Below are positions 1 to 64,000 of a DNA stretch of 64,000 nucleotides, one piece after another. The translations under genes and the position numbers were made by a program. The notes below the pieces were generated by a model. It was not told the DNA's origin. It saw only the letters and a program-made list of their open reading frames with translations, and did no database searches. Each line of letters opens with the position of its first letter. Position 1 is the first letter of the stretch. Source of the DNA: Oehlia diaphana. Taxonomy: Eukaryota; Glomeromycota; Glomeromycetes; Glomerales; Glomeraceae. Where the stretch lies: contig QZLH01000002.1 in NCBI GenBank assembly GCA_003833135.1, positions 248,783 to 312,782 on the forward strand. The letters run 5' to 3'.

Positions 1-815
1 AATAAACATCACCCGTGAGAATATCAAGAAAAAAATCACAAATAACTTTATGTTCTCTACTCAAACAATAGCTGCATATTATAACTAATGTAGTAGATTT
101 ACTAGTACTTGTTTTAACTGATAATTTATAATATTTTGGTGGCTTACCTTTTGTTCTATAATACTCAGGATTAGCTATCTCAAAAATGGAATTCAAATTG
201 CCTAATTTCATAATGTATTTCTTTCACACCAAAACCATTATTATTCTGATACTTCATGATAAATTATGTAAGAAATAAGAATTCCAATTAATTCAGCTGT
301 AGCATTTTCTGACACTGCAATTTGTATACTAATTTTTGCCATTGATATTGTAGTACTAAATTGAATCTTTTTATTAACAGTTTCTAACAGTTTCTGAATT
401 TTAAAAATTCTAAATCACTCAATATGGTGTAATGATAATAAGTCACTTTGAATTTCTTAAAAGATTATAATTTTGACAATTGTTTCAGCAGATGGTGCTA
501 CTTCAAACCAATGTGAATGAATAAATTCCAGATAAAAAATTGCTTAGGTAAATTGAAAAAAAATGTGATACTAATGTCTACATGGCATTTCTTGATTGAT
601 AATTAACATACACATACAAAATGATGTACAATCTGTAAAAATTACAATATAATAAGGTTTAGATGTTAAAGTTATTAAAACATAAGAAACTTTCCAAATT
701 TCTTGAATATTATCTTCAGGTATATCCAGTAAAAGTTTATATAGCCAAATTTAAAACATATTATAAATATGCTCAATTATTTCAGCAGTAAATGGAAAAT
801 TAGATTCATTAACCT
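1..815 (-). pseudogene. Decayed SWIM-finger (MULE/FAR1-like) transposase, C-terminal part, cut by window edge
   Basis: Reading the minus strand from about 815 downward gives transposase-like sequence with several stop codons and frame changes. A stretch near 640-600 reads as a SWIM zinc finger (Cys-x-Cys ... Cys-x-His, in CMCMLIINQEMPCRH). A final open stretch of 70 codons (211-1, still open at the window edge) contains KGKPPKYYKLS followed by a Cys-x2-Cys-x4-His-x3-Cys knuckle (CSYCLSREHKVIC). From memory, a basic GRPP-type linker and a zinc knuckle close many Glomeromycotina MULE/FAR1-like transposases. The catalytic region is not recognisable here. The ATG at 211 is preceded by an in-frame TGA, so it is just a surviving piece of the old frame. 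Family assignment is inference. Confidence 0.5.
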
Positions 816-1369
816 AGATATAGAGTATAATAAATAATGAGTATATAATGCAACATAAATCTGAGATTTTTTTCTAATAAACTAATCCAACTTAACACAA
901 CTTTAACCTAATGCAAATTGAATTTTTTTTTCCTAACAAACTAACCTGTCCTAACCTAATCCTGACCTAATCTTAACTCTAACTCTAACTCTAACTCTAA
1001 GCTAATGTAAATTAAGTTTTTTCTTTTCTAAATTTAATATAACAAGCATAACAAAATATTTCAAAATTATTAAAAAAAAATCATAAAGACAGGAGTTGTA
1101 AATGATATTAAAAGGAAAAGGATAAGTAAATAGAGAAAAAGAATGCTTATATAACAAATGAAGAAAAGAGAAAAGTTTACGAAAGAGAAAAAAAGTTTAT
1201 GAGAAAAAAAATAATGAAATCAAATAATCAATAAATATTTAACTTATATAGTTACACAAATCACATAAATTCACAAGCCACTGGTAAAAATTACCACTGG
1301 TAATATATAGTAATTTCCTTTAATTATTTATCTTTTAAAATAACTAATTATTAAAAGGATAAATCTAAA
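816..1369. other. AT-rich intergenic stretch with no gene seen
   Basis: I see no coding sequence on either strand. It holds the CTAACT repeat listed separately and a small inverted/direct repeat of CCACTGGTAA around 1280-1302. Confidence 0.5.
942..1000. repeat. Short tandem repeat, CCTAAC-like decaying into CTAACT units
   Basis: Positions 974-1000 are about four and a half perfect copies of the hexamer CTAACT. The 30 bases before it are irregular CCTAAC/CCTAAT variants. The unit resembles a degenerate telomere-like repeat, but it is too short to call an interstitial telomere. Confidence 0.55.
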
Positions 1370-1682
1370 TGTAACATCCTGTTATGCATCTTATTTGTAA
1401 CAATTCCCAATTTTATCCAATTAAAATTTAAGATCAGGAGTAATGTAAACAAAAAACAAAAGATCAGTCGTATAACCAAGACAAAGAATTTTTTAAAAAA
1501 TTTTAAGAAACTGCTTATAACTTAAAATTTTGTCTATGAAACTGTCTTAAGTACATTAAGTAAAAGTTTTCCAAATTAAATTTTGCTTATAAAAATTTTA
1601 TTTGTAAAACACATACTAAATTTATTATTAAAAAAAAATAAAAAAAAGATGTTACAAATAAGATATGTAACAGGCTGTTACA
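1370..1682. mobile_element. 313-bp element with 33-bp terminal inverted repeats (MITE-like)
   Basis: The left arm (1370-1402) and the reverse complement of the right arm (1650-1682) match at 29 of 33 positions. Both start with TGTAACA and end with CTTATTTGTAACA. The interior is AT-rich and non-coding. No convincing target-site duplication flanks the arms, so the superfamily is undetermined and the true ends could lie slightly outside. Confidence 0.55.
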
Positions 1683-1962
1683 AATACATTTATTCATTAA
1701 TTATTTATGCATAAAATTTTGCAATTGCATTCTAAAATAGATCATGAACAGATGCTTTGTATATAATGCAAATTTTGTTATAAAATATTATCTTAATTTT
1801 TATTTGAAAAACACTGTATAACAAAACCAAATGAATAAAGAAAATTCAAAAAAAGGTATTTAATTTATGTCTTATGTTAATAAAATAAGATCAAAAATCA
1901 TAAATATGAATTTATATTGAATAAATTATAAAACATCCATATAATAATAGTTCTGAATTTTA

Positions 1963-4526
1963 ATGAGAAAATATGTACGCAAAAAGAAAAAAGCAGATTT
2001 CTGTCGTTCTTATGGCATTAATCTACAAAATGAATATTCAACTTGCAATAAATATTATGAAAGACGTAAGAATACATGAAAAGAAATAGATCCAATCTCT
2101 AGAAAAAAATTGAAACTTGAAGATGGTTTAATTGTAAATATACCAGTTCCTCATCAAACAAATATCGATTCTAGTCAAATTCCCTTTACCCATCTTACAA
2201 ACCTTGAACTAAATAATATTATACAGGACCAGTATAATGATAATGTTGATGAATGCAATGATGAAATAGATGGACTTCTGTATGACTTAAGTGAAATACA
2301 AGAGATAATTTCTAAATAATTTCAGGATGCAGAGAATTTGAATGAGCCAGTAAAGTTAACATTTGAAATAGAGCTTGATTCAAGACTTGTTGAGTGTACC
2401 TTTACAGAATTTCAGCCTGATATAAGTGATCTTAAAGCAATTAAGGAAAATTTCCATCAATTAGCAAATATTCTTATTTTGCCACTTGAATATGGATCTG
2501 GTTATTACTGGGAGATTCAAAAAATACATCTTGTTACCAATAAAAAGAAATTTACAGGTTGTGCTATAATATATCTTGGATGTATACAACAAGAGGATCG
2601 GCAATGGCAAAGACCTGAAAATTTGCCAGTTATTCTTGTATGGGAAATATTGTACTTACTATTGATTCCCAACAACAACACATTCTTGTCCAAGATAGTC
2701 ATCAGCAAGCACATGAACATCCACAATATAGAAAAGTTGCATTTCCAGAAGCAGCAAAGCAATAGATTCAGAACAATATCAAATATAATTTGCATAATCC
2801 AGAATTGTATAAATGTCTTCAATACCATAAACTTATTGATGCATAAATCCATACTAAAGAACAAGTATATTACTGGGCATCTGTTTTTAGTAAAGATACA
2901 TATATATTCAATTCTGAAAATCAGCTTTTATCAGTAAAAGAATATCTTAAAAAAAAATCATACTTTAAAACCATTTACTACTTGGAAAATGATTTCATAA
3001 AAGCTCTTAGATTCGCAACGCCTTTGTTTAATCAGATTGGTATTACAAACTTGAAGGAGATCATTGTGGATTCTACTTTTAAAACAAACCAGGAACGCTT
3101 TGAACTTTTTGTTGTAAATGCAAATTGTGGGGAATATGGAATGCCAATAGCATATTTATACCTTCTAACGTGTAATGGCACAACAGATGCATATAATGAT
3201 CCTAAGAACTAAGTTAATACTAGAGTACAAGCCTTACGTGAATTTTTTACTAGTCTTCGAAATGAAGGATTGTTACCAACCTTTGTTTTAATAGATAAAG
3301 ACACAAGAGAAATATCAGCCATAGAAGAAGCATGGTCATGGACAGTAAATCTACAACTTTGTTATTGGCATTTAGAGCATGCTATTGAACGGCGTTTAAA
3401 AGACAAAAAGTCAAAATCAACTGGTTATTCAAAAAACAAAGCAATAGAAGCTCACTAGCAGTTTGATTTTATTGAATCAACATGGATTTCAACTGGTTGT
3501 GCTGGAAGGTTATGCCCAGATGATAAGATTAAGGAAATTATCAATATAGTTAAAAGATATGCAATTATGCATCCACTAATCCCAGTAGCAAAAAATACTT
3601 TTTGGAACTCTGCTCAAATCTACCAATACGTACAAGAAGCATATCAGTTTTGTCATAGCAATAATCTTTCCAAGTTGTGGGGTTATCTGTGGATAAACTG
3701 GTACAACAGAAAAGATTGGAAGTTGTTTGCTCGTTCAGCTTACTCATCAGCAATGCCTTTAGCCCGGACAACAATGATTACTGAAAGCCATTGGTGAGTA
3801 CTCAAATATAATTATAAGTATAATTATAATCACCCACATCTTGATCGACTTACACAAATTCTTGTAGAACAGTTAGTACCAGATTCAGATCTCAAACTGA
3901 CTCAGTACCATACAAATCGCAACTTTCCAGCATGGTGGCAAAACTTCAAGAAGGATTGGAACAAAGCTGTAAATACAAATATTGAACCTGGCATGGATGA
4001 AAGATACCATATTGATGCAATTAACTGGATATGTTCCTGTCCAGCATACTCTCAAAGTCGCTATCTCCTCTGTAAGCATTTGGTTGCAAAAAAAAATATT
4101 TTGCCAACCTTTATGGAAACAGTGCGTCACCATGACTATCCTCTGGTCTCTTTTGGTGCTGATAAAATATCATCAATTTGCCAAGAAAATGATCCCTGGG
4201 AAAGGTATGGACCAATTATTATTGAAGATTACTTAATCAAAGAATCCCACCCAAGTTCTAGTAATTTGCAGAGTATAGAATTAGCAGAAAGAAATAGTGC
4301 AAAAGACGAAATAGAGGTGAAGTTGAATCACTATGAAAAAATCTTTAATTTGGCATTGGTATTATATCAAAGAGAGAAAGATAATACTCATTTCGTAAAG
4401 AGCTTTGATTCTCTTATGAAGCCAGTCGTCAAAGCTGTAGAGGAGTGTGAAAAGAAGCTAGGCGCTCATACACAACAGAGTACATGGAGTTCTGAAAGTG
4501 GAAAACTTGCTTTTTGGTTGCGTTAA
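1963..4526 (+). pseudogene. Decayed MULE-type transposase with SWIM zinc finger
   Basis: One long transposase can be followed from the ATG at 1963 to the TAA at 4524-4526, broken by seven in-frame stops (2077, 2317, 2763, 2844, 3210, 3456, 3795) and one frameshift near 2640. The MULE DDE core is visible. The first Asp is at about 3069 (IIVDSTFKTNQERF), the second at about 3294 (LIDKDTREISAIEEAW) with a following CYWHLEHAI block, and the Glu at about 3783 (TTMITESHW). The SWIM finger at about 4036-4083 reads CSCPAYSQSRYLLCKH (Cys-x-Cys ... Cys-x-His). The frame continues uninterrupted from 3798 to the end. The element cannot encode a working transposase. Full-length relatives are abundant in Rhizophagus (family knowledge). 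Its terminal repeats were not found. Confidence 0.85.
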
Positions 4527-4618
4527 ATAAAGTTATCATAGAATAAAATTAATGTATCATTTATTAATTGCGTTAAATAAAGTTATCATAGAATAAATTT
4601 GAAGTATCGTTTATTATT
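4519..4618. repeat. Tandem duplication of a 50-bp unit across the transposase stop codon
   Basis: The segments 4519-4568 and 4569-4618 share an identical 28-bp core beginning GCGTTAAATAAAG, with a period of exactly 50 bp. The first copy contains the stop codon of the decayed transposase, so the duplication repeats the gene's last codons and early 3' flank. Confidence 0.8.
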
Positions 4619-4619
4619 T

Positions 4620-5500
4620 GAATATAGTCTAATATAAAGTATTAATAAAATAACATAAAAAACAACTGAAAGAATTATATCTGTAAAATATGCTGCTATT
4701 AAATAAATATATATTAAAAAAGTTCTACATTGTCGAAAAGATAGAACAAAAAAGAAAAAAAAAATTGAACGAAAAAAAGATTTTGCTAGAAATATCATAT
4801 ATCTGATGGTGGGTCGGATCAGATCGACATCACGTGACTGCCACTTTTTTTTTCGCCATGGCTAGGGTTCTAAGGGTGATAGTCATTTTAAATCACTAAA
4901 CAGCTATAAATTGCCTATATCTGTAAAATGGCTAAATTTAATGGTTTGAGTCCTGTACACCGAGTCATTACAGTGTCATTACTCAATTTAATAACAGGCT
5001 ATAAGCTTTACTATAATCTTTGCTGATTTTATTTCGTGTTATCAGTTATCAAATAATTCTACAAAATTTTTTTACTTTTTAACTAAAGAAATCTTTAAAT
5101 AAATGATATCTATAATAACTAAACTGATGGAATGAAATTGCTGCATCAATTTGTTTCTTTCGTTTGAATTCCTATTTTATTAATCAGTTAATAATAATAA
5201 TATATTACTAAATTTAAAGAAATCTATTATTATAAATAATTTTTTCTATGTAATTATATTAGATGAATATTCCTGCGCCACAAATTTTATATTTGAAATT
5301 ATATAATTAAGTTATAATATTGCGCTGAAATATGCTACCTCCTAGTATGTAGTTACTCTTAACGTTTTAAAATGTCGTTAATTTATGAATATTCAGATTT
5401 TAAAAATAAAAAAAATTATTTTGCTTTAAAATCTTTTATAATTATAATTATAAACAAGCCTTTAACAATGTTCTAGACTAATGTATTTTCATTTAATTGT
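4620..5500. other. Intergenic stretch with a GC-richer patch
   Basis: No gene seen. A less AT-rich patch at about 4806-4885 (GGGTCGGATCAGATCGACAT, then CACGTGACTGCCA and CGCCATGGCTAGGG) stands out and could be the old terminus of the neighbouring MULE. No matching inverted copy was found upstream of 1963, so this is unproven. Confidence 0.35.
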
Positions 5501-6309
5501 CTATTCAGTTATAAATTCTCTTTTTTTTCTATTTCTATTACATTTAACACCTATTATTGCAGCTATTACAGCGGATACACCACCTATAACCGATGCTACA
5601 ATTGCAGCTATTGATTCAGTTGCAATAAACGGTTGTGCACTAGAAGTCTTTATAATAGAGAACAAGTTAGCAATAAATTATTCCTTTTTCTTATAAATAA
5701 CTTATTTTTAATACTTACATTGGGTGAACTGCTTGTTTTTGAAACCGAGGTGCTTTGAACAGGTTGAGATTCAGGTAAGTTTGGCGGCTTTGACGTATTT
5801 TCAGGATTCTATATATGTATTGAGGAGTAATTACGTTAATCGTTTGTAACATTAAGTTATTTATAAATTATTTATTAATAATAAGTACTCACATTTGGTG
5901 AACTGGTTGTTGAGGAGATCGGGTTGGTTGTAACAGATTTAGGCAAGTAAGTTTCGTCACATTTATTAAAACATCCATTGCCGATGCAACATAAACTGTA
6001 GTCATAATTTTTTCCGCAACAACCATATCCGCAAAGACTTATTAGTTTAGCTGTGGATCCTAAACCATAGCATCTCCACAAAATATCCCAACCACAATCA
6101 TCTCCTAAAATATTTATGTTTATTAATAATTATAAGTAAAGCATACGAGGATTTCATTACATACCACCACCGTGCATTTGTAATTCGCCACCACAGTAAG
6201 TACCAACGCTGCCATATCTATCAGGTTTAGCGCATTTGCAAGCAAAAATATCAGAGATAAAAAAGGTGTATAAGTTTAAAAAAAAAAGAAGTCGAATAAG
6301 ATAGTTCAT
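5501..6309 (-). CDS. Small Cys-rich secreted-type protein with C-terminal membrane anchor
   Basis: Four exons on the minus strand (6309-6165, 6104-5893, 5808-5719, 5647-5501) join in frame through GT..AG introns to give 197 residues. Residues 1-23 are a hydrophobic signal peptide. Residues 24-108 hold 15 cysteines, many in paired patterns (CKC, CGYGCC, CCIGNGC), ending before a Ser/Thr/Pro-rich stalk of about 50 residues. Near the C-terminus is an Ala/Ile/Val/Gly-rich transmembrane helix (SIAAIVASVIGGVSAVIAAI) followed by a basic tail (KCNRNRKKREFITE). That layout predicts a type I plasma-membrane surface protein with an extracellular disulfide-rich head. Exons 2 and 3 both end in SSPN and their donor-side intron sequences resemble each other, suggesting exon duplication. 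I do not recognise the family and assign no function. Confidence 0.75.
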
Positions 6310-7007
6310 TTTGTATGATAATGTTGATGGATGAATGAAACATGGATTTAAATAAAATAAATTCTGACTTCTTGCAACAAATCGGCAATTACAAACAAAT
6401 TTTACAATAAAGGCATCTTTATTAATTATTATTTATTATTTGTTCAGACGTCTCATGTTCTTATTAGTTCATCTCTAAATTGTTTTTTTGATCACAAATC
6501 AATTTCTAGAAGTTATGGTTACCGTTACCAATAGTCCATTTATATATTGCCTAATTAAGATATGACATATTGGCACATTGTCGACAAGTCCCATATCCGG
6601 ATATATCCAGATGTGACCCAGTTACGATCGAAGCATTACATAATGCTAGTTGCCAGGTTACACGTGCTCCTTGCACGTGACCGTGGGGTTGTTCTTTCAA
6701 CATAGTTTTACTTTAAAACACTATAGTTTAAGAAATCTCTCACCAAATAGGTGCATTTTTTATATTTAAATAACATTGAAACTTTCTTTTATTCTCATTT
6801 TCAAATTTAATGAAGGTGTTCCAAATACTTATCTTTTTTATAAAATATCTTGCTTTTTTAAAAAAATAAAAAAAAATCCATTTTTATAATAAAAAATTAA
6901 ATATCTTTAAGTATAATTTTAAAGGAAAAATTAAAAAATGAGCTATTTTAAGTTTTTTAAAGTTATGGAGTTGAAGTTATACTTTTAGTATTATATAAAG
7001 GGTGAAT
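6310..7007. other. Intergenic stretch upstream of the Cys-rich gene
   Basis: No coding sequence seen. A GC-richer patch at about 6575-6690 contains two CACGTG hexamers a few bases apart (about 6661-6679) some 350 bp upstream of the Cys-rich gene's start codon. Whether they act as a bHLH/bZIP-type site is unknown. Confidence 0.3.
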
Positions 7008-7274
7008 TTATTCCTCACCCCGGGTGAGTAATAAATCTGGAGCCAATCTTTGAATTAATAGGTTAATATCATCATTTCCTGTCGACTTATCAACAAGTTC
7101 TTTTTGGTCACATTCATCATACCAAGCAGGAGCATTGTATTCATTATCGCATTTTGGGCAATTACCAAAATGTGGAAGTTCCTCATCACTACCAAAATCT
7201 AAACTGTCTAATATATCAAATTTATATTCTGATATTTTTAAAATTCGTTTCGATTTAGACTTCAAGTATTTCAT
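7008..7274 (-). pseudogene. Fragment resembling the N-terminal Cys-pair region of Rhizophagus-type kinases
   Basis: An 88-codon open frame from an ATG at 7274. Its middle (NCPKCDNEYNAPAWYDECDQ) resembles the Cys-x2-Cys ... Trp-Cys-x2-Cys pattern at the start of the kinase at 58264 in this window, and GNDDINLLIQ resembles the following NKDIDKFIQ. The third cysteine is replaced by Tyr, and no kinase domain follows downstream. It is probably a decayed or truncated kinase start, but could be a short lineage-specific gene. Confidence 0.35.
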
Positions 7275-9770
7275 ACTGTGATATAAATTGTGTACAATCA
7301 GGTGATAAATGTCGGGATCAGCCGATTATTCATGTTAACTATATTAATATACTTTTTTATTGGATAATTATGAAGTATCATTTTTTTAGGAAATAAATAT
7401 TTCTTTAGAATGCACACAAGTATTTTTCGGTAATATTAATTAGGAACAATGCAAAACTCCTCCAACTTTAAGAATATAGGGTGCATTCATAAATTTTAAT
7501 TGGATTGGATAGATTTGAATCCATATTCACAAATTACAAAATTGGATTGGGTTGTCGATACAATCGACATAATTTTTTTTTTGTCAAATAATTTTTCTCA
7601 AAAATCTAATCCTCTTATTTGTGAATAAGCATTGAATTTTATGATGATCTGATTCAATTCAAATGGATTGAAAATCCGAAAATCGTGCGAATTTATACAC
7701 TTCCACTTAACCTAACTCTAGGCGATAATTAGACCAATAGTATTTCCCGATTTCGCTGCTCAGAAAATAGTCCCCCATATAAATGCAGAAACGGAAGCAG
7801 AAGGGGTGAAGGTGTGTGTCAAGTATTTTTAGTATGATCACGCGCAGAGCGAAATGCGAACATGTAAAGTGATAGAGTATTAAGGTTATCAACCAATTAA
7901 CTTATTTTATTAAAATAAACCTAATGAGCTGTGTTTTATCCTTCTAATTACTAAATGGCAAAACATTTTTTTTTAAATTTATAGGATTATCGAAAGTAAA
8001 GTTAATTTGTTGCGGAAAACTTGATATTTTCTTTCTATATAGGTTTGAGTCGCTTCACTATAATTGGTAAATAAATTACAGTCAATAAATAATGTGATCA
8101 CAAGATTATAAATATACCAACGTGATTTATAATTAAGAATTTTTCTAATTATCACCGGGGGTGATGATCACCCCGATGATATAAGCCTTCTTTATTAATA
8201 GTGGATCTCTAAAAAAGTATTCGTAACTATTTTCCAACATTTGCATGTATTTACGTCGTTTTTCGCCGATCATGGGAGAGAGAAATTGGTCTTGTCAGTT
8301 TTTTATCCCAATGGTTGTATATTTATCGGTGTATAATATCGAATAGGTTGAATAACGGATTGTTAGAGCCCCAAAGCCATCTTATTTCGTTTCAGTCTAG
8401 ACAATCTATATCTCGGATTTAGTTACTGAATATCACAAGATTTTTTGATGCGATATTTGTTGTAACAGTCATGATTTCCATGTTTGTTAAAAATAATGTG
8501 ATGGATTCCTTGTTTATTCATTTATTATTATTTTCTCCTTAACCTTCTTTAAAAAGGTTTATCTCATATCATATTGTAAATTCTCTTCTTTTGTGATGCC
8601 CTTTATCATAAACATGATGTTGAGCTGACCTTGATTATTTTTTTTTTTCTTATTTGCATTAACGATTCACTGACATTTTGGATTAAAATAAGATTATATT
8701 AAGCAAACACTAAAATATTACTATTTCCCGCCCAATATACCGATAATTTACACAAAGTTATTCCCAATTTGCTGACGCTATCACACGTCACAATTCTGAC
8801 TCAAACACCGATTGTTCCATGAATTATTCCTATAAAATTAAATATTATATTATTGTTCCTTAATTTTTTTAAAAAAAGTAACTGAATATGGCACTTACAG
8901 TCTTACAATATATTTAAGTCTCATCGTAACTTTTTCATGCGAATATTATTGAAGCAGGCTAATTCAAAGAAAGAAAAAAATAAGATTATAAATTCATTAC
9001 ATCACATGGAATTAGAAAATTTATACATTATATTTATTAATATATATATATATATGTATATGTATACCTTTTGAAAGCAAAGGGAGATACTCGAAACATC
9101 AATAATTCAAAATAATTTGTTGAATCAAAAACTAATTAAGCGAGACTATTTGTTGTCAGTAATTTGCTATGACTGACTTTCAACCGAACCTTTGCTAACG
9201 TGGAGTCGCGGACGCTTTCCTCTACGGTTAAAAGAATGAAATGTCTATACATTTACAGAAAAATAAAATACCAACTTTTTTATCCATTATTATCACGTGA
9301 ATTTCACGTATAGAGTAGATTATCAATCAGTAGATTGGATATGACGACCTATTTAGTCTACTATCAGTAATTAAAGTTATATAGTTGCATGTAGATAGTA
9401 CTGAATTGTGTTCTTCCTAGATATAGAAAATAAAAAGGTATATAACGATTCATATTTTTTACTTTTAAGATATAATATTTCACTTAGCCATATTCCTCCA
9501 TTTTGAGCTCGTTCCATTCTTGATGAACTTGAGATAATTTCATACCATAGCAAAGAATATTGTTGAAAGAAATACTTAGCTACAAAACGTTTCAGTAAGA
9601 TTTCACTCTAATTGTTAAACTTATCTTTAGGAGGCAGGCACTAAATGATCATTTCAAAAAAATTAATTCATAACAACTAAATTTTAAAGATTTCGTCATA
9701 ATATCCTCCTCCATCTTTGTCACAGTATTCTCTCTTCATCGACACAGTATCAACAAATAAGAATAGTAGG
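7275..9770. other. Long AT-rich intergenic region with no gene recognised
   Basis: No protein-like reading frame of note on either strand. Visible structure includes an odd-length palindrome around 8156-8173 (GGGGTGAT/ATCACCCC), an imperfect AT-rich inverted structure around 7475-7690 (ATTCATAAATTTTAATTGG facing similar sequence) that could be a worn MITE, and a TA microsatellite near 9040-9062. No tRNA or rRNA pattern was noticed. Confidence 0.4.
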
Positions 9771-9779
9771 AATTCGAAT

Positions 9780-10529
9780 TCATTATCATCAAAGACACGC
9801 AAAAACAACACAGAGATTATTATGAGGATGATGCACATCATAGGAAAAGGATTTGGTCATATTTAGAACGAGGTTCTGGAAAAGACCAAGTAATTATAAT
9901 TACAATAAGAATTTTCATAATTAAATATTTATATTCACATTCTAAATCTATAAATTTTAGGACCGCATCACAGGGGAGAAACTCGCATGCGTATCGTAGA
10001 AGATAATTTTATGTTAAATCTAGAAACGGACGATAAGATTGCATTCTGGATGATTATCAATTAAACCAATTTATATGAAGAACAAAGCTATAATGATTAC
10101 AAGATTAACTCAATTGTGAACATAATTTATATTCTGTTTCCATTTCTCCTATTGGGAGTACCAGAATTATCATTGTCTTATGATCGGGCATCATTTTTAT
10201 AACGCCATCAAAGTTATTGGAATGCTATGATATGAAAAAGAGACGTTACGTGGAGTTTGCCCCCTTTTACTTTTGATATATTAGATATTAGAGATTTATC
10301 TTGCAGTAAACGATATGAGATGATCTTTAGGTAAAAACTATTTAACTATTGTATACTATTTTACGTGTTAAAATATAAGCTGATAAATTTTATTTATTTA
10401 ATAAAATTTAGCTATGACTGGAAGAAACTGGGTAGAGTTATGGGAGCACACGGCAAGGAGAATGCGCCGAAATTTAAGTTTTCGTTGTACTGCTCAACGA
10501 TGCGAGAGAATACATTACACAAAATTGTA
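9780..10529 (+). pseudogene. Decayed gene of unrecognised family with one membrane segment
   Basis: Protein-like sequence runs through three blocks: about 9780-9891 (acidic then RKRIWSYLERGSGKDQ), 9961-10331, and 10413-10529 after an intron-like stretch (GTAAAA ... AAATTTAG). The central block reads continuously in one frame but carries three stops (TAA about 10062, TAA about 10199, TGA about 10232). It includes RGETRMRIVEDNFMLNLETD, a hydrophobic run (IVNIIYILFPFLLLGVPEL) and KRDVTWSLPPFTFDILDI. Frame continuity between the first and second blocks is not clean, so there is also a frameshift or a different splice. I do not recognise the family. Confidence 0.4.
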
Positions 10530-10652
10530 GTCAATTGATGATATGTTAGGAATTATTTTGAATAAGATAATGGAGTAGAGGGTAAAGATTATGATGAATA
10601 AGGAAATTAAGATTAAGAGGAGATGAATTTAAAATCTTCTCACTCAAGAAAT

Positions 10653-10970
10653 TTAACTAAATTCGTAGTCATCAAGCAGGGTAGTTGTTCCAATAACTGG
10701 GTCTCTTCTGCCAAATCCAATAAAGCGATTCTGAGATACTCCCATGGTATTGGTAATATAGTTTATAGTTGACTGATGTGGAATCGTTGTACCAAAAGAG
10801 ATAACTTGTTCCGGAATCAGTGGAGTCTGGCTCATAATTCACTCTTCTCTTTCTTCTTGCTCTTTAAGTGATGATGGTATATTTGGTGAAAATTTTCTTG
10901 ATCGTCACGTACAGTACATATCATAAGGCGAACGACCAACAGGTGGTACGCAATAAAGATTATGCTGAAA
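10653..10970 (-). pseudogene. Unrecognised short decayed gene with two TGA stops
   Basis: A single minus-strand frame can be read from about 10970 to the stop at 10653 with only two interruptions, both TGA. It includes HNLYCVPPVGRSPYDMYC, then after the first TGA RSRKFSPNIPSSLKEQEE, and after the second a 60-codon open piece ending in DDYEFS. Composition is protein-like, not low-complexity. Either TGA could be a former CGA or TGG. There is no recognisable domain. It lies just downstream of the other unrecognised decayed gene on the opposite strand. Confidence 0.3.
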
Positions 10971-11425
10971 GGACTTTTGTTTACCTTATAAATCAAAAAG
11001 GAGAAAAGACAATTTATTGAATATCCTCTGATTGGAAATTTAAATAAGGAACTGTAACAAAAGAGACTATGTAAAAAAGAGGATATTAATTTGAAAGTAT
11101 TATTTATTAATAAAATTTATAATTGAATAATTGAATATCATTAAATATCAATTACATCTTTATTAGTATTAAGAAAGTTGAATTTTTACTAAAGTACACT
11201 TTTTGGAAAGAATGATTTATTTAATAAAATAGACTGAAATGATGGATTGTTAATATTTTACAAGATAATACAAAAAAAAATATTTTAAGTATCTACAAAT
11301 ATGACAAAATAAAAATACATATACAAATGATGATTTATCCGTTTTAAAAATGGGAAATGAATGATTTCTTCGTAAGCGAATAAAAAAAAAGAAAATTCAC
11401 GTTCCATAAATACTAAAATTCTAAT
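10971..11425. other. AT-rich intergenic stretch, nothing recognised
   Basis: This separates a decayed minus-strand gene from the 3' end of the MYB-like gene. I see no coding or structured feature here. Confidence 0.4.
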
Positions 11426-11627
11426 TTAATGATATTTCCAATACCCAAAAGTTATATTTAAAAGATAATTTCTATCATTTTTTGTTAGATCAGGTCTAAA
11501 ATAAGGTTCAATAGGAGATGGAGGAGATGAAAGTATGATATCATCATTAACAGTCAAAAGTGATGAAATAGGTGTTCTAGTAAAATATTCGACTTCATTA
11601 TTATTATTCATCAAATTAATTGGTAAA

Positions 11628-11660
<33 letters not shown>

Positions 11661-12057
11661 ATGAATGTATTTGTAGTTTGAACAGAAATTCCAATTTCAT
11701 TTCCAACTTCACGTGCAAGTCGTTTTTGTTCAGAATTCCAAGCATTTTTTATTTTATTTGTAGAATGTAATTTATTAAAAGTTATCCTCATTTCACTTTG
11801 ACAATGTTTCCAATTATAAGTACCATTTTGTCGATTATTTCTAGCCCAATTATGAATAAAAATTCTTTCGATATCAGAAAGAGGATCAGGACAAACTAAT
11901 CAAAGAAAGAAAAAAAAATTTTAAACAAAAAAAAAAAAATTATAATTTTATATATCAGATATATAGTATATTATATTTTTATACATACGTAGAGGATTAA
12001 GTTTATCATTCCAACTAAAAAAAAAAAATTTACAAATTTACAAAAAAAAAAAAAAAA

Positions 12058-12123
<66 letters not shown>

Positions 12124-12415
12124 AAAAAATAAAAAAAAAAAAAAAAAAAAAAACTTTATATAAATATGTAAGATAGTAATTATAGAGAGATTAAAAAAAA
12201 AAAAATAATTACTAATGACTAATTTGTTTGTTATTAAATGGTATCTTTCTACTTAATTCTGCGAATGGACTTGGATGGTTAGGATTTTCCAACATAAATT
12301 GTATAATGATTTTTTCATTCTAAAAAAATAAAGGAAAAAAAAAAGTTAAGAAAAAAGATTAACACAAAAATTGTCCATTCCAATTACTTACATATGGATC
12401 AAATAATCGGGGCAT
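11426..12415 (-). CDS. MYB/SANT-like DNA-binding protein
   Basis: Four exons (12415-12392, 12319-12213, 12014-11989, 11895-11426) join in frame to give 208 residues starting MPRLFDPY. Two divergent MYB/SANT-like repeats are suggested. The first, about residues 9-52, ends in QISHYWNDKLNP, the usual third-helix pattern of a MYB repeat. The second, about residues 56-110, has PLSDIERIFIHNWA and later KIKNAWNSEQKRL. The C-terminal half is low-complexity, with an 11-residue serine run coded by a TCA repeat, and ends in an aromatic tail (YLLNITFGYWKYH). Small proteins with this double repeat are common in Rhizophagus, from memory. A nuclear DNA-binding role is inferred. Introns 2 and 3 carry very long A/T runs. 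Confidence 0.65.
11628..11660. repeat. GAT/ATC trinucleotide microsatellite inside the MYB-like gene
   Basis: About eleven uninterrupted GAT units on the plus strand code for a poly-serine run (TCA codons) in the minus-strand MYB-like gene. Copy-number change would alter the protein length without shifting the frame. Confidence 0.85.
12031..12152. repeat. Poly-A/poly-T block within intron 2 of the MYB-like gene
   Basis: Nearly pure A on the plus strand, broken by a few T residues. Such tracts are prone to length error in sequencing and assembly. Confidence 0.8.
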
Positions 12416-12428
12416 CTTTTTTTTTTAA

Positions 12429-12500
12429 AAAAGAAAAGCGAAAGAAGAAAAGCGAAAAAGGAAAACGAAAAAAGAAAAGCGAAAAGGAAAAACAAAAAAA
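12429..12500. repeat. GAAAAGCGAAA-type purine repeat in the 5' flank of the MYB-like gene
   Basis: Several imperfect copies of GAAAAGCGAAA on the plus strand, which is a C/T-rich TTTCGCTTTTC tract on the coding strand just before the start codon at 12415. It may lie in the 5' leader. Confidence 0.6.
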
Positions 12501-13778
12501 GAAAAATTAGAGACCAAGTTATATTTATATTGAAAAGTCGGATTATGGGTTTTTGACTTGCCAAAATAAATAAACGAAAGGAGAACAAGTTAAAACCAGT
12601 TAAATTTCCAATTATGTTACCTAAGTTACCCACATAAATTGTATACAAACCGAAAAAATTGCCTTAATATGGATGATTTCTAGAAAAAGAACCGATGGTA
12701 CATCAATAATTCGATTAATATGGATTAGAACTTTTTAAAAAGAATTTTGAGATGATTGATTAGATTCAAATGCACGAAGCCCCCTAATTCTCTTTGATTC
12801 ATTTCCATTTTAGAGGTTTAATGAGAATAACGAAGTTTTGTTATCGTTCTTCATATTTAGATAAATTAAATTCTATATTTGGAAAGAATATATCATATTC
12901 AGTCTTTTGAATGAAAGACTTATGCCTTGTGATCTAATCCACATGTAACTAACAAATAACATAATTGTTCACATCAAGTATAATATTTTTGATTTTTTTA
13001 ATTTTCTTTTTAAGAAAAAAACCCAAAAAAATGACATCATCTAGTTGAGAATTAAGAAGTATATACTAAATGACGCAATTTTGAATTTAGCCAAAAACGA
13101 TGATCTTGTACGACCTGCGCCATATCATTATTATCATGAGATTTTTCTACTGTCTATCAACACCTAAGCCAACAACCTTTTGTAGTTTACAGTATATCCG
13201 GCAAATTCCATTTTAGAAATCTAGAAATGCTTTTCAAGATATTTTAAGATATATTGTTCATTTATTTCTTTGTTCATTTATTTTTTTGTTCGTTTGTTCG
13301 TTTCTTTGGTAAAATTATAATTTGGAAACTGCGGTACGACTCATATTGAAATCTTTTTTAATTTGCCGGCCTTTATTATTATTTATTCAGGGGTAGTTTA
13401 TTTTTGTCGATCAACACACGAATTTAGTACGATGGTTTTACAATGGTGTTTCCAATGGAAAAACTCATTTATTATTAATCATTCGAATGAAAAGGAAAAA
13501 AGAAAAAAATGAAAAAAAAAGAGAAAAAAATAAAAATCGGTAAATGATTTATCCAACTTCTATGTATCTAATATTCCTTTTATTATTTTCATTTTGAGAC
13601 ATGGCTTTAATTGATGGTTTTTCAATTACTCTAAATTATAATTGTTAATTGTTTTCACTTTTTTGGACACAATTTTAAGCAGTATATATGCCGTCATCAT
13701 AATGGGGCAAAATCTCCGGACAATGCTAATTTTGGTCCTATTGTTCAGCCCAAGGCGTAACACACTGCTCACATTGCT
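12501..13778. other. Intergenic region between divergent MYB-like and Argonaute genes
   Basis: No coding sequence recognised. It must hold the promoters of the two divergent genes. Only the TATA-like site near 13779 is distinctive. A purine-rich stretch lies at about 13493-13540. Confidence 0.4.
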
Positions 13779-13788
13779 TATATAAAAG
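13779..13788 (+). promoter_or_regulatory. TATA box of the Argonaute gene
   Basis: TATATAAAAG lies 62 bp upstream of the ATG at 13850. Transcription start about 30 bp downstream would leave a 5' leader of about 35-40 nt, and no ATG lies in between. Confidence 0.5.
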
Positions 13789-13849
13789 TACCTACCTCCC
13801 TACCTTAAAATTCCAAAAAATTTTATTACATAATTTGAAAAAAAAAACC

Positions 13850-16570
13850 ATGTCAAATATGTCAAATGAAAGAGTAAGAAGAAGGGTAAACGAAAAGGTG
13901 AAAGAAAAATTGAAAGAAATAGAGACTCAACCCGAAATTAGGGACCCAAACGAGCCTCCTGTTCCTATTCTTACACGAAAAGAATATGGTGATGGATACG
14001 GAAAAGTGGGAAGACATGTTGAAGTGAAAGTCAATAGCTTTGAGGTGACAAATATCTCCAAATACGACAAATTTTTCAAGTATAATATTGAGATCAACCC
14101 TATTGATAAGGACATTGAAGTTGACGTCAAGAGGGAAAGGTCAGACTATGGCAAAAGTATTCGACGCAGAGTTCTTAAAGAACTTAGTTTTAAAATGGAG
14201 GATTGGTTTCATGAAGTAGTTTACGCATATGATGGTGGCTCTACCCTCTACACAACGAGTTATCTGGGATTTGATAAAGCGAAAGATGTAAAGGCAGTCG
14301 TAAAGGAAGAAATTAGTATTGCAGATTTACAAAATCTTGATGGCGAACCCACTCGATATAAAGTAATCATTAACCGTTTAGACACTATCATCGAGCTAAC
14401 TCAAATAAATAAGTACATTAATGGAGAAGAATTTGAGTGGGAATTTTTCAGCGACGAAGCTTTTAACGTTCTCAACTCTCTGATCCATAAAGTGGGAATG
14501 GAAAATGAAAAATATATTCAATCCGGCAATAGTTCAATCTATAACAAAGAAAATAAGAAAATTATTAGTGGTGGTGTTGAATTGTGTCTCGGATGGTTCT
14601 CAACCGTAAGGCCAGGCCAGGGAAGCTTGTTCATAAATGTGAACCCTACATACACCACTTTCTATCAACCATTAAATTTAGATAAATTTCTTTTCCAATG
14701 TTTTTTTTCAAAGTATCAAAACCTTCCTAATGAAATTAATGCTTTTCAACTGAAGAAAATTAACGAAATACTCAAAGGCCTACTTGTTAAACCTCTACAC
14801 CTGGAACCTATCCAAACTGGGAGACGTATTAGAAGACTTCTAGCTGCTACCAAAGTAAATCGTTTTAGATATAAGCCAAGAGCAGATTCGGAAGAAACAT
14901 TTCCACTTGAAAGATATTTTAAGGAAAGATATAAACTTAAGGATTCATCAAGACTTTATGTTGAATTAATGACTGACGATGATACAAGTATTGCATGGCC
15001 AGTTGAATTCTGTAAAATTATTGAAGGACAGCGTTATAGCAATAAGAAGTTGTCTGGAAAACAAAGAGGAGAAATAATTTTGCTTGCAAAGTTTAAACCT
15101 TCCATGAATGAACAAGAAACGATCAGAGGAGCTAAAGAAATATTACAATTACAGAATGATCCTACTGGTGTTGGAATGAAAGTTGAACCAAATTTGGCCA
15201 AAGTGGATGCACGTGTAATTAAATCTACGGATGTTAAATATGCAGGAAAAACCATGAAACCTAACAATGGACAATGGAATCTCAGAGATGTCAAGTTTGT
15301 CGAAAGTGGGGAACGCCTCGAATTTTGGCATGTAGTGATTTTTGAACAAAGTAAATGGATGCCCAAGGGAGAAGCTATTAGTTTTATCGAAAATCTCGTA
15401 AGACAATGTGAATCACAAGGGATGAGTATAGCAAGAAATAGACCGGAAATCCAATATCTCCAATATTATAATAAGGGACCTAATGTCGTGAAACAAGCTT
15501 ATGAGGATGCAAGAAATATACTTAGAAGGCCACCACAATTAATAATCTTCATTATTCCTGGTGAAAAGTCACCAATCAATACTGAACTTTACGAAACCAT
15601 CAAACGAGTTATGGATACTGAAATAGGTTGTCTTTCTCAATGTGTAAGCGTAGATTCTAGGAAAAATTTTCGCAGTCCTCAATATTGTGCCAACCTTGCT
15701 ATGAAAATCAATCTTAAACTTGGAGGAGTAAACTCTATTTTACCCGAAGATAAACTACGACTTCCTAGTGGAGAAGAAGTACTCTTTCTTGGTGCTGATG
15801 TAACTCATCCAAAAGATAAGAATGGTAAATCCATATGTGCAGTTGTTGGATCACTTGACAATCAAGCCGGTCGGTTCATTACAAAATATCAAGATCAAGA
15901 ACGTTCCGGAAAGGAAGAAATTCTTGAAATTGATAAATTGATTAAAGAAATCTTGAGGGAATATTGTGATTATCAGAAGAGAAGAAGTAGAGTCAAGAAT
16001 AATGAAGTAATAACACTCCCACCATGTATTATTATGTATCGTGATGGTGTTAGCGAATCCCAATTTGAACGAGTTCTCAGGTGGGAACTTCCAAAGATTA
16101 AGGAAGCATGCAGATTATTCCGGCAAGGTTATGAACCAAAGATCATTTTTTCAGTAGTCGGCAAACGACATCATACGAGAATTTTCCCAGTAGATCCCAA
16201 AAATAGGATGGAAGCAGATAAGAATGGAAATTGTCTTGTTGGAACAATTGTTGACAAAAAAATCACACATCCTACACTTAATGATTTTTACCTCCAGTCA
16301 CACTTTGCAAATCAAGGAACAGCGCGACCATCTCATTATACTATACTTCATGATGATATAAAATTAACAATAGATGAATTTCAAGGTCTAAGTAATACAT
16401 TATGTTATAACTTTCAACGGTCCACATCCAGTGTCAGTATTCCAGCACCTACATATTACGCTCATTTAACTTGTGCTCGGGCGAAAATGTATTTGACAAC
16501 ACATAGGGGGAATATATATTTACCTAACGTGCACAGAAATCTCAAAAATTATCCAATGTATTTTATGTGA
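13850..16570 (+). CDS. AGO: Argonaute protein, intronless, with complete slicer tetrad
   Basis: A single uninterrupted frame of 906 residues. The start is ATG 13850; an alternative ATG lies three codons on, and the frame's upstream TTG is not a plausible start. Argonautes load small RNAs and silence matching transcripts. The order is N-domain, linker, PAZ (roughly 230-390), MID and PIWI. The PIWI block is strongly conserved: FLGADVTHP (D650), KEEILE (E690), MYRDGVSESQF (D732) and SIPAPTYYAHL (H872) form the DEDH slicer set. The MID pocket keeps the residues that bind the guide's 5' phosphate (the Y and K of YETIK, the Q of SQCV, the lysines of MKINLKLGGVN). It ends in MYFM, close to the usual MYFA/MYFI tail. 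Glomeromycotina carry an expanded Argonaute set (known). Most neighbours have introns and this one has none. An A13 run follows the stop codon. Confidence 0.95.
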   Translation: MSNMSNERVRRRVNEKVKEKLKEIETQPEIRDPNEPPVPILTRKEYGDGYGKVGRHVEVKVNSFEVTNISKYDKFFKYNIEINPIDKDIEVDVKRERSDYGKSIRRRVLKELSFKMEDWFHEVVYAYDGGSTLYTTSYLGFDKAKDVKAVVKEEISIADLQNLDGEPTRYKVIINRLDTIIELTQINKYINGEEFEWEFFSDEAFNVLNSLIHKVGMENEKYIQSGNSSIYNKENKKIISGGVELCLGWFSTVRPGQGSLFINVNPTYTTFYQPLNLDKFLFQCFFSKYQNLPNEINAFQLKKINEILKGLLVKPLHLEPIQTGRRIRRLLAATKVNRFRYKPRADSEETFPLERYFKERYKLKDSSRLYVELMTDDDTSIAWPVEFCKIIEGQRYSNKKLSGKQRGEIILLAKFKPSMNEQETIRGAKEILQLQNDPTGVGMKVEPNLAKVDARVIKSTDVKYAGKTMKPNNGQWNLRDVKFVESGERLEFWHVVIFEQSKWMPKGEAISFIENLVRQCESQGMSIARNRPEIQYLQYYNKGPNVVKQAYEDARNILRRPPQLIIFIIPGEKSPINTELYETIKRVMDTEIGCLSQCVSVDSRKNFRSPQYCANLAMKINLKLGGVNSILPEDKLRLPSGEEVLFLGADVTHPKDKNGKSICAVVGSLDNQAGRFITKYQDQERSGKEEILEIDKLIKEILREYCDYQKRRSRVKNNEVITLPPCIIMYRDGVSESQFERVLRWELPKIKEACRLFRQGYEPKIIFSVVGKRHHTRIFPVDPKNRMEADKNGNCLVGTIVDKKITHPTLNDFYLQSHFANQGTARPSHYTILHDDIKLTIDEFQGLSNTLCYNFQRSTSSVSIPAPTYYAHLTCARAKMYLTTHRGNIYLPNVHRNLKNYPMYFM

Positions 16571-17660
16571 AAAAAAAAAAAATTTGGAAAAATAATTTAC
16601 GAAGTGAATAAAAATAATTAAAAGCGCGGGTCTAAGGTTGTTTTAGTGTTTAAGGTGTTTTATGAAGTTTAGAATAAAAAAAGAAATTACCTGCAACATT
16701 AATTGCTATTATTGGAAGTTTATAAATTAGTATAGGATGCATTATGTAATAAAGAATTATATAGACCGGCATACAATTTATATTTGATATTCATAATATT
16801 AATAGATAATCTTAATAACAATTATATTAAATAAAGATTTTTTACTAACGATAATTAATATAACATTACAAGTATATCGTTTATTAAATAAATCACGTGC
16901 ATATGAAGTATAATAAATTAGTAATTGTATTAATTGTATTAACTGTTAATTGTATAAAAGTTATTAAAAAAAAAAAGATGCTAGTTTGTGACCGGTTGGT
17001 AGATTTGATTGATCGATCATGATTGATCAACGTTGCAACGTGGCACTCACGGCGTTTCTCCCTATAAGGGAAAGTTGAGTAAGTAAAGTTTTGAAGATCC
17101 GTATACTTTAAAAATATATTTTCAACTTTTTTCAACGCGAAAAAAATGCGAAACCGGAGTGAATATATTTTAAAATATTTTAAAACAATATATTTTCAAC
17201 GCGAAAAAAAAAAATGCAAGACCCCAAAACCCCCCCCCCAAAAAAAAGAAATTCAAAAAGTTACACTAACTTGAATCAATATATTTATATATATGGGTAT
17301 ATTAATTTATTATTAGTTTCATCCTTTAATTTTTATATTACATCATATGATGTAAATACAATTTTATTACAAATGCATTAATTTATATGAAATCGGAAAA
17401 GTCGGAAACACGGAAAATATAATTATGATCGCGTAAATTGCGTCAATTACAAATAGACTTTTATTGATTTCATAAAAAAAAAAGTTACATCAAAGCTTAA
17501 AAAAAAAAAACCGTAATTTTAAAAAATCTTTTATCTATTATAAATCCCGTAATACATATTAAACTTAAAAAAAACTTAATGTGTAAAAAAAAAGAAGTGA
17601 TTACTATCTGTATATTCTCATATATACTATTGTATATATACATAATATCATATTAATACT
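16571..17660. other. AT-rich intergenic region with a short direct repeat
   Basis: No gene seen between the Argonaute 3' end and the hypothetical gene. A sequence of the form TATTTTCAAC ... CGCGAAAAAAATGC occurs twice (about 17115-17149 and 17189-17216). A C9-11 run near 17230 is unusual here. A near-palindrome (TTGATCGATCATGATTGATC) lies at about 17010-17030. Confidence 0.4.
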
Positions 17661-18254
17661 TTATTCATCTAAATCTGATATGGTTTTATCACTTTCTTCA
17701 CTTACTTCACTTTCTTCTTTTTCTTTTCTTTTCCTATTTCTTACTTGCCAATATAAATAATCCTTATCATAATCCTCCTTAAAATCATATTTAACAGCCA
17801 AAGTAGTCCATTTTTCATCACTTAATATATCAAATTCACGAGGTGAAATCTGACAATATTTATAAGCATCATCGATTCCACATAATTTTTGACAATTAAA
17901 AAAGTGATAAATTCTAATAGTTTTTCTTATAACCTTATAATTTCCTTTTAAATTAATATCATTCATTAATTTTTGTTTAACTTTTTTTCCATTTTCTTGA
18001 TTAAATTTTATTTTATATTGATTCATAACATTATAAAAACGGAATAAATTTTCAAATTTAACGTATAAATTTTTTTCAGTTTTACTTTGAATAGCTTGAA
18101 CGATCCCATTAACAACAGCCTTTCTATCCACATCGTCTTCCATATTTAATGATACGGAAAAAATGTTATTATTTGTTGTTATATGAACATTTTTTAATTG
18201 AATCAATTTTTCAATTTCCTTAACGAACTTATTATAAAGTTTGTTATGATCCAT
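17661..18254 (-). CDS. Hypothetical protein, 197 residues, charged with acidic tail
   Basis: A clean single-exon frame with ATG at 18254 directly after an A-rich leader. The protein is Lys/Asn/Glu-rich and predicted mostly helical, with KVIRKTIRIYHFF and a later ISPREFDILSDEKW, a basic RNRKRKEKEE patch and a Ser/Glu/Asp C-terminus (EESDKTISDLDE). There is no signal peptide or membrane segment. I recall similar small proteins in Rhizophagus but no function, and the family is not recognised. Confidence 0.6.
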   Translation of the reverse strand: MDHNKLYNKFVKEIEKLIQLKNVHITTNNNIFSVSLNMEDDVDRKAVVNGIVQAIQSKTEKNLYVKFENLFRFYNVMNQYKIKFNQENGKKVKQKLMNDINLKGNYKVIRKTIRIYHFFNCQKLCGIDDAYKYCQISPREFDILSDEKWTTLAVKYDFKEDYDKDYLYWQVRNRKRKEKEESEVSEESDKTISDLDE

Positions 18255-18307
18255 TTTTTTTTCTTTTTTAAATAAATTTAATAAATTTATAAATAAATAA
18301 ATAAATA

Positions 18308-18316
18308 ATATATATA

Positions 18317-18349
<33 letters not shown>

Positions 18350-18366
18350 GATATATATATATATAT
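18308..18366. repeat. TA dinucleotide microsatellite
   Basis: An almost pure (TA)n tract with a few TG interruptions, followed by poly-T. It lies just upstream of the 18254 start codon, in the promoter-proximal flank of that gene. Confidence 0.85.
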
Positions 18367-19862
18367 ATTTTTTTTTATATTTTTTTTTATTTTTTTTTTT
18401 TTTTTTAAAAATAAAAAATTTGTGGATAATTTTTGATTCTAATGATTTTACTTCGGTTATTTAAATCATTTAAATATTCAAAGTTTTTTTTTTTTTTCTC
18501 CATATTAAGAAATTTATTTTTATTATTACAATAAAAATTAAATATTTTAACCAATCGGTTGTCGAACGGGACAATCTGTTAAAGAAATTCCATGTTTTTA
18601 GAAAATTAAAACACCGAGAATCGAGTATCACAGGGAATTTAATTATCCCAAATGGGTAAGTTGAAATAACTTCTATATAAGAAATCGTAAAGAAAAAAAA
18701 AAAAAAAAATATGATGTGATTTATAGGAAACAAAATATTTATATAAATTAATTAAAATTCGCGACAATTTAATATTAAATATAGTAATTATTAATTCATA
18801 TCATTGGTCATTGGTACAATATTAATATAATGAAAACAAAAGTATAATGTTCCTTATTATTATTAAATCAAAAAGATAAAGTAAATCAAAGATCATTATT
18901 ACTAAAAATTTAAACCTTTTACGATCTCTCATTAGTAATTTTTAAAATTATCATTAAAATCTGCATTATCTTTTATATAATAATGGTATGAATTTATATT
19001 ATTGTATAAAAAAAAAAAAAAAAAATCTTTTTTATTCTTTTGATTTACTTTTTACCTAAAGAATTTGAGATTCATTGATATCATTTGACCTTCTTTCTTC
19101 CTAGAAATAAATCGGGTAAATCAAGAAGCGCGTTACAAAGCTCTATAGAAAAAAAAAAATACTGGATTGGGGAATGAAAAAGAACCAATTAAAATCCTTT
19201 GTAACACCTTTTATTTTATCATTTGTCAGATATCAAAATAAATAGTAAAGTCGTAAAAAAAAAATGATGATATAATTATAAAATATATATGTTACACTAA
19301 AAGGTCTCTAACACGTTTCATATTTATTTACTTTATTTTAACAATGATAATGAAGATTATATTTATTTTATTTATATCGTGGAAGCAACAAATTCCGAAA
19401 TTAACCATTACGTATTAAATTACGGATAAACGTTAAGTTTTAGAATAATAAAGTTTTGCCGAAAGTTAGCTGATCAACCGCAGATAAAAAGTGGTTGATG
19501 ATCATTACTAAATGATTTTTTTCGTCGAAAAAAAAATTAAAAAACGTGATTAAATAACGTGATAATGTGATATTCACTTAGATCTTTTATCCCGATTTAC
19601 AAATAATTTAATAATTTATAATGAATATAAACATTTCTATTTATATATAAAAAAAAAAAAAATTTTTTTTATTTTAATTTAATTTAGTAAGATATAAATT
19701 TTTAATACATACATGTCACAAAACTAATTTACATGCATCTACATGCACAACCAATCAAATCTTCCGAACCCCTCACGTTACAAATGTAAACTATACAAAC
19801 AATGAACATACAGTAAATTAACATGCAGATCATAAAAAGGAAATGTCAGAATATGAATACAA

Positions 19863-19879
19863 GAAAAAAAAAAAAAATA

Positions 19880-19966
<87 letters not shown>

Positions 19967-19981
19967 TTTTTTTTTTTTTTT
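19863..19981. repeat. Alternating long poly-A and poly-T blocks
   Basis: Runs in the order A, T (about 26), A (about 60 with one T), T (about 19). The facing A and T blocks could fold back on each other as hairpins. Exact lengths are likely unreliable. Confidence 0.75.
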
Positions 19982-20481
19982 GGTTATAATAAAAAAAAAA
20001 AAAAATCTTTAGGTAATAGATTCAAAATGGTTATTTTATCTTATTTTATCATAAATTTTATTTGATCTAATCGATCTTTACGTATTTTTTTTTCTTTCTT
20101 TTCAATTAAAATAGAAAGTTTGAATTTTTACGTTGTATTTAGAAATATTATATTATTATATTTAACCCCTCAGGTCTAGGCTCCCGAATTTCATATTGAA
20201 TTAAAAATTCAATTCGACCATTCAGTCGAATCACTCTTTTAATCTATTAAATTTTTAATTCATCCTATTTATTGATGGTCATTTTGACGATAAAATGTCG
20301 ATAAGCATGATACTAACCTAAATATCTTACATATTAACATATGAAAATTATTATTATATAATATGTGATATAAATTCATTGATAAGAAAATCCTCTAATA
20401 ATAATAAATTATAAATGTCATTAAGTCGTTAAAAAAAAAAAAAAAAAGAAATTCATTACAGAATTTTAATTTTCTTTCAAT

Positions 20482-21961
20482 ATGGTTAAAAAATTTTGTG
20501 AAGAAATAGTTGCTCACTATAAAAAACTTTATGAAACTGGAAAAGATTATGATGTAAAAATTTATACCGGTGAAAACTCAAATGTGAAAGAATTTCATGC
20601 TCATTCTTTAATATTAAAAACTCAATCTGAATTCTTTAAAATTTCTTTTGAAAAAGACATTCAAAAGAAGGATGGTTATTTCATTATAAATTTAAATAAT
20701 TCTCCAAAAACTTTTGAAGTTCTTTTAAGGTATTTTTGGTATTTTTGGTATTTTGAAATTATTTTTTATATTTTTTTTTTTTATAATTAATTAATTAATT
20801 AATTAATTAATTATTTTTCTTAGATATATATATTTTGGATGTGTTGATTTAACAAAATTAAAACCTAATGAAATATTAGATTTATTATTACCATCAGATA
20901 AATTTGGTCTTAACCCTTTAAATGATTATATTCAAGAAATTTTGATTAAAAAACATCGTAAATTTATTCTTAATAATATTATTGAAGTTATTGAATCAAT
21001 TTATCAAAAAAAATCTTTTAATCAATTATGGGATTTATGTCTTCGACATATTTGTGATTATCCAGATTATTTATTTGGATGTTCTAAATTTCTTACTTGT
21101 AATCCTATTATTTTAGAATTAATTCTAAAAAGAGATGATCTTAATGTTAGTAATGAAATCATTCTTTGGGATAATTTATTAAAATGGGCATGTGGTCAAA
21201 ATCCTATTATTCAAAAAGATATTAAAACTTGGGAAAAAAATGATTTTATTGTAATGGAAAAAAGATTATATAGATTTATTCCTTTAATTAGATTTCATTA
21301 TATATCTCCTGAAGATTTTCGTTCAAAAGTATATCCTTATAAAGATTTATTATCAAATGATTTAATTAATAATATTCTTGATTATCAAAAATTAGATAAA
21401 AAACCATTTATTAAACAACTTCCTAGATGTACTTCAATTATAATTAAATCTCAACATTTTGCTATTTTTTCTAGTTGGATTGATAAAAAAGAAACTTTTT
21501 ATTATAATTTATCAAATACTCCTTATGATTTTAAATTACTTTATCGTTCTAGTAAAAATGGTGAATTAATTACAGCATTTCATGAAGCATGTGATAATAA
21601 AGGACCTACTATAGTTATTGCAAAGATTAAACATTCTGAAGAAATAGTTGGAGGTTATAATCCATTAGAATGGAATACAAGTGGTTTATGGAAATCAACA
21701 AAAGATAGTTTTTTATTCACTTTTAAGAATAGAATGAATCTTAATTCTTCAAAAGTAGGGTATAGTAAAGGTGATCAATATTCTATACATTGTGGTTTAG
21801 GTTATGGTCCATTTTTTGGTATTGGTATTGATTTAGGTTGTAATTCTGATGGTACTTGGATAAGTAATATATCATCATCTTCTTCTTATTCAAAGATTAA
21901 TTTACCATCAATTTTTATGGTAGATGATTATGAAGTATTTCAAGTTATTATTAAAAATTAA
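20482..21961 (+). CDS. BTB-BACK-TLDc domain protein
   Basis: Two exons (20482-20729 and 20824-21961) join in frame to give 461 residues. The 94-nt intron contains an (AATT)n run. The BTB domain (about residues 20-110) has the typical DYDVKIYTGEN ... EFHAHSLILKTQSEFFK start. A BACK-like helical region follows (about 130-235, with LILKRDDLNVSNEIILWDNL). The C-terminal TLDc domain (about 285-461) includes ELITAFHEACDNKGPTIVIA and VGGYNPLEW. The family acts as Cullin-3 substrate adaptors through BTB; TLDc is linked to oxidative-stress protection (known). BTB-TLDc proteins are greatly expanded in Rhizophagus. No Kelch repeats are present. The substrate is unknown. Confidence 0.9.
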
Positions 21962-21974
21962 TATAACATATATT

Positions 21975-22160
21975 AAGTATAACAAACATATTTTAAATTT
22001 TATAGATGATAACATATTTTAAGATTTATAGATAATAACATATTATAAATATATAAGTTATATTAATAATAAAATATTTTAAGTTATATTAATAATAACA
22101 TATTTTAAGTTATATTAATAATAAGTTTTATTTATATCATATTTTAAGTTTATAAAATTA
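21975..22160. repeat. Imperfect tandem repeat in the BTB-TLDc 3' flank
   Basis: Several imperfect copies of a roughly 25-bp unit of the form ACATATTTTAAGTTATATTA begin about 15 bp after the stop codon and so probably lie in the 3' UTR. Confidence 0.7.
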
Positions 22161-22549
22161 GTTCATACGTAAAATAAGTTATTCTAAATAAGTAATTTAT
22201 GATTTATTTGTTTATATGTTTGTCCAAGTATTTTTTCCGAGATTGATATGGTCACGGTAAGAGATTTTTCCGAATCAGAAGCCATTCATCTTACAGGACA
22301 GAACGGTCTATCATTTTTTTTTTTTTTTTGTCGACAAGGATTGTTTTCGCCGAATATATAATAAGATTATCAGTTTATTTTTTATAACCTATTAAATAGT
22401 TTTTATAACTTAAAAAATGTTTCCATAATATTTTACTATAAATTCTATTAAAGTAAATAAGTATATTAAAAATAGTATATGCACGTTGGCATATATTTAT
22501 TGTGATTTTCAGTTATAAAAAAAATTAGAGTTTAAAAAAAGGGCAATAT

Positions 22550-22700
22550 TAAACAATATTAAAAAAATATTATAAATAATATAACAATATTATAACAATA
22601 TTATAACCATATTATAACCATATTACAACAATATTATACATTATAATAATATTATAATAATATCATAATAATATCATAATAATATTTATATTAACATTAT
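22550..22700. repeat. ATTATAACA / ATAATATTATAAT tandem repeat
   Basis: Roughly 9-12-bp AT units with variants ATTATAACA, ATTATAACC and ATAATATC repeat over about 150 bp. Confidence 0.75.
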
Positions 22701-22980
22701 ATTAACAGTTTAAGAACATTTCAATAAAAAAAAAAATTATTAAAAATTTTTTTTTTTTTTTTAAAACAAAAACAACAAAACAGATCCTTCTCTTCTATTA
22801 TTATACTTAAGGAAAAAAGTAAATTATTAACATTTTCGGTTAAAACATTCTTTTTTATTTATTTATATTAAAAAAACAGTGATACAGTAAAACAAAAAAA
22901 GTAATTTAGATTTATTATATCAAAATTAATTAAAATTTTTCCGATCCGATTATCTGACTATTGATGCATTATAATCAGCT

Positions 22981-23172
22981 GCAAAATCTGGTCGCAGAAC
23001 GCATTAAAAATTCATTTCTCATCCAAAAAAGGAAATATGTCATGATCAAAAATTAAATTAAAAATGTTGTACACTTTTCACTGATTTACACGAACAGTTA
23101 CATGAATGAAAAAAAAAAATGTGTTGAAATGAATAAAATAATATATTATGGCGGACTGCGGTCAGATTTTGC
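22981..23172. repeat. Inverted repeat, 22-bp arms, possible worn MITE
   Basis: The left arm 22981-23002 (GCAAAATCTGGTCGCAGAAC...) and the reverse complement of 23151-23172 match at 18 of 22 positions. Weaker similarity (ATTCATTTC) continues inward. No target-site duplication was identified. Confidence 0.4.
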
Positions 23173-24821
23173 CATAATAATCATAATCATTATTCACCCA
23201 AAAGAAGGAAATAAATCTAGAGAAAATGAACTAATTAAATTTTTCATTGATTGATGCCCTCAAATGTAAGATGATAACTGAAACGCGTCAGATATCTCGG
23301 ATATCAATTTTTAAATAATTTCGTCATAATAATAAATAATACAATCATAATTTTATAATAAAATATGTACAAATCAAATTTCAATATACAACAAAGTGTT
23401 ATTGACTAGATAAATTCATTCACTACATTTGATAAATATATATAAATCCTAGAATCTAAGATTCATACTTCTTAAAAATGCAATCTTATCACCTGAGGTA
23501 CAACATATTTATTTTTTTTTTTCATTAGTTGATTTAACAATAAATTTGAAGTTCAACCTTTGATTATAAGGAGTAAATTCAAAGAAAATCGATATGAAAT
23601 AATATAATGATATAAACGAGTCTTATGTGTGTGTATTAAAAAGTTGATCATATGATATTTATATAAAATGCAAATTTAGTAATAATATCATATTCCGTAC
23701 GAATAAAATTCCGAGATAGTTTGTTCTATTCTTTATTTTATTTTATTTTATTTTTTTTTTCAAAAAAAAAAAAGTATCACTTTGTATTAACAAAATTTAT
23801 AAAAAGATAACGATTCACACGAAATATAACATTTAAAAAATTTCAGCATTCATTCATATCCACTTCCTATTAATTCTTAAGAATTTTCGACTTTTTTTCG
23901 ACTTTTAAAATGAGCTTCTTCAGAATAAGTGTTGCTCGTAACAAGAAAAAATTCGAGCCGCAGAATGATTGCCCCATGCAGTACAGTAAGCATAAAGGAA
24001 ACAACATTATTCTTTAAAAATACTCTTTTAACGTTCAATTATCTTCATATTTGAAAATAAGTGAATAATTTTTATTTGCATAAACATATAAGTACTTGAG
24101 TACTTGTTTGTGTGGTAATCCGATCATACAACATTCTTTTAAGATAGAATTGAGTCTTGTAACAACATTAATCCCAAATATCCTAATATTTTTTATTTTA
24201 CTATTTTACCTTTAAATTTCGTAATTTCCTTTTATAACAAAAATAAAAGAGACTTTCCCAAAACTAATTTTTATGAAATTCTTAAAAAGTTTGAGAGTTG
24301 TAAAAATAAATCGTTCGCTGTATTATACTACTATCTTTATTATATTCTTTCTTTGAGGTGCATTTACAATCAAGTTTTCTTTTGAACTTGCAAATCTACA
24401 TTTATTTTTCGTTCAGGAATATGTTAGTAAACTTTAAACAACAGGCAATACTTTTAAAAACATATTATAACTAACTGAATTGAATGTTATTACTTATAAT
24501 TTTAATAATATTTCGTAAAATAAATGCTATTTTAAAAATTAAATAAATTAATGCTTTTTATTAATATTTTGAGGAACACCCGTAGCATCTATTCTCCTAA
24601 TTTTTTAAAAAAATACATTTTTTTTGTATATCAGCAATATATTAATAGTTAAAATTAAGATTTTTAACAACTTTTATTATTTGTCTTTTTATTTTATGGC
24701 ATTTAATAAGCATTTAATAAGTGATATAAATATGTTGGAAAGAAACTACTACTTATAATGAATTTCTTGCCAAAATTTTACCTTTTTTATTAAAAAAAAA
24801 ACGTCATTCCATTTTTTTATA

Positions 24822-25791
24822 GCACGTCTGAAATGTGTGCCAGGTTGATGGCGCAGTGTGGCACAGTAATTTCAAAAAAATTCAAGTTAAAGATTTTATT
24901 TTTAATGTAAAGCTTTCAAATTTACACATTAGATGTATTTTCATCTGTTTTACAAAATTCACTTATAAATGAAAGGAGGTTTTGGAAGTAGNNNNNNNNN
25001 NNNNNNNNNNNNNNNNNNNNNNNNNNNNNNNNNNNNNNNNNNNNNNNNNNNNNNNNNNNNNNNNNNNNNNNNNNNNNNNNNNNNNNNNNNNNNNNNNNNN
25101 NNNNNNNNNNNNNNNNNNNNNNNNNNNNNNNNNNNNNNNNNNNNNNNNNNNNNNNNNNNNNNNNNNNNNNNNNNNNNNNNNNNNNNNNNNNNNNNNNNNN
25201 NNNNNNNNNNNNNNNNNNNNNNNNNNNNNNNNNNNNNNNNNNNNNNNNNNNNNNNNNNNNNNNNNNNNNNNNNNNNNNNNNNNNNNNNNNNNNNNNNNNN
25301 NNNNNNNNNNNNNNNNNNNNNNNNNNNNNNNNNNNNNNNNNNNNNNNNNNNNNNNNNNNNNNNNNNNNNNNNNNNNNNNNNNNNNNNNNNNNNNNNNNNN
25401 NNNNNNNNNNNNNNNNNNNNNNNNNNNNNNNNNNNNNNNNNNNNNNNNNNNNNNNNNNNNNNNNNNNNNNNNNNNNNNNNNNNNNNNNNNNNNNNNNNNN
25501 NNNNNNNNNNNNNNNNNNNNNNNNNNNNNNNNNNNNNNNNNNNNNNNNTATATAATAACCGATTTTATCGTCTTTGCCGATCATTTCCAAAATTGGATTT
25601 GTCGAAAAAACAGTTTTTGTTAAATAACTCGAAAATGGCCTTCTAAACCCCTTGTAAGTAAATTTGCAGAGCGGACGAAAATACATCTAGTGCAGGAATT
25701 TAAAGGTTTTATTTTAAATAAAAAAATTTTCAGTTTAATTTTTTTGGAAAAATTGCTGCGCCACACTGCGCCATCAACCTGGCAGACGTGC
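24822..25791. mobile_element. Mutator-like nonautonomous element with long TIRs and 9-bp TSD
   Basis: The ends are GCACGTCTG ... CAGACGTGC, and similarity between the inverted arms continues for about 150-170 bp (for example GCCAGGTTGATGGCGCAGTG and TAGATGTATTTTC in both). Immediately outside, TTTTTTATA occurs on both sides (24813-24821 and 25792-25800), a 9-bp target-site duplication. Long TIRs plus an 8-11-bp duplication are the hallmarks of Mutator-like elements. The interior is an assembly gap (24992-25548), so cargo or coding capacity is unknown. If the gap length is real the element is 970 bp. Confidence 0.75.
24992..25548. other. Assembly gap of 557 N
   Basis: Unresolved bases inside the Mutator-like element, probably because the facing inverted repeats defeated assembly. 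Apparent open frames crossing it are meaningless. Confidence 0.99.
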
Positions 25792-26035
25792 TTTTTTATA
25801 ATAGTAATGACCTGCAAAGTTAATCACATGACTTTTACATGATCCTTTTGCTACGGGAGTCCTTAATTTTTAATAATACAATTTTTTTAAAAAATTATTA
25901 TTTTTATTATTAATATAATAGATTCATTGCAAAAATTAATATTTTTACTAAATACTAATATGTAATGATGTAATGATTTTTAAAAACTCTTTGCAAATAT
26001 CGTTTTTTATTATACTTAAATAGTTAATAATTATA

Positions 26036-26149
26036 CACAGTGAAATTCGATATAATGGAACCATCCGTTCCCTTAGTAAAATTTGTCAAAAATCCGTTAT
26101 ATCAAGAATTCCGTTATATCGAGGTTCCGGTATATCGAATTTTACTGTG
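26036..26149. mobile_element. 114-bp Tc1/mariner-type MITE with TA duplication
   Basis: The terminal inverted repeats are CACAGTGAAATTCGATATAA (left) and its near-perfect complement ending TATCGAATTTTACTGTG (right), flanked by TA on both sides. The CAGT..AATTCGATATAA terminus resembles pogo/Tigger-type ends. Inside, ATCCGTTATATCAAG and TTCCGTTATATCGAG repeat the same motif. It is too short to code for anything. Confidence 0.7.
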
Positions 26150-27040
26150 TATTTCAAAAATCTGCACTTAATATTAAAAAGGATAATGAATTTTGAATTT
26201 TTCGGGCTTATGATTTGTCAGGATTGTGAGCGTCGGGTTTGTCGGCGGGATTTCGTAGTAAGTTCAATCGCGGATTAGATTATTCAATTAAACTGATTAA
26301 TCACTAATCCGACATCTTAATTCTTAACCGGTTAAATTTAAAAAATTTTTAATTTGCTAAATATAAAAAAAACGTTAAGAAGTATTATTAATATGTATTT
26401 ATTATTTGATAGGGAGTTGGGATGTTCGGATGATGATTAACTATTTCCGGTTTAACGTGACGCGTCCTTTTACCCTTTACAGGTTATTTTATAGTATATG
26501 AATGCAATTGTATAGCATAATAAAAAAATATCAGCACCGATGAAAAAGCATGATTCTATTTGACTATGAGATATGTAATATTATATTAAAATTTCAATGT
26601 TCAATGTTAATGGAAGAAAGAGAGAAAATTTTTTTTTTTCAAAGTTATTATTAATTATCATAAAGAATTATTTATCAGATGGAAATATACAGTATCTATT
26701 ATTTCATATTTCTCTTCAAAAAAAAAAAAAAAAAAAAAAAATACTGCGAAGATTGGCATCAAGACGTGCTCGATGAACAGAAGTATGATTTCCAGTATCT
26801 GAAAAAAGCCGCTCTCTTAGAATGGAGATTGTGGGAATATGGATAAAATTACTATTCGGGAAAATTTATTAAATGAATATATGACTACAAATAAATAAGT
26901 CATTACTACAACATAATATATATCTGATATGCTGCAGTTAAATTAAATTGCCTATTATACTATATATATTAAGATATTTATAGTTTAAACTAAAGTGTTG
27001 ATGATAAAATACTACGATCCTATCAAAAAGGCCTCCCAAA
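26150..27040. other. Intergenic stretch, no gene recognised
   Basis: AT-rich with a GC-richer patch near 26220-26290. No coding sequence or repeat structure was identified. Confidence 0.35.
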
Positions 27041-27289
27041 AAGTGCCACCCATATAATTACGCATTGCACCATGCCGCTACTACAACCAATAATATAGGA
27101 AGCGGAACCCGTTGTGAATCCGGAGCAAAAAAAAAGACAAAACTAAAATTTGCGATTTTATTGGCTAACGATCGAGAAACCACAAGTTTTTCATATTTCG
27201 TAAAAAATATTGTTTATTCCCATTATTCAAAGAAATTCAATGATTTGTTACAGTATCATTCTGTTCGTGAAATGTTTTATTTTAACTAA
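27041..27289 (+). other. Orphan coding-like fragment
   Basis: An open stretch of 82 codons without an ATG reads KCHPYNYALHHAATTTNNIG, then RCESGAKKKTKLKF and a Tyr/Phe-rich tail ending in stop. Composition is protein-like and not homopolymeric, but no family, start or upstream exon was recognised. It may be a transposon remnant. Confidence 0.2.
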
Positions 27290-27406
27290 TACAGTTTCCG
27301 GCATATATCCGTGATAATAATATATATATAAATAGCTATGATAATATAGATAAATAGAATTCAAACTATTGTAAAAAATTTACTTTTTTATATCGTTATT
27401 AATGTA

Positions 27407-28940
27407 TTATTTTTTGCCAAGTGGAGGAAAATTTGAATTATAATGAGGATTTGTAACATTTTTTGAATTATTATTATTATCTTTTCCTCTATTTCCCCAA
27501 GTATCTCCTCTATCATCGTTATCACCATGATTTCCTCTTTGATAGTTTCCGCCACGTCCATTTCCCCCTCTTCCTCTATTTCCCCAAGTATCTCCTCTAT
27601 CATCGCCACGTCCACTTCCACGATTTCCCCCTCTTCCTCTATTTACCCAAGCATTTCCTCTATAACTACTACCACTATTACCATCACCACTACCACCACT
27701 ACCGCCAAAATTTCTTCCTTGATAGTTTTCACCACTTACTCTTCCATAACTTTCCCCTCCTCTTCCCCTATATGGTCTTCTTTTTCCACGTTCTCCTCTT
27801 TCTCTTTCACCTTGTCTAAAAACACTTTTAGGAATCTCATCAAGTTTTCTCATAACATTTTTAATATCATCTTCACTACAATCATTAATTTCTTGTGGTT
27901 TAACATTTAAAATTCTTTCAAAACCTTCATTATAGTTAGGTAACTTATACATTTGTTTAAAGGTTTCTAAAATATTTAAACCTTTACTACCATGTACTTG
28001 AGTAGGATGATGTTCTCTGGCTAATATACGCTTTTCACAAATTTCAAATGGTGTATCCAAAATTATCGCATCTATTGACAATTTATGTTGATACGCTATA
28101 TTTATCCATATCTTACGTTGATCTTTGTCAAAGTTACATCTATCTACTATTACATTTTTTCCCTGTAATATTAAAAGAATAAGTAAGAAAAATGAAATAT
28201 GGTAATTATGGTGTAATAATAATATTATAATTATTATATAATTCACCTTTTTAAGTTGTGCTTTTAAAATCTCTTCACATGCTTGTCGACTTCCTAAATC
28301 ATCTTGATTTACTCTAAACCAAATCTACAAATTTATATAAAAAATTTATTATATCACTTTTTTTTCATGACGAATTATATATAATTTAGAAACTTACATG
28401 ATCAATTTGACATAATTTTTTAGAAAAAGTTGATTTACCAGACCCAGGTACTCCAACACAAACTAAAATTCTTTGCTTCGGTTTATCAATCTCGTTAGTA
28501 TCCTTTAATGTATCTTTTTCATCTACATTTACTAATGAATTCCCTTTATCAGTTTCGTTAGCATCTTTTAATATATTCTTTTTATCATCATTTGACAATA
28601 AATTATCTTCAATAATTTCATTAGCATCCTTTAATGTACCTTTTTCTTCATCATTTGCTAAAGAATTATCCTTATTAATTTCTTTAGTTTCCGTTAATGT
28701 ATCTTCATTATTTGCTAATGGATTATCTTTATTAATTTCATTAATATCCTTTAATGTATCTTCTTCATTTACAAAAACATTATCCTTATCAATTTCGTTA
28801 ACATCCTTTAATGTATTAATTACTTCTACATTGTTTTTAAATATTTTTTCTTCATTAACACAAATTTCCGTCAAATTTTTCAAATTATCATCGGATGATT
28901 GAATATCATCAATAGATTCTTTACCAGTTTTTAAACTCAT
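27407..28940 (-). CDS. P-loop polynucleotide-kinase-like ATPase with RG-rich tail
   Basis: Three exons (28940-28398, 28324-28247, 28162-27407) join in frame to give 458 residues. Residues about 45-155 are degenerate tandem repeats of 20-26 residues of the type TLKDxNEIDKDN. The kinase core follows: Walker A GVPGSGKST (163-171), a WFRVNQDDLGSRQACE block (about 183-198), NVIVDRCNFDKDQRKIWI (210-227) and later RILAREHHPT. This is the AAA_33/PNK-type domain also found fused to aprataxin-like HIT proteins in plants and animals (family knowledge), which phosphorylates or processes nucleic-acid ends. The C-terminal about 100 residues are RGG/RGN-rich (an RNA-binding type of low complexity). No HIT or zinc-finger domain is visible. 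The RNA or DNA substrate is unknown. A nuclear or RNP location is inferred. Confidence 0.8.
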
Positions 28941-29118
28941 AACAAAAAAGAATGAAAGAATTATTTTGTTTTTTATTTATTTATTTTTTTGTTATTATTA
29001 TTATTTCAGGAAAAAAAAGATCTCTTATATATGTATTGAAGATCAATTTTATGTTACGTTGAGTAATACTGTACAACCCCAATATCGGAAAAGTTTTTCC
29101 ATTGATTTATAATATATC

Positions 29119-29580
29119 TAGGGATGGCACGTGATTTAAAACAAGATGTTTTAAAACAATTAAAATCAGTTTTTTATTGTTTTTATTTGTTTTAAAACAT
29201 TGATCGGCATGATTATTGCGTAATTCTCGTGGTAAGCACTTTGAAAAAGCTACGTAAAACACCTCGTCAAAAGTGTAGTTATTGATTTAATTAATCGATT
29301 AAAAGATCATTTGATAAAATATAAGATTTATTTAACGAATAGTAGAGGATCGCTAGTATCACTAAGCTATTACAAAAAATAAAATTCCCAACAAGGTCGG
29401 TCTGGCTATACTCTAAATATATAGTATATGATAAAGTAAATTTTTATTGCAAATATGTATAACGTAGTAAAGGCTGGTAAAATGCTTAATGTTTTAAAAC
29501 ATGTTTAAAACATGTTTTAAACCGCAAAACATGTTTTAAAACGCCAAAATTGTTTTAAAACATGTTTTTTGCCATCCCTA
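29119..29580. mobile_element. 462-bp hAT-type nonautonomous element with 8-bp TSD
   Basis: It begins TAGGGATGGCA and ends with the exact inverse TGCCATCCCTA. AATATATC is present immediately on both sides (29111-29118 and 29581-29588). Perfect 11-bp ends with an 8-bp duplication fit the hAT superfamily. Subterminal regions are crowded with TGTTTTAAAACA-type palindromes, typical of transposase-binding subterminal repeats. No transposase is encoded. The duplication is perfect, so the insertion may be fairly young. Confidence 0.8.
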
Positions 29581-29588
29581 AATATATC

Positions 29589-29946
29589 ATTCTTACTAAT
29601 AGGATATCCATTTATGTGCGACTGAAGTATGAACAGATAAACAGGTCGATCTTACATGATGATAATATTCTAAATAACGCGTGTAAAAAGTAGCTAGGGA
29701 TTAAAATTATCATAATTCTAAGTTCGGTATATACTCTTAGGTATTTTAGATCTTTCTCAAAATTCATATCTATGATAGATTTATGGAATTTCAGAGACTT
29801 TAATATAATTAATATTATTAAAAAGTACATCATTTATCAAAAGACTTATATTACATATCAAATTCAATAAAACCATTATCTTCGCGTATATTAGTATGGA
29901 ATGTTTGATGTGAATTGTATGACTTCATATCAGTAGATGAGAAAAT
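29589..29946. other. Intergenic stretch, nothing recognised
   Basis: No coding sequence, repeat or RNA gene seen. Confidence 0.4.
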
Positions 29947-30158
29947 TTTTATTCTTTTTTTATCTCATCCTCTTCCCTTCCTCGTTTGCCCTTCCCTTCC
30001 CTCTTTCACCTTCCTTCTCGTCTTTCCTCTCACTTTCCTCTCTCTCTCCCTACCTTCTCCTCACATCTCCTTTTCTCATACTTTTCTCTTTACATTTCTT
30101 TCCACTCTTTTCTCTCAACCTTCCTTCTCTTACTCTTTCACACCCTTTCCTTTTCCCA
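29947..30158. repeat. About 210-bp polypyrimidine (CT) tract
   Basis: The plus strand is almost entirely C and T, with motifs such as CTTCCCTTCC, CTCTCTCTCCC and TTTCTCTC, in an otherwise AT-balanced region. Such tracts can adopt triplex structures. The two overlapping open frames here (Ser/Leu/Phe/Pro only) are by-products of composition. Confidence 0.85.
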
Positions 30159-31959
30159 CTGATCGATGTTGTTACACCTCAACGTTAGTGATCAGGTGGT
30201 AACAAGTCTCAAAAAGCCTTGGCTAAGACAGTAACAACGGAGAGAATCTGTCTTTAAATATTCAAATTTTTTTGTATGTAAGATATGGTATGCTAAGTAA
30301 TTGTTGGACATATAGACCTGAAGTTATGCTGTTACTAGCGGCAGAGAACCGGAAGCGTACCGTGGCCATTATAGATTACGAGCCGGGCAATAATTTGTGA
30401 AGGACATATTCTTGTTATTAGAAAGCATTTATGCATTTTATTACATTCTTTGCTTATATTATTCTATTGTCATATCAGTTGTATAAACATGGAAGAAAAA
30501 GATGCCCTTTGTTTATGGACAGAAAAGAATCCTTTATAGTAAAACGCTTTAATTAAAGAGTAGTTTGTACTTATTTTTGTTAAATGATCCATTTTATAAA
30601 CAATCTAATTTAGATTTGGATCCATCAGTAACATTTATTCAAGCGTATGAAGATAGTAGGACGTTTTCTCCAAATATTGATTACTGAGATATAACAGTAC
30701 ACGTATTTTACATTTAATAGTTTTAAATCACAGCGTATAAAGGAGTAATTTTTTTAGTGTACGGTGTTAGTAAAGTTAAAATGTATAAATAAGAAACATT
30801 AAATAAATTTTATTCGCTGAGACCACGGGAGAAAACTCGTATTCATTCATTGTATAAAATTTAAATTTCATTTGTTTTTTCGTTTAAAGCTTTCTTATTA
30901 ATTATTAAAATGAATATATAATCTCGATTCGTATTCAAGAATTGAACTCTCCCCGATTAATAATTATTATATGAATGCCGAAGGATTTCCATTAATAGCT
31001 AAGCTAGTATGCTCAAAACTTGTCATTAAGTGTGTTTAACTAATAAATGCCAAATTTAAAGTTGTTGAGGTTACGAATATTACTTCGTCTTTTATATACT
31101 ATAGAATAGTATCTAAATCGACTACTTTATCTGCGACTACTTCATAAGTGAAATTTCACGAGTTAAAACACTTTTAAATCATGACTGATTAATGACATAA
31201 GCGAAAGAGGCGTAATATTATAAAATCAAAGTGTGTAGACATGACACAAAAGATTGTCCTAGCAATTACTTTGGCAATTCGTGTTTCCCAAAATTTCTTT
31301 GCAGGTTCAACATTTTCGAGTGATCTTATTAATATTTTAGAATTATCAACTAATTCAAATTTAAGTCAGAGTATCCTTGGCGTACTACATAAGTTATGTA
31401 ATGGATGTATTTGTACCTCGAGTTCAGAAAGAAGTGCAAATACCGAGAGCCAGTTTTTATTGGCGTGTCAAATGATTATTTTTTTTCCACAGTTGAGAAT
31501 TTGATTCTTTTGAATAAATAATCTTTGTTCTTTCATAATCTTCAAAAAAAATTGACAAATTGTACTCCCTCCTTTGCTTACTTTTCTCCACTGTTACTTT
31601 CGTAACAAAATCATCCGTTGTATAAGCTTTCTAATTTAATTTGAACACAGAGGTATTGATGGATAATATATTATAATATAAAGTTAGAAATATGATATAT
31701 TTGATATCTTTGGAAATTGAAAGGCAGTTAGAAATATTTTTGCCCGCTTTGAAATTATTCCCTATCTATAATCTAATGAAAAAAGAATATCATAAATATC
31801 ATCGATTACGCAGATCAAAAATTTGACAAATTAAACAGTAACCGCAAATTGTTAAAATAGGAAGGTTTTGAATAGAGGTTATAATCAAAATATTTTTATA
31901 CCTATTTTTTAGAAACTATTTTTTATTCATTATTTAAAAATTTTATTTAAGTGGAAAAT
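30159..31959. other. Intergenic region with one doubtful open frame
   Basis: No recognised gene. The ATG frame 31241-31504 (+, 87 codons, MTQKIVLAITLAIRVSQNFF start) has a mildly hydrophobic N-terminus but no family signature. I do not call it a gene. Confidence 0.35.
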
Positions 31960-34900
31960 TTATATTACAAGTTTTTTTAAGATTGTATCATAACTAAATG
32001 AATCATCGTCTAATAAATTCAAAATTTCGTCATTTGGAATATATTCCTTTAATCCAGTTAAAATTGAATATAATACAAAATGATGTTTAAACTCTGTTAT
32101 CGAAAATTCTCTGCTCATGTCAAGAAGTTTTGATAACCTTTTTATAATCTATAAAATAAGTACGTAAATAAAAATTATAAGAGAGAGATCCAGAATAAAA
32201 TCAGAACACATACCTGTTTTTGAACAGATTCAATTCCGTTATCTTTTGCTTCAGATGAATTCGTAAATTCTCTTAATATTAAAGATGATGATGTTTTAAT
32301 CTTAACAGCATTTTGCATAACATTTTCGAATTTTTCATCCCATAATTCATAAAATTTTGATGTGCTTAAATCATTAAACTGATTTAATCCGCCCGAATAT
32401 TCTTCAAAACTTAAGGTTACTAATCCATTTAATACTACCTTAACTCCATATTCTAATAATTTACCTCTAACTAATTTGTCCTTTTGTGGTATACTTGCTA
32501 CGACTATCAAAACATCTAATATCCTTATTAACCAATCTAGCTTCACTTTTTTCTCGATTTTATTATTAGATTTATAGATATGGACATGAATAGCACGAAG
32601 AATCCACGAAAATGATAAAGATGGTGTCATTACATCAACACTTTGTGAATCTTCTGAAATAATACCAAAGGTACTCAAGCATTTCTCTAATAATTGTGTA
32701 AAATATTTAGTTGCATCTATACGTCCTAACTCAGACATGGTACTTATAGTAAGTGCGTATTTTCCAAGTTCGTCATTATTCTTAGGTGGGGGGAGAGAGA
32801 TTGTTGAAAAATCATCGATATTGCTACAAATTTGTACTGCTAGACGAATAACATATGCTTGTGTTTTGGAAGTTGGAGATGGTATTGCATTATAAGCACT
32901 TTTTAATAAAGCAAGCAAATCTTGCTGAAGTGTTATAGCAGCAGATGATGCGTTACTCATATTTTTTGTTGTCAAATAATCATTCATCGTTGTAAGAAAT
33001 TTAATTTGTAATTCCTAAAAAAATTAAATTAATGTTATTACAAAGAATACAAATTCAAAAATCATAAAGTATATTTTTACCTCCATCTTTGGATTTCCTA
33101 ACTTCTCGATATTATCAAATAAACACGTTATTATTTCATTTGTAATTTTAAATATCCTCGAATTTGGTATAAATACTTTTTTCATAATTTTTTCCATACC
33201 TCGCTTTTGAATAAGTTTTGTAATTACTTGATTACCTTTGTCAACTTTTTCAAATCCACAAAGTTCTAGAATTTTACCAAGTCCTTCACCAACAAGCAAT
33301 TTTCCATATTCCATATCATTAAATCCATCATCTTCACTCATTAGTATTTCCGGAAGACCATTCAATGCATATAAAAGAAATTCAATTAATGAAGTTGAAT
33401 GATCGCAATGTCGAATAGCCAATAAAACACTTTGATAATGTAAATTATATTTTTTAAAAAACGGAGTATTAAATTTTTTAAGAGGAGGAAACCAATTAAC
33501 TGAAGGTAGTACCAAGTTTACAGTTGAAAAAGATTTAATGATCAAGCTGCCAAATTCAACTGATGCTAAGGATGCAATATTTCCTTCTAAAAATAGTAAT
33601 AACAAATAAGTAAGTTAAATTGAAAACTATCAAAAAAGAACGGAAAAAAAGAACATTACTCCGAGAAATTTCAACAAGTTCATCAAATAGAGCCCTTAAA
33701 TAACTTGTTGACGGTAACCTTGAATAATCTTTTGCTTCCGAGCTACTTGTTTCTATAAATTCGTTTCCTATTTCCGAAATTTTCTCTATAACTTGCATTA
33801 AACAAGCCAAAACAACTGTGGCTAGTCTTCCACCTTTTACATCAATCATAGATTGCTGACCAAGTCCAGCGATATTTTGCAAAATATCTACAACTTGTAT
33901 CATCATCGTCAAGAAAGACGAATTAAGGAAAAATGAATTTGTAGTTTGTGAAAAAGAAAAAATTTTTACGCCAAATAAAGATCCTAAAGTTATAATTGCA
34001 GCATGACGTTTTGCCATATTAGCGTTTGAAGATGTTAAAACATCAATTTGTAAACGCACTTGAGAATAAAACGCAGAAAGATAACGGGATGATTCTTTTA
34101 TTGAAAGAACAGATAGTAAAATATGAGAATACACTTGCGAAAAATGGAAATAATATCCCGTCCATTCATACTAATCACAAAAATAAAGTATAATAATACA
34201 TTAATTTTTTTTAAAAATATATGTACAATAAATTTCAAACCTTACCTCAGTGTCTGCAATTTTTATAGCTTTTTCAAAGATATCAATAATTTCAAAAATC
34301 TCTTTGTCGGATCCTTTGCCTATGGAAAAACCAACAAACCACGCGGAACCAGCAATTGTACTCTTGATATTTTCATCTATTGTACCCCCACTATTTACAA
34401 ATTCTTTTAAATCTGATAAACATTTATGATAAATTTGTTCTGCTTTTTCTTCTTCTTCGCGATCAATATTTGATAATCCGAGTAAGACACCAAAAGCAGG
34501 ATTAATTTGTGGCGTATTTGTTTGATTATAAGACAATAATGGTGAAGATAGAAAATCAGCAAGAAAAGTGATCGTTTGAGAACAAACATTAGATATCTTT
34601 ATTGGAGACGACGCAAGATGAGACAAAAGAACTCCAAGAGAAAATCCTGCTCCAAATAAAGTCCATCCTGACATGGCACTTTATAAAAGATGAATTCAAC
34701 ATTTAGACTTCTGTTTTAGAAAATAACATTAAGATGTTTATGAAACTCACCTCTCGTCTACTTCACTTAATTTCATAACTAAATTATCAATAATTTCGCT
34801 AACTAACTTTTCATCTGTCATAACTAAGGTAGACAAGTGGCCTAAAGCCATCATTACGCTGAATTGAACCTCGTCATTTGTTTTATCTTGATTCTGCTTA

Positions 34901-37900
34901 GAAACTGACGCGGCATCAACAAAAAAGTTGTCTAATAAATGTCGAATAATTATTGTTGCATGATGTTGTAATGACATGATATTAAATGATTTTAATGCCA
35001 AACATAATCCTAAACACATAAATTTAAGGATAAAGTTAGATTGAGTACATAAGGATTGACTAAGATTCAACTTGCCTGTAATTGCTAAAATAGAATTCTG
35101 ACAAACAGCAGGAAATCTTGCATCATTTAACCGTTTCATTATATCTTCTATTAAAGATTTAACAATGTTTTCTTCAACATCATTATCACCTTTCTTATTT
35201 GTCTTTGGTAAAACTTCTTGTAAACCCATAACAAAAAAGTTACACCATTTAGAAACACATCCAACTCTGATTATCCAATGATCTGTTAATGTAACATCTT
35301 GAATTGCATTGGTAAGTAATTTATAAAATCTAGTAGACTTCAAATGTTTATCATTAACTTCTTCATTTATAGGAGGTCTAAAACACAACAACGAAGCAAG
35401 AGCAAATCCAACTCTTAATCCAGGATTTACTATTCCACTCTCCCAATCATCAACAATTTTTGAACCAATCAAAGTCAACCTTTGTTTTAACTCTAAGAAA
35501 TCCTTACTTTCAGATCCAGAAGAACCAGCACCACCACCGGATGCATCGACACCTTTGAACAAACTACGTTTCATATTATCTATTTCATGAGAAATAAGCT
35601 TACTCAACACAAGTATCCATTCCTCGATTTTGGCTATATCTGGATTTGCATTCGTGTTTAAGAGTTGAACCAACAATATTTTTGATCCTGGAAAATATTC
35701 GGATAAAATTTCTTTTGCTTGAAATTGAGCTATTGCTCTTAATCCATGTTTCAAGATTTGTGCATTAGACTGAATTTGGAAACGATCTAAATCGTTTATA
35801 TTAGTTTCATCTTGTTCTTGATTAGAAATACTAGATAAATAATTTGGAAAAATCAACGGACATAAATATTTTGATAATATGTCATGTTTAGCTTCATTAT
35901 ATAAATCACTATCTACGATAAAGTCTAAATGTAAAAATTTCTTTAGTAAAATTACAAAATTTTTTAAACCTCATTTTAATAATAAGCAAGAAATACCATC
36001 TCCCATTTGTGCCACAAGTTGATAAAAACGGCATAACCTGGCAATTAATTGCACATTTAAATTTTTGCTTTTCATCACTGAATCAGCAATATACGACATC
36101 AAAACACTCCATACTGTAAAGAAAACATAATAAGTGCTTAATGCAAGAAAAAAACAATACTAATTAAAAATATATTACAAATTCATACTTGCTCGAGGAT
36201 CTATAATTTCAGTTTCGGTAAATAAATTCAAAGATTCAATTATCAAACATAAACTATTCGGATGTAAAACTACAGATTGAAGTAGATTTGATATGAAGGG
36301 AACTAATTCTTCTGTATATTCCCTCATTTTAGTCTTGAAAATATCTCTAAAGTAATTCATTTTATTTATTTATTTTTCTTTTTTTTTAAAGAAAAAGGAA
36401 ATAACAAATAGAATATAAGAAGAATAAATTAAGTTTTACCTCATCGTAGTTAAAGCTGCTACTTCAACTTCAAATGATACACTTTCCGTATTTTCACCAA
36501 CTTGAAGCTTTCTATTTCTAACCCAATCACTCAAAATAAATCTTAATGACTTCCAACACCTTCTTTGCCTTATCCAAAGTTTATATAAAACTCTGATCCT
36601 TATAGCTTCTAATCTTCTTGTGCTTTTATCTTGAGTAAGGCTCATTGTAAATTTCAAAACTTTCGTGGTTATAATTGGATCTTTGGGAGAAACCAATGAC
36701 GGTAAAGAATGATGTAAAATATGAAGATGAATCGAGGATGAAAGATCGTTTCTTAAAATAAAAAGTAATAATAAGAATATTGGAAACTTTTTTGATTGAG
36801 CCAATAAAGTGTTTTCGTCTATTAAAGAAACAATAGCATCTAAAGCCTGAATTCTTATATTTTCCTTATTATGAAACAAGTAGGAAATATGGAAAAGAGG
36901 GGCAAAGGGTAATTTTGGATTATCAATTCTAAATATATCGGAAGAAATAGGAAAAATTTTTAAAAGATTATATGTCTCAGATAATATTTCCACAAGAGTT
37001 CCGGTAATAAATGTTGAAGATGACAGTTCTGAAATCTATTATAAGTTATACAAGTTATGATTAATATAAATAATTATTAAGAATAACACATTTAAAAAGA
37101 TACATACCTCTTTTAAAATCTTTTGATTAGAAGTAGAAATTCTTTGAATTCTGTGTAATTTCTGCACATTTAAAAGTATTTCCATAGCAATACTCCTTGT
37201 TTTATGTTGTGTTGAATCAGCTATTACCTGAAACAAAGGTAAAATTGCTATATTAATTAATTCTGGATTTATATTTTGCTTATCTGATTCATTTATTTTC
37301 GTATCAATTATTTCTTGCATAATTTCAAGAATAATAGATTGACTTTCACATGAATTAGTATCTGATAGTAAAAAAATTAACGATGGCCATAATATTACAA
37401 AATTTGGTATTGAAATCATATCCGAAAACTTATAATGAAGTTTCAGTATCTTAAAAAGTAAATTCACATAATGACTTGTAGATAAACTGGATCTATGTAA
37501 ATCACATGTTATAGAAAGAATTTGAATACTCAAAGCATTACTAAATTCTTTCAAAAAAAACGGCGAAAAACTATTTCTGATATAAGATGTTTCCATAATT
37601 TTAATAAATGATTGTATCAATAAATATATTGTACTGTTTGTAACATCATAATTAATATACGAAGTAATAGAAGAAAGTGGAATTTTTTGAATAATTGAGA
37701 GCAAATATTTCAACGCATGTTCTCTTAATTCAATAAATTCTTTATCATCAATATTTTGATACACAATTTGAATGAGAAAATGCACCAAAGTAGACGTCCA
37801 GTATTTTTGTAGTTCAAATTTACCTTGAACTCCATCTAAAATAATGAAATCCAAAAATGGGTGAATCATGTTTAAAATATTTCGCAAGAATGCGGATCTT

Positions 37901-38406
37901 TTTTCTGGAGTTTTAGATTTAATAAATTCAAGTCTTGACATATCAAAAATTCTTTCAATTTGTGTAAGTAAAAATGACCAAGATTCGTTTGTTTTTGTTG
38001 AAATAATGAGAATATAAGGATGTGTCATTCCACCACGAACTCTAAATGGACATTTATATTCTAATGAAGAATCGGTTTGAGTATCCACCTGATATAATAA
38101 AATGTTGGTAATTCCTATTATGACATTATCAAGTTGAACCCCTGAGAGAGTTGACAATGAATCTGTTAACTTATTCAAGGCGTCATTCCAAGAAATAGCT
38201 CCCGATTGTACAAGCAAAGTAATATTATTGACGGCATTAGAGGATGTTATTTCAGACGGAGATATAACAAAAGACCAAAACTTTTCCAATTGCGAAGGCT
38301 CACTTGTACCCTTTGGATGAGTATCAGCTGATCCGGGGTTTACAATTATCGCCTGGATCACTTTATGAACAGACTGAATGGAAATAAACCTATGCTGCAA
38401 CTCCAT
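31960..38406 (-). CDS. FOCAD: Focadhesin-like protein (DUF3730/HEAT-type), ten exons
   Basis: Ten exons join in frame: 38406-37108, 37035-36440, 36346-36189, 36113-35997, 35924-34751, 34678-34246, 34170-33660, 33586-33081, 33014-32214, 32148-31960. The product is 1927 residues, close to animal focadhesin (about 1800). It is an all-helical HEAT/ARM-like solenoid. The N-terminus has FRVRGGMTHPYILIISTKTN followed by a SWSFLLTQIERIF helix, as in the focadhesin start. The middle has SGWTLFGAGFSLGVLLSHL and GLALGS-like glycine blocks of the DUF3730 region. Animal focadhesin is reported to stabilise SKI mRNA-decay components and to sit at focal adhesions, and fungal roles are unknown. Splice phases were followed at every join. 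The exon 4/5 join (35997/35924) has a competing acceptor at an AAAG just upstream, which gives a stop. The identification rests on memory of the family pattern. Confidence 0.7.
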
Positions 38407-38843
38407 TTTAAGTATAAATTTTTTTTTTTTAAAAAAAAAAAAGAGAAACTGAATATTCTGATCTGCATGCAGTTGATCATTGGATCGTCGTTACATTGTA
38501 ACACTTGTGAACAAATCATTACGTCATTAATGAAATTCTTTTTTATTAAAGTTCTTAATAAATAATATTTAATAACATCTTCATTATCCTTTCGAATTCG
38601 AAATTTACCAATTCGATCTCTAATTCAAATGGTAAAATAAATTTTAATTCCCTTTCTTCAAGTATCATACAATGGTAATTTATGTTTCCATGTACAATAT
38701 TTCAAATTCTATATTTTCATTTGTCATTCCATCTTTTTATATACATTTTTCCTACTTTGATCATCATTCCTGACTTCCACTTTGGCATATTTTGGGTTTC
38801 ACTATACACATTCTCGTATCTTTCAAAAACTTCCAACATGAAT
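38407..38843. other. Intergenic: focadhesin 5' flank and lipase 3' flank
   Basis: 437 bp between two same-strand genes, presumably containing the lipase terminator and the focadhesin promoter. Small frames on either strand look like chance. An A/T homopolymer lies just upstream of the 38406 start. Confidence 0.5.
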
Positions 38844-41269
38844 TCAATTAGCAATATGAGGATCATTCGAAGATAATAAAAATTTATGACTATCATCTTG
38901 ACCTTCATGATACTCTTCATCAGATGTAGATGAAATATAAGAAATATTATCAGATGATGATTCCAAAGAACTACTATAGTCACTATTAGGTCCTATATCT
39001 GTAACTTTCTCAATTTCCAAGTGTTTATCATTGTCATCACCGTTACTCGTATTATAATCTTGAAGTTCATCGATATCATTTCTTCGATCATCGCCCTTTC
39101 TCTGATTATCAACATCAGGATATCTTTGCCTACGTAACTCTCGTCGAAGTTCTTCACGACCTTTTTGAATTGCTCTTTCAATTCTAAGACGATTTGAAAT
39201 CATACGCAATTTTGGCCAAGTTACTCGCTGACCAGATGTAATCATCGATTCAAGTCGCTCACGAGTTGGATCTTTTAAGATATAAAAGAAATCCGAAAAG
39301 CTCGAATGAGGCCATATAGTTATGTTTCCTTCAAACTTTTGTAACCAAATGGAACTCCAATCCTGATCAGCAACTCTTGGCAAAAGTTCAAGGTCACGTA
39401 TCCATTTGAGCCATTTACTTAAGTCTAATTTCAAAAATTGTTCAATACTAGCAACCAAAAAACCACCTCGCCAACCTTTTCCACAACGATGGGTTACTGG
39501 TCTACCAACTGAGCCACGAGGAGCATAAAAGAAAAGATGAATATGTGGATTAACCTGGGAAACGATGGTGTTCTTAACATTGAAATGCATATGCAAAGAT
39601 TGAACTGGGATATCTGTACGAAGAGATCCATCCTTCCACTTGTTACCATAGTTATATGGAACAATTGAACCGTCCTTCAACTTTTGCATTAATACAACAG
39701 GATTTAATATACCAGGCACGGCAGCACTAGCGATAACTAACATATTAAGATCTTTTTAATATAAAACTTTAGAAATACTGAAAAAATTATTATAATTTTT
39801 TACCTGCTGACCAAATAATGCAGTCAGGTGCAGTTATATAATTCAAGACTTTTGGGGGAGAGTGTGGATCGTAGGAAATAACTGAAATATTTAAAATTCT
39901 TCCTGTTCTTTCATATGCTTCCATGAAAGTCAAACTTCCTCTAGTAACCCACTGAAGTTTCCGAGACCAATCACATGCATCAAATCTAGCACCAGTTTTC
40001 CACCATCTTGGTACCCAAGTAGTAATTGGATCAGAACATGCCGTTAGGCGCGTATTTAATTCAGAAGTCAATACTTGTTCCAGCTCTTCATCAGTTCTTA
40101 CACAAACCAATGCAGCAATCAATCCACCTGCACTAGTTCCAGTAAATACAGTTGGTAAAAGTTTTGCATCAAAAAGAGCTTTTACAACACCTAAATGATA
40201 ATATCCAAAACTAGCACCGCCGCTAAGACAGAGCGCTGTGCGTCCATAATTTTTGTAAGTATTTTTAAAGAGTTCAAGTTTATCTTTAATTGATAATAAT
40301 TTAGTGTTTCTTGCAAACTTAAGAGATTCGGTTACTAAAAGGGTGCGTAAGAGATAAAGATAATATTAATTTCATGTGGAAAATTGTACTTTTACATGTA
40401 GATAACGAACCTTCATCAACATATTCCTCGATAATCTTTTTTGTTCCATAGTAAGAATGAGAATATAATCTAGTATTTTCTACCCCAGCGTAATTATTCT
40501 TGACACAATCTTGAAGTAAATTTTTCAATTTTTGTAAATTTTCGTTAGTTTCTTCTTGACGTAGAGATTTCAAATCTCGATTGACTTTTTTTAATAGGTT
40601 ATAATCGTAATATCCAAATGGAATTTCCTTTTTCCATTCATCATATTTAAAATAGGAATCTAATTGTTTTGCAGCTTCAATCCATTCCTCATAATTGTTG
40701 GTATTACGCATTACTTCTCTTAAAATTCGACTTATTCCTCGCCTTAATTTTAAAAAGAAAAATTAGTTTTACTTGAAAGATACATACATGTTAAAATTAT
40801 TATTTAATAATCAAAATTTTACCATTGATAAAAAAATTCCCAAAAATTAACGATTTGCCGAATCAAAATGTAAAACAATACTTCGAAAAGGATAATCGAG
40901 AAAACAATAAACTATATGTAATAAAAATTTGAATTTATAAAAATGATGTTACACAACAGTGACCAGTAAATCGTCATTTGAATAACTTACTATCAAAGGA
41001 TACCTAATGATATGGTATGAATAACCCTCAAATTCGCCAGGGATTCTTTTCTTCTTTTTTACTCTTTGACGAATTGGCATAAAATCTGTTACTGCTGCAA
41101 TATGTTCTGTTTGATCTGATTCAGGATCTTCTGAAAGTGCTTTAAAGAAAGCTTTAACATGCTCTTCATTAACATATTCCAATTCAAATTCGTTTGGTAT
41201 ATTATTTTTTGATCTTGTTTGAGTAGAATAACCATTTGAATTTATGTTATTTGTGCTTCTATTTGTCAT
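38844..41269 (-). CDS. Patatin-type triacylglycerol lipase (Tgl3/4/5, SDP1 type)
   Basis: Four exons (41269-41004, 40742-40411, 40334-39804, 39736-38844) join in frame to give 673 residues. After a DUF3336-type helical region (about 100-200), the patatin fold begins with GRTALCLSGGASFGYYHLG, which supplies the oxyanion glycines. The nucleophile lies in GTSAGG (S267) and the dyad Asp in WKDGSLRTDIP (D412). This is the lipid-droplet triacylglycerol lipase family that releases fatty acids from storage lipid (known for yeast Tgl4 and plant SDP1). The C-terminal 150 residues are Arg-rich (ELRRELRRQRYPD), then acidic and Ser-rich, as in fungal relatives. AM fungi store large amounts of triacylglycerol, so a role in lipid mobilisation is a reasonable inference. 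Exon 1 uses the donor AG|GTATCC, not the later GTAAGT, because only that keeps the frame. Exon 2 uses an unusual GTTCGT donor. Confidence 0.93.
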
Positions 41270-41679
41270 TTTTTTGATTTATTACCATATGTATTTTGGC
41301 AATTTTCATCTATTTTATTTTATTATTATCCAAGTTTGTTTAGGGAAAGTAGGCATTTATATATATTTGTTGATAGAATTCACGATTACGTCATAGGAGA
41401 AAGGTTATTTAACATTTATTATATAGATCTGGCGCTAATGATATTCGGGTCTAGCACAAACGGCCTTAGCACCCACAGTGATCGTCAGAATTTGTCGAAT
41501 TACGACAGATGACACACCTCATACGTCGGCTCAATATTTACCACACGAATTACGTATTTAATGATGTAATTTTTTATATTTATAATAGTTAAGAAAACTA
41601 TTTGTAACGTAACGAAAAGGATTGTAGAATTAAAAAAAAAATTTATTAAATAAAAAAAAAACTACCTAAAGTTATAAAT
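41270..41679. other. Intergenic: lipase 5' flank
   Basis: 410 bp with no coding sequence. It includes a GC-richer patch at about 41430-41545 in front of the lipase start. Confidence 0.4.
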
Positions 41680-43063
41680 TCAAATATTTTCACATTTAAT
41701 TGCAACCCATTTACAAGATTTCTTATTTGATAAATCAATGATTTCATTGGTATTAATCGATTCTCGACGACATTTCCTTTTCCCCAAAGTGTGAATAACA
41801 CCTTTGCCTTCAATTCTTTTTCCATTCGACTTATCTTCATTTTCAACTTTTTCAACTTTGATTTCAATATCATTAATATCAGATTTTTTTCCTTGTTTTT
41901 GAAATTCGATATTAGAGGGTTCCTGCTTGAACGATGAATTAGGAACTAATGGATTATTTAAAGAATTAACCGAATTTTCGGTATATAATAAATTTATGTC
42001 AAATATTTTATCTTGAGGAGTTTGTACATCAGAATCCCGATGTTCAGTACATTTTTCCACTTTAACAGAACGAAGTTGATCTGACGGAGTTGAATTGTGA
42101 TTATATTCTAAGTGAGAATTTTTTTCAGGATACCAATTTAACTTTTGATATGAAAATAAAGATTCCGGAATTATCTCGCTTAGTTTCAACCAGTAAGTAG
42201 GTCGATAGTGAAGATGTAGGGCGGCTAAAGCTTGGCCATCCGGCTTCCAGCCAATATAAGGTTTCGTATGAGTTTGACCCATTAATGAACCAGATTTTTC
42301 AACAAAGGCAGTCGTTATATTGATTCCATGTATTGGCCCTTTATTCTCATTTAAGGGAATTTGTTGAAGAGTATAATTGGGTATTTCAGGGGATTTGAGC
42401 CCCCTTACAGCCTTGTAAAAGTAAACAGAAACGCAACCCATTCCGCCAAATTTAGAATGACTTTCAGATAAATTATTCGCTGAATTTCTCATGTCATTTC
42501 CATCGATCCATAAAGTGGGATTAAACTTTAAAAAATAACTCTTCTTGTTATCTTTATCCGTAAAGGTATCGATTCTCTCAACGGAATTAGAATCTAATAA
42601 ATGTAGGATAAAGTCACTCATTCCGTCGATAAAAACGACAGCCAATATTGGATTTTGTCGTGTGGCAACACATGACCAAATCCTGATTGAAAATTGCAAT
42701 CCAGATTTGGGTACTGATACAAACCAATTATGAGTACTATGTAGATAAAATATACAAAATATAAAATTCGAGATGAGTTTACAATATATGTAAATAAATA
42801 TATATTCATTATTGCATTCAAAGTGAAACATAACTACGTACCTGTAAGTTTTTTTGCCCATATCATGACGAACATATGAAGGAGTTGTCGAAACATACTA
42901 TTTAAAGAGAAGTAAAAATATATTAATATATTTGAGATATATTATTAATACAGTAATAAATATAATTAATAAAAACCTCTCTACAATCTTTTATAGGGTC
43001 ACTAAATTCTGAAAGTTGAGTATTATCGACAAGAATATCAAGACCATATTTAAGAAAAAACAT
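41680..43063 (-). CDS. DUF7918-like protein, 399 residues
   Basis: Three exons (43063-42977, 42897-42842, 42736-41680) join in frame. The first about 190 residues resemble, from memory, the beta-rich DUF7918 domain frequent in fungi: an N-terminal GLDILVDNTQLSEFSD, then FVSVPKSGLQFSIRIWS, AVVFIDGMSDF and a closing FGGMGCVSVYFYKAVRG strand. The rest is a low-complexity Ser/Asn/Glu/Lys tail with a basic KRKCRRES patch. The Cys/Trp motif at the very end (CKWVAIKCENI) is unassigned. No membrane segment or signal is seen. The function of the family is unknown, so the call is tentative. Confidence 0.55.
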
Positions 43064-43065
43064 GT

Positions 43066-43156
43066 TAATAGGAAAAGTTGAGGATAACAGGAAAAGTTGA
43101 GGTGAATAGGAAAAATTAGTGAATAGGAAAGTTAGTGAATAGGAAAAATTAAAGTA
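43066..43156. repeat. Minisatellite GAATAGGAAAAGTTAGT, about five copies
   Basis: A degenerate tandem repeat of a 17-18-bp unit (variants AATAGGAAAAGTTGAGG, GAATAGGAAAAATTAGT) starts three bases upstream of the 43063 start codon, so it lies in the 5' leader or promoter of the DUF7918-like gene. Confidence 0.8.
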
Positions 43157-43654
43157 ACTTTGAGACTTTTTATAACTTTTTATAGCTTTTTGTAATGATG
43201 ATGCAATTTGAATAGAATGGAATCATAATTATATTTGAAATTCGAACGCGTAAATGTTTGTCACCATCTCATTCATCTTATTTATTTCGTCACCTGATTC
43301 TCCTGATCATCAATAATTTTTTTCAAGAACATGAAATAATATGAGTCATAGACGTAACTGTTATCCTAATGTAATTTTTACTCATTTTGATCGTAAGTTC
43401 GATTTGATATTGCTAATTCGATGCTCATTCGTTCAATTTGACAGATGATTCCTATTTGCTAATTCATCTGGTCCAAAAATCCATAATAATTTATTTATTA
43501 TTGTTAAATAAGAAATTAATAAAAAATCAATAAAATTTATTTTATTTTCATGTTAAAAAAAAGAGAAACATAAAACATCGCTTTGCAAAAAAATATATAC
43601 TAATAATTAACTAGCAATTTAACTCAATCATGACGTTCCTATTTTAACAATATT
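43157..43654. other. Intergenic stretch, nothing recognised
   Basis: This separates two minus-strand genes. No coding sequence or structured element seen. Confidence 0.4.
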
Positions 43655-46600
43655 TTACATTCCACTTGAGACTTTAATACAGTCGACTTTCCTGTGTCTT
43701 TTCAGATCATTATCTTGACAATTTTTACTACAATAATACACTGATTTACACTTTGAACATATTTTTGTAGTATACTTTCTACATCGCTTGCATATATTTA
43801 CTTCATCATATTCTTTATATTCGGTTTCACTATTCCACATATTATGACATACATTTTTCTGCGTCACCTTGGATAAGGTTATCATCTCTGCGGATGAAAT
43901 AATTACTCTTGAACCTATATTAAATTCTAAAATCCAGTCTTTATGATTATCATAGAATGGAATTGGAAGATGAAACGATATCATTATTATAGGTGCCTTT
44001 ATAGAACTTATGGAAACACTATCGAAGTAATAATAATTTGGCTCTTGATTATCATTGTTGCGTTTATTTTTTTGTGTTGTAAAATCACTGGTATGAGTGA
44101 TAGGTTTAATTAATCGTAGCCATATCATCTCTGTTTCTGGACATACTGTTTTTATATATTTACCGTTATACCATTCAAGAGTGTGCATTTTATCCTTAAC
44201 TTTCTTTTTAGTTTCCCATTTCAAAGAGTATCTCGCAATAGGTACTTCTAAATCATTAAGTTCCTTAAGTTTTGAAACAAAGGGCAAACAAAAATGCAAT
44301 GTCATAAAAGTCTTCAACTCAACAAGGTGCATTGCAAAATTTGGAATATACTTATTAAATCCCTTAGATGTAAAAAGGGATTGTAATAATCGTGCCATTA
44401 TTTCTTCAGAAAATCGAATATTCATTATTTGAAACAAATGTACAATTATATTAATACTGAGTCCATAAATACGTTTGTTATGAGCAGTACAACAAGCACT
44501 TGCAACTGATATCACACCATTAATTAATGTATCAAGCTTTTCTTCTTTATCTTTAGCTATATCAAATTTCCATGTAATATATACAGCATAATCTTTAGAG
44601 TAAGCATTTACAAATATAATGCCTGTTAATTTTGAAAGAGTATTTAGACTTAAACCAAGTTGTTGTTCAACAAATTCTTTCATAGAATTATTAGGCGGAT
44701 TATGCAACTTTATTAGTTGCAGAGTTAATCGAGAATTATCCTTTAATCTAGGTGCAGCTGCCAAGATTATATTCAGAAGTGATATATGATCAGCTAAATT
44801 TGAGCAGTCAATAGCGTTAAATCTCACAGATGGAGGCAATCGACAGAGTAGTGTGTCAATGATGTCTCCCAAAACTGGCATAACTTGAATTTGAACTGAA
44901 GAAGTTTTATGTAATGATGCACGTACAGATGCAAACTTTGGTAGTAAAGTCAATAATAAATAATCGTAAAGTGTTAACGGTTGGTCATCATCATCATCAT
45001 CATCTGAATCCTCACTATTTTCAGTATTAATTCGAAATGTACGAAATATACAAGAAGTTGGGTAGACATCATATTCCATTGCGGGAACTGATAACATTGT
45101 GACATTAGGCTTATCAAGAATATTAGAATATACATTAATGTAAGATCGAGCTTGATTACTAATTGGTAGCTGACAACAAGCGTATTCTTTAATATCTTCA
45201 TCCACATAATAGCGTTCTTTAAGGTTTCTTAATATTTCAATTTCTGGTGAAAATTTTCTATCCAATGTAAAACTGAATAAATGATTGGCGTCCCAATTCA
45301 GAGCAAAAGCTGAGAGTGAATTATTTTTCCAATATTGTAATGTTTGTAATATAAAAAATTCTGTATTTGATGAATATTTAAATGAAATCCAAGAGGGAAG
45401 TCTCTTATTGGAACTATCGTTATTGCATCTATTAGATTTTATATTTATTTTATTTTCAAGAGATTCAATTAGACTATGTATGCAACTAGTCAGATTATTA
45501 TATGTATCATCGCTAATAACTTTTTCAGCCCACACTGACAATATTTCCATTACACCGATAACAAAATTTTTATTCCATTGACCATATATACCCTTTTTGT
45601 TTGATGAAGATGGTGGTTTTGGGTCTGGTAATCTATTGATCATTTCAATAAGTACTAAATTACGAGTAAGCGCTGTCGGATTTAAATTATTGATTGTAAA
45701 AAGTAGATTGATATTGTAGTTATGGCTTCCTAACATTGTAAGGTCATATACTGTTTCAACAATGTTAGATAAATCATTAATGCCACCTAAAAATATTGAA
45801 AATTTTTTGTCAAAAATAGTTGTTCCAGTTGTTGAAGTCGAGTTGATGCAGAAATTTTTTAATAGATTGAAACCATATGTATTACTAATAGCATAGAGAA
45901 GTGTCTCTTCATAAAATAAATGAATTCCTGGTCGATTAGAAGAGATGTTAAAATTAATAAAATTTTGATCATTTGATTCATCAAGATAATCAATTCCAAT
46001 TTTATTATCGATCATTTTAACTCGAGCTAGGAGGGAGATGTTTCCCCTCTTGTTAGAATGAATACTGTTATTTTTTATAACCACTCTTCCATGATAGTTT
46101 ATGCCAACTTCAATACCATATGATCTATTATTGTGAATATTATTATTTAAAATAACAGCATCTGTACCTCCTTTGATAATACATCCAGAAGTAATACCAT
46201 TTGCTATTTCATTATTTTCCATTCGCACATTAGCTCCAAAGTCTACGCTAACACCAAAAGCACCATTCTTCAAAATTCGATTCTTTTGTAACACAGCAAG
46301 TGTTTGTGAAGGTTTTGTGTAAGATTCTCTAGGGGGGGGTGGCTTAATAGGTTCACCGAAGGAATCATAAACATAGTTATGAATAAATTGATTAGCTTCT
46401 TTTGATGGTGCTGGTTCACGGTATCCATGGATCAAAATTCCTCCTTGGTTGTCGTAGATATCATTATTAATAAGAATGATTTCTTTGGCATCTAACCATG
46501 CCATAACACCTTTATCGTTGTGATGAATTTCATTATTCTCAACATGTAAACTCGATCCATATCGTACTTCAAATGCACTCAATCCTATATTAAAAATGTT

Positions 46601-47419
46601 GCAATTTGTGACCTTTGCCTTGCTATCACTAGATATTAAAATACCACCATTGTCTCCAATCGAATTGGCAACAACACATTTGTCCATAGAAAGTGTTGTT
46701 TTTCCATAAATGCAAATGGGAGGTGCTGTACCAGAACATTTAGTAAACCAACAATTATTTACAAAAACTTGGGATGCTTCCGTTTGTAAAGAATGTCCTT
46801 CAGTACATTCGATATGAATATTATATAGTATAAGTCTACTATAAAAACCAAAAATTGTATGTTTTTCATAGTTTTTAATTGTCACATTACCGATTCCTAT
46901 GATCACAACGCTTTTTTTAATAATAAGCAAAGTAGCTGTGTATGTACCAGGTCTAAGAATCAAAACTTTGTCTTCTAATAACCAATGGATTGATAATTCA
47001 TTAACTTCTTCATTGTAAATCTGAATCTTCTGCGGAGGCGGAAAAGGCATCTTTTCACGTTGTTGGTTAAAGAGTTTAGCATCATGATCAGTTTCTTCCA
47101 ATACCGCAGCAATTAAAATATTAGCATACGCACATATTGGATTGCCAATTGCAGCATATATCTTTGCAATCATACCGTAAGCTTCTTTATTATATATGCC
47201 ATCCAAACTAATAGACATGTTGAGGTAATCCAAAGCTTTAAGTTGGTTTTCTTTTGTTTCATTACTATTTTCAATAATAGCTTTTGCGAGATTTAAATAA
47301 ATTGTTGACAATTCTTTCCGTTCTTTGTATGAATGTAGCGACGCTTTAGGATGTCTGTCCCAGAAAATTTTCAATTCCTGCATATGGATTTCAAACTTAG
47401 AAATGCCATTGGATTCCAT
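43655..47419 (-). CDS. TPR-like / right-handed beta-helix / DUF4470 / MYND zinc-finger protein
   Basis: A single uninterrupted exon of 1254 residues from ATG 47419. Residues about 1-125 are TPR-like helices (ERKELSTIYLNLAKAII, IAKIYAAIGNPICAYANI). Residues about 150-500 are parallel beta-helix rungs with repeated asparagine ladders (VENNEIHHNDKGVMAW, ILINNDIYDNQGGILI, VIKNNSIHSNKRGNI). Residues about 585-660 match DUF4470 (FSIFLGGINDLSNIVETVYD), a domain found ahead of MYND fingers in fungi. C1210/C1213/C1221/C1224/C1230/C1234/H1242/C1247 form a MYND finger. A Cys/His/Asn-rich beta-helix in an intracellular MYND protein recalls the carbohydrate-binding CASH fold of FBXO11. The ligand is unknown. 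MYND usually mediates protein-protein contacts. A paralogue starts at 62931 on the opposite strand. Confidence 0.85.
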   Translation of the reverse strand: MESNGISKFEIHMQELKIFWDRHPKASLHSYKERKELSTIYLNLAKAIIENSNETKENQLKALDYLNMSISLDGIYNKEAYGMIAKIYAAIGNPICAYANILIAAVLEETDHDAKLFNQQREKMPFPPPQKIQIYNEEVNELSIHWLLEDKVLILRPGTYTATLLIIKKSVVIIGIGNVTIKNYEKHTIFGFYSRLILYNIHIECTEGHSLQTEASQVFVNNCWFTKCSGTAPPICIYGKTTLSMDKCVVANSIGDNGGILISSDSKAKVTNCNIFNIGLSAFEVRYGSSLHVENNEIHHNDKGVMAWLDAKEIILINNDIYDNQGGILIHGYREPAPSKEANQFIHNYVYDSFGEPIKPPPPRESYTKPSQTLAVLQKNRILKNGAFGVSVDFGANVRMENNEIANGITSGCIIKGGTDAVILNNNIHNNRSYGIEVGINYHGRVVIKNNSIHSNKRGNISLLARVKMIDNKIGIDYLDESNDQNFINFNISSNRPGIHLFYEETLLYAISNTYGFNLLKNFCINSTSTTGTTIFDKKFSIFLGGINDLSNIVETVYDLTMLGSHNYNINLLFTINNLNPTALTRNLVLIEMINRLPDPKPPSSSNKKGIYGQWNKNFVIGVMEILSVWAEKVISDDTYNNLTSCIHSLIESLENKINIKSNRCNNDSSNKRLPSWISFKYSSNTEFFILQTLQYWKNNSLSAFALNWDANHLFSFTLDRKFSPEIEILRNLKERYYVDEDIKEYACCQLPISNQARSYINVYSNILDKPNVTMLSVPAMEYDVYPTSCIFRTFRINTENSEDSDDDDDDDQPLTLYDYLLLTLLPKFASVRASLHKTSSVQIQVMPVLGDIIDTLLCRLPPSVRFNAIDCSNLADHISLLNIILAAAPRLKDNSRLTLQLIKLHNPPNNSMKEFVEQQLGLSLNTLSKLTGIIFVNAYSKDYAVYITWKFDIAKDKEEKLDTLINGVISVASACCTAHNKRIYGLSINIIVHLFQIMNIRFSEEIMARLLQSLFTSKGFNKYIPNFAMHLVELKTFMTLHFCLPFVSKLKELNDLEVPIARYSLKWETKKKVKDKMHTLEWYNGKYIKTVCPETEMIWLRLIKPITHTSDFTTQKNKRNNDNQEPNYYYFDSVSISSIKAPIIMISFHLPIPFYDNHKDWILEFNIGSRVIISSAEMITLSKVTQKNVCHNMWNSETEYKEYDEVNICKRCRKYTTKICSKCKSVYYCSKNCQDNDLKRHRKVDCIKVSSGM

Positions 47420-47639
47420 ATCAAAGAATTCTTTTATTTCTATGTGAAGAGTACAGGTTAATATATAGTGAACGTTCCAAAAAAGTTTTTATAAAAGATC
47501 TAGCAATTTGATATATGATTACAATTTGCGGCGTATTTATTAAAAAAAAACGAGCACCAAAAGGTATACATTAATTTAATGTATAATAATAAAGGGTAAT
47601 TCACTTTAAAAAAAAACTACATTAATTTTCTGATCGTTA
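47420..47639. other. Promoter-proximal flank of the beta-helix gene
   Basis: AT-rich; no obvious core promoter motif beyond AT-rich boxes. Confidence 0.3.
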
Positions 47640-48085
47640 TTTATATAATAGAGTTAGCGTTTTTCAAAAAAATTATGTGCATGCACTATACTAACCATAT
47701 ATAACATACAGTAAATAAAGACCAAATATCATTGTATTATTATGCTTCAATAATACCATAACAAAATAACAATTACTTGCAATGCATAATTTTCACATTT
47801 ATTTTATGACGTTCACAGCAGCGATAATAATAACGCCAGAAAAAAGCGAATTTAACTTTAATCGCTTAGCTCAGAACTCTTTTTTTCATGGATTTTCTAT
47901 AAATAAATTCTGATAATGTACGGCTTATATAGTGGGCGTTCCCGTTTCAAAGAAATTTAATTTCGAACTATTGTACATTTTTTAATTCAATAATAAATCA
48001 AGATTAATCATACATCCGTAATGTTGTATTCAGTTTATCTCATGAAAATCAAGAATGTAGACATTGCAATGCATGATCATCATTT
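47640..48085 (-). repeat. Dispersed repeat, copy A (minus orientation)
   Basis: On the minus strand this reads GATCATGCATTGCAAT, then TTTTCATGAGATAA, AAATTAAATTTCTTTGAAA, GGGAACGCCCAC, AAATCCATGAAA and AGAGTTCTGAGC. The same blocks occur in the same order at about 58360-58580 (+). Divergence is high, so this is an old noncoding repeat, perhaps a transposon. No terminal repeats or duplications were identified. Confidence 0.55.
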
Positions 48086-48094
48086 TTATTAACT

Positions 48095-48725
48095 GTTTTC
48101 TTGTGGTTTCTTATTCTCAACCTGTCTTTCAATAAACCAATAATAACCACCAACACCCGTTTTACATTTTTGTATAACTCTAAATCCTCTGAATTTGGAA
48201 ACCCTGATATTGATTTGATTTTTACTTGTACATAAAATTTTCTTTGAACTGTATAAAAAATACTACTCTGTCGCCTGTTGTAACTATAAAGGTATTCACA
48301 ATCCTCAAAAGCAACACCCTTCTTGTTAATTTATAGGGCACTTACACATTGGACACATTTTGAATGAAACCTATATTAATCGAGTATTGCTTGCTTCGAA
48401 TAAGTTCTTCATGTGACTTTATTTCATAATCAACATTCCATCACTCCCAATTTCAAGTTGGGGAAGCAAATTAATTTCTTTACTAGTTATTCTCTTGACA
48501 ATATGAGGTGCAGCATGAAGAATTGGTGAAATGTACTCGTTACGCATTGCCTCGTAACCATCAAAAACTAAAGTTCCCATTTGCGCAATTCTACATCATC
48601 ATTAGCGAGTAGGAAAGAAGACGGAGTAAATTGAATGTCGGAAGGACTGTTACTATCAATCCTAAATCTTTTTAAGACACTGCGTAAGTCTGTTAAAGTC
48701 TTAATACGAAGAATACGGTCTTTTC
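48095..48725 (-). pseudogene. Decayed Crinkler-like (CRN) C-terminal domain gene
   Basis: On the minus strand, pieces in shifting frames read KTLTDLRSVLKRFRIDSNS, then MGTLVFDGYEAMRNEYISPI, HAAPHIVKRITSKEINLLPQ, LEIGSDGM, and further on LCTSKNQINIRVSKFRGF. This order (a VPQLEI-type core, later a CTSKN..NIRFSK strand) matches the PD-(D/E)xK-like C-terminal region that I remember from Rhizophagus Crinkler-type proteins. Several stops and frameshifts rule out a working gene. A second relic of this broad family lies at 59.6-61.3 kb. The family match is from memory. Confidence 0.45.
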
Positions 48726-49085
48726 ATTTTTTTCACACATTCTTTAGTAAACTTTGCGGGAACCTTCGCTGGTCCTCCTTTTCAATCCAAATATTTCTTC
48801 TGTCGCTTCGAGAAAGATGCAACCGGTTACTTCTTGCTCACAAATCAAGGTGCTCTTTTGTAACTTGGATATTTTTTTTTAAAAAAAACAAATTCAATAA
48901 GACTAAATATCGTTGTCCGTTAGATTAGTGTTACCGTAGCGTCAAGTGATTTGACTGTCGTTATGATTGGCCCACAAATATAGGTCTCAAAAATTAGTTA
49001 GGTTGTTAGGTTATAGATTAGCGCATATAAAAATAATTTCAAATTGTACTAACGAATAAATCCGAAATAACATAAAAAAAAAAAA

Positions 49086-49410
49086 ATGTTTGAATGTTTG
49101 GAGTGTAATCAAGAAAAACCGATTATAATTGATGTCGAACAAGTCGGTAATGCAAATCATTTAAACTAAGTGTTAAAATTGGTCAAGAAAATGCTCAACT
49201 ATTCGCAAACGAACATTAAATTAGAGTGGGTGGCATATGAAAGGGTATAATATATAAATTTCTTACAAAGCGCGAGTTTGGCAAAATATATGAATCAAAA
49301 TGAGTGGATGGTAAAAAAAAAATGATTTGGATAAAAATCGTCCAATGAATTAGTAGCTTTAATTCAAAAATGTCAAATTAGATTTTATCAATGAGTATAT
49401 CATTTAATGA
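49086..49410 (+). pseudogene. Decayed N-terminal part of a Rhizophagus-type protein kinase
   Basis: It begins MFECLECNQEKP (one surviving Cys pair). After stops comes EWVAYERV, then KFLTKREFGKIYESK, a TGA, VDGKKKND, LDKNRPMN, more stops, and VKLDFINEYII. The kinase at 58264 in this window has the same blocks in the same order (EWMPHERFYDIKYLAKGGFG, VYKAKWKDGW, WDRNRPNEF, VKLDFINE). The glycine loop has lost a glycine, and the catalytic domain is absent. The TGA stands where the intact gene has Trp. Confidence 0.65.
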
Positions 49411-51220
49411 AAAATCTCGTGTATTTCCTAACTGCTAACTTTATATAGATATGTATTTCATAAATATACGTAACATATATACGTTACGAATTCGAAAATC
49501 ATATTATGATCTTGGAAGGTTCAGAGAATGAAAATTTTATGAAGTTTCTTATCTAACAAGAATCTCAAGAAGTTAAGTTTGTCAAACTAAATTAATCTAC
49601 TTTATAATATTGCACTTAGCCTAACTCATGATAAATTTCATTAAAAGGATTTACACAAATGTACCTACTAACTTTTAAAGCATCTATATTTTCCAAATTC
49701 GAATCTTGCTTCCGTGTCTAATTATTATAATAAAACGGTACGATTTTGAGACATAACCGTAAGTTCAACGCTTATTTTTTTATTGTTAGAATGTTAGATT
49801 ATACTCGCAAAGACCAAAATGGTTCAACAATATGGAAACATGCGACAATGTAATCGTATATGCGTGGTGAAATTATGTGTTGAAAGGAATACAAAAGGCC
49901 ATATTTTAATATTTGAAAGTTTTTCTTTTAAATTAATTAGGAAATTTTCCATAAAAAATAACCTAAAAGCGCGATATAAGGAATTCCACTGACTTTTTCC
50001 GTAAGCATTTCTTCGAGCAAGAGGAGTAGCTTGCCTAGCAATTTCCCGTTAAAATTACCTGAGATAGCTGGTTATCGCATTCACACAATAAGAATAAAAT
50101 AAACCTTATATTTATAAATAAAGATTATCGTATTATCCGAACGCTAATAGCAACATAACAAATTTTGAAGGTATTGATTTGTAATACTTTACGTACATGA
50201 TTATCAAATTTTACAAAAAGAATTTGTAGTATGAAGAGGATCGTAAAATGCAAATCACAAAAATTAAATATAATAGCATTAATAGCATTAATAGCATTTA
50301 GGTAGGTAAACTATCCAACATATAAAATTTATCAATAATTATAATAATTGTCCGGAGCAAAACAAAGGACTATACTCTTTTTTTTTTTACCAATTTTTTT
50401 TTTTGGTAATACTGTACAATAATTTAATTGTTGAACTTGATAATCTATTTTACCATTTAAGGTTCGTATCACAGTTAAACGATAATGTATATCTTCGCCA
50501 TTTCCTTACGTTAATAGGGAGCTTTCTCTTTATATATTTTGTGATATAATTAGTCTGATTAAGGTTTCTTTCTTATCTTGTATTTTCAGGTTTAATCTAA
50601 CCAAAAAAGAATTTAAATAATTATGTCAGTACTCAGTATCACCTTTATTAGTACCTAATGAATATCTTTGCCATTTCTTTATATTAATAAGGGAGCCATC
50701 TTTGACGTAATCGTTACTTTGATTTATCATCTTTATCATCTTTAACACTACTCGCAAGATTAATTATTTAATTGTGAGTTCAATCTCAAACTTAATGATA
50801 GTAATAAGTTATCAGCATTAAATGATATAAATGACTACTGGTCCACTTCGCCTCCTAAAAAATATATCCATATCATCGTAAAATTGCCACGTAAGTGTCT
50901 GGAGTGTCTGATGCAGTCTGTAATTTTTCATCATAATATATTAACACGTATTCACCGGAGTTTATTTTACCAGTTGTTAGAAAATTTGATAAATCTAACC
51001 AAAAAAGAAATTAAACAGGAATTATTGTATCACATTTATTAAATAAATGATTATCTTAATTACTAAGGTTATTTTCTCTAGATAAATTTAACTAAAAAAA
51101 GAAATTATATAGATAGTTAATATCCTAATGATTATCGCAACCCCAAACTATAAGTACCACCGTTTTTTTTTTATTTTTTACTTTTTTTTATTTTTATTTT
51201 CTTTTAAAATTAATGAAATA
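49411..51220. other. Gene-poor region upstream of the transporter
   Basis: No gene seen. It has three copies of TAATAGCAT at 50271-50299. Partly repeated sentences (TTTGCCATTTC ... ATTAATAAGGGAGCC at about 50500 and 50670; AATCTAACCAAAAAAGAA at about 50593, 50993 and a weaker one at 51083) suggest an old local duplication. Confidence 0.4.
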
Positions 51221-53496
51221 ATGTTGTCAGGAGTAGTGTCAAATGTATTAATCTATATTGTATTAGCAATATTCTTAGGAATTGGAATTTACGCAGGATA
51301 TAAGAAAACAAAAAATAAATCTGATTATCTTTCCTCATTGGGTACTCAAAATGCAGTCGCTCTAGGTTCTAATTGGTTTGCTTCAAGTAAGAACTTAATT
51401 ATATGAAGAAAAAGATCCGTTTGAGAAAATTTTTGAGGCGGCGGGTTTGTATAACAGTGTATTTATACGCTGTACAGGTAAGGTGCTCCATCAATGAAAG
51501 TGCCAATGATTGAGACTCGTTTGATGTTATGTAATAATTCGAGGAATTCTTATTATTATGTAAATTATTCACCTTTCGTTGCTGCAAATAATGTGTATAT
51601 AAATTTTCTTTTTTTTTGCATTCACAATCCAGTAATTACTCTTGAATATTTACATAATATCTTTCGATTCTCTGATAAAAATTAATAAAATTTGGATTGG
51701 TACTACGGGTGCTCAACCTTTCATGTGTTTTTAAAATAAAAACTGAAAGGTTGGGCTGAGAAAGCACCGTTAACTACCTGATCAGGGTAATACCTGCGTA
51801 GGGAAGCTGCCACTTCAAATACTCTTTTCATTTACGTCCGGGTTTCATTATTTTATTCTTTCTTCTTAGGTATCGGTTCATCTATATTATATTCTTTTCC
51901 CGAAGTTGGTACCATAGCAGGATTATTAGGCGTAATTATGTATGCTTTTGGAAGTATTATACCTTTATTTGTATTTGCATGGCTTGGACCTTTGATTAGG
52001 AAAAAATGTCCCGAAGGATTTACTTTGACCCAATTTGTTCTGGAAAGATTTGGACGCTTGAATCAAATTTATGTTTCTTTAATGTCAATTGCTTATATGT
52101 TTTGCTTTATGATAAGCGAGTTATCAGCTGTTGGCAATATTTTGGCGACATTGACGGGTGTAGATAAACTTGCTCCAGTTATTTGCATCGCAATAGTTAC
52201 AACTCTTTACACTGGTACTTATCAAGATTCAAAAAAAAAAAAAGTTCTTTTCTTTTACTTCATTCAAATTAAAAATTTTATTATTTTAAATAGGATATGG
52301 AGGTTTACGTGCATCCTTGATCACGGATAATATTCAAGGATGGGCTATTATTTTACTTGTTGTATTGTCTATAATTGGATTGGCAACTTCAATAAGAATT
52401 GAGAAATCAGTTATCGATAATTCCGATCTCTTGAAATCAAATTCTTTAGGATGGCAACTACTTTACATCATGCCCGTTGCAGTCTCATTCGCGACACTTT
52501 TCCACGAGGTATCTAATGAATATTACATACATTTTTATTAATCTCTCTCTTCTTAACCTCGGCTCTTTTCTGTTTTGTTAAGGGTTTCTGGCAACGCGCA
52601 TTTTCATCAAAGAATGATCGTGAATTGCGTCTTTCCGCAGTTTATGGTTCAATTATGTTATTTCCTGTTCTTGTATTTCTCGGTCTCACCGGAATGATAG
52701 CTGTATGGTCTGGATTATGGCCAGGAGAGGAAAATTTAGAAGCATATTTAGCATTTTTCACTTTATTTAAAGTATTACCAGACTGGGTTAGCGGAATTAC
52801 TGTAGTGTTAGCCGTTAGTATGAGTTGTGCTGCTTATGATACATTAATTAGTGCGACAACAGCTAACTTTTCAAATGATATATTTAACAATCGTCTTCCA
52901 TTGAATGTTACTCGTTTTTTATCACTTATTGCTAATGTTCCAGCTGGTAAGAAGAAACCATTTTTTTTTAAAGTGATATTATTAATTGTTTTTTTAACTC
53001 AATCCGTATTTTGGTAGTTTATTGGGGACTGAAAGATTTAGACGTGTTGAGGGTTTTTCTTATTGCAGATCTCTTGGCAGCATCCACAATGCCTCCAATA
53101 TTATTAGGTTTAATAGATTCGCTATACTTTCTCAACTGGATCGACGTATTATTGGGAGGCATAGGAGGTTTATTTGGTGTCTTCATCTTTGGTTCAATTT
53201 TCTATCATAATGCTAAAGACGGAATTGAATTAATCGGTCTACCTTTAGGGCTTTATATTACTGATTATAGTGTATTAGGAGCATTTATTGTTGCACCTTT
53301 ATCTTCAATTTTCTTTACTTTCCTTTCTTTTGGTGTAAGATTGACTAGTGTGTGGGTATTTGCTAAAATTAGGGGAGAAAAGTTTGTGTTCCCTGAGAAG
53401 CCTGAAGTTGTTGATACTAAGAAATATGCTGGTAATAAATTTAAGGATGATACGGAAGCTATTCAATCTTCTGACCCTGATGAAATAGAAATTTAA
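51221..53496 (+). CDS. DUR31: SSS-family (DUR3/DUR31-type) transporter, TPP-riboswitch controlled
   Basis: Five exons (51221-51386, 51870-52214, 52294-52508, 52583-52946, 53018-53496) join in frame to give 522 residues with a dozen or so hydrophobic helices. Signature blocks fit the Na+/solute symporter family: ALGSNWFASS(I)GSSILYSFPE near helix 2, GGLRASLITDNIQGWAI, GFWQRAFSSKNDRELRLSA, and SCAAYDTLISATTANFSNDI. Plasma-membrane uptake of a small solute is expected. Intron 1 is 483 nt, against 68-79 nt for the others, and contains a TPP riboswitch, so thiamine or a precursor is the likely substrate. In Candida, DUR31 is described as a TPP-riboswitch-controlled thiamine transporter. An upstream in-frame ATG at 51128 would add a Phe-rich extension from a poly-T tract, so I prefer 51221. 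Dur3 urea transporters are longer (about 650-700 residues). Substrate is inference. Confidence 0.88.
51475..51480 (+). promoter_or_regulatory. Alternative 5' splice site in intron 1 (CAG|GTAAGG)
   Basis: A near-consensus donor (GT at 51478-51479) lies 91 nt downstream of the productive donor at 51387. Its use would retain 51387-51477, which puts a TGA in frame (51404-51406) and truncates the transporter to about 61 residues. The segment 51470-51480 (CTGTACAGGTA) can pair at 9 of 11 positions with 51775-51785 (TACCTGATCAG) in the riboswitch P4/P5 arm, so the aptamer could mask this site when no TPP is bound. Confidence 0.65.
51691..51819 (+). promoter_or_regulatory. TPP (thiamine pyrophosphate) riboswitch aptamer
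   Basis: All conserved THI-box blocks are present in order. P1 is TTTGGATTGG (51691-51700) with CCACTTCAAA (51810-51819). P2 is ACGGGTGCT with AGCACCGT. A 10-bp P3 is CAACCTTTCA with TGAAAGGTTG, extended by a hairpin GTTTTTAAAATAAAAAC. Next come the invariant GCTGAGA (51755-51761), ACCTGATC (51776-51783), the GGTAATACC segment, and GCGTAGGGAAG (51796-51806). It sits in intron 1, between the alternative donor and the acceptor at 51869, as in fungal TPP riboswitches that control splicing. It binds TPP and should lower expression of the full-length transporter when thiamine is plentiful. Confidence 0.95.
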
Positions 53497-53947
53497 TTTT
53501 CTTCGCGAAAAATGTACTTTAATCAACTAAAGAATATTATATGTATTATTAATTTTATTAATTTATTATTTATTTAATTATCGAATAAAATTATCAATCG
53601 AATTATTACATCGTAATTTCGTTTTAACAATCTACAATTGACAAGTGCAAGCGTCACACAAGTATCTACATGAGTATACGTAACTTTCCGCTAACGCTAA
53701 GTTTTAATTTCGTTCCATTAAATGTTCTTTTCGTAAAAGAAATAAATTATGAAGTAAGATAATGGATAAGGTGAATCAAATATTTGTTTTTCAAAGTTTG
53801 AGAGAAAATAAAATTTTCTAATATATAAATATTTTAGGTTCTATTTCTTGCAAATTTTTTTTTCTTTTTCTTTTTTCCTAACAAATGTTTTGAACTGTAA
53901 TTCCGTTGATTCACACTTGAATCATTTGAATAGATTTGAATGATAAG

Positions 53948-53980
<33 letters not shown>

Positions 53981-54610
53981 TTTTTTTTTAAAAAAAAATT
54001 CTTTCATATCCTAATTGTATATATTTTATTTAAGGTCTATTCGGTGTTTATTTTGTTTTTCTTTATTCACAATTTTGCTTGAAAAGCTGCAATTGGATCG
54101 GATATATTATATCAAAATCAATGAGATCAATAAAAGCAATCTCATGTTCATAATAAAAATTAACGGAGTTGGGGGATAACTGATATAACAACCGGGCAGG
54201 AAGGACTACGTAGGAATGTGGCAAGTGATCACGTTTTACACGCTTAAATATGTCAAAGATGAATTAATCATAATAGTGAAGTATAAGCGTTTTATAATGC
54301 CCGATACGTGTTCTTAATTAATACTATAATTTTTAGGATTTGGTACTAGAATTGACTTTTAAGAAGAAATAATATTTTAGAAGTTTAATAATTTGTGAAA
54401 ATTCAAAAAAATTTTATTAGGATTAAAAAAAAAACTTTTTTTTTTGATCAAAGGTTTGAAATTTAACGAAAAATCATAGTGCATCCTATAGACCTGCAAA
54501 ACCAAATAATCGATTAAACGATATATATACAGTATACATGTACAAATTAACAAATAATCTGCAATTAATTAATTATATTTTATTTGATTAGAGTTTAAAA
54601 TTTTTTAATT
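53497..54610. other. Intergenic between convergent transporter and ELP3 genes
   Basis: Contains both 3' ends. A poly-A/poly-T foldback lies at about 53949-54000. No gene seen. Confidence 0.5.
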
Positions 54611-56330
54611 TTAAATTAAAATTTTTGACATATAAGGACCATCTAAAGTATAACCTAATTTTTGATAATATTTTCTTACGCCAACACCACTAATAACAGC
54701 TAATTTAGAACTACCATGTTCAAACTTAGCAATTCTTTCAGCCTCCTCCATTAATAAAGTACCATACCCTTGATGTTGAAATTTAGTAGGATCTCTATTA
54801 TGCATAGGTACAACACTACCATAAACATGTAATTCTCTAACAATAGAAGTAGGACAAGAAGTTAATTCGGGGCGAAAGGTGGTCGAAGAACATTTTCTTA
54901 ATCTTAAAAGACCTATTAAAATGTCTTGTTTTGGATCTTCATATGATAAAAACGTTTCCCATCCACCATTTGCTACATAATCTCTTCTTATTAACTCAAC
55001 CTCATCAGGTCTAACTTTATTATGAATATCAACAATACCAACTTCTCTCGTTCTAACATCCCTACATTCAATACCTAAATCTTTCATTCTATTTAATGCT
55101 AATTCACGTAAATTTCCATGTTCAACGCCGGAAGTAACTAATGGCATTGGGATGTCTCTTTGAACACGATATACTCTCGTCCATGGAGGTACCAAAGCCA
55201 ATATTCTCGCCACTAAATCAACTAATGCATTTGGAGTATAATTTTTGTATCTTCCCGTTCTCCATAATTCGTATAAACCAGTTCCGCGAATTACCAAAGT
55301 AGGGTAAATTTTCAATCCATCTGTACGAAATGCTGGATTTTCAAAATATTCTTTAAATTGTTCCAAATCACGTTCCATTCCAACATTTGGTAAATCAGGC
55401 ATCATGTGAGAAACTACTTTATATCCACAATCTTTTGCTAATTGGAATGTCTCTATAACGGCTTTAACAGTGTGACCTCTATTTGTATCTCTCGCAACAT
55501 CCTCGTATACACTTTGAACTCCAATTTCCAATCTAGTACATCCATATCTCAACATTTGACTTAAATGAGGTTTAAGACAATAATCAGGACGTGTTTCAAT
55601 CGTGATCCCAATACATTTTGTCATGCTTTGCTCAGAATATCTTACAGACTCATCAACATCATTTGTTGTATGTCCCGATAATGCATTATGTAGATTAGCA
55701 ATAAACCAATTTCTATAGTCTTCAGGTAATGACATAAATGTACCTCCCATTACAATATATTCAACTTTATCCACATTATGCCCGAGACTTTTTAATTGAT
55801 CGACTCTTCCTCTTGCTTGTTCCAACGGATCATATCTTGCCCTTATAGCTCTCATACTAGTTGGTTCATATCCCGTATATGATTGTGTAGAATATTCAAA
55901 ATCAGAATCTGGTCCTCCCGGACAATATACACAAACATTTCCTGTTACTGCAATATGTGGGCATCTATGTGGTTTACACATAACTGCTACTATCGCAATC
56001 CCTGAAGCTGTTCTAACGGGTTTCGCTTTAAGTTTAGGTAATAATGCCTGTTTATATTGTTCGGGTATAGCTGCTATAATATCAACTAATTTTGGTTGAT
56101 TATTCAATTTATTCAAACGAGAATATTTAGTCTTCAATCCATTTAAGTTAATGTCTTTTGAATTCTCTTGCGCTATTATTAATTCATTAACTATTTCACT
56201 ACAAGCTTTAACCATTAATTCGGCCTACACATTATAAATAAAAAATAAGTTATTAAACTATGAATGATGAATAACGTAATAGAATGTCACTGCAAACCTG
56301 AGTTGGCCCTTTTTTGTTTTTTGTAGCCAT
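54611..56330 (-). CDS. ELP3: Elongator complex catalytic subunit Elp3
   Basis: Two exons (56330-56298 and 56224-54611) join in frame as [26 protein letters not shown], giving 548 residues against about 557 in yeast. Elp3 is the radical-SAM/acetyl-CoA enzyme that carboxymethylates wobble uridine in tRNA as part of Elongator. The Fe-S cysteines are C99, C109 and C112 in [18 protein letters not shown], followed by the highly conserved [20 protein letters not shown] and [25 protein letters not shown] and the [20 protein letters not shown] segment mark the radical-SAM barrel. The C-terminal GNAT lysine-acetyltransferase-like domain has [18 protein letters not shown] and ends [13 protein letters not shown]. 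Exon 1 uses a weak donor (GTTTGC). Nothing is missing. Confidence 0.98.
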
Positions 56331-56868
56331 AATTTATTATATCGAAAATATCGAAAAGAAAAAAACTAGAAATTTTTTTTACAATACTATATTTAATGTG
56401 AAATCATGAGATAATCATGTGCACTATAATACCCTTAACTCTAAAGAACCGGCAAAATAAAATCCGGCTAGAGGCAACGGATTAATCGTTTAAATAACGT
56501 CAAATTTTTTATGTAATTTTATTAGCACAATAATACAAGGGAAAAGGACGAATTGTGTCAATTATATTAATATTGCGTTGAAAGATTAACTAACTTATTG
56601 TTTATTGAAATAAACCCAATAAAAGTAAAAAAAAAAAAATAGATTCTAATAATCTAATTTATAAAAATTGATTTTTTAAAAAAAATCTGAAATATTTAAT
56701 AAAAAAAAAAAAATAAAGGATATGAATTCAAAATATAAATAAATTTTATTTTTAAACCGAAGATTATATAAGGGCTATGTATATCTTCAAATTGTGAGAT
56801 AATCGTCCTCCTCTCGAAAATGAAATAAATAAAATAAAATATATGTTTATTTTAAGTTATAAATTACC
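56331..56868. other. Intergenic between ELP3 start and kinase 3' end
   Basis: AT-rich with several poly-A runs; the ELP3 promoter must be here. No coding sequence was noticed. Confidence 0.4.
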
Positions 56869-58264
56869 TTAAATTTTGCAACTTTCTAGGTTGTTACAAT
56901 TTCTATCATTGTATGAATCAATGCTTGTAATAATTCGAGAAGAATATGTCGAATATATAGAATATGCAGAAGATGTAGGATGTATTGAATTTTTGCCGCT
57001 TTTACAGGTACTACTTGAAGGTATAGTCGTCTTATTTATTTTATTTTTTTTATTTACTTTATCCGCTTTTCTAATTTGTTTAATTAATTCACTCCGATTA
57101 TTTGCTTTATTTTCAGATTCTTCTATCATTCCATGTAAAATGAATGAGAGTTCTCCTGCTGTTGGTCGGTTTGAAGGTTTTAGATCTATACATCTATTGA
57201 ATAAATCCAAAATTAATTGAGGTACTGCAATATTAAATTTTAAATTTATTTCCCCTCTACAAACTTCAACAATATTTGAGTTTATATCATGACCATGATA
57301 CGGAGGTAATTCTGAAATTACTTCATACATAATAATTCCAAAACTATATATATCACAAGCTTTAGTATAATTTTCTCCTCGTAGAATCTCGGGGGCTATA
57401 TACTGTATCACACCATATATTTCGTTTTTTGCAGTGTTGGTATGATTTGCAGGTTTACATAATCCCATATCAGTTATACAAGTAATATCTTCGCGATCGT
57501 CGTGAATTAGTATGTTACCACTATGTAAATCTCGATGAATAAAATTTTTATGAATTAGGCTAAGTCCAAGTGCAATATTATAAAGAAGACTAATCTTGTT
57601 TTTCCATCTTAATTCCTTGCGATTCTTTTTAGATAAATAATTTCGTAGACTTCCATTCTCCGCATATTCCAAGACCATCATATAATTTTTTGATTCTGGA
57701 TCTTGAGTTATTCCATACAACTTAATAATGTATGCTGAATCAAGTTTTCTATGACATGTAATCTATGTGTATATGTTATGTATATATATAATATATATAA
57801 TATATTAAAATTAGTATAAATTGGTGTTTTAAAAAATACACGAAATTTCATTAAATGATATACTCTACCTCGTTGATAAAATCTAATTTAACATCTTTTG
57901 AATTAAATAAACTTTTCAAAGCTATGAATTCATTTGGACGATTTCTATCCCAATCTTTTCTTTCATCATTCCATTTACGTATCCATCCATCCTTCCATTT
58001 TGCTTTATAGACTTCGCCAAACCCGCCTTTTGCAAGATATTTAATATCATAAAATCTTTCATGTGGCATCCACTCTAATACTTCATAATGTGCGTTTGCG
58101 GATAACTGAGCATTTTGAATAAATTTATCAATATCTTTATTATCGCTTGTCCAATTTTTAAAATTTTGTTCAAAATGTTTTGCATTACATATTCGACACC
58201 AATTAAAATCGGTGTTTGCTTGATTACACTTCGAACATTTTCCATATAAATCAAGTTGACTCAT
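56869..58264 (-). CDS. Protein kinase of the expanded Glomeromycotina family
   Basis: Two exons (58264-57869 and 57762-56869) join in frame as LDFINE|ITCHRKLDSA to give 429 residues. The N-terminus carries two Cys pairs (CSKC ... CRIC, residues 10-26), a zinc-finger-like region typical of this Rhizophagus family. The kinase domain has the glycine loop LAKGGFGEVY (78-86), K117 in FIALKS, HRDLHSGN (208-215), DMG at 230-232 in place of DFG, APE in YIAPEILRG and the usual DIYSFGIIMYEV. All catalytic residues are present, so it should be active. Tyrosine-kinase-like similarity (HRDLHSGNIL) is usual for this family. The C-terminal about 80 residues are Lys/Asn then Ser/Tyr-rich with no domain. Substrate unknown. 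A decayed relative lies at 49.1 kb. Confidence 0.9.
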
Positions 58265-58344
58265 TGTATTGATTGTGAACGTTATTAAGGTATTTCGGGT
58301 TCATTCGTTAGTAAAAAGTGTAAAAATTGATTTTATTTATACAT

Positions 58345-58960
58345 AAAACCGAAAAAGAAGATCATGCATTGCAATAAGTCATGCAGAAATGTTGGTTTAT
58401 TTTCTTAATCTTCATGAGATAATCTCCGTGATTATGCTTAAACTGTATGATTATGTAGTCAAGAATTAAAATTCTTTTGAAATAGGAACGCCCACCGTAT
58501 AATCTGTATTTCTTCTTTATCTATTTCTTGATATAATATAGTGGCTTTTGGTGGAAATCCATGAAAGAGTTCTAAGCGTTATCATTCTCCCTTTTATAAA
58601 AAACGTCTATGTGCATTATGCATATGCCAGTAATTGTAATGAAAATCGTATTTAGTCCTAATTCATTATGTACTGTGTTGTGTGCATGCATAATAATATG
58701 AATATTATGAAAATTTTTGTCAGTTTAAAAATAAAAAATAACGATAAGGATCGGTCACCGAAATTTTGATAGTACTATATACGGTTTAATGGCTACTTTT
58801 TTTTTTTAAAGTACTGTAATTTGTAATGTAATTTGCAAACATATTTTAATTGCTTAGAAAATCCTTATATAAATAATTCTCGCAATAAAGTTTGACCGGT
58901 TAAAATTTTAATATTAGATTTCGGCAGATATGCTTGAAATCAGTATCTTAAATATAAACT
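58345..58960 (+). repeat. Dispersed repeat, copy B
   Basis: Shares ordered blocks with copy A at 47640-48085: GATCATGCATTGCAAT, CTTCATGAGATAA, AGAATTAAAATTCTTTTGAAA, AGGAACGCCCAC and AAATCCATGAAAGAGTTCTA. It ends in an A/T-rich part with TTGTAATGTAATTTGC and TAGAAAATCCTTATATAAA. It sits directly upstream of the kinase start (58264, -). Confidence 0.6.
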
Positions 58961-58969
58961 AACTTGAAC

Positions 58970-59560
58970 TTAGACAATGTAACATTATGTATCAGAAGGA
59001 AAGGCTGAAAAAACTGAAAGTTTAAGAATTTCATTTAAAGGATAAATATATGTATATTTTTTTTTGTAAGAAAATATAGACTTCGTCCGGAATTAAAATT
59101 CCTTTGAGAATGTTCATCATGCAAGCTGTATAATGTCTGTATTTCTCCTACAGAAAGCATACTAACTATTGGCGTAGCATATGTACGCCAGAAATTGTTA
59201 TATTTATGATATTATGCATGTACATAATAATACATATTACGAGACTTTATTCTTTATAATATGACAAACACTTATCAAATTAACACAGTTATTTTAAGTT
59301 TAAAGAATGAATGTTATCTCACTATTCTTTGTTTTAATAAAGGTGCTGTAAATTGTAATCATATTTAGTTGCTAGAAGTCCTCCTATGAATATTTATATA
59401 TAAAAAGAAAAAATAAAATTCTTGTATTAATCTGACTAATCAACATAAAATATCTTTTTTGTGCCTAATCATGGGAGACATAAATGCTTGGATCCGTATC
59501 ATCGCAAATTCACAGGAATTAAATTCCGTCATTTGAAACGCTCACAATGTATTGTAAACC
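58970..59560 (+). repeat. Dispersed repeat, copy C, and partial copy D
   Basis: Directly after copy B, sequence with the same order follows: GGAATTAAAATTCCTTTGAG at about 59089, GCATGTACATAATA at about 59217, CTGTAAATTGTAAT and TAGAAGTCCTCCTATGAATA at about 59345-59390. A further short piece, GGAATTAAATTCCG ... TTGAAACGCTCAC, lies at about 59515-59545. Together with copy B this forms a worn tandem array. Confidence 0.5.
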
Positions 59561-59639
59561 GTGATATATAATCATCTTGCCCGGTATGATATCACCTCCA
59601 TTGTACGTATGGTATGGTCGAATGGTCAGCTAACTAACC

Positions 59640-61265
59640 ATACTTAATCAATACATACAAATGGAGATACTGCGTAAGTCTGCGTATTTCAGGTGATCGA
59701 TTTCACATGACGAAGTTTATAGTCAGCTTTCAATAGATACATCCCTGGTGTGTACGTTATGAAGCACCATCTTTGCAAGTTGCATCTGTTTTTTGTTTTC
59801 TTCTGTTGGTGTGGATGGAGCTTTCGATTTGCACGATATTTTGAGTAATGTCCACTATGTGTCCTAAATCTAATAAACTAAGTAGATTTTTCATAATAGT
59901 AGAAAATTCGGTATACCTTTTTTATGTCTTCTGGGAATTAATGAGTAATTAATGTAATATAGATGGAAATCCTGAACGTCTCCGCAATAAATATTGAGTT
60001 AATGCACATTGATGTTTGTACAACCCAAAGAAAACACGGAAAAACTGGTGTAAACTTTTTTTACTGTTTACAACACTGAAATGGGTGAATATATTTATTG
60101 ATAATTTTAGAACATACATAAAATACAGTAAATAGCTAACTAAGTAAGAAATCGCCAAAGAGTTAGTTTTTACCTCATCATCGCTATATCTCGATATTTC
60201 TTAGCCGAGTATGATTAGATGAGCCAGGATGTAGACAATGCGGAAGTCTGATACAATGAGTAAATTGTTTTTAAAAATGGCAAATTTGCTATTTTGCCAT
60301 TTATGAGCATAACCGTATACCGACCATCAAACACTGTATCCAGATATATTTCTATCTGGTTTCTTGAATCGCTACCATCTTTGTGGTAGCGTTCAAAAGC
60401 TCTCAAAATATTTGCAGATCCTTTGTTATGTTGGTCGAAAGGGCTGACGGACACTTAGAGTCTTGGATAAATGTATATCCAATCATAAAATCGAACCGTG
60501 GATAATGTGAACTAAGGACTTGGCAATTTGCGGACTAGGAGCGAGTTGGTCCTTATCAAATGCTCGAACTGGATATGCATATCTGTTGTAGGGTTTCCGT
60601 CGCCTTGAATAATATATTACGATGGTTTAACATTTGTTGGAAGAGTACTTCCTCGAAATTATCTGGACTGAGATTTCCGTTTCTAAGAGACGTCACACTC
60701 TCATCTCTGGGTAATGGGAAAGTCGATGCACATCAATGTGAGCATCCAATGCAGCGAGCACAGCGGTTTAAACAACACGAAAGAACCGGTATCAAGTGTT
60801 TCGAAATGATTTCTTGCAATGTTTGGAAGTTCACTATGTCGATCTTCACGGAAGCGCTCCACAAGTTCAGTTGCTGCTAATTAAATTCCTTATATATCAA
60901 AATATATGAGTTTTCGCGGAACGCAATTAGTAACTGCCTTCACCTTTGGCAATTCTTCATCTCCAAGGGTGGGGTGAAGTTTCAACAGACTATCTAAAAT
61001 ATCTTCTGGTAACGGTCCAACAAATTCAATCCAATCGTTCATACCGTTTATTAGATAATTTTTCACAAACTTTGCGTGTGCTGCACCAGTCAAGACCACA
61101 CGAGCTCCTAGATTATTCTCACTCCAATATGTAAGGTTCATTAAGAATTTCAAGATATGAAGCCGAAGAAGTGCAGGAATAGTTTTATAGCTAAATAGTA
61201 CATGGTGTTCATCAACTACCATAAGTGTTTGCGGGAGAATTTGGCACGTGACTCGGGTACGAATT
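59640..61265 (-). pseudogene. Decayed Crinkler-type (CRN) P-loop NTPase gene
   Basis: Read on the minus strand. An intact piece (61245-60890) begins QILPQTLMVVDEHHVLF, a Walker-B-like strand, followed by LGARVVLTGAAHAKFVKNYL, INGMNDWIEFVGPLPEDILD and TNCVPRKLIYF. Then come fragments with stops: LVERFREDRHSELPNIARNH, SVSPFDQHNKGSANILRAFE, IEIYLDTVFDGRYTVMLING, and finally NIVQIESSIHTNRRKQK at about 59830. From memory this order matches the NTPase-plus-nuclease-like C-terminus of Rhizophagus Crinkler proteins. The Walker A part would lie above 61265 and was not recognised. Multiple stops and frame changes make it non-functional. Confidence 0.55.
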
Positions 61266-62930
61266 TAGCATATCAAAGATTTATGCAAAGTACAATATGA
61301 TAGAAGCAAAAAGAAAAGCAGGTGTTATATCAAATATCAAGGCTATGAGTCACGTTCTTGTTGACTAATCATCATATCATCTAAATTGGGTTAGGAAACC
61401 AAAAGCATAGTTAGTTGCATTACGAATCCAATCCTGAAATTAACGTTACCTTGCAAGAGCATTAAGAGCATTAAGAGCATTGAAGGTGTAGTTTTTATTT
61501 CTTCGTTATTTCCTATCATACGAAGTAATTAAGGCGTTCTTCTTCCGACTTGCTTAATGGGGCACCTCTGATTTTGCCACGTATTTGTTTGTTAAGAAAG
61601 TTTCTTTAATCATTGCGAGAGAGTGATAATTTTTTTTACTATTTGAGGATAAAATGTAAAACAAAGAGATTCTGAATATTTTATAGAGAGAGCTGATGTA
61701 GTTATATATAGAAAGATATTTTCAGATACTTATTAATATGCACGTGAATCACGTACTCTCATTCCCATAACAGCCAACTTTCATCGTAAGTTTTTGATGA
61801 TAAAACGCGACGCACGACGTGTCGTTTTTATAAACATATAGTTTTATATAACATTTTCGTCGGTACAATAATACTTAAAAATTTGGCACATAAACACATT
61901 TTATTTTTTTGATGCAAAGCAAAACTTTATTGTTTTTCAAGTGAATCAGAAATGCTAGAGAAGCGAATGAAATGTGCGATGCTATCAAGAGGGAGGATCC
62001 TAGGCTATTTAATGCGAGTCCCAGCATCATATTATTTCTTTGCTCTCTCAGGCTTCTTGTAAATTTCTACAACTTGTTTATATCTATATCGCTAACTATA
62101 AGTCGCCCTTCTACAAACATCAGATTTTCGAAATAATCTATCCACTCATACATACATTATTTTCGCCTATCTATATAACTTGTTTCACTCCCAGCTTAAT
62201 AGACAATGAAGATAATGAGAATTTATTATTTTCATAATTATAAATTTGTTGTTACGAACTTAATGCTGCAATCTTTATCTCCCAGATTGAAACGAACTGA
62301 TGAATTCTGATGAGTCCGGATTGAATCTCAATCTACGTTACTCCCATATATAAGGCACGGAACGTATGATGAACTTTATCCACCTTACATTACTCCCCTT
62401 ATATATTATAAGTAATATATAAAGAATTTATATTACCTTACGTTCCGTACTTTATACAAATCACGTTGTTTATAATTTTTTATTAAATATTTTGCACAAT
62501 ATTTTTATTATAGTACGTAGCACTAATCATGTAAAAGTTAATAATCGCGTAAAGCAAACGTAACGTACAATACCTACTTATTGTAAAAAATATTTCCTTA
62601 TTCTTTAAAGTTTATCACTAATATTAGAAATTGCGTCATTATTTTTTATTTTTTTTAGAATGTAGTACATATATATAAAAAGGATATTGAAATGATAAAT
62701 ATAAAATAATACGTTCGTTGATCCTTATTTTGATAAATTTTAAACTTTTCATCATTAATAACTGATTAATTTTATCAATCTGTGATATTGAAAATCCTGC
62801 GCCACAACAATGTACCCAAAATAAGCCCTTTTGTGTTACAATATTTATACATTAACACCCAAAAAATTTGTGTTTTCTCAGTTAAACGTTGGGTAAGAAC
62901 GCCCATTATCTGTGTAAAGCATTTCTTATT
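61266..62930. other. Intergenic region upstream of the second beta-helix gene
   Basis: No gene recognised. It contains three AAGAGCATT units (61455-61481), an inverted repeat (listed separately) and a region around 62290 with CTGATGAG motifs that I examined and rejected as a ribozyme. Confidence 0.4.
62349..62456. repeat. Inverted repeat TATAAGGCACGGAACGTA / TACGTTCCGTACTTTATA
   Basis: The arms at about 62356-62373 and 62438-62455 pair with two mismatches around an AT-rich centre of about 65 bp. It is a potential hairpin or small MITE, origin unknown. Confidence 0.45.
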
Positions 62931-64000
62931 ATGGAGTCTATCAATGTTCCAAATACTTTCGAAATCCATATGCTGGAATTGAAAAGGTTCCAAGAGAAAC
63001 ATTCTAAAGTGTTTAAAGTTAATTCTGCCGTTTCTTTTGTCCTTCCAAAGTCTTCATTCTCGCTGCTTTCATCCAAAGAACGGAAAGAATTGTCAAGAAT
63101 TTATTTCAACCTCGCAAAGGCTATTATTACGGAATATTGTAGTGATTATATTCTTATTGAAGAAGAAAAACGACTTCAGGCTTTGGATTATCTTAAGACG
63201 TCTATAGACTTAGATGTAATGTGTAACAAAGAAGCTTACAGTATTATTGCAAAGATATATGCTGCAAATGATAATCCAATCGGCGCATATGTTAATATTT
63301 TAATTGCAATGACATTGAAAGAAATTTCTCATGAAGATAAATTCTTTATTCAACAATGTAAGAGAATGCCTTTCCCTCCTCCAAAGGATGTCAGGCAACA
63401 TAACATAGCCAAAGGTGTATCAATCGATTCATTACTCTTCAAAGATGGAATATTAATTCTCGAATCTGGTACATATAATGTTGTGGTTCCAATTGTGGGT
63501 AGAAACATTGTGATCATAGGAATTGGTGAGGTGACGATCAAAAACCCTTATTCGCATGTGTTTTCTGGCAGTAAGAACAAAATTGTACTATATAATATTA
63601 ATATCGAATGCACTCAAGGACACTCTCTAGTCCTGGAAACGTCTCATGTTTTTATAGACAATTGTCAGTTTACCAAATGTTCTGGTTTAATGCCACCTAT
63701 TTGTATTGATGGGCGTGGAGCAACACTTTTTATGAATAAATGTGTTGTTTCCAATTCAAGAAACTCTGGTGGTATTTTAGTAATTTCTGACGCCAAAGCC
63801 AAGATCACAAATTGCAACATTTATGATATCGGATTGAACGCAATTGAAGTACGATATGGATCTAGTTTATATGCTGAGAGAAATGAAATTCACCATAATA
63901 AGCAAGGTGTTTTGGTATGGTTGGACGCCAATGAAGTCACGCTTATTGATAATATTATCCGTGATAATTACGCAGAAGGAATTTATGTCAATGGCAACCG
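62931..64000 (+). CDS. TPR-like / beta-helix protein, paralogue of 43655-47419, cut by window end
   Basis: An open frame from ATG 62931 runs to the window edge: 356 codons without a stop or intron. It aligns throughout with the start of the minus-strand protein at 47419: FEIHM.ELK, SSKERKELSRIYFNLAKAII, IIAKIYAANDNPIGAYVNI, RMPFPPPKD, IVIIGIGEVTIKN, NIECTQGHSL, FIDNCQFTKCSG and EVRYGSSLYAERNEIHHNKQ. It has an insertion of about 15 residues (KVNSAVSFVLPKSS) after residue 27 and is otherwise colinear. The beta-helix part is entered at about residue 155. Whether it also has DUF4470 and MYND cannot be seen. It is intronless like its paralogue. Confidence 0.85.
   Translation, partial: MESINVPNTFEIHMLELKRFQEKHSKVFKVNSAVSFVLPKSSFSLLSSKERKELSRIYFNLAKAIITEYCSDYILIEEEKRLQALDYLKTSIDLDVMCNKEAYSIIAKIYAANDNPIGAYVNILIAMTLKEISHEDKFFIQQCKRMPFPPPKDVRQHNIAKGVSIDSLLFKDGILILESGTYNVVVPIVGRNIVIIGIGEVTIKNPYSHVFSGSKNKIVLYNINIECTQGHSLVLETSHVFIDNCQFTKCSGLMPPICIDGRGATLFMNKCVVSNSRNSGGILVISDAKAKITNCNIYDIGLNAIEVRYGSSLYAERNEIHHNKQGVLVWLDANEVTLIDNIIRDNYAEGIYVNGN

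What the first reader, a model, noticed from the sequence alone, without database searches (positions are those of the whole stretch)
51691..51819. TPP riboswitch inside intron 1 of an SSS transporter gene
Every conserved THI-box block, including GCTGAGA, ACCTGATC and GCGTAGGGAAG, is present with pairable P1, P2 and P3 stems. The host intron is 483 nt while the other four are 68-79 nt. This ties a DUR3-like transporter to thiamine sensing. Known: fungal TPP riboswitches sit in introns of THI4, NMT1 and transporter genes, and Candida DUR31 is described as such a transporter. From memory, Rhizophagus lacks de novo thiamine synthesis genes, which would make uptake essential. Inferred: this gene imports thiamine or a precursor from plant or soil.
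Basis: partly seen in the sequence, partly recalled or inferred. Interest (0 to 1): 0.93.

Follow-up and report, generated by a model that had tools for sequence, protein, structure and literature searches.

The report
Thiamine-sensing intron in mycorrhizal fungus transporter
An intron of a likely thiamine-importer gene in a Rhizophagus-type root-symbiont fungus contains a sequence matching the TPP riboswitch, predicted to spoil splicing when vitamin B1 is plentiful, which would let a fungus that probably cannot make the vitamin control its uptake.

Summary
The element is real. Rfam RF00059 matches 51695-51821 full length (51.4 bits, E 7e-9). That is just under Rfam's cut-off of 54.3, but so are 10 of 10 TPP elements tested beside bacterial homologues of this transporter. 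It is the only RF00059 place found in the 108.8 Mb assembly. It lies in a 483-nt intron; the gene has three other introns (79, 74, 71 nt), not four. The protein (522 aa, SSF) belongs to the fungal Dur31 / algal SSSP / bacterial ThiV group; a separate DUR3-type gene lies elsewhere. Ligand-free folds pair alpha and mask S2; forcing the aptamer unmasks S2. A stop at 51404 truncates wrongly spliced or unspliced messages at 61 codons. A Funneliformis gene model contains aptamer segments translated at the same intron site. My searches found no report of a TPP riboswitch in arbuscular mycorrhizal fungi. TPP binding, splicing response and substrate are untested.

The parts
51221..51386 (+). exon 1 of the SSS transporter gene (55 codons + 1 base; intron in phase 1)
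   Evidence: R. clarus model P0003 reads NWFASSIGSS across the junction
51387..51869 (+). intron 1, 483 nt, GTAAGA...TTCTTAG, host of the riboswitch
   Evidence: gene-model breaks at the same site in 35 of 169 assessed homologues
51387..51392 (+). donor S1 (CAA|GTAAGA), gives the full-length protein
51404..51406 (+). in-frame stop TGA between S1 and S2; unspliced or S2-spliced RNA encodes 61 aa
51432..51448 (+). alpha element (contains GGCGGCGGG, 8 of 9 to RGCGGYRRY), 15 predicted pairs with 51803-51819
51478..51483 (+). second donor S2 (CAG|GTAAGG); CAGGTA 51475-51480 is complementary to TACCTG 51775-51780
51482..51488 (+). GGTGCTC, exact copy of the P2 5' strand; its GGTGCT can pair with AGCACC 51763-51768
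51690..51821 (+). TPP riboswitch aptamer (RF00059 match 51695-51821 plus extended P1)
51690..51704 (+). P1 5' strand
51708..51714 (+). P2 5' strand (GGTGCTC)
51763..51768 (+). P2 3' strand (AGCACC), contested by the S2 flank
51803..51820 (+). P1 3' strand = alpha prime, contested by alpha
51868..51869 (+). 3' splice site AG of intron 1, 49-50 nt after the aptamer
51870..52214 (+). exon 2
52294..52508 (+). exon 3
52583..52946 (+). exon 4
53018..53496 (+). exon 5 with stop; spliced product 522 aa, PF00474

Best explanation
Intron 1 (51387-51869) of a likely thiamine-importing SSS transporter gene carries a TPP-riboswitch aptamer match (51690-51821) that is predicted to turn productive splicing off when TPP is abundant. 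Shown by sequence: two donor-like sites (S1 51387, S2 51478) and one acceptor (51869); a stop at 51404 in the S1 frame; an alpha element (51432-51448) complementary to the P1 3' strand; a copy of the P2 5' strand just after S2. Predicted without TPP: alpha pairs with 51803-51819. This pulls S1 and the acceptor together, cutting the S1-to-acceptor path from 483 to about 95 nt, near the size of the gene's other introns. The P2 3' strand and ACCUG pair over S2 and hide it, so S1 is used and the 522-aa protein is made. Predicted with TPP: the ligand holds P1, P2 and P4/P5 together, alpha is released and S2 is exposed. S2 is then used, or the intron is retained, and the stop truncates the product at 61 aa. 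Inferred: the protein imports thiamine, and the switch sets uptake in a fungus that has lost thiamine synthesis.
For: RF00059 full-length match with intact binding motifs, the only place found in the genome (49 of 1645 first-look candidates scored). Alpha matches the published Type II consensus RGCGGYRRY at 8 of 9 (consensus from PMC5882874). Alpha-alpha' -19.7 kcal/mol against -12.2 for P1; S2 flank against the P2 3' strand -10.6 against -10.8 for P2 itself. Nulls: whole upstream region to aptamer pairing reached by 1 of 500 shuffles and 1 of 209 other window segments; S1-S2 region to P1' reached by 2 of 2000 shuffles; S2 flank to P2 3' strand reached by 18 of 2000. In ligand-free folds over 5 spans x 2 temperatures the alpha core pairs have mean probability 1.0 and S2 is 0.22-0.29 unpaired; with the aptamer forced (3 spans, 37 C) alpha pairing is 0 and S2 is 0.57-0.89 unpaired. 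Stop after 61 aa, as after 58 aa in C. parapsilosis DUR31 (PMC5997356). Funneliformis caledonium model P0005 carries translated aptamer segments at the same intron junction (E 5.4e-5 and 0.001; 0 of 5000 shuffles). [quoted passage not shown] Glomeromycotina rows monophyletic (99/97), as vertical inheritance predicts.
Against: The RF00059 score is under the curated cut-off. The computed gap between free and aptamer-forced folds is about 10 kcal/mol (-140.5 against -130.2; 9-11 over three spans), more than TPP binding is likely to repay at equilibrium, so switching would have to be co-transcriptional. S1 itself hardly changes accessibility between states (0.39-0.41 in spans that hold exon 1). 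In C. parapsilosis DUR31 thiamine mainly raised unspliced RNA and S2 use was not thiamine-dependent (PMC5997356). The S2-flank pairing is the weaker leg (45 of 1000 shuffles in a broader test; 13 of 2745 window segments do as well). Alpha and S2 pairings rest on one sequence: no related intron DNA was obtained, so there is no covariation test. No RNA, binding or uptake data.
Confidence: 0.72

Rival explanations
1. Same riboswitch, simpler mechanism: TPP binding blocks use of S1 or folding of the intron, so the intron is retained; alpha and S2 play little part, as reported for Candida and Ogataea DUR31.
For: PMC5997356 found mostly unspliced RNA with thiamine and a single-donor intron that still responds; a stop at 51404 makes retention sufficient for shut-off.
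Against: Alpha and S2-flank complementarity exceed most shuffles; S1 is not made less accessible when the aptamer is forced.
Confidence: 0.2
2. The aptamer is a relic: it no longer binds TPP or changes splicing.
For: Score below the Rfam cut-off; no expression data.
Against: All binding motifs and the 18-nt G-G spacing are intact; aptamer segments survive, as translation, in a Funneliformis caledonium model whose protein is 69% identical; SAR11 elements beside homologues score 38.1-52.0, mostly lower.
Confidence: 0.06
3. The transporter imports a thiamine precursor (HMP) or another solute such as urea or polyamine rather than thiamine.
For: SAR11/algal SSSP proteins are proposed HMP or thiamine transporters (PMC4260697 passages); databases name many homologues 'urea transporter'.
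Against: Published AM genomes lack thiamine phosphate synthase and HMP kinase (PMC12574304 passage), so HMP would be useless; the genome has a separate DUR3-type gene, and this protein matches DUR3 structures only at E about 1e-4.
Confidence: 0.15

Closest known systems
Neurospora crassa NCU01977 intron riboswitch (Type II of Mukherjee 2018; Li & Breaker 2013 itself not held, known via PMC5882874)
   Same: Dur31-group transporter, aptamer in a long internal intron, several donors, alpha between S1 and S2 complementary to the P1 3' strand.
   Different: Intron 483 nt against 602 (N. crassa, PMC5997356) or the 650-900 range of PMC5882874; alpha 8 of 9 to the consensus; here a P2-strand copy also sits at S2.
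Candida parapsilosis / Ogataea DUR31 intron riboswitch (PMC5997356)
   [quoted passage not shown] parapsilosis); in-frame stop between donors after 58 aa (here 61).
   Different: Intron 351 bp, and long-range pairing was judged unlikely there; lineage is Ascomycota; the second donor there is non-consensus (GTTGGA), here GTAAGG.
SSSP / ThiV transporters of SAR11 and algae with TPP riboswitches (PMC4260697)
   Same: Same transporter group (Pelagibacter P0086 is 32% identical to the R. clarus orthologue) and same riboswitch class.
   Different: There the riboswitch sits in the 5' leader or UTR at the start of the gene, mostly without splicing.
Mucoromycota TPP riboswitches (PMC11683625)
   Same: Early-diverging fungal TPP riboswitches.
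   Different: There on THI4, NMT1 and sugar-transporter genes in medically relevant species; other transporter groups were reported largely absent in most Mucoromycotina.

Membership tests
TPP riboswitch (RF00059) | significant full-length covariance-model match | tested here: met
   51.4 bits, E 7.1e-9, positions 1-105
TPP riboswitch (RF00059) | Rfam's curated gathering score 54.3 (a cut-off, not a structural feature) | tested here: not met
   51.4; 10 of 10 SAR11 elements beside homologues also fall short, 38.1-52.0
TPP riboswitch (RF00059) | conserved binding motifs CUGAGA, CUGAU, UAAU, GCGUAGGGAA and the 18-nt G-G spacing | tested here: met
   sequence; spacing rule from PMC5882874
TPP riboswitch (RF00059) | TPP binding | not testable with these tools
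   needs in-line probing
Dur31 / SSSP / ThiV transporter group | SSF domain, about 500 aa | tested here: met
   PF00474 9.7e-18, 522 aa
Dur31 / SSSP / ThiV transporter group | groups with Dikarya 'urea transporter' homologues and SAR11/haloarchaeal relatives, apart from DUR3 | tested here: met
   tree: 28 fungal rows together at 100/99 (the chytrid Batrachochytrium row falls outside); the 39-row set with SAR11 and haloarchaea only 90/94; DUR3-like row outside, on a long branch; DUR3 structures only E about 1e-4
Dur31 / SSSP / ThiV transporter group | direct grouping with characterised C. albicans / C. parapsilosis Dur31 or NCU01977 | not tested
   no row of the listed hits bears those names (one search listed 120 of 1273)
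Dur31 / SSSP / ThiV transporter group | thiamine transport | not testable with these tools
   needs uptake or pyrithiamine assay
Type II fungal TPP switch | alpha between S1 and S2, consensus RGCGGYRRY, complementary to P1 3' strand | tested here: met
   8 of 9 at 51437; 15 predicted pairs, reached by 2 of 2000 shuffles
Type II fungal TPP switch | intron of 650-900 nt as given in PMC5882874 | tested here: not met
   483 nt; N. crassa's own is 602 (PMC5997356), so the range is descriptive
Type III fungal TPP switch | two donors with an in-frame stop between them | tested here: met
   S1 51387, TGA 51404, S2 51478; use of S2 not shown
Type III fungal TPP switch | intron of 200-400 nt | tested here: not met
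   483 nt

The most novel reading that the evidence does not exclude
The intron is a two-decoy splice switch older than the split of Glomeromycotina and Dikarya. Spare copies of one strand of P1 (alpha) and one strand of P2 (at S2) tear the aptamer apart when TPP is absent, at once docking S1 to the acceptor and covering S2. In a fungus that lost thiamine synthesis it survives as the genome's only TPP sensor, acting as the gauge by which an obligate root symbiont draws vitamin B1 from its host or soil.
Probability: 0.42. Interest if true: 0.78.

Novelty: new member of a known kind. Interest (0 to 1): 0.62.

Why it matters
AM fungi are reported to lack thiamine synthesis, to which their resistance to axenic culture has in part been attributed (PMC11134847 passage). 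My searches listed no paper whose title is on a thiamine importer or thiamine-responsive regulation in them. This locus names a candidate importer, found once in the assembly, and gives a built-in, RNA-level readout (S1/S2 splice ratio) of the fungus's TPP status in soil, spores and arbuscules, measurable in existing RNA-seq. It also extends the intron riboswitch of the Dur31 group to Glomeromycotina and gives a sequence-level model of the splice decision that can be tested in yeast.

Tried and rejected
Rfam at default cut-off: nothing in the window; the permissive search was needed. tRNA scan: none.

Thiamine-gene absence by Pfam (Thi4, NMT1, TMP-TENI, TPK) is not usable. The same route missed the window's own SSF gene and TPK. 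Yeast protein queries: Thi4 and Thi5 0 places, Pdb1 control 7 places, but yeast TPK also 0. A fungus that uses thiamine should have TPK, so diverged enzymes are probably missed by this search; the absence of Thi4/Thi5 here is supportive only, and the published surveys carry the claim.

I hoped to compare intron DNA from other AM fungi.

KLRLYP at the end of intron-site inserts in P0145, P0160 and P0207, and MLAW(E/G)TCCR in P0029/P0055, look by eye like translated aptamer or alpha sequence of other fungi. Back-translation is ambiguous and the window's two tested aptamer frames did not match the inserts of P0145, P0160, P0207, so I do not count them.

Chance complementarity as the source of alpha/S2 pairing: judged unlikely from shuffles and real window segments. 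Against me: S2 flank with the whole aptamer is weaker (45 of 1000 shuffles); 13 of 2745 other 23-nt segments pair with the P2 3' strand as well; and without asking for the exact GCGG core, 21 positions on the + strand and 35 on the - strand of the window reach 8 or more of 9 to the alpha consensus.

Full report
What is there. The window lies in a 108.8-Mb, 1672-contig assembly. The transporter's protein is identical over 515 columns to a Rhizophagus diaphanus model (99%), so I infer a Rhizophagus species or a very near one. RF00059 matches 51695-51821 on the + strand over the whole model (51.4 bits, E 7.1e-9). Rfam's gathering score is 54.3, so the default scan of the whole window lists nothing. 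In the whole assembly it is the only place with E <= 0.001, though only 49 of 1645 first-look candidates were scored. The RNA 51690-51825 folds at -45.8 kcal/mol, z -5.06, 0 of 200 shuffles as good. GCUGAGA, ACCUGAUC, UAAU and GCGUAGGGAAG are all present, and the J4/5 G's are 18 nt apart (sequence), as PMC5882874 (passages) describes.

The gene. Exons 51221-51386, 51870-52214, 52294-52508, 52583-52946 and 53018-53496 give a 522-aa protein with one Pfam domain, SSF PF00474, E 9.7e-18. A protein search of the assembly found 5 places, all its own exons. The genome has another SSF gene on contig C47 whose open frame matches DUR3 structures at E 2.6e-64. The window protein matches DUR3 structures only at about 1e-4. 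A 44-row tree puts the window protein inside a monophyletic set of 11 Glomeromycotina rows (99/97), sister to 8 Dikarya rows (94/91). Endogonales, Kickxellomycotina-type and anaerobic gut fungi lie outside, and bacterial, haloarchaeal and SAR11 SSS proteins beyond (fungal group names recalled). The rooting is midpoint only; the DUR3-like row sits on a long branch that meets another, and the chytrid Batrachochytrium row falls outside the fungal set, also on a long branch. The gene therefore looks vertically inherited in the group that others call Dur31 (fungi), SSSP (algae) and ThiV (bacteria); see PMC5997356 (abstract, Results and Discussion sections read) and PMC4260697 (passages). No characterised Dur31 was among the listed hits, so that name rests on the literature's account of the group, not on a direct comparison.

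Is the sub-threshold score a worry? I scanned bacterial homologues as a yardstick. Of 80 Pelagibacter-type loci fetched, 20 were scanned at the gathering score, with no hit. Ten of those 20 were scanned permissively: 10 of 10 have RF00059 ending 3-16 bases into the transporter match, 38.1-52.0 bits. The window's 51.4 bits is thus near the top of what elements of this transporter group score here.

Conservation of the intron and the aptamer. Of 233 homologues returned (the last listed 120 of 1273), I left out 24 distant ones (P0093-P0116) and 28 that I classed by hand as prokaryotic. Of the remaining 181, 12 could not be assessed. Of 169, 134 read through the junction at residues 55-57 (5 of these are barely alike just upstream), and 35 gene models break there: 12 start exactly at 56/57, 11 carry an insert and 12 lack or replace part of the stretch just upstream. 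Annotation software stumbling at one site fits a conserved, hard-to-call intron, but does not by itself show a riboswitch. One model does. Funneliformis caledonium P0005 (69% identical protein) carries a 42-aa insert at the junction, whose segments PDQVNACVGKLP and KLRKDWAEKVPL match the window's aptamer translated in two frames (E 5.4e-5 and 0.001 in the 233-protein set). None of 5000 shuffles of the insert reaches either score, and the ten other inserts tested do not. Segments of the aptamer from GCUGAGA to GAAGCUGCC are therefore present, as translation, at the same intron site in another AM genus. The alpha region of that species is not visible.

How it likely works. Two donors share one acceptor: S1 (CAA|GTAAGA, 51387) gives the protein; S2 (CAG|GTAAGG, 51478; near the donor consensus as I recall it) leaves a TGA at 51404 in frame, so S2-spliced and unspliced RNA would both end after 61 codons. 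C. parapsilosis DUR31 has the same layout with a stop after 58 codons (PMC5997356). PMC5882874 (section 7, part 1 of 2 read) describes, for N. crassa NCU01977, an alpha element of consensus RGCGGYRRY between S1 and S2 that pairs with the P1 3' strand when TPP is low. The best match between S1 and S2 here is GGCGGCGGG at 51437, 8 of 9. In the 64-kb window, positions scoring 8 or more number 21 on the + strand and 35 on the - strand; with an exact GCGG core, 2 and 5. It lies within a predicted 15-pair helix, 51432-51448 with 51803-51819, the very strand used by P1: -19.7 kcal/mol against -12.2 for P1. Just after S2, GGTGCTC copies the P2 5' strand exactly and can take its partner (-10.6 against -10.8 kcal/mol), and CAGGTA of S2 is complementary to TACCTG of the aptamer.

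Controls. Pairing of the 308 nt upstream with the aptamer is reached by 1 of 500 dinucleotide shuffles and 1 of 209 real segments; S1-S2 region with P1' by 2 of 2000 shuffles and 1 of 709 segments; the S2 flank with the P2 3' strand by 18 of 2000 shuffles and 13 of 2745 segments. An earlier, less specific S2 test gave 45 of 1000, and an earlier alpha test 10 of 1000. In ligand-free folds over five spans and two temperatures, the five core alpha pairs have mean probability 1.0, the S2-flank/P2 pairs 0.99 and S2 is 0.22-0.29 unpaired. Forcing the aptamer (three spans, 37 C) abolishes both and leaves S2 0.57-0.89 unpaired, while S1 hardly changes in spans that hold exon 1. With alpha paired, the path from S1 to the acceptor shrinks to about 95 nt, near the 71-79 nt of the other introns. 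So the predicted order is: low TPP, S1 docked and S2 hidden, protein made; high TPP, aptamer formed, S2 exposed, truncated product. The about 10 kcal/mol gap between the states looks too large for simple equilibrium switching, so I infer a co-transcriptional choice. All of this paragraph's switching is prediction; the sequence elements are observed.

Why thiamine. The Candida Dur31 proteins transport thiamin by genetic evidence (PMC5997356). AM fungi are reported to lack thiamine synthesis (PMC6007072, PMC11134847, PMC12574304; passages), including thiamine phosphate synthase and HMP kinase (PMC12574304), which would make HMP import pointless. In this assembly yeast Thi4 and Thi5 find nothing while yeast Pdb1, a subunit of a TPP-dependent enzyme, finds 7 places. 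Yeast TPK also finds nothing, so the test cannot exclude diverged genes.

Known or new. No paper in the open library holds 'TPP riboswitch' with 'Rhizophagus'. 'Riboswitch' with 'Glomeromycota' gives one plant-microbiome review (listing only). 'Riboswitch', 'arbuscular mycorrhizal' and 'thiamine' together give four papers whose titles are unrelated (listing only). 'Thiamine transporter' with 'arbuscular mycorrhizal' gives seven, none by title on an AM fungal transporter (listing only). 'Rhizophagus irregularis' with thiamine, transporter and fungal gives 48, of which 15 were listed and 4 opened at passages. 'TPP riboswitch' with 'Mucoromycota' gives one, PMC11683625 (passages): THI4, NMT1 and sugar-transporter switches in Mucoromycota of medical interest, with other transporter groups largely absent in most Mucoromycotina. 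Subscription papers and preprints were not searchable. The kind is known; the lineage, the auxotroph setting and the P2-copy at S2 are the new parts. I file it as a new member of a known kind, between Types II and III of PMC5882874.

Noticed in passing
51213-51221: ATG AAA TAA: a two-codon upstream ORF whose stop overlaps the transporter's ATG (TAATG).
   Followed up: no
L007 (G000:C47:179618-180268): Another SSF gene of the genome, of DUR3 urea-symporter type (E 2.6e-64 to DUR3 structures).
   Followed up: partly
homologues P0001, P0002, P0005, P0007, P0011 of the window gene: Public AM fungal gene models appear wrong at intron 1: P0001 lacks 7 residues, P0002 seems to start in the intron, P0005 translates riboswitch segments.
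   Followed up: partly
P0067 (Jimgerdemannia flammicorona): Endogonales, which reportedly also lack thiamine genes (PMC11134847), have a homologue of the same transporter; whether it has a riboswitch is unknown.
   Followed up: no
P0051, P0052, P0056, P0057, P0062: Bacterial (Gaiellaceae MAG) and haloarchaeal relatives of this transporter lie near the fungal group; their riboswitch status was not checked.
   Followed up: no
P0145, P0160, P0207: Ascomycete gene models end their insert at the same intron site with KLRLYP, possibly a translated riboswitch or alpha piece.
   Followed up: partly
13730-16570 +: 946-aa open frame with ArgoN, L1, Mid and Piwi domains: an Argonaute gene in one open frame.
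   Followed up: no
43655-47488 -: 1277-aa open frame with right-handed beta-helix, DUF4470 and MYND finger.
   Followed up: no
54611-56224 -: ELP3 (Elongator) open frame, convergent with the transporter gene.
   Followed up: no
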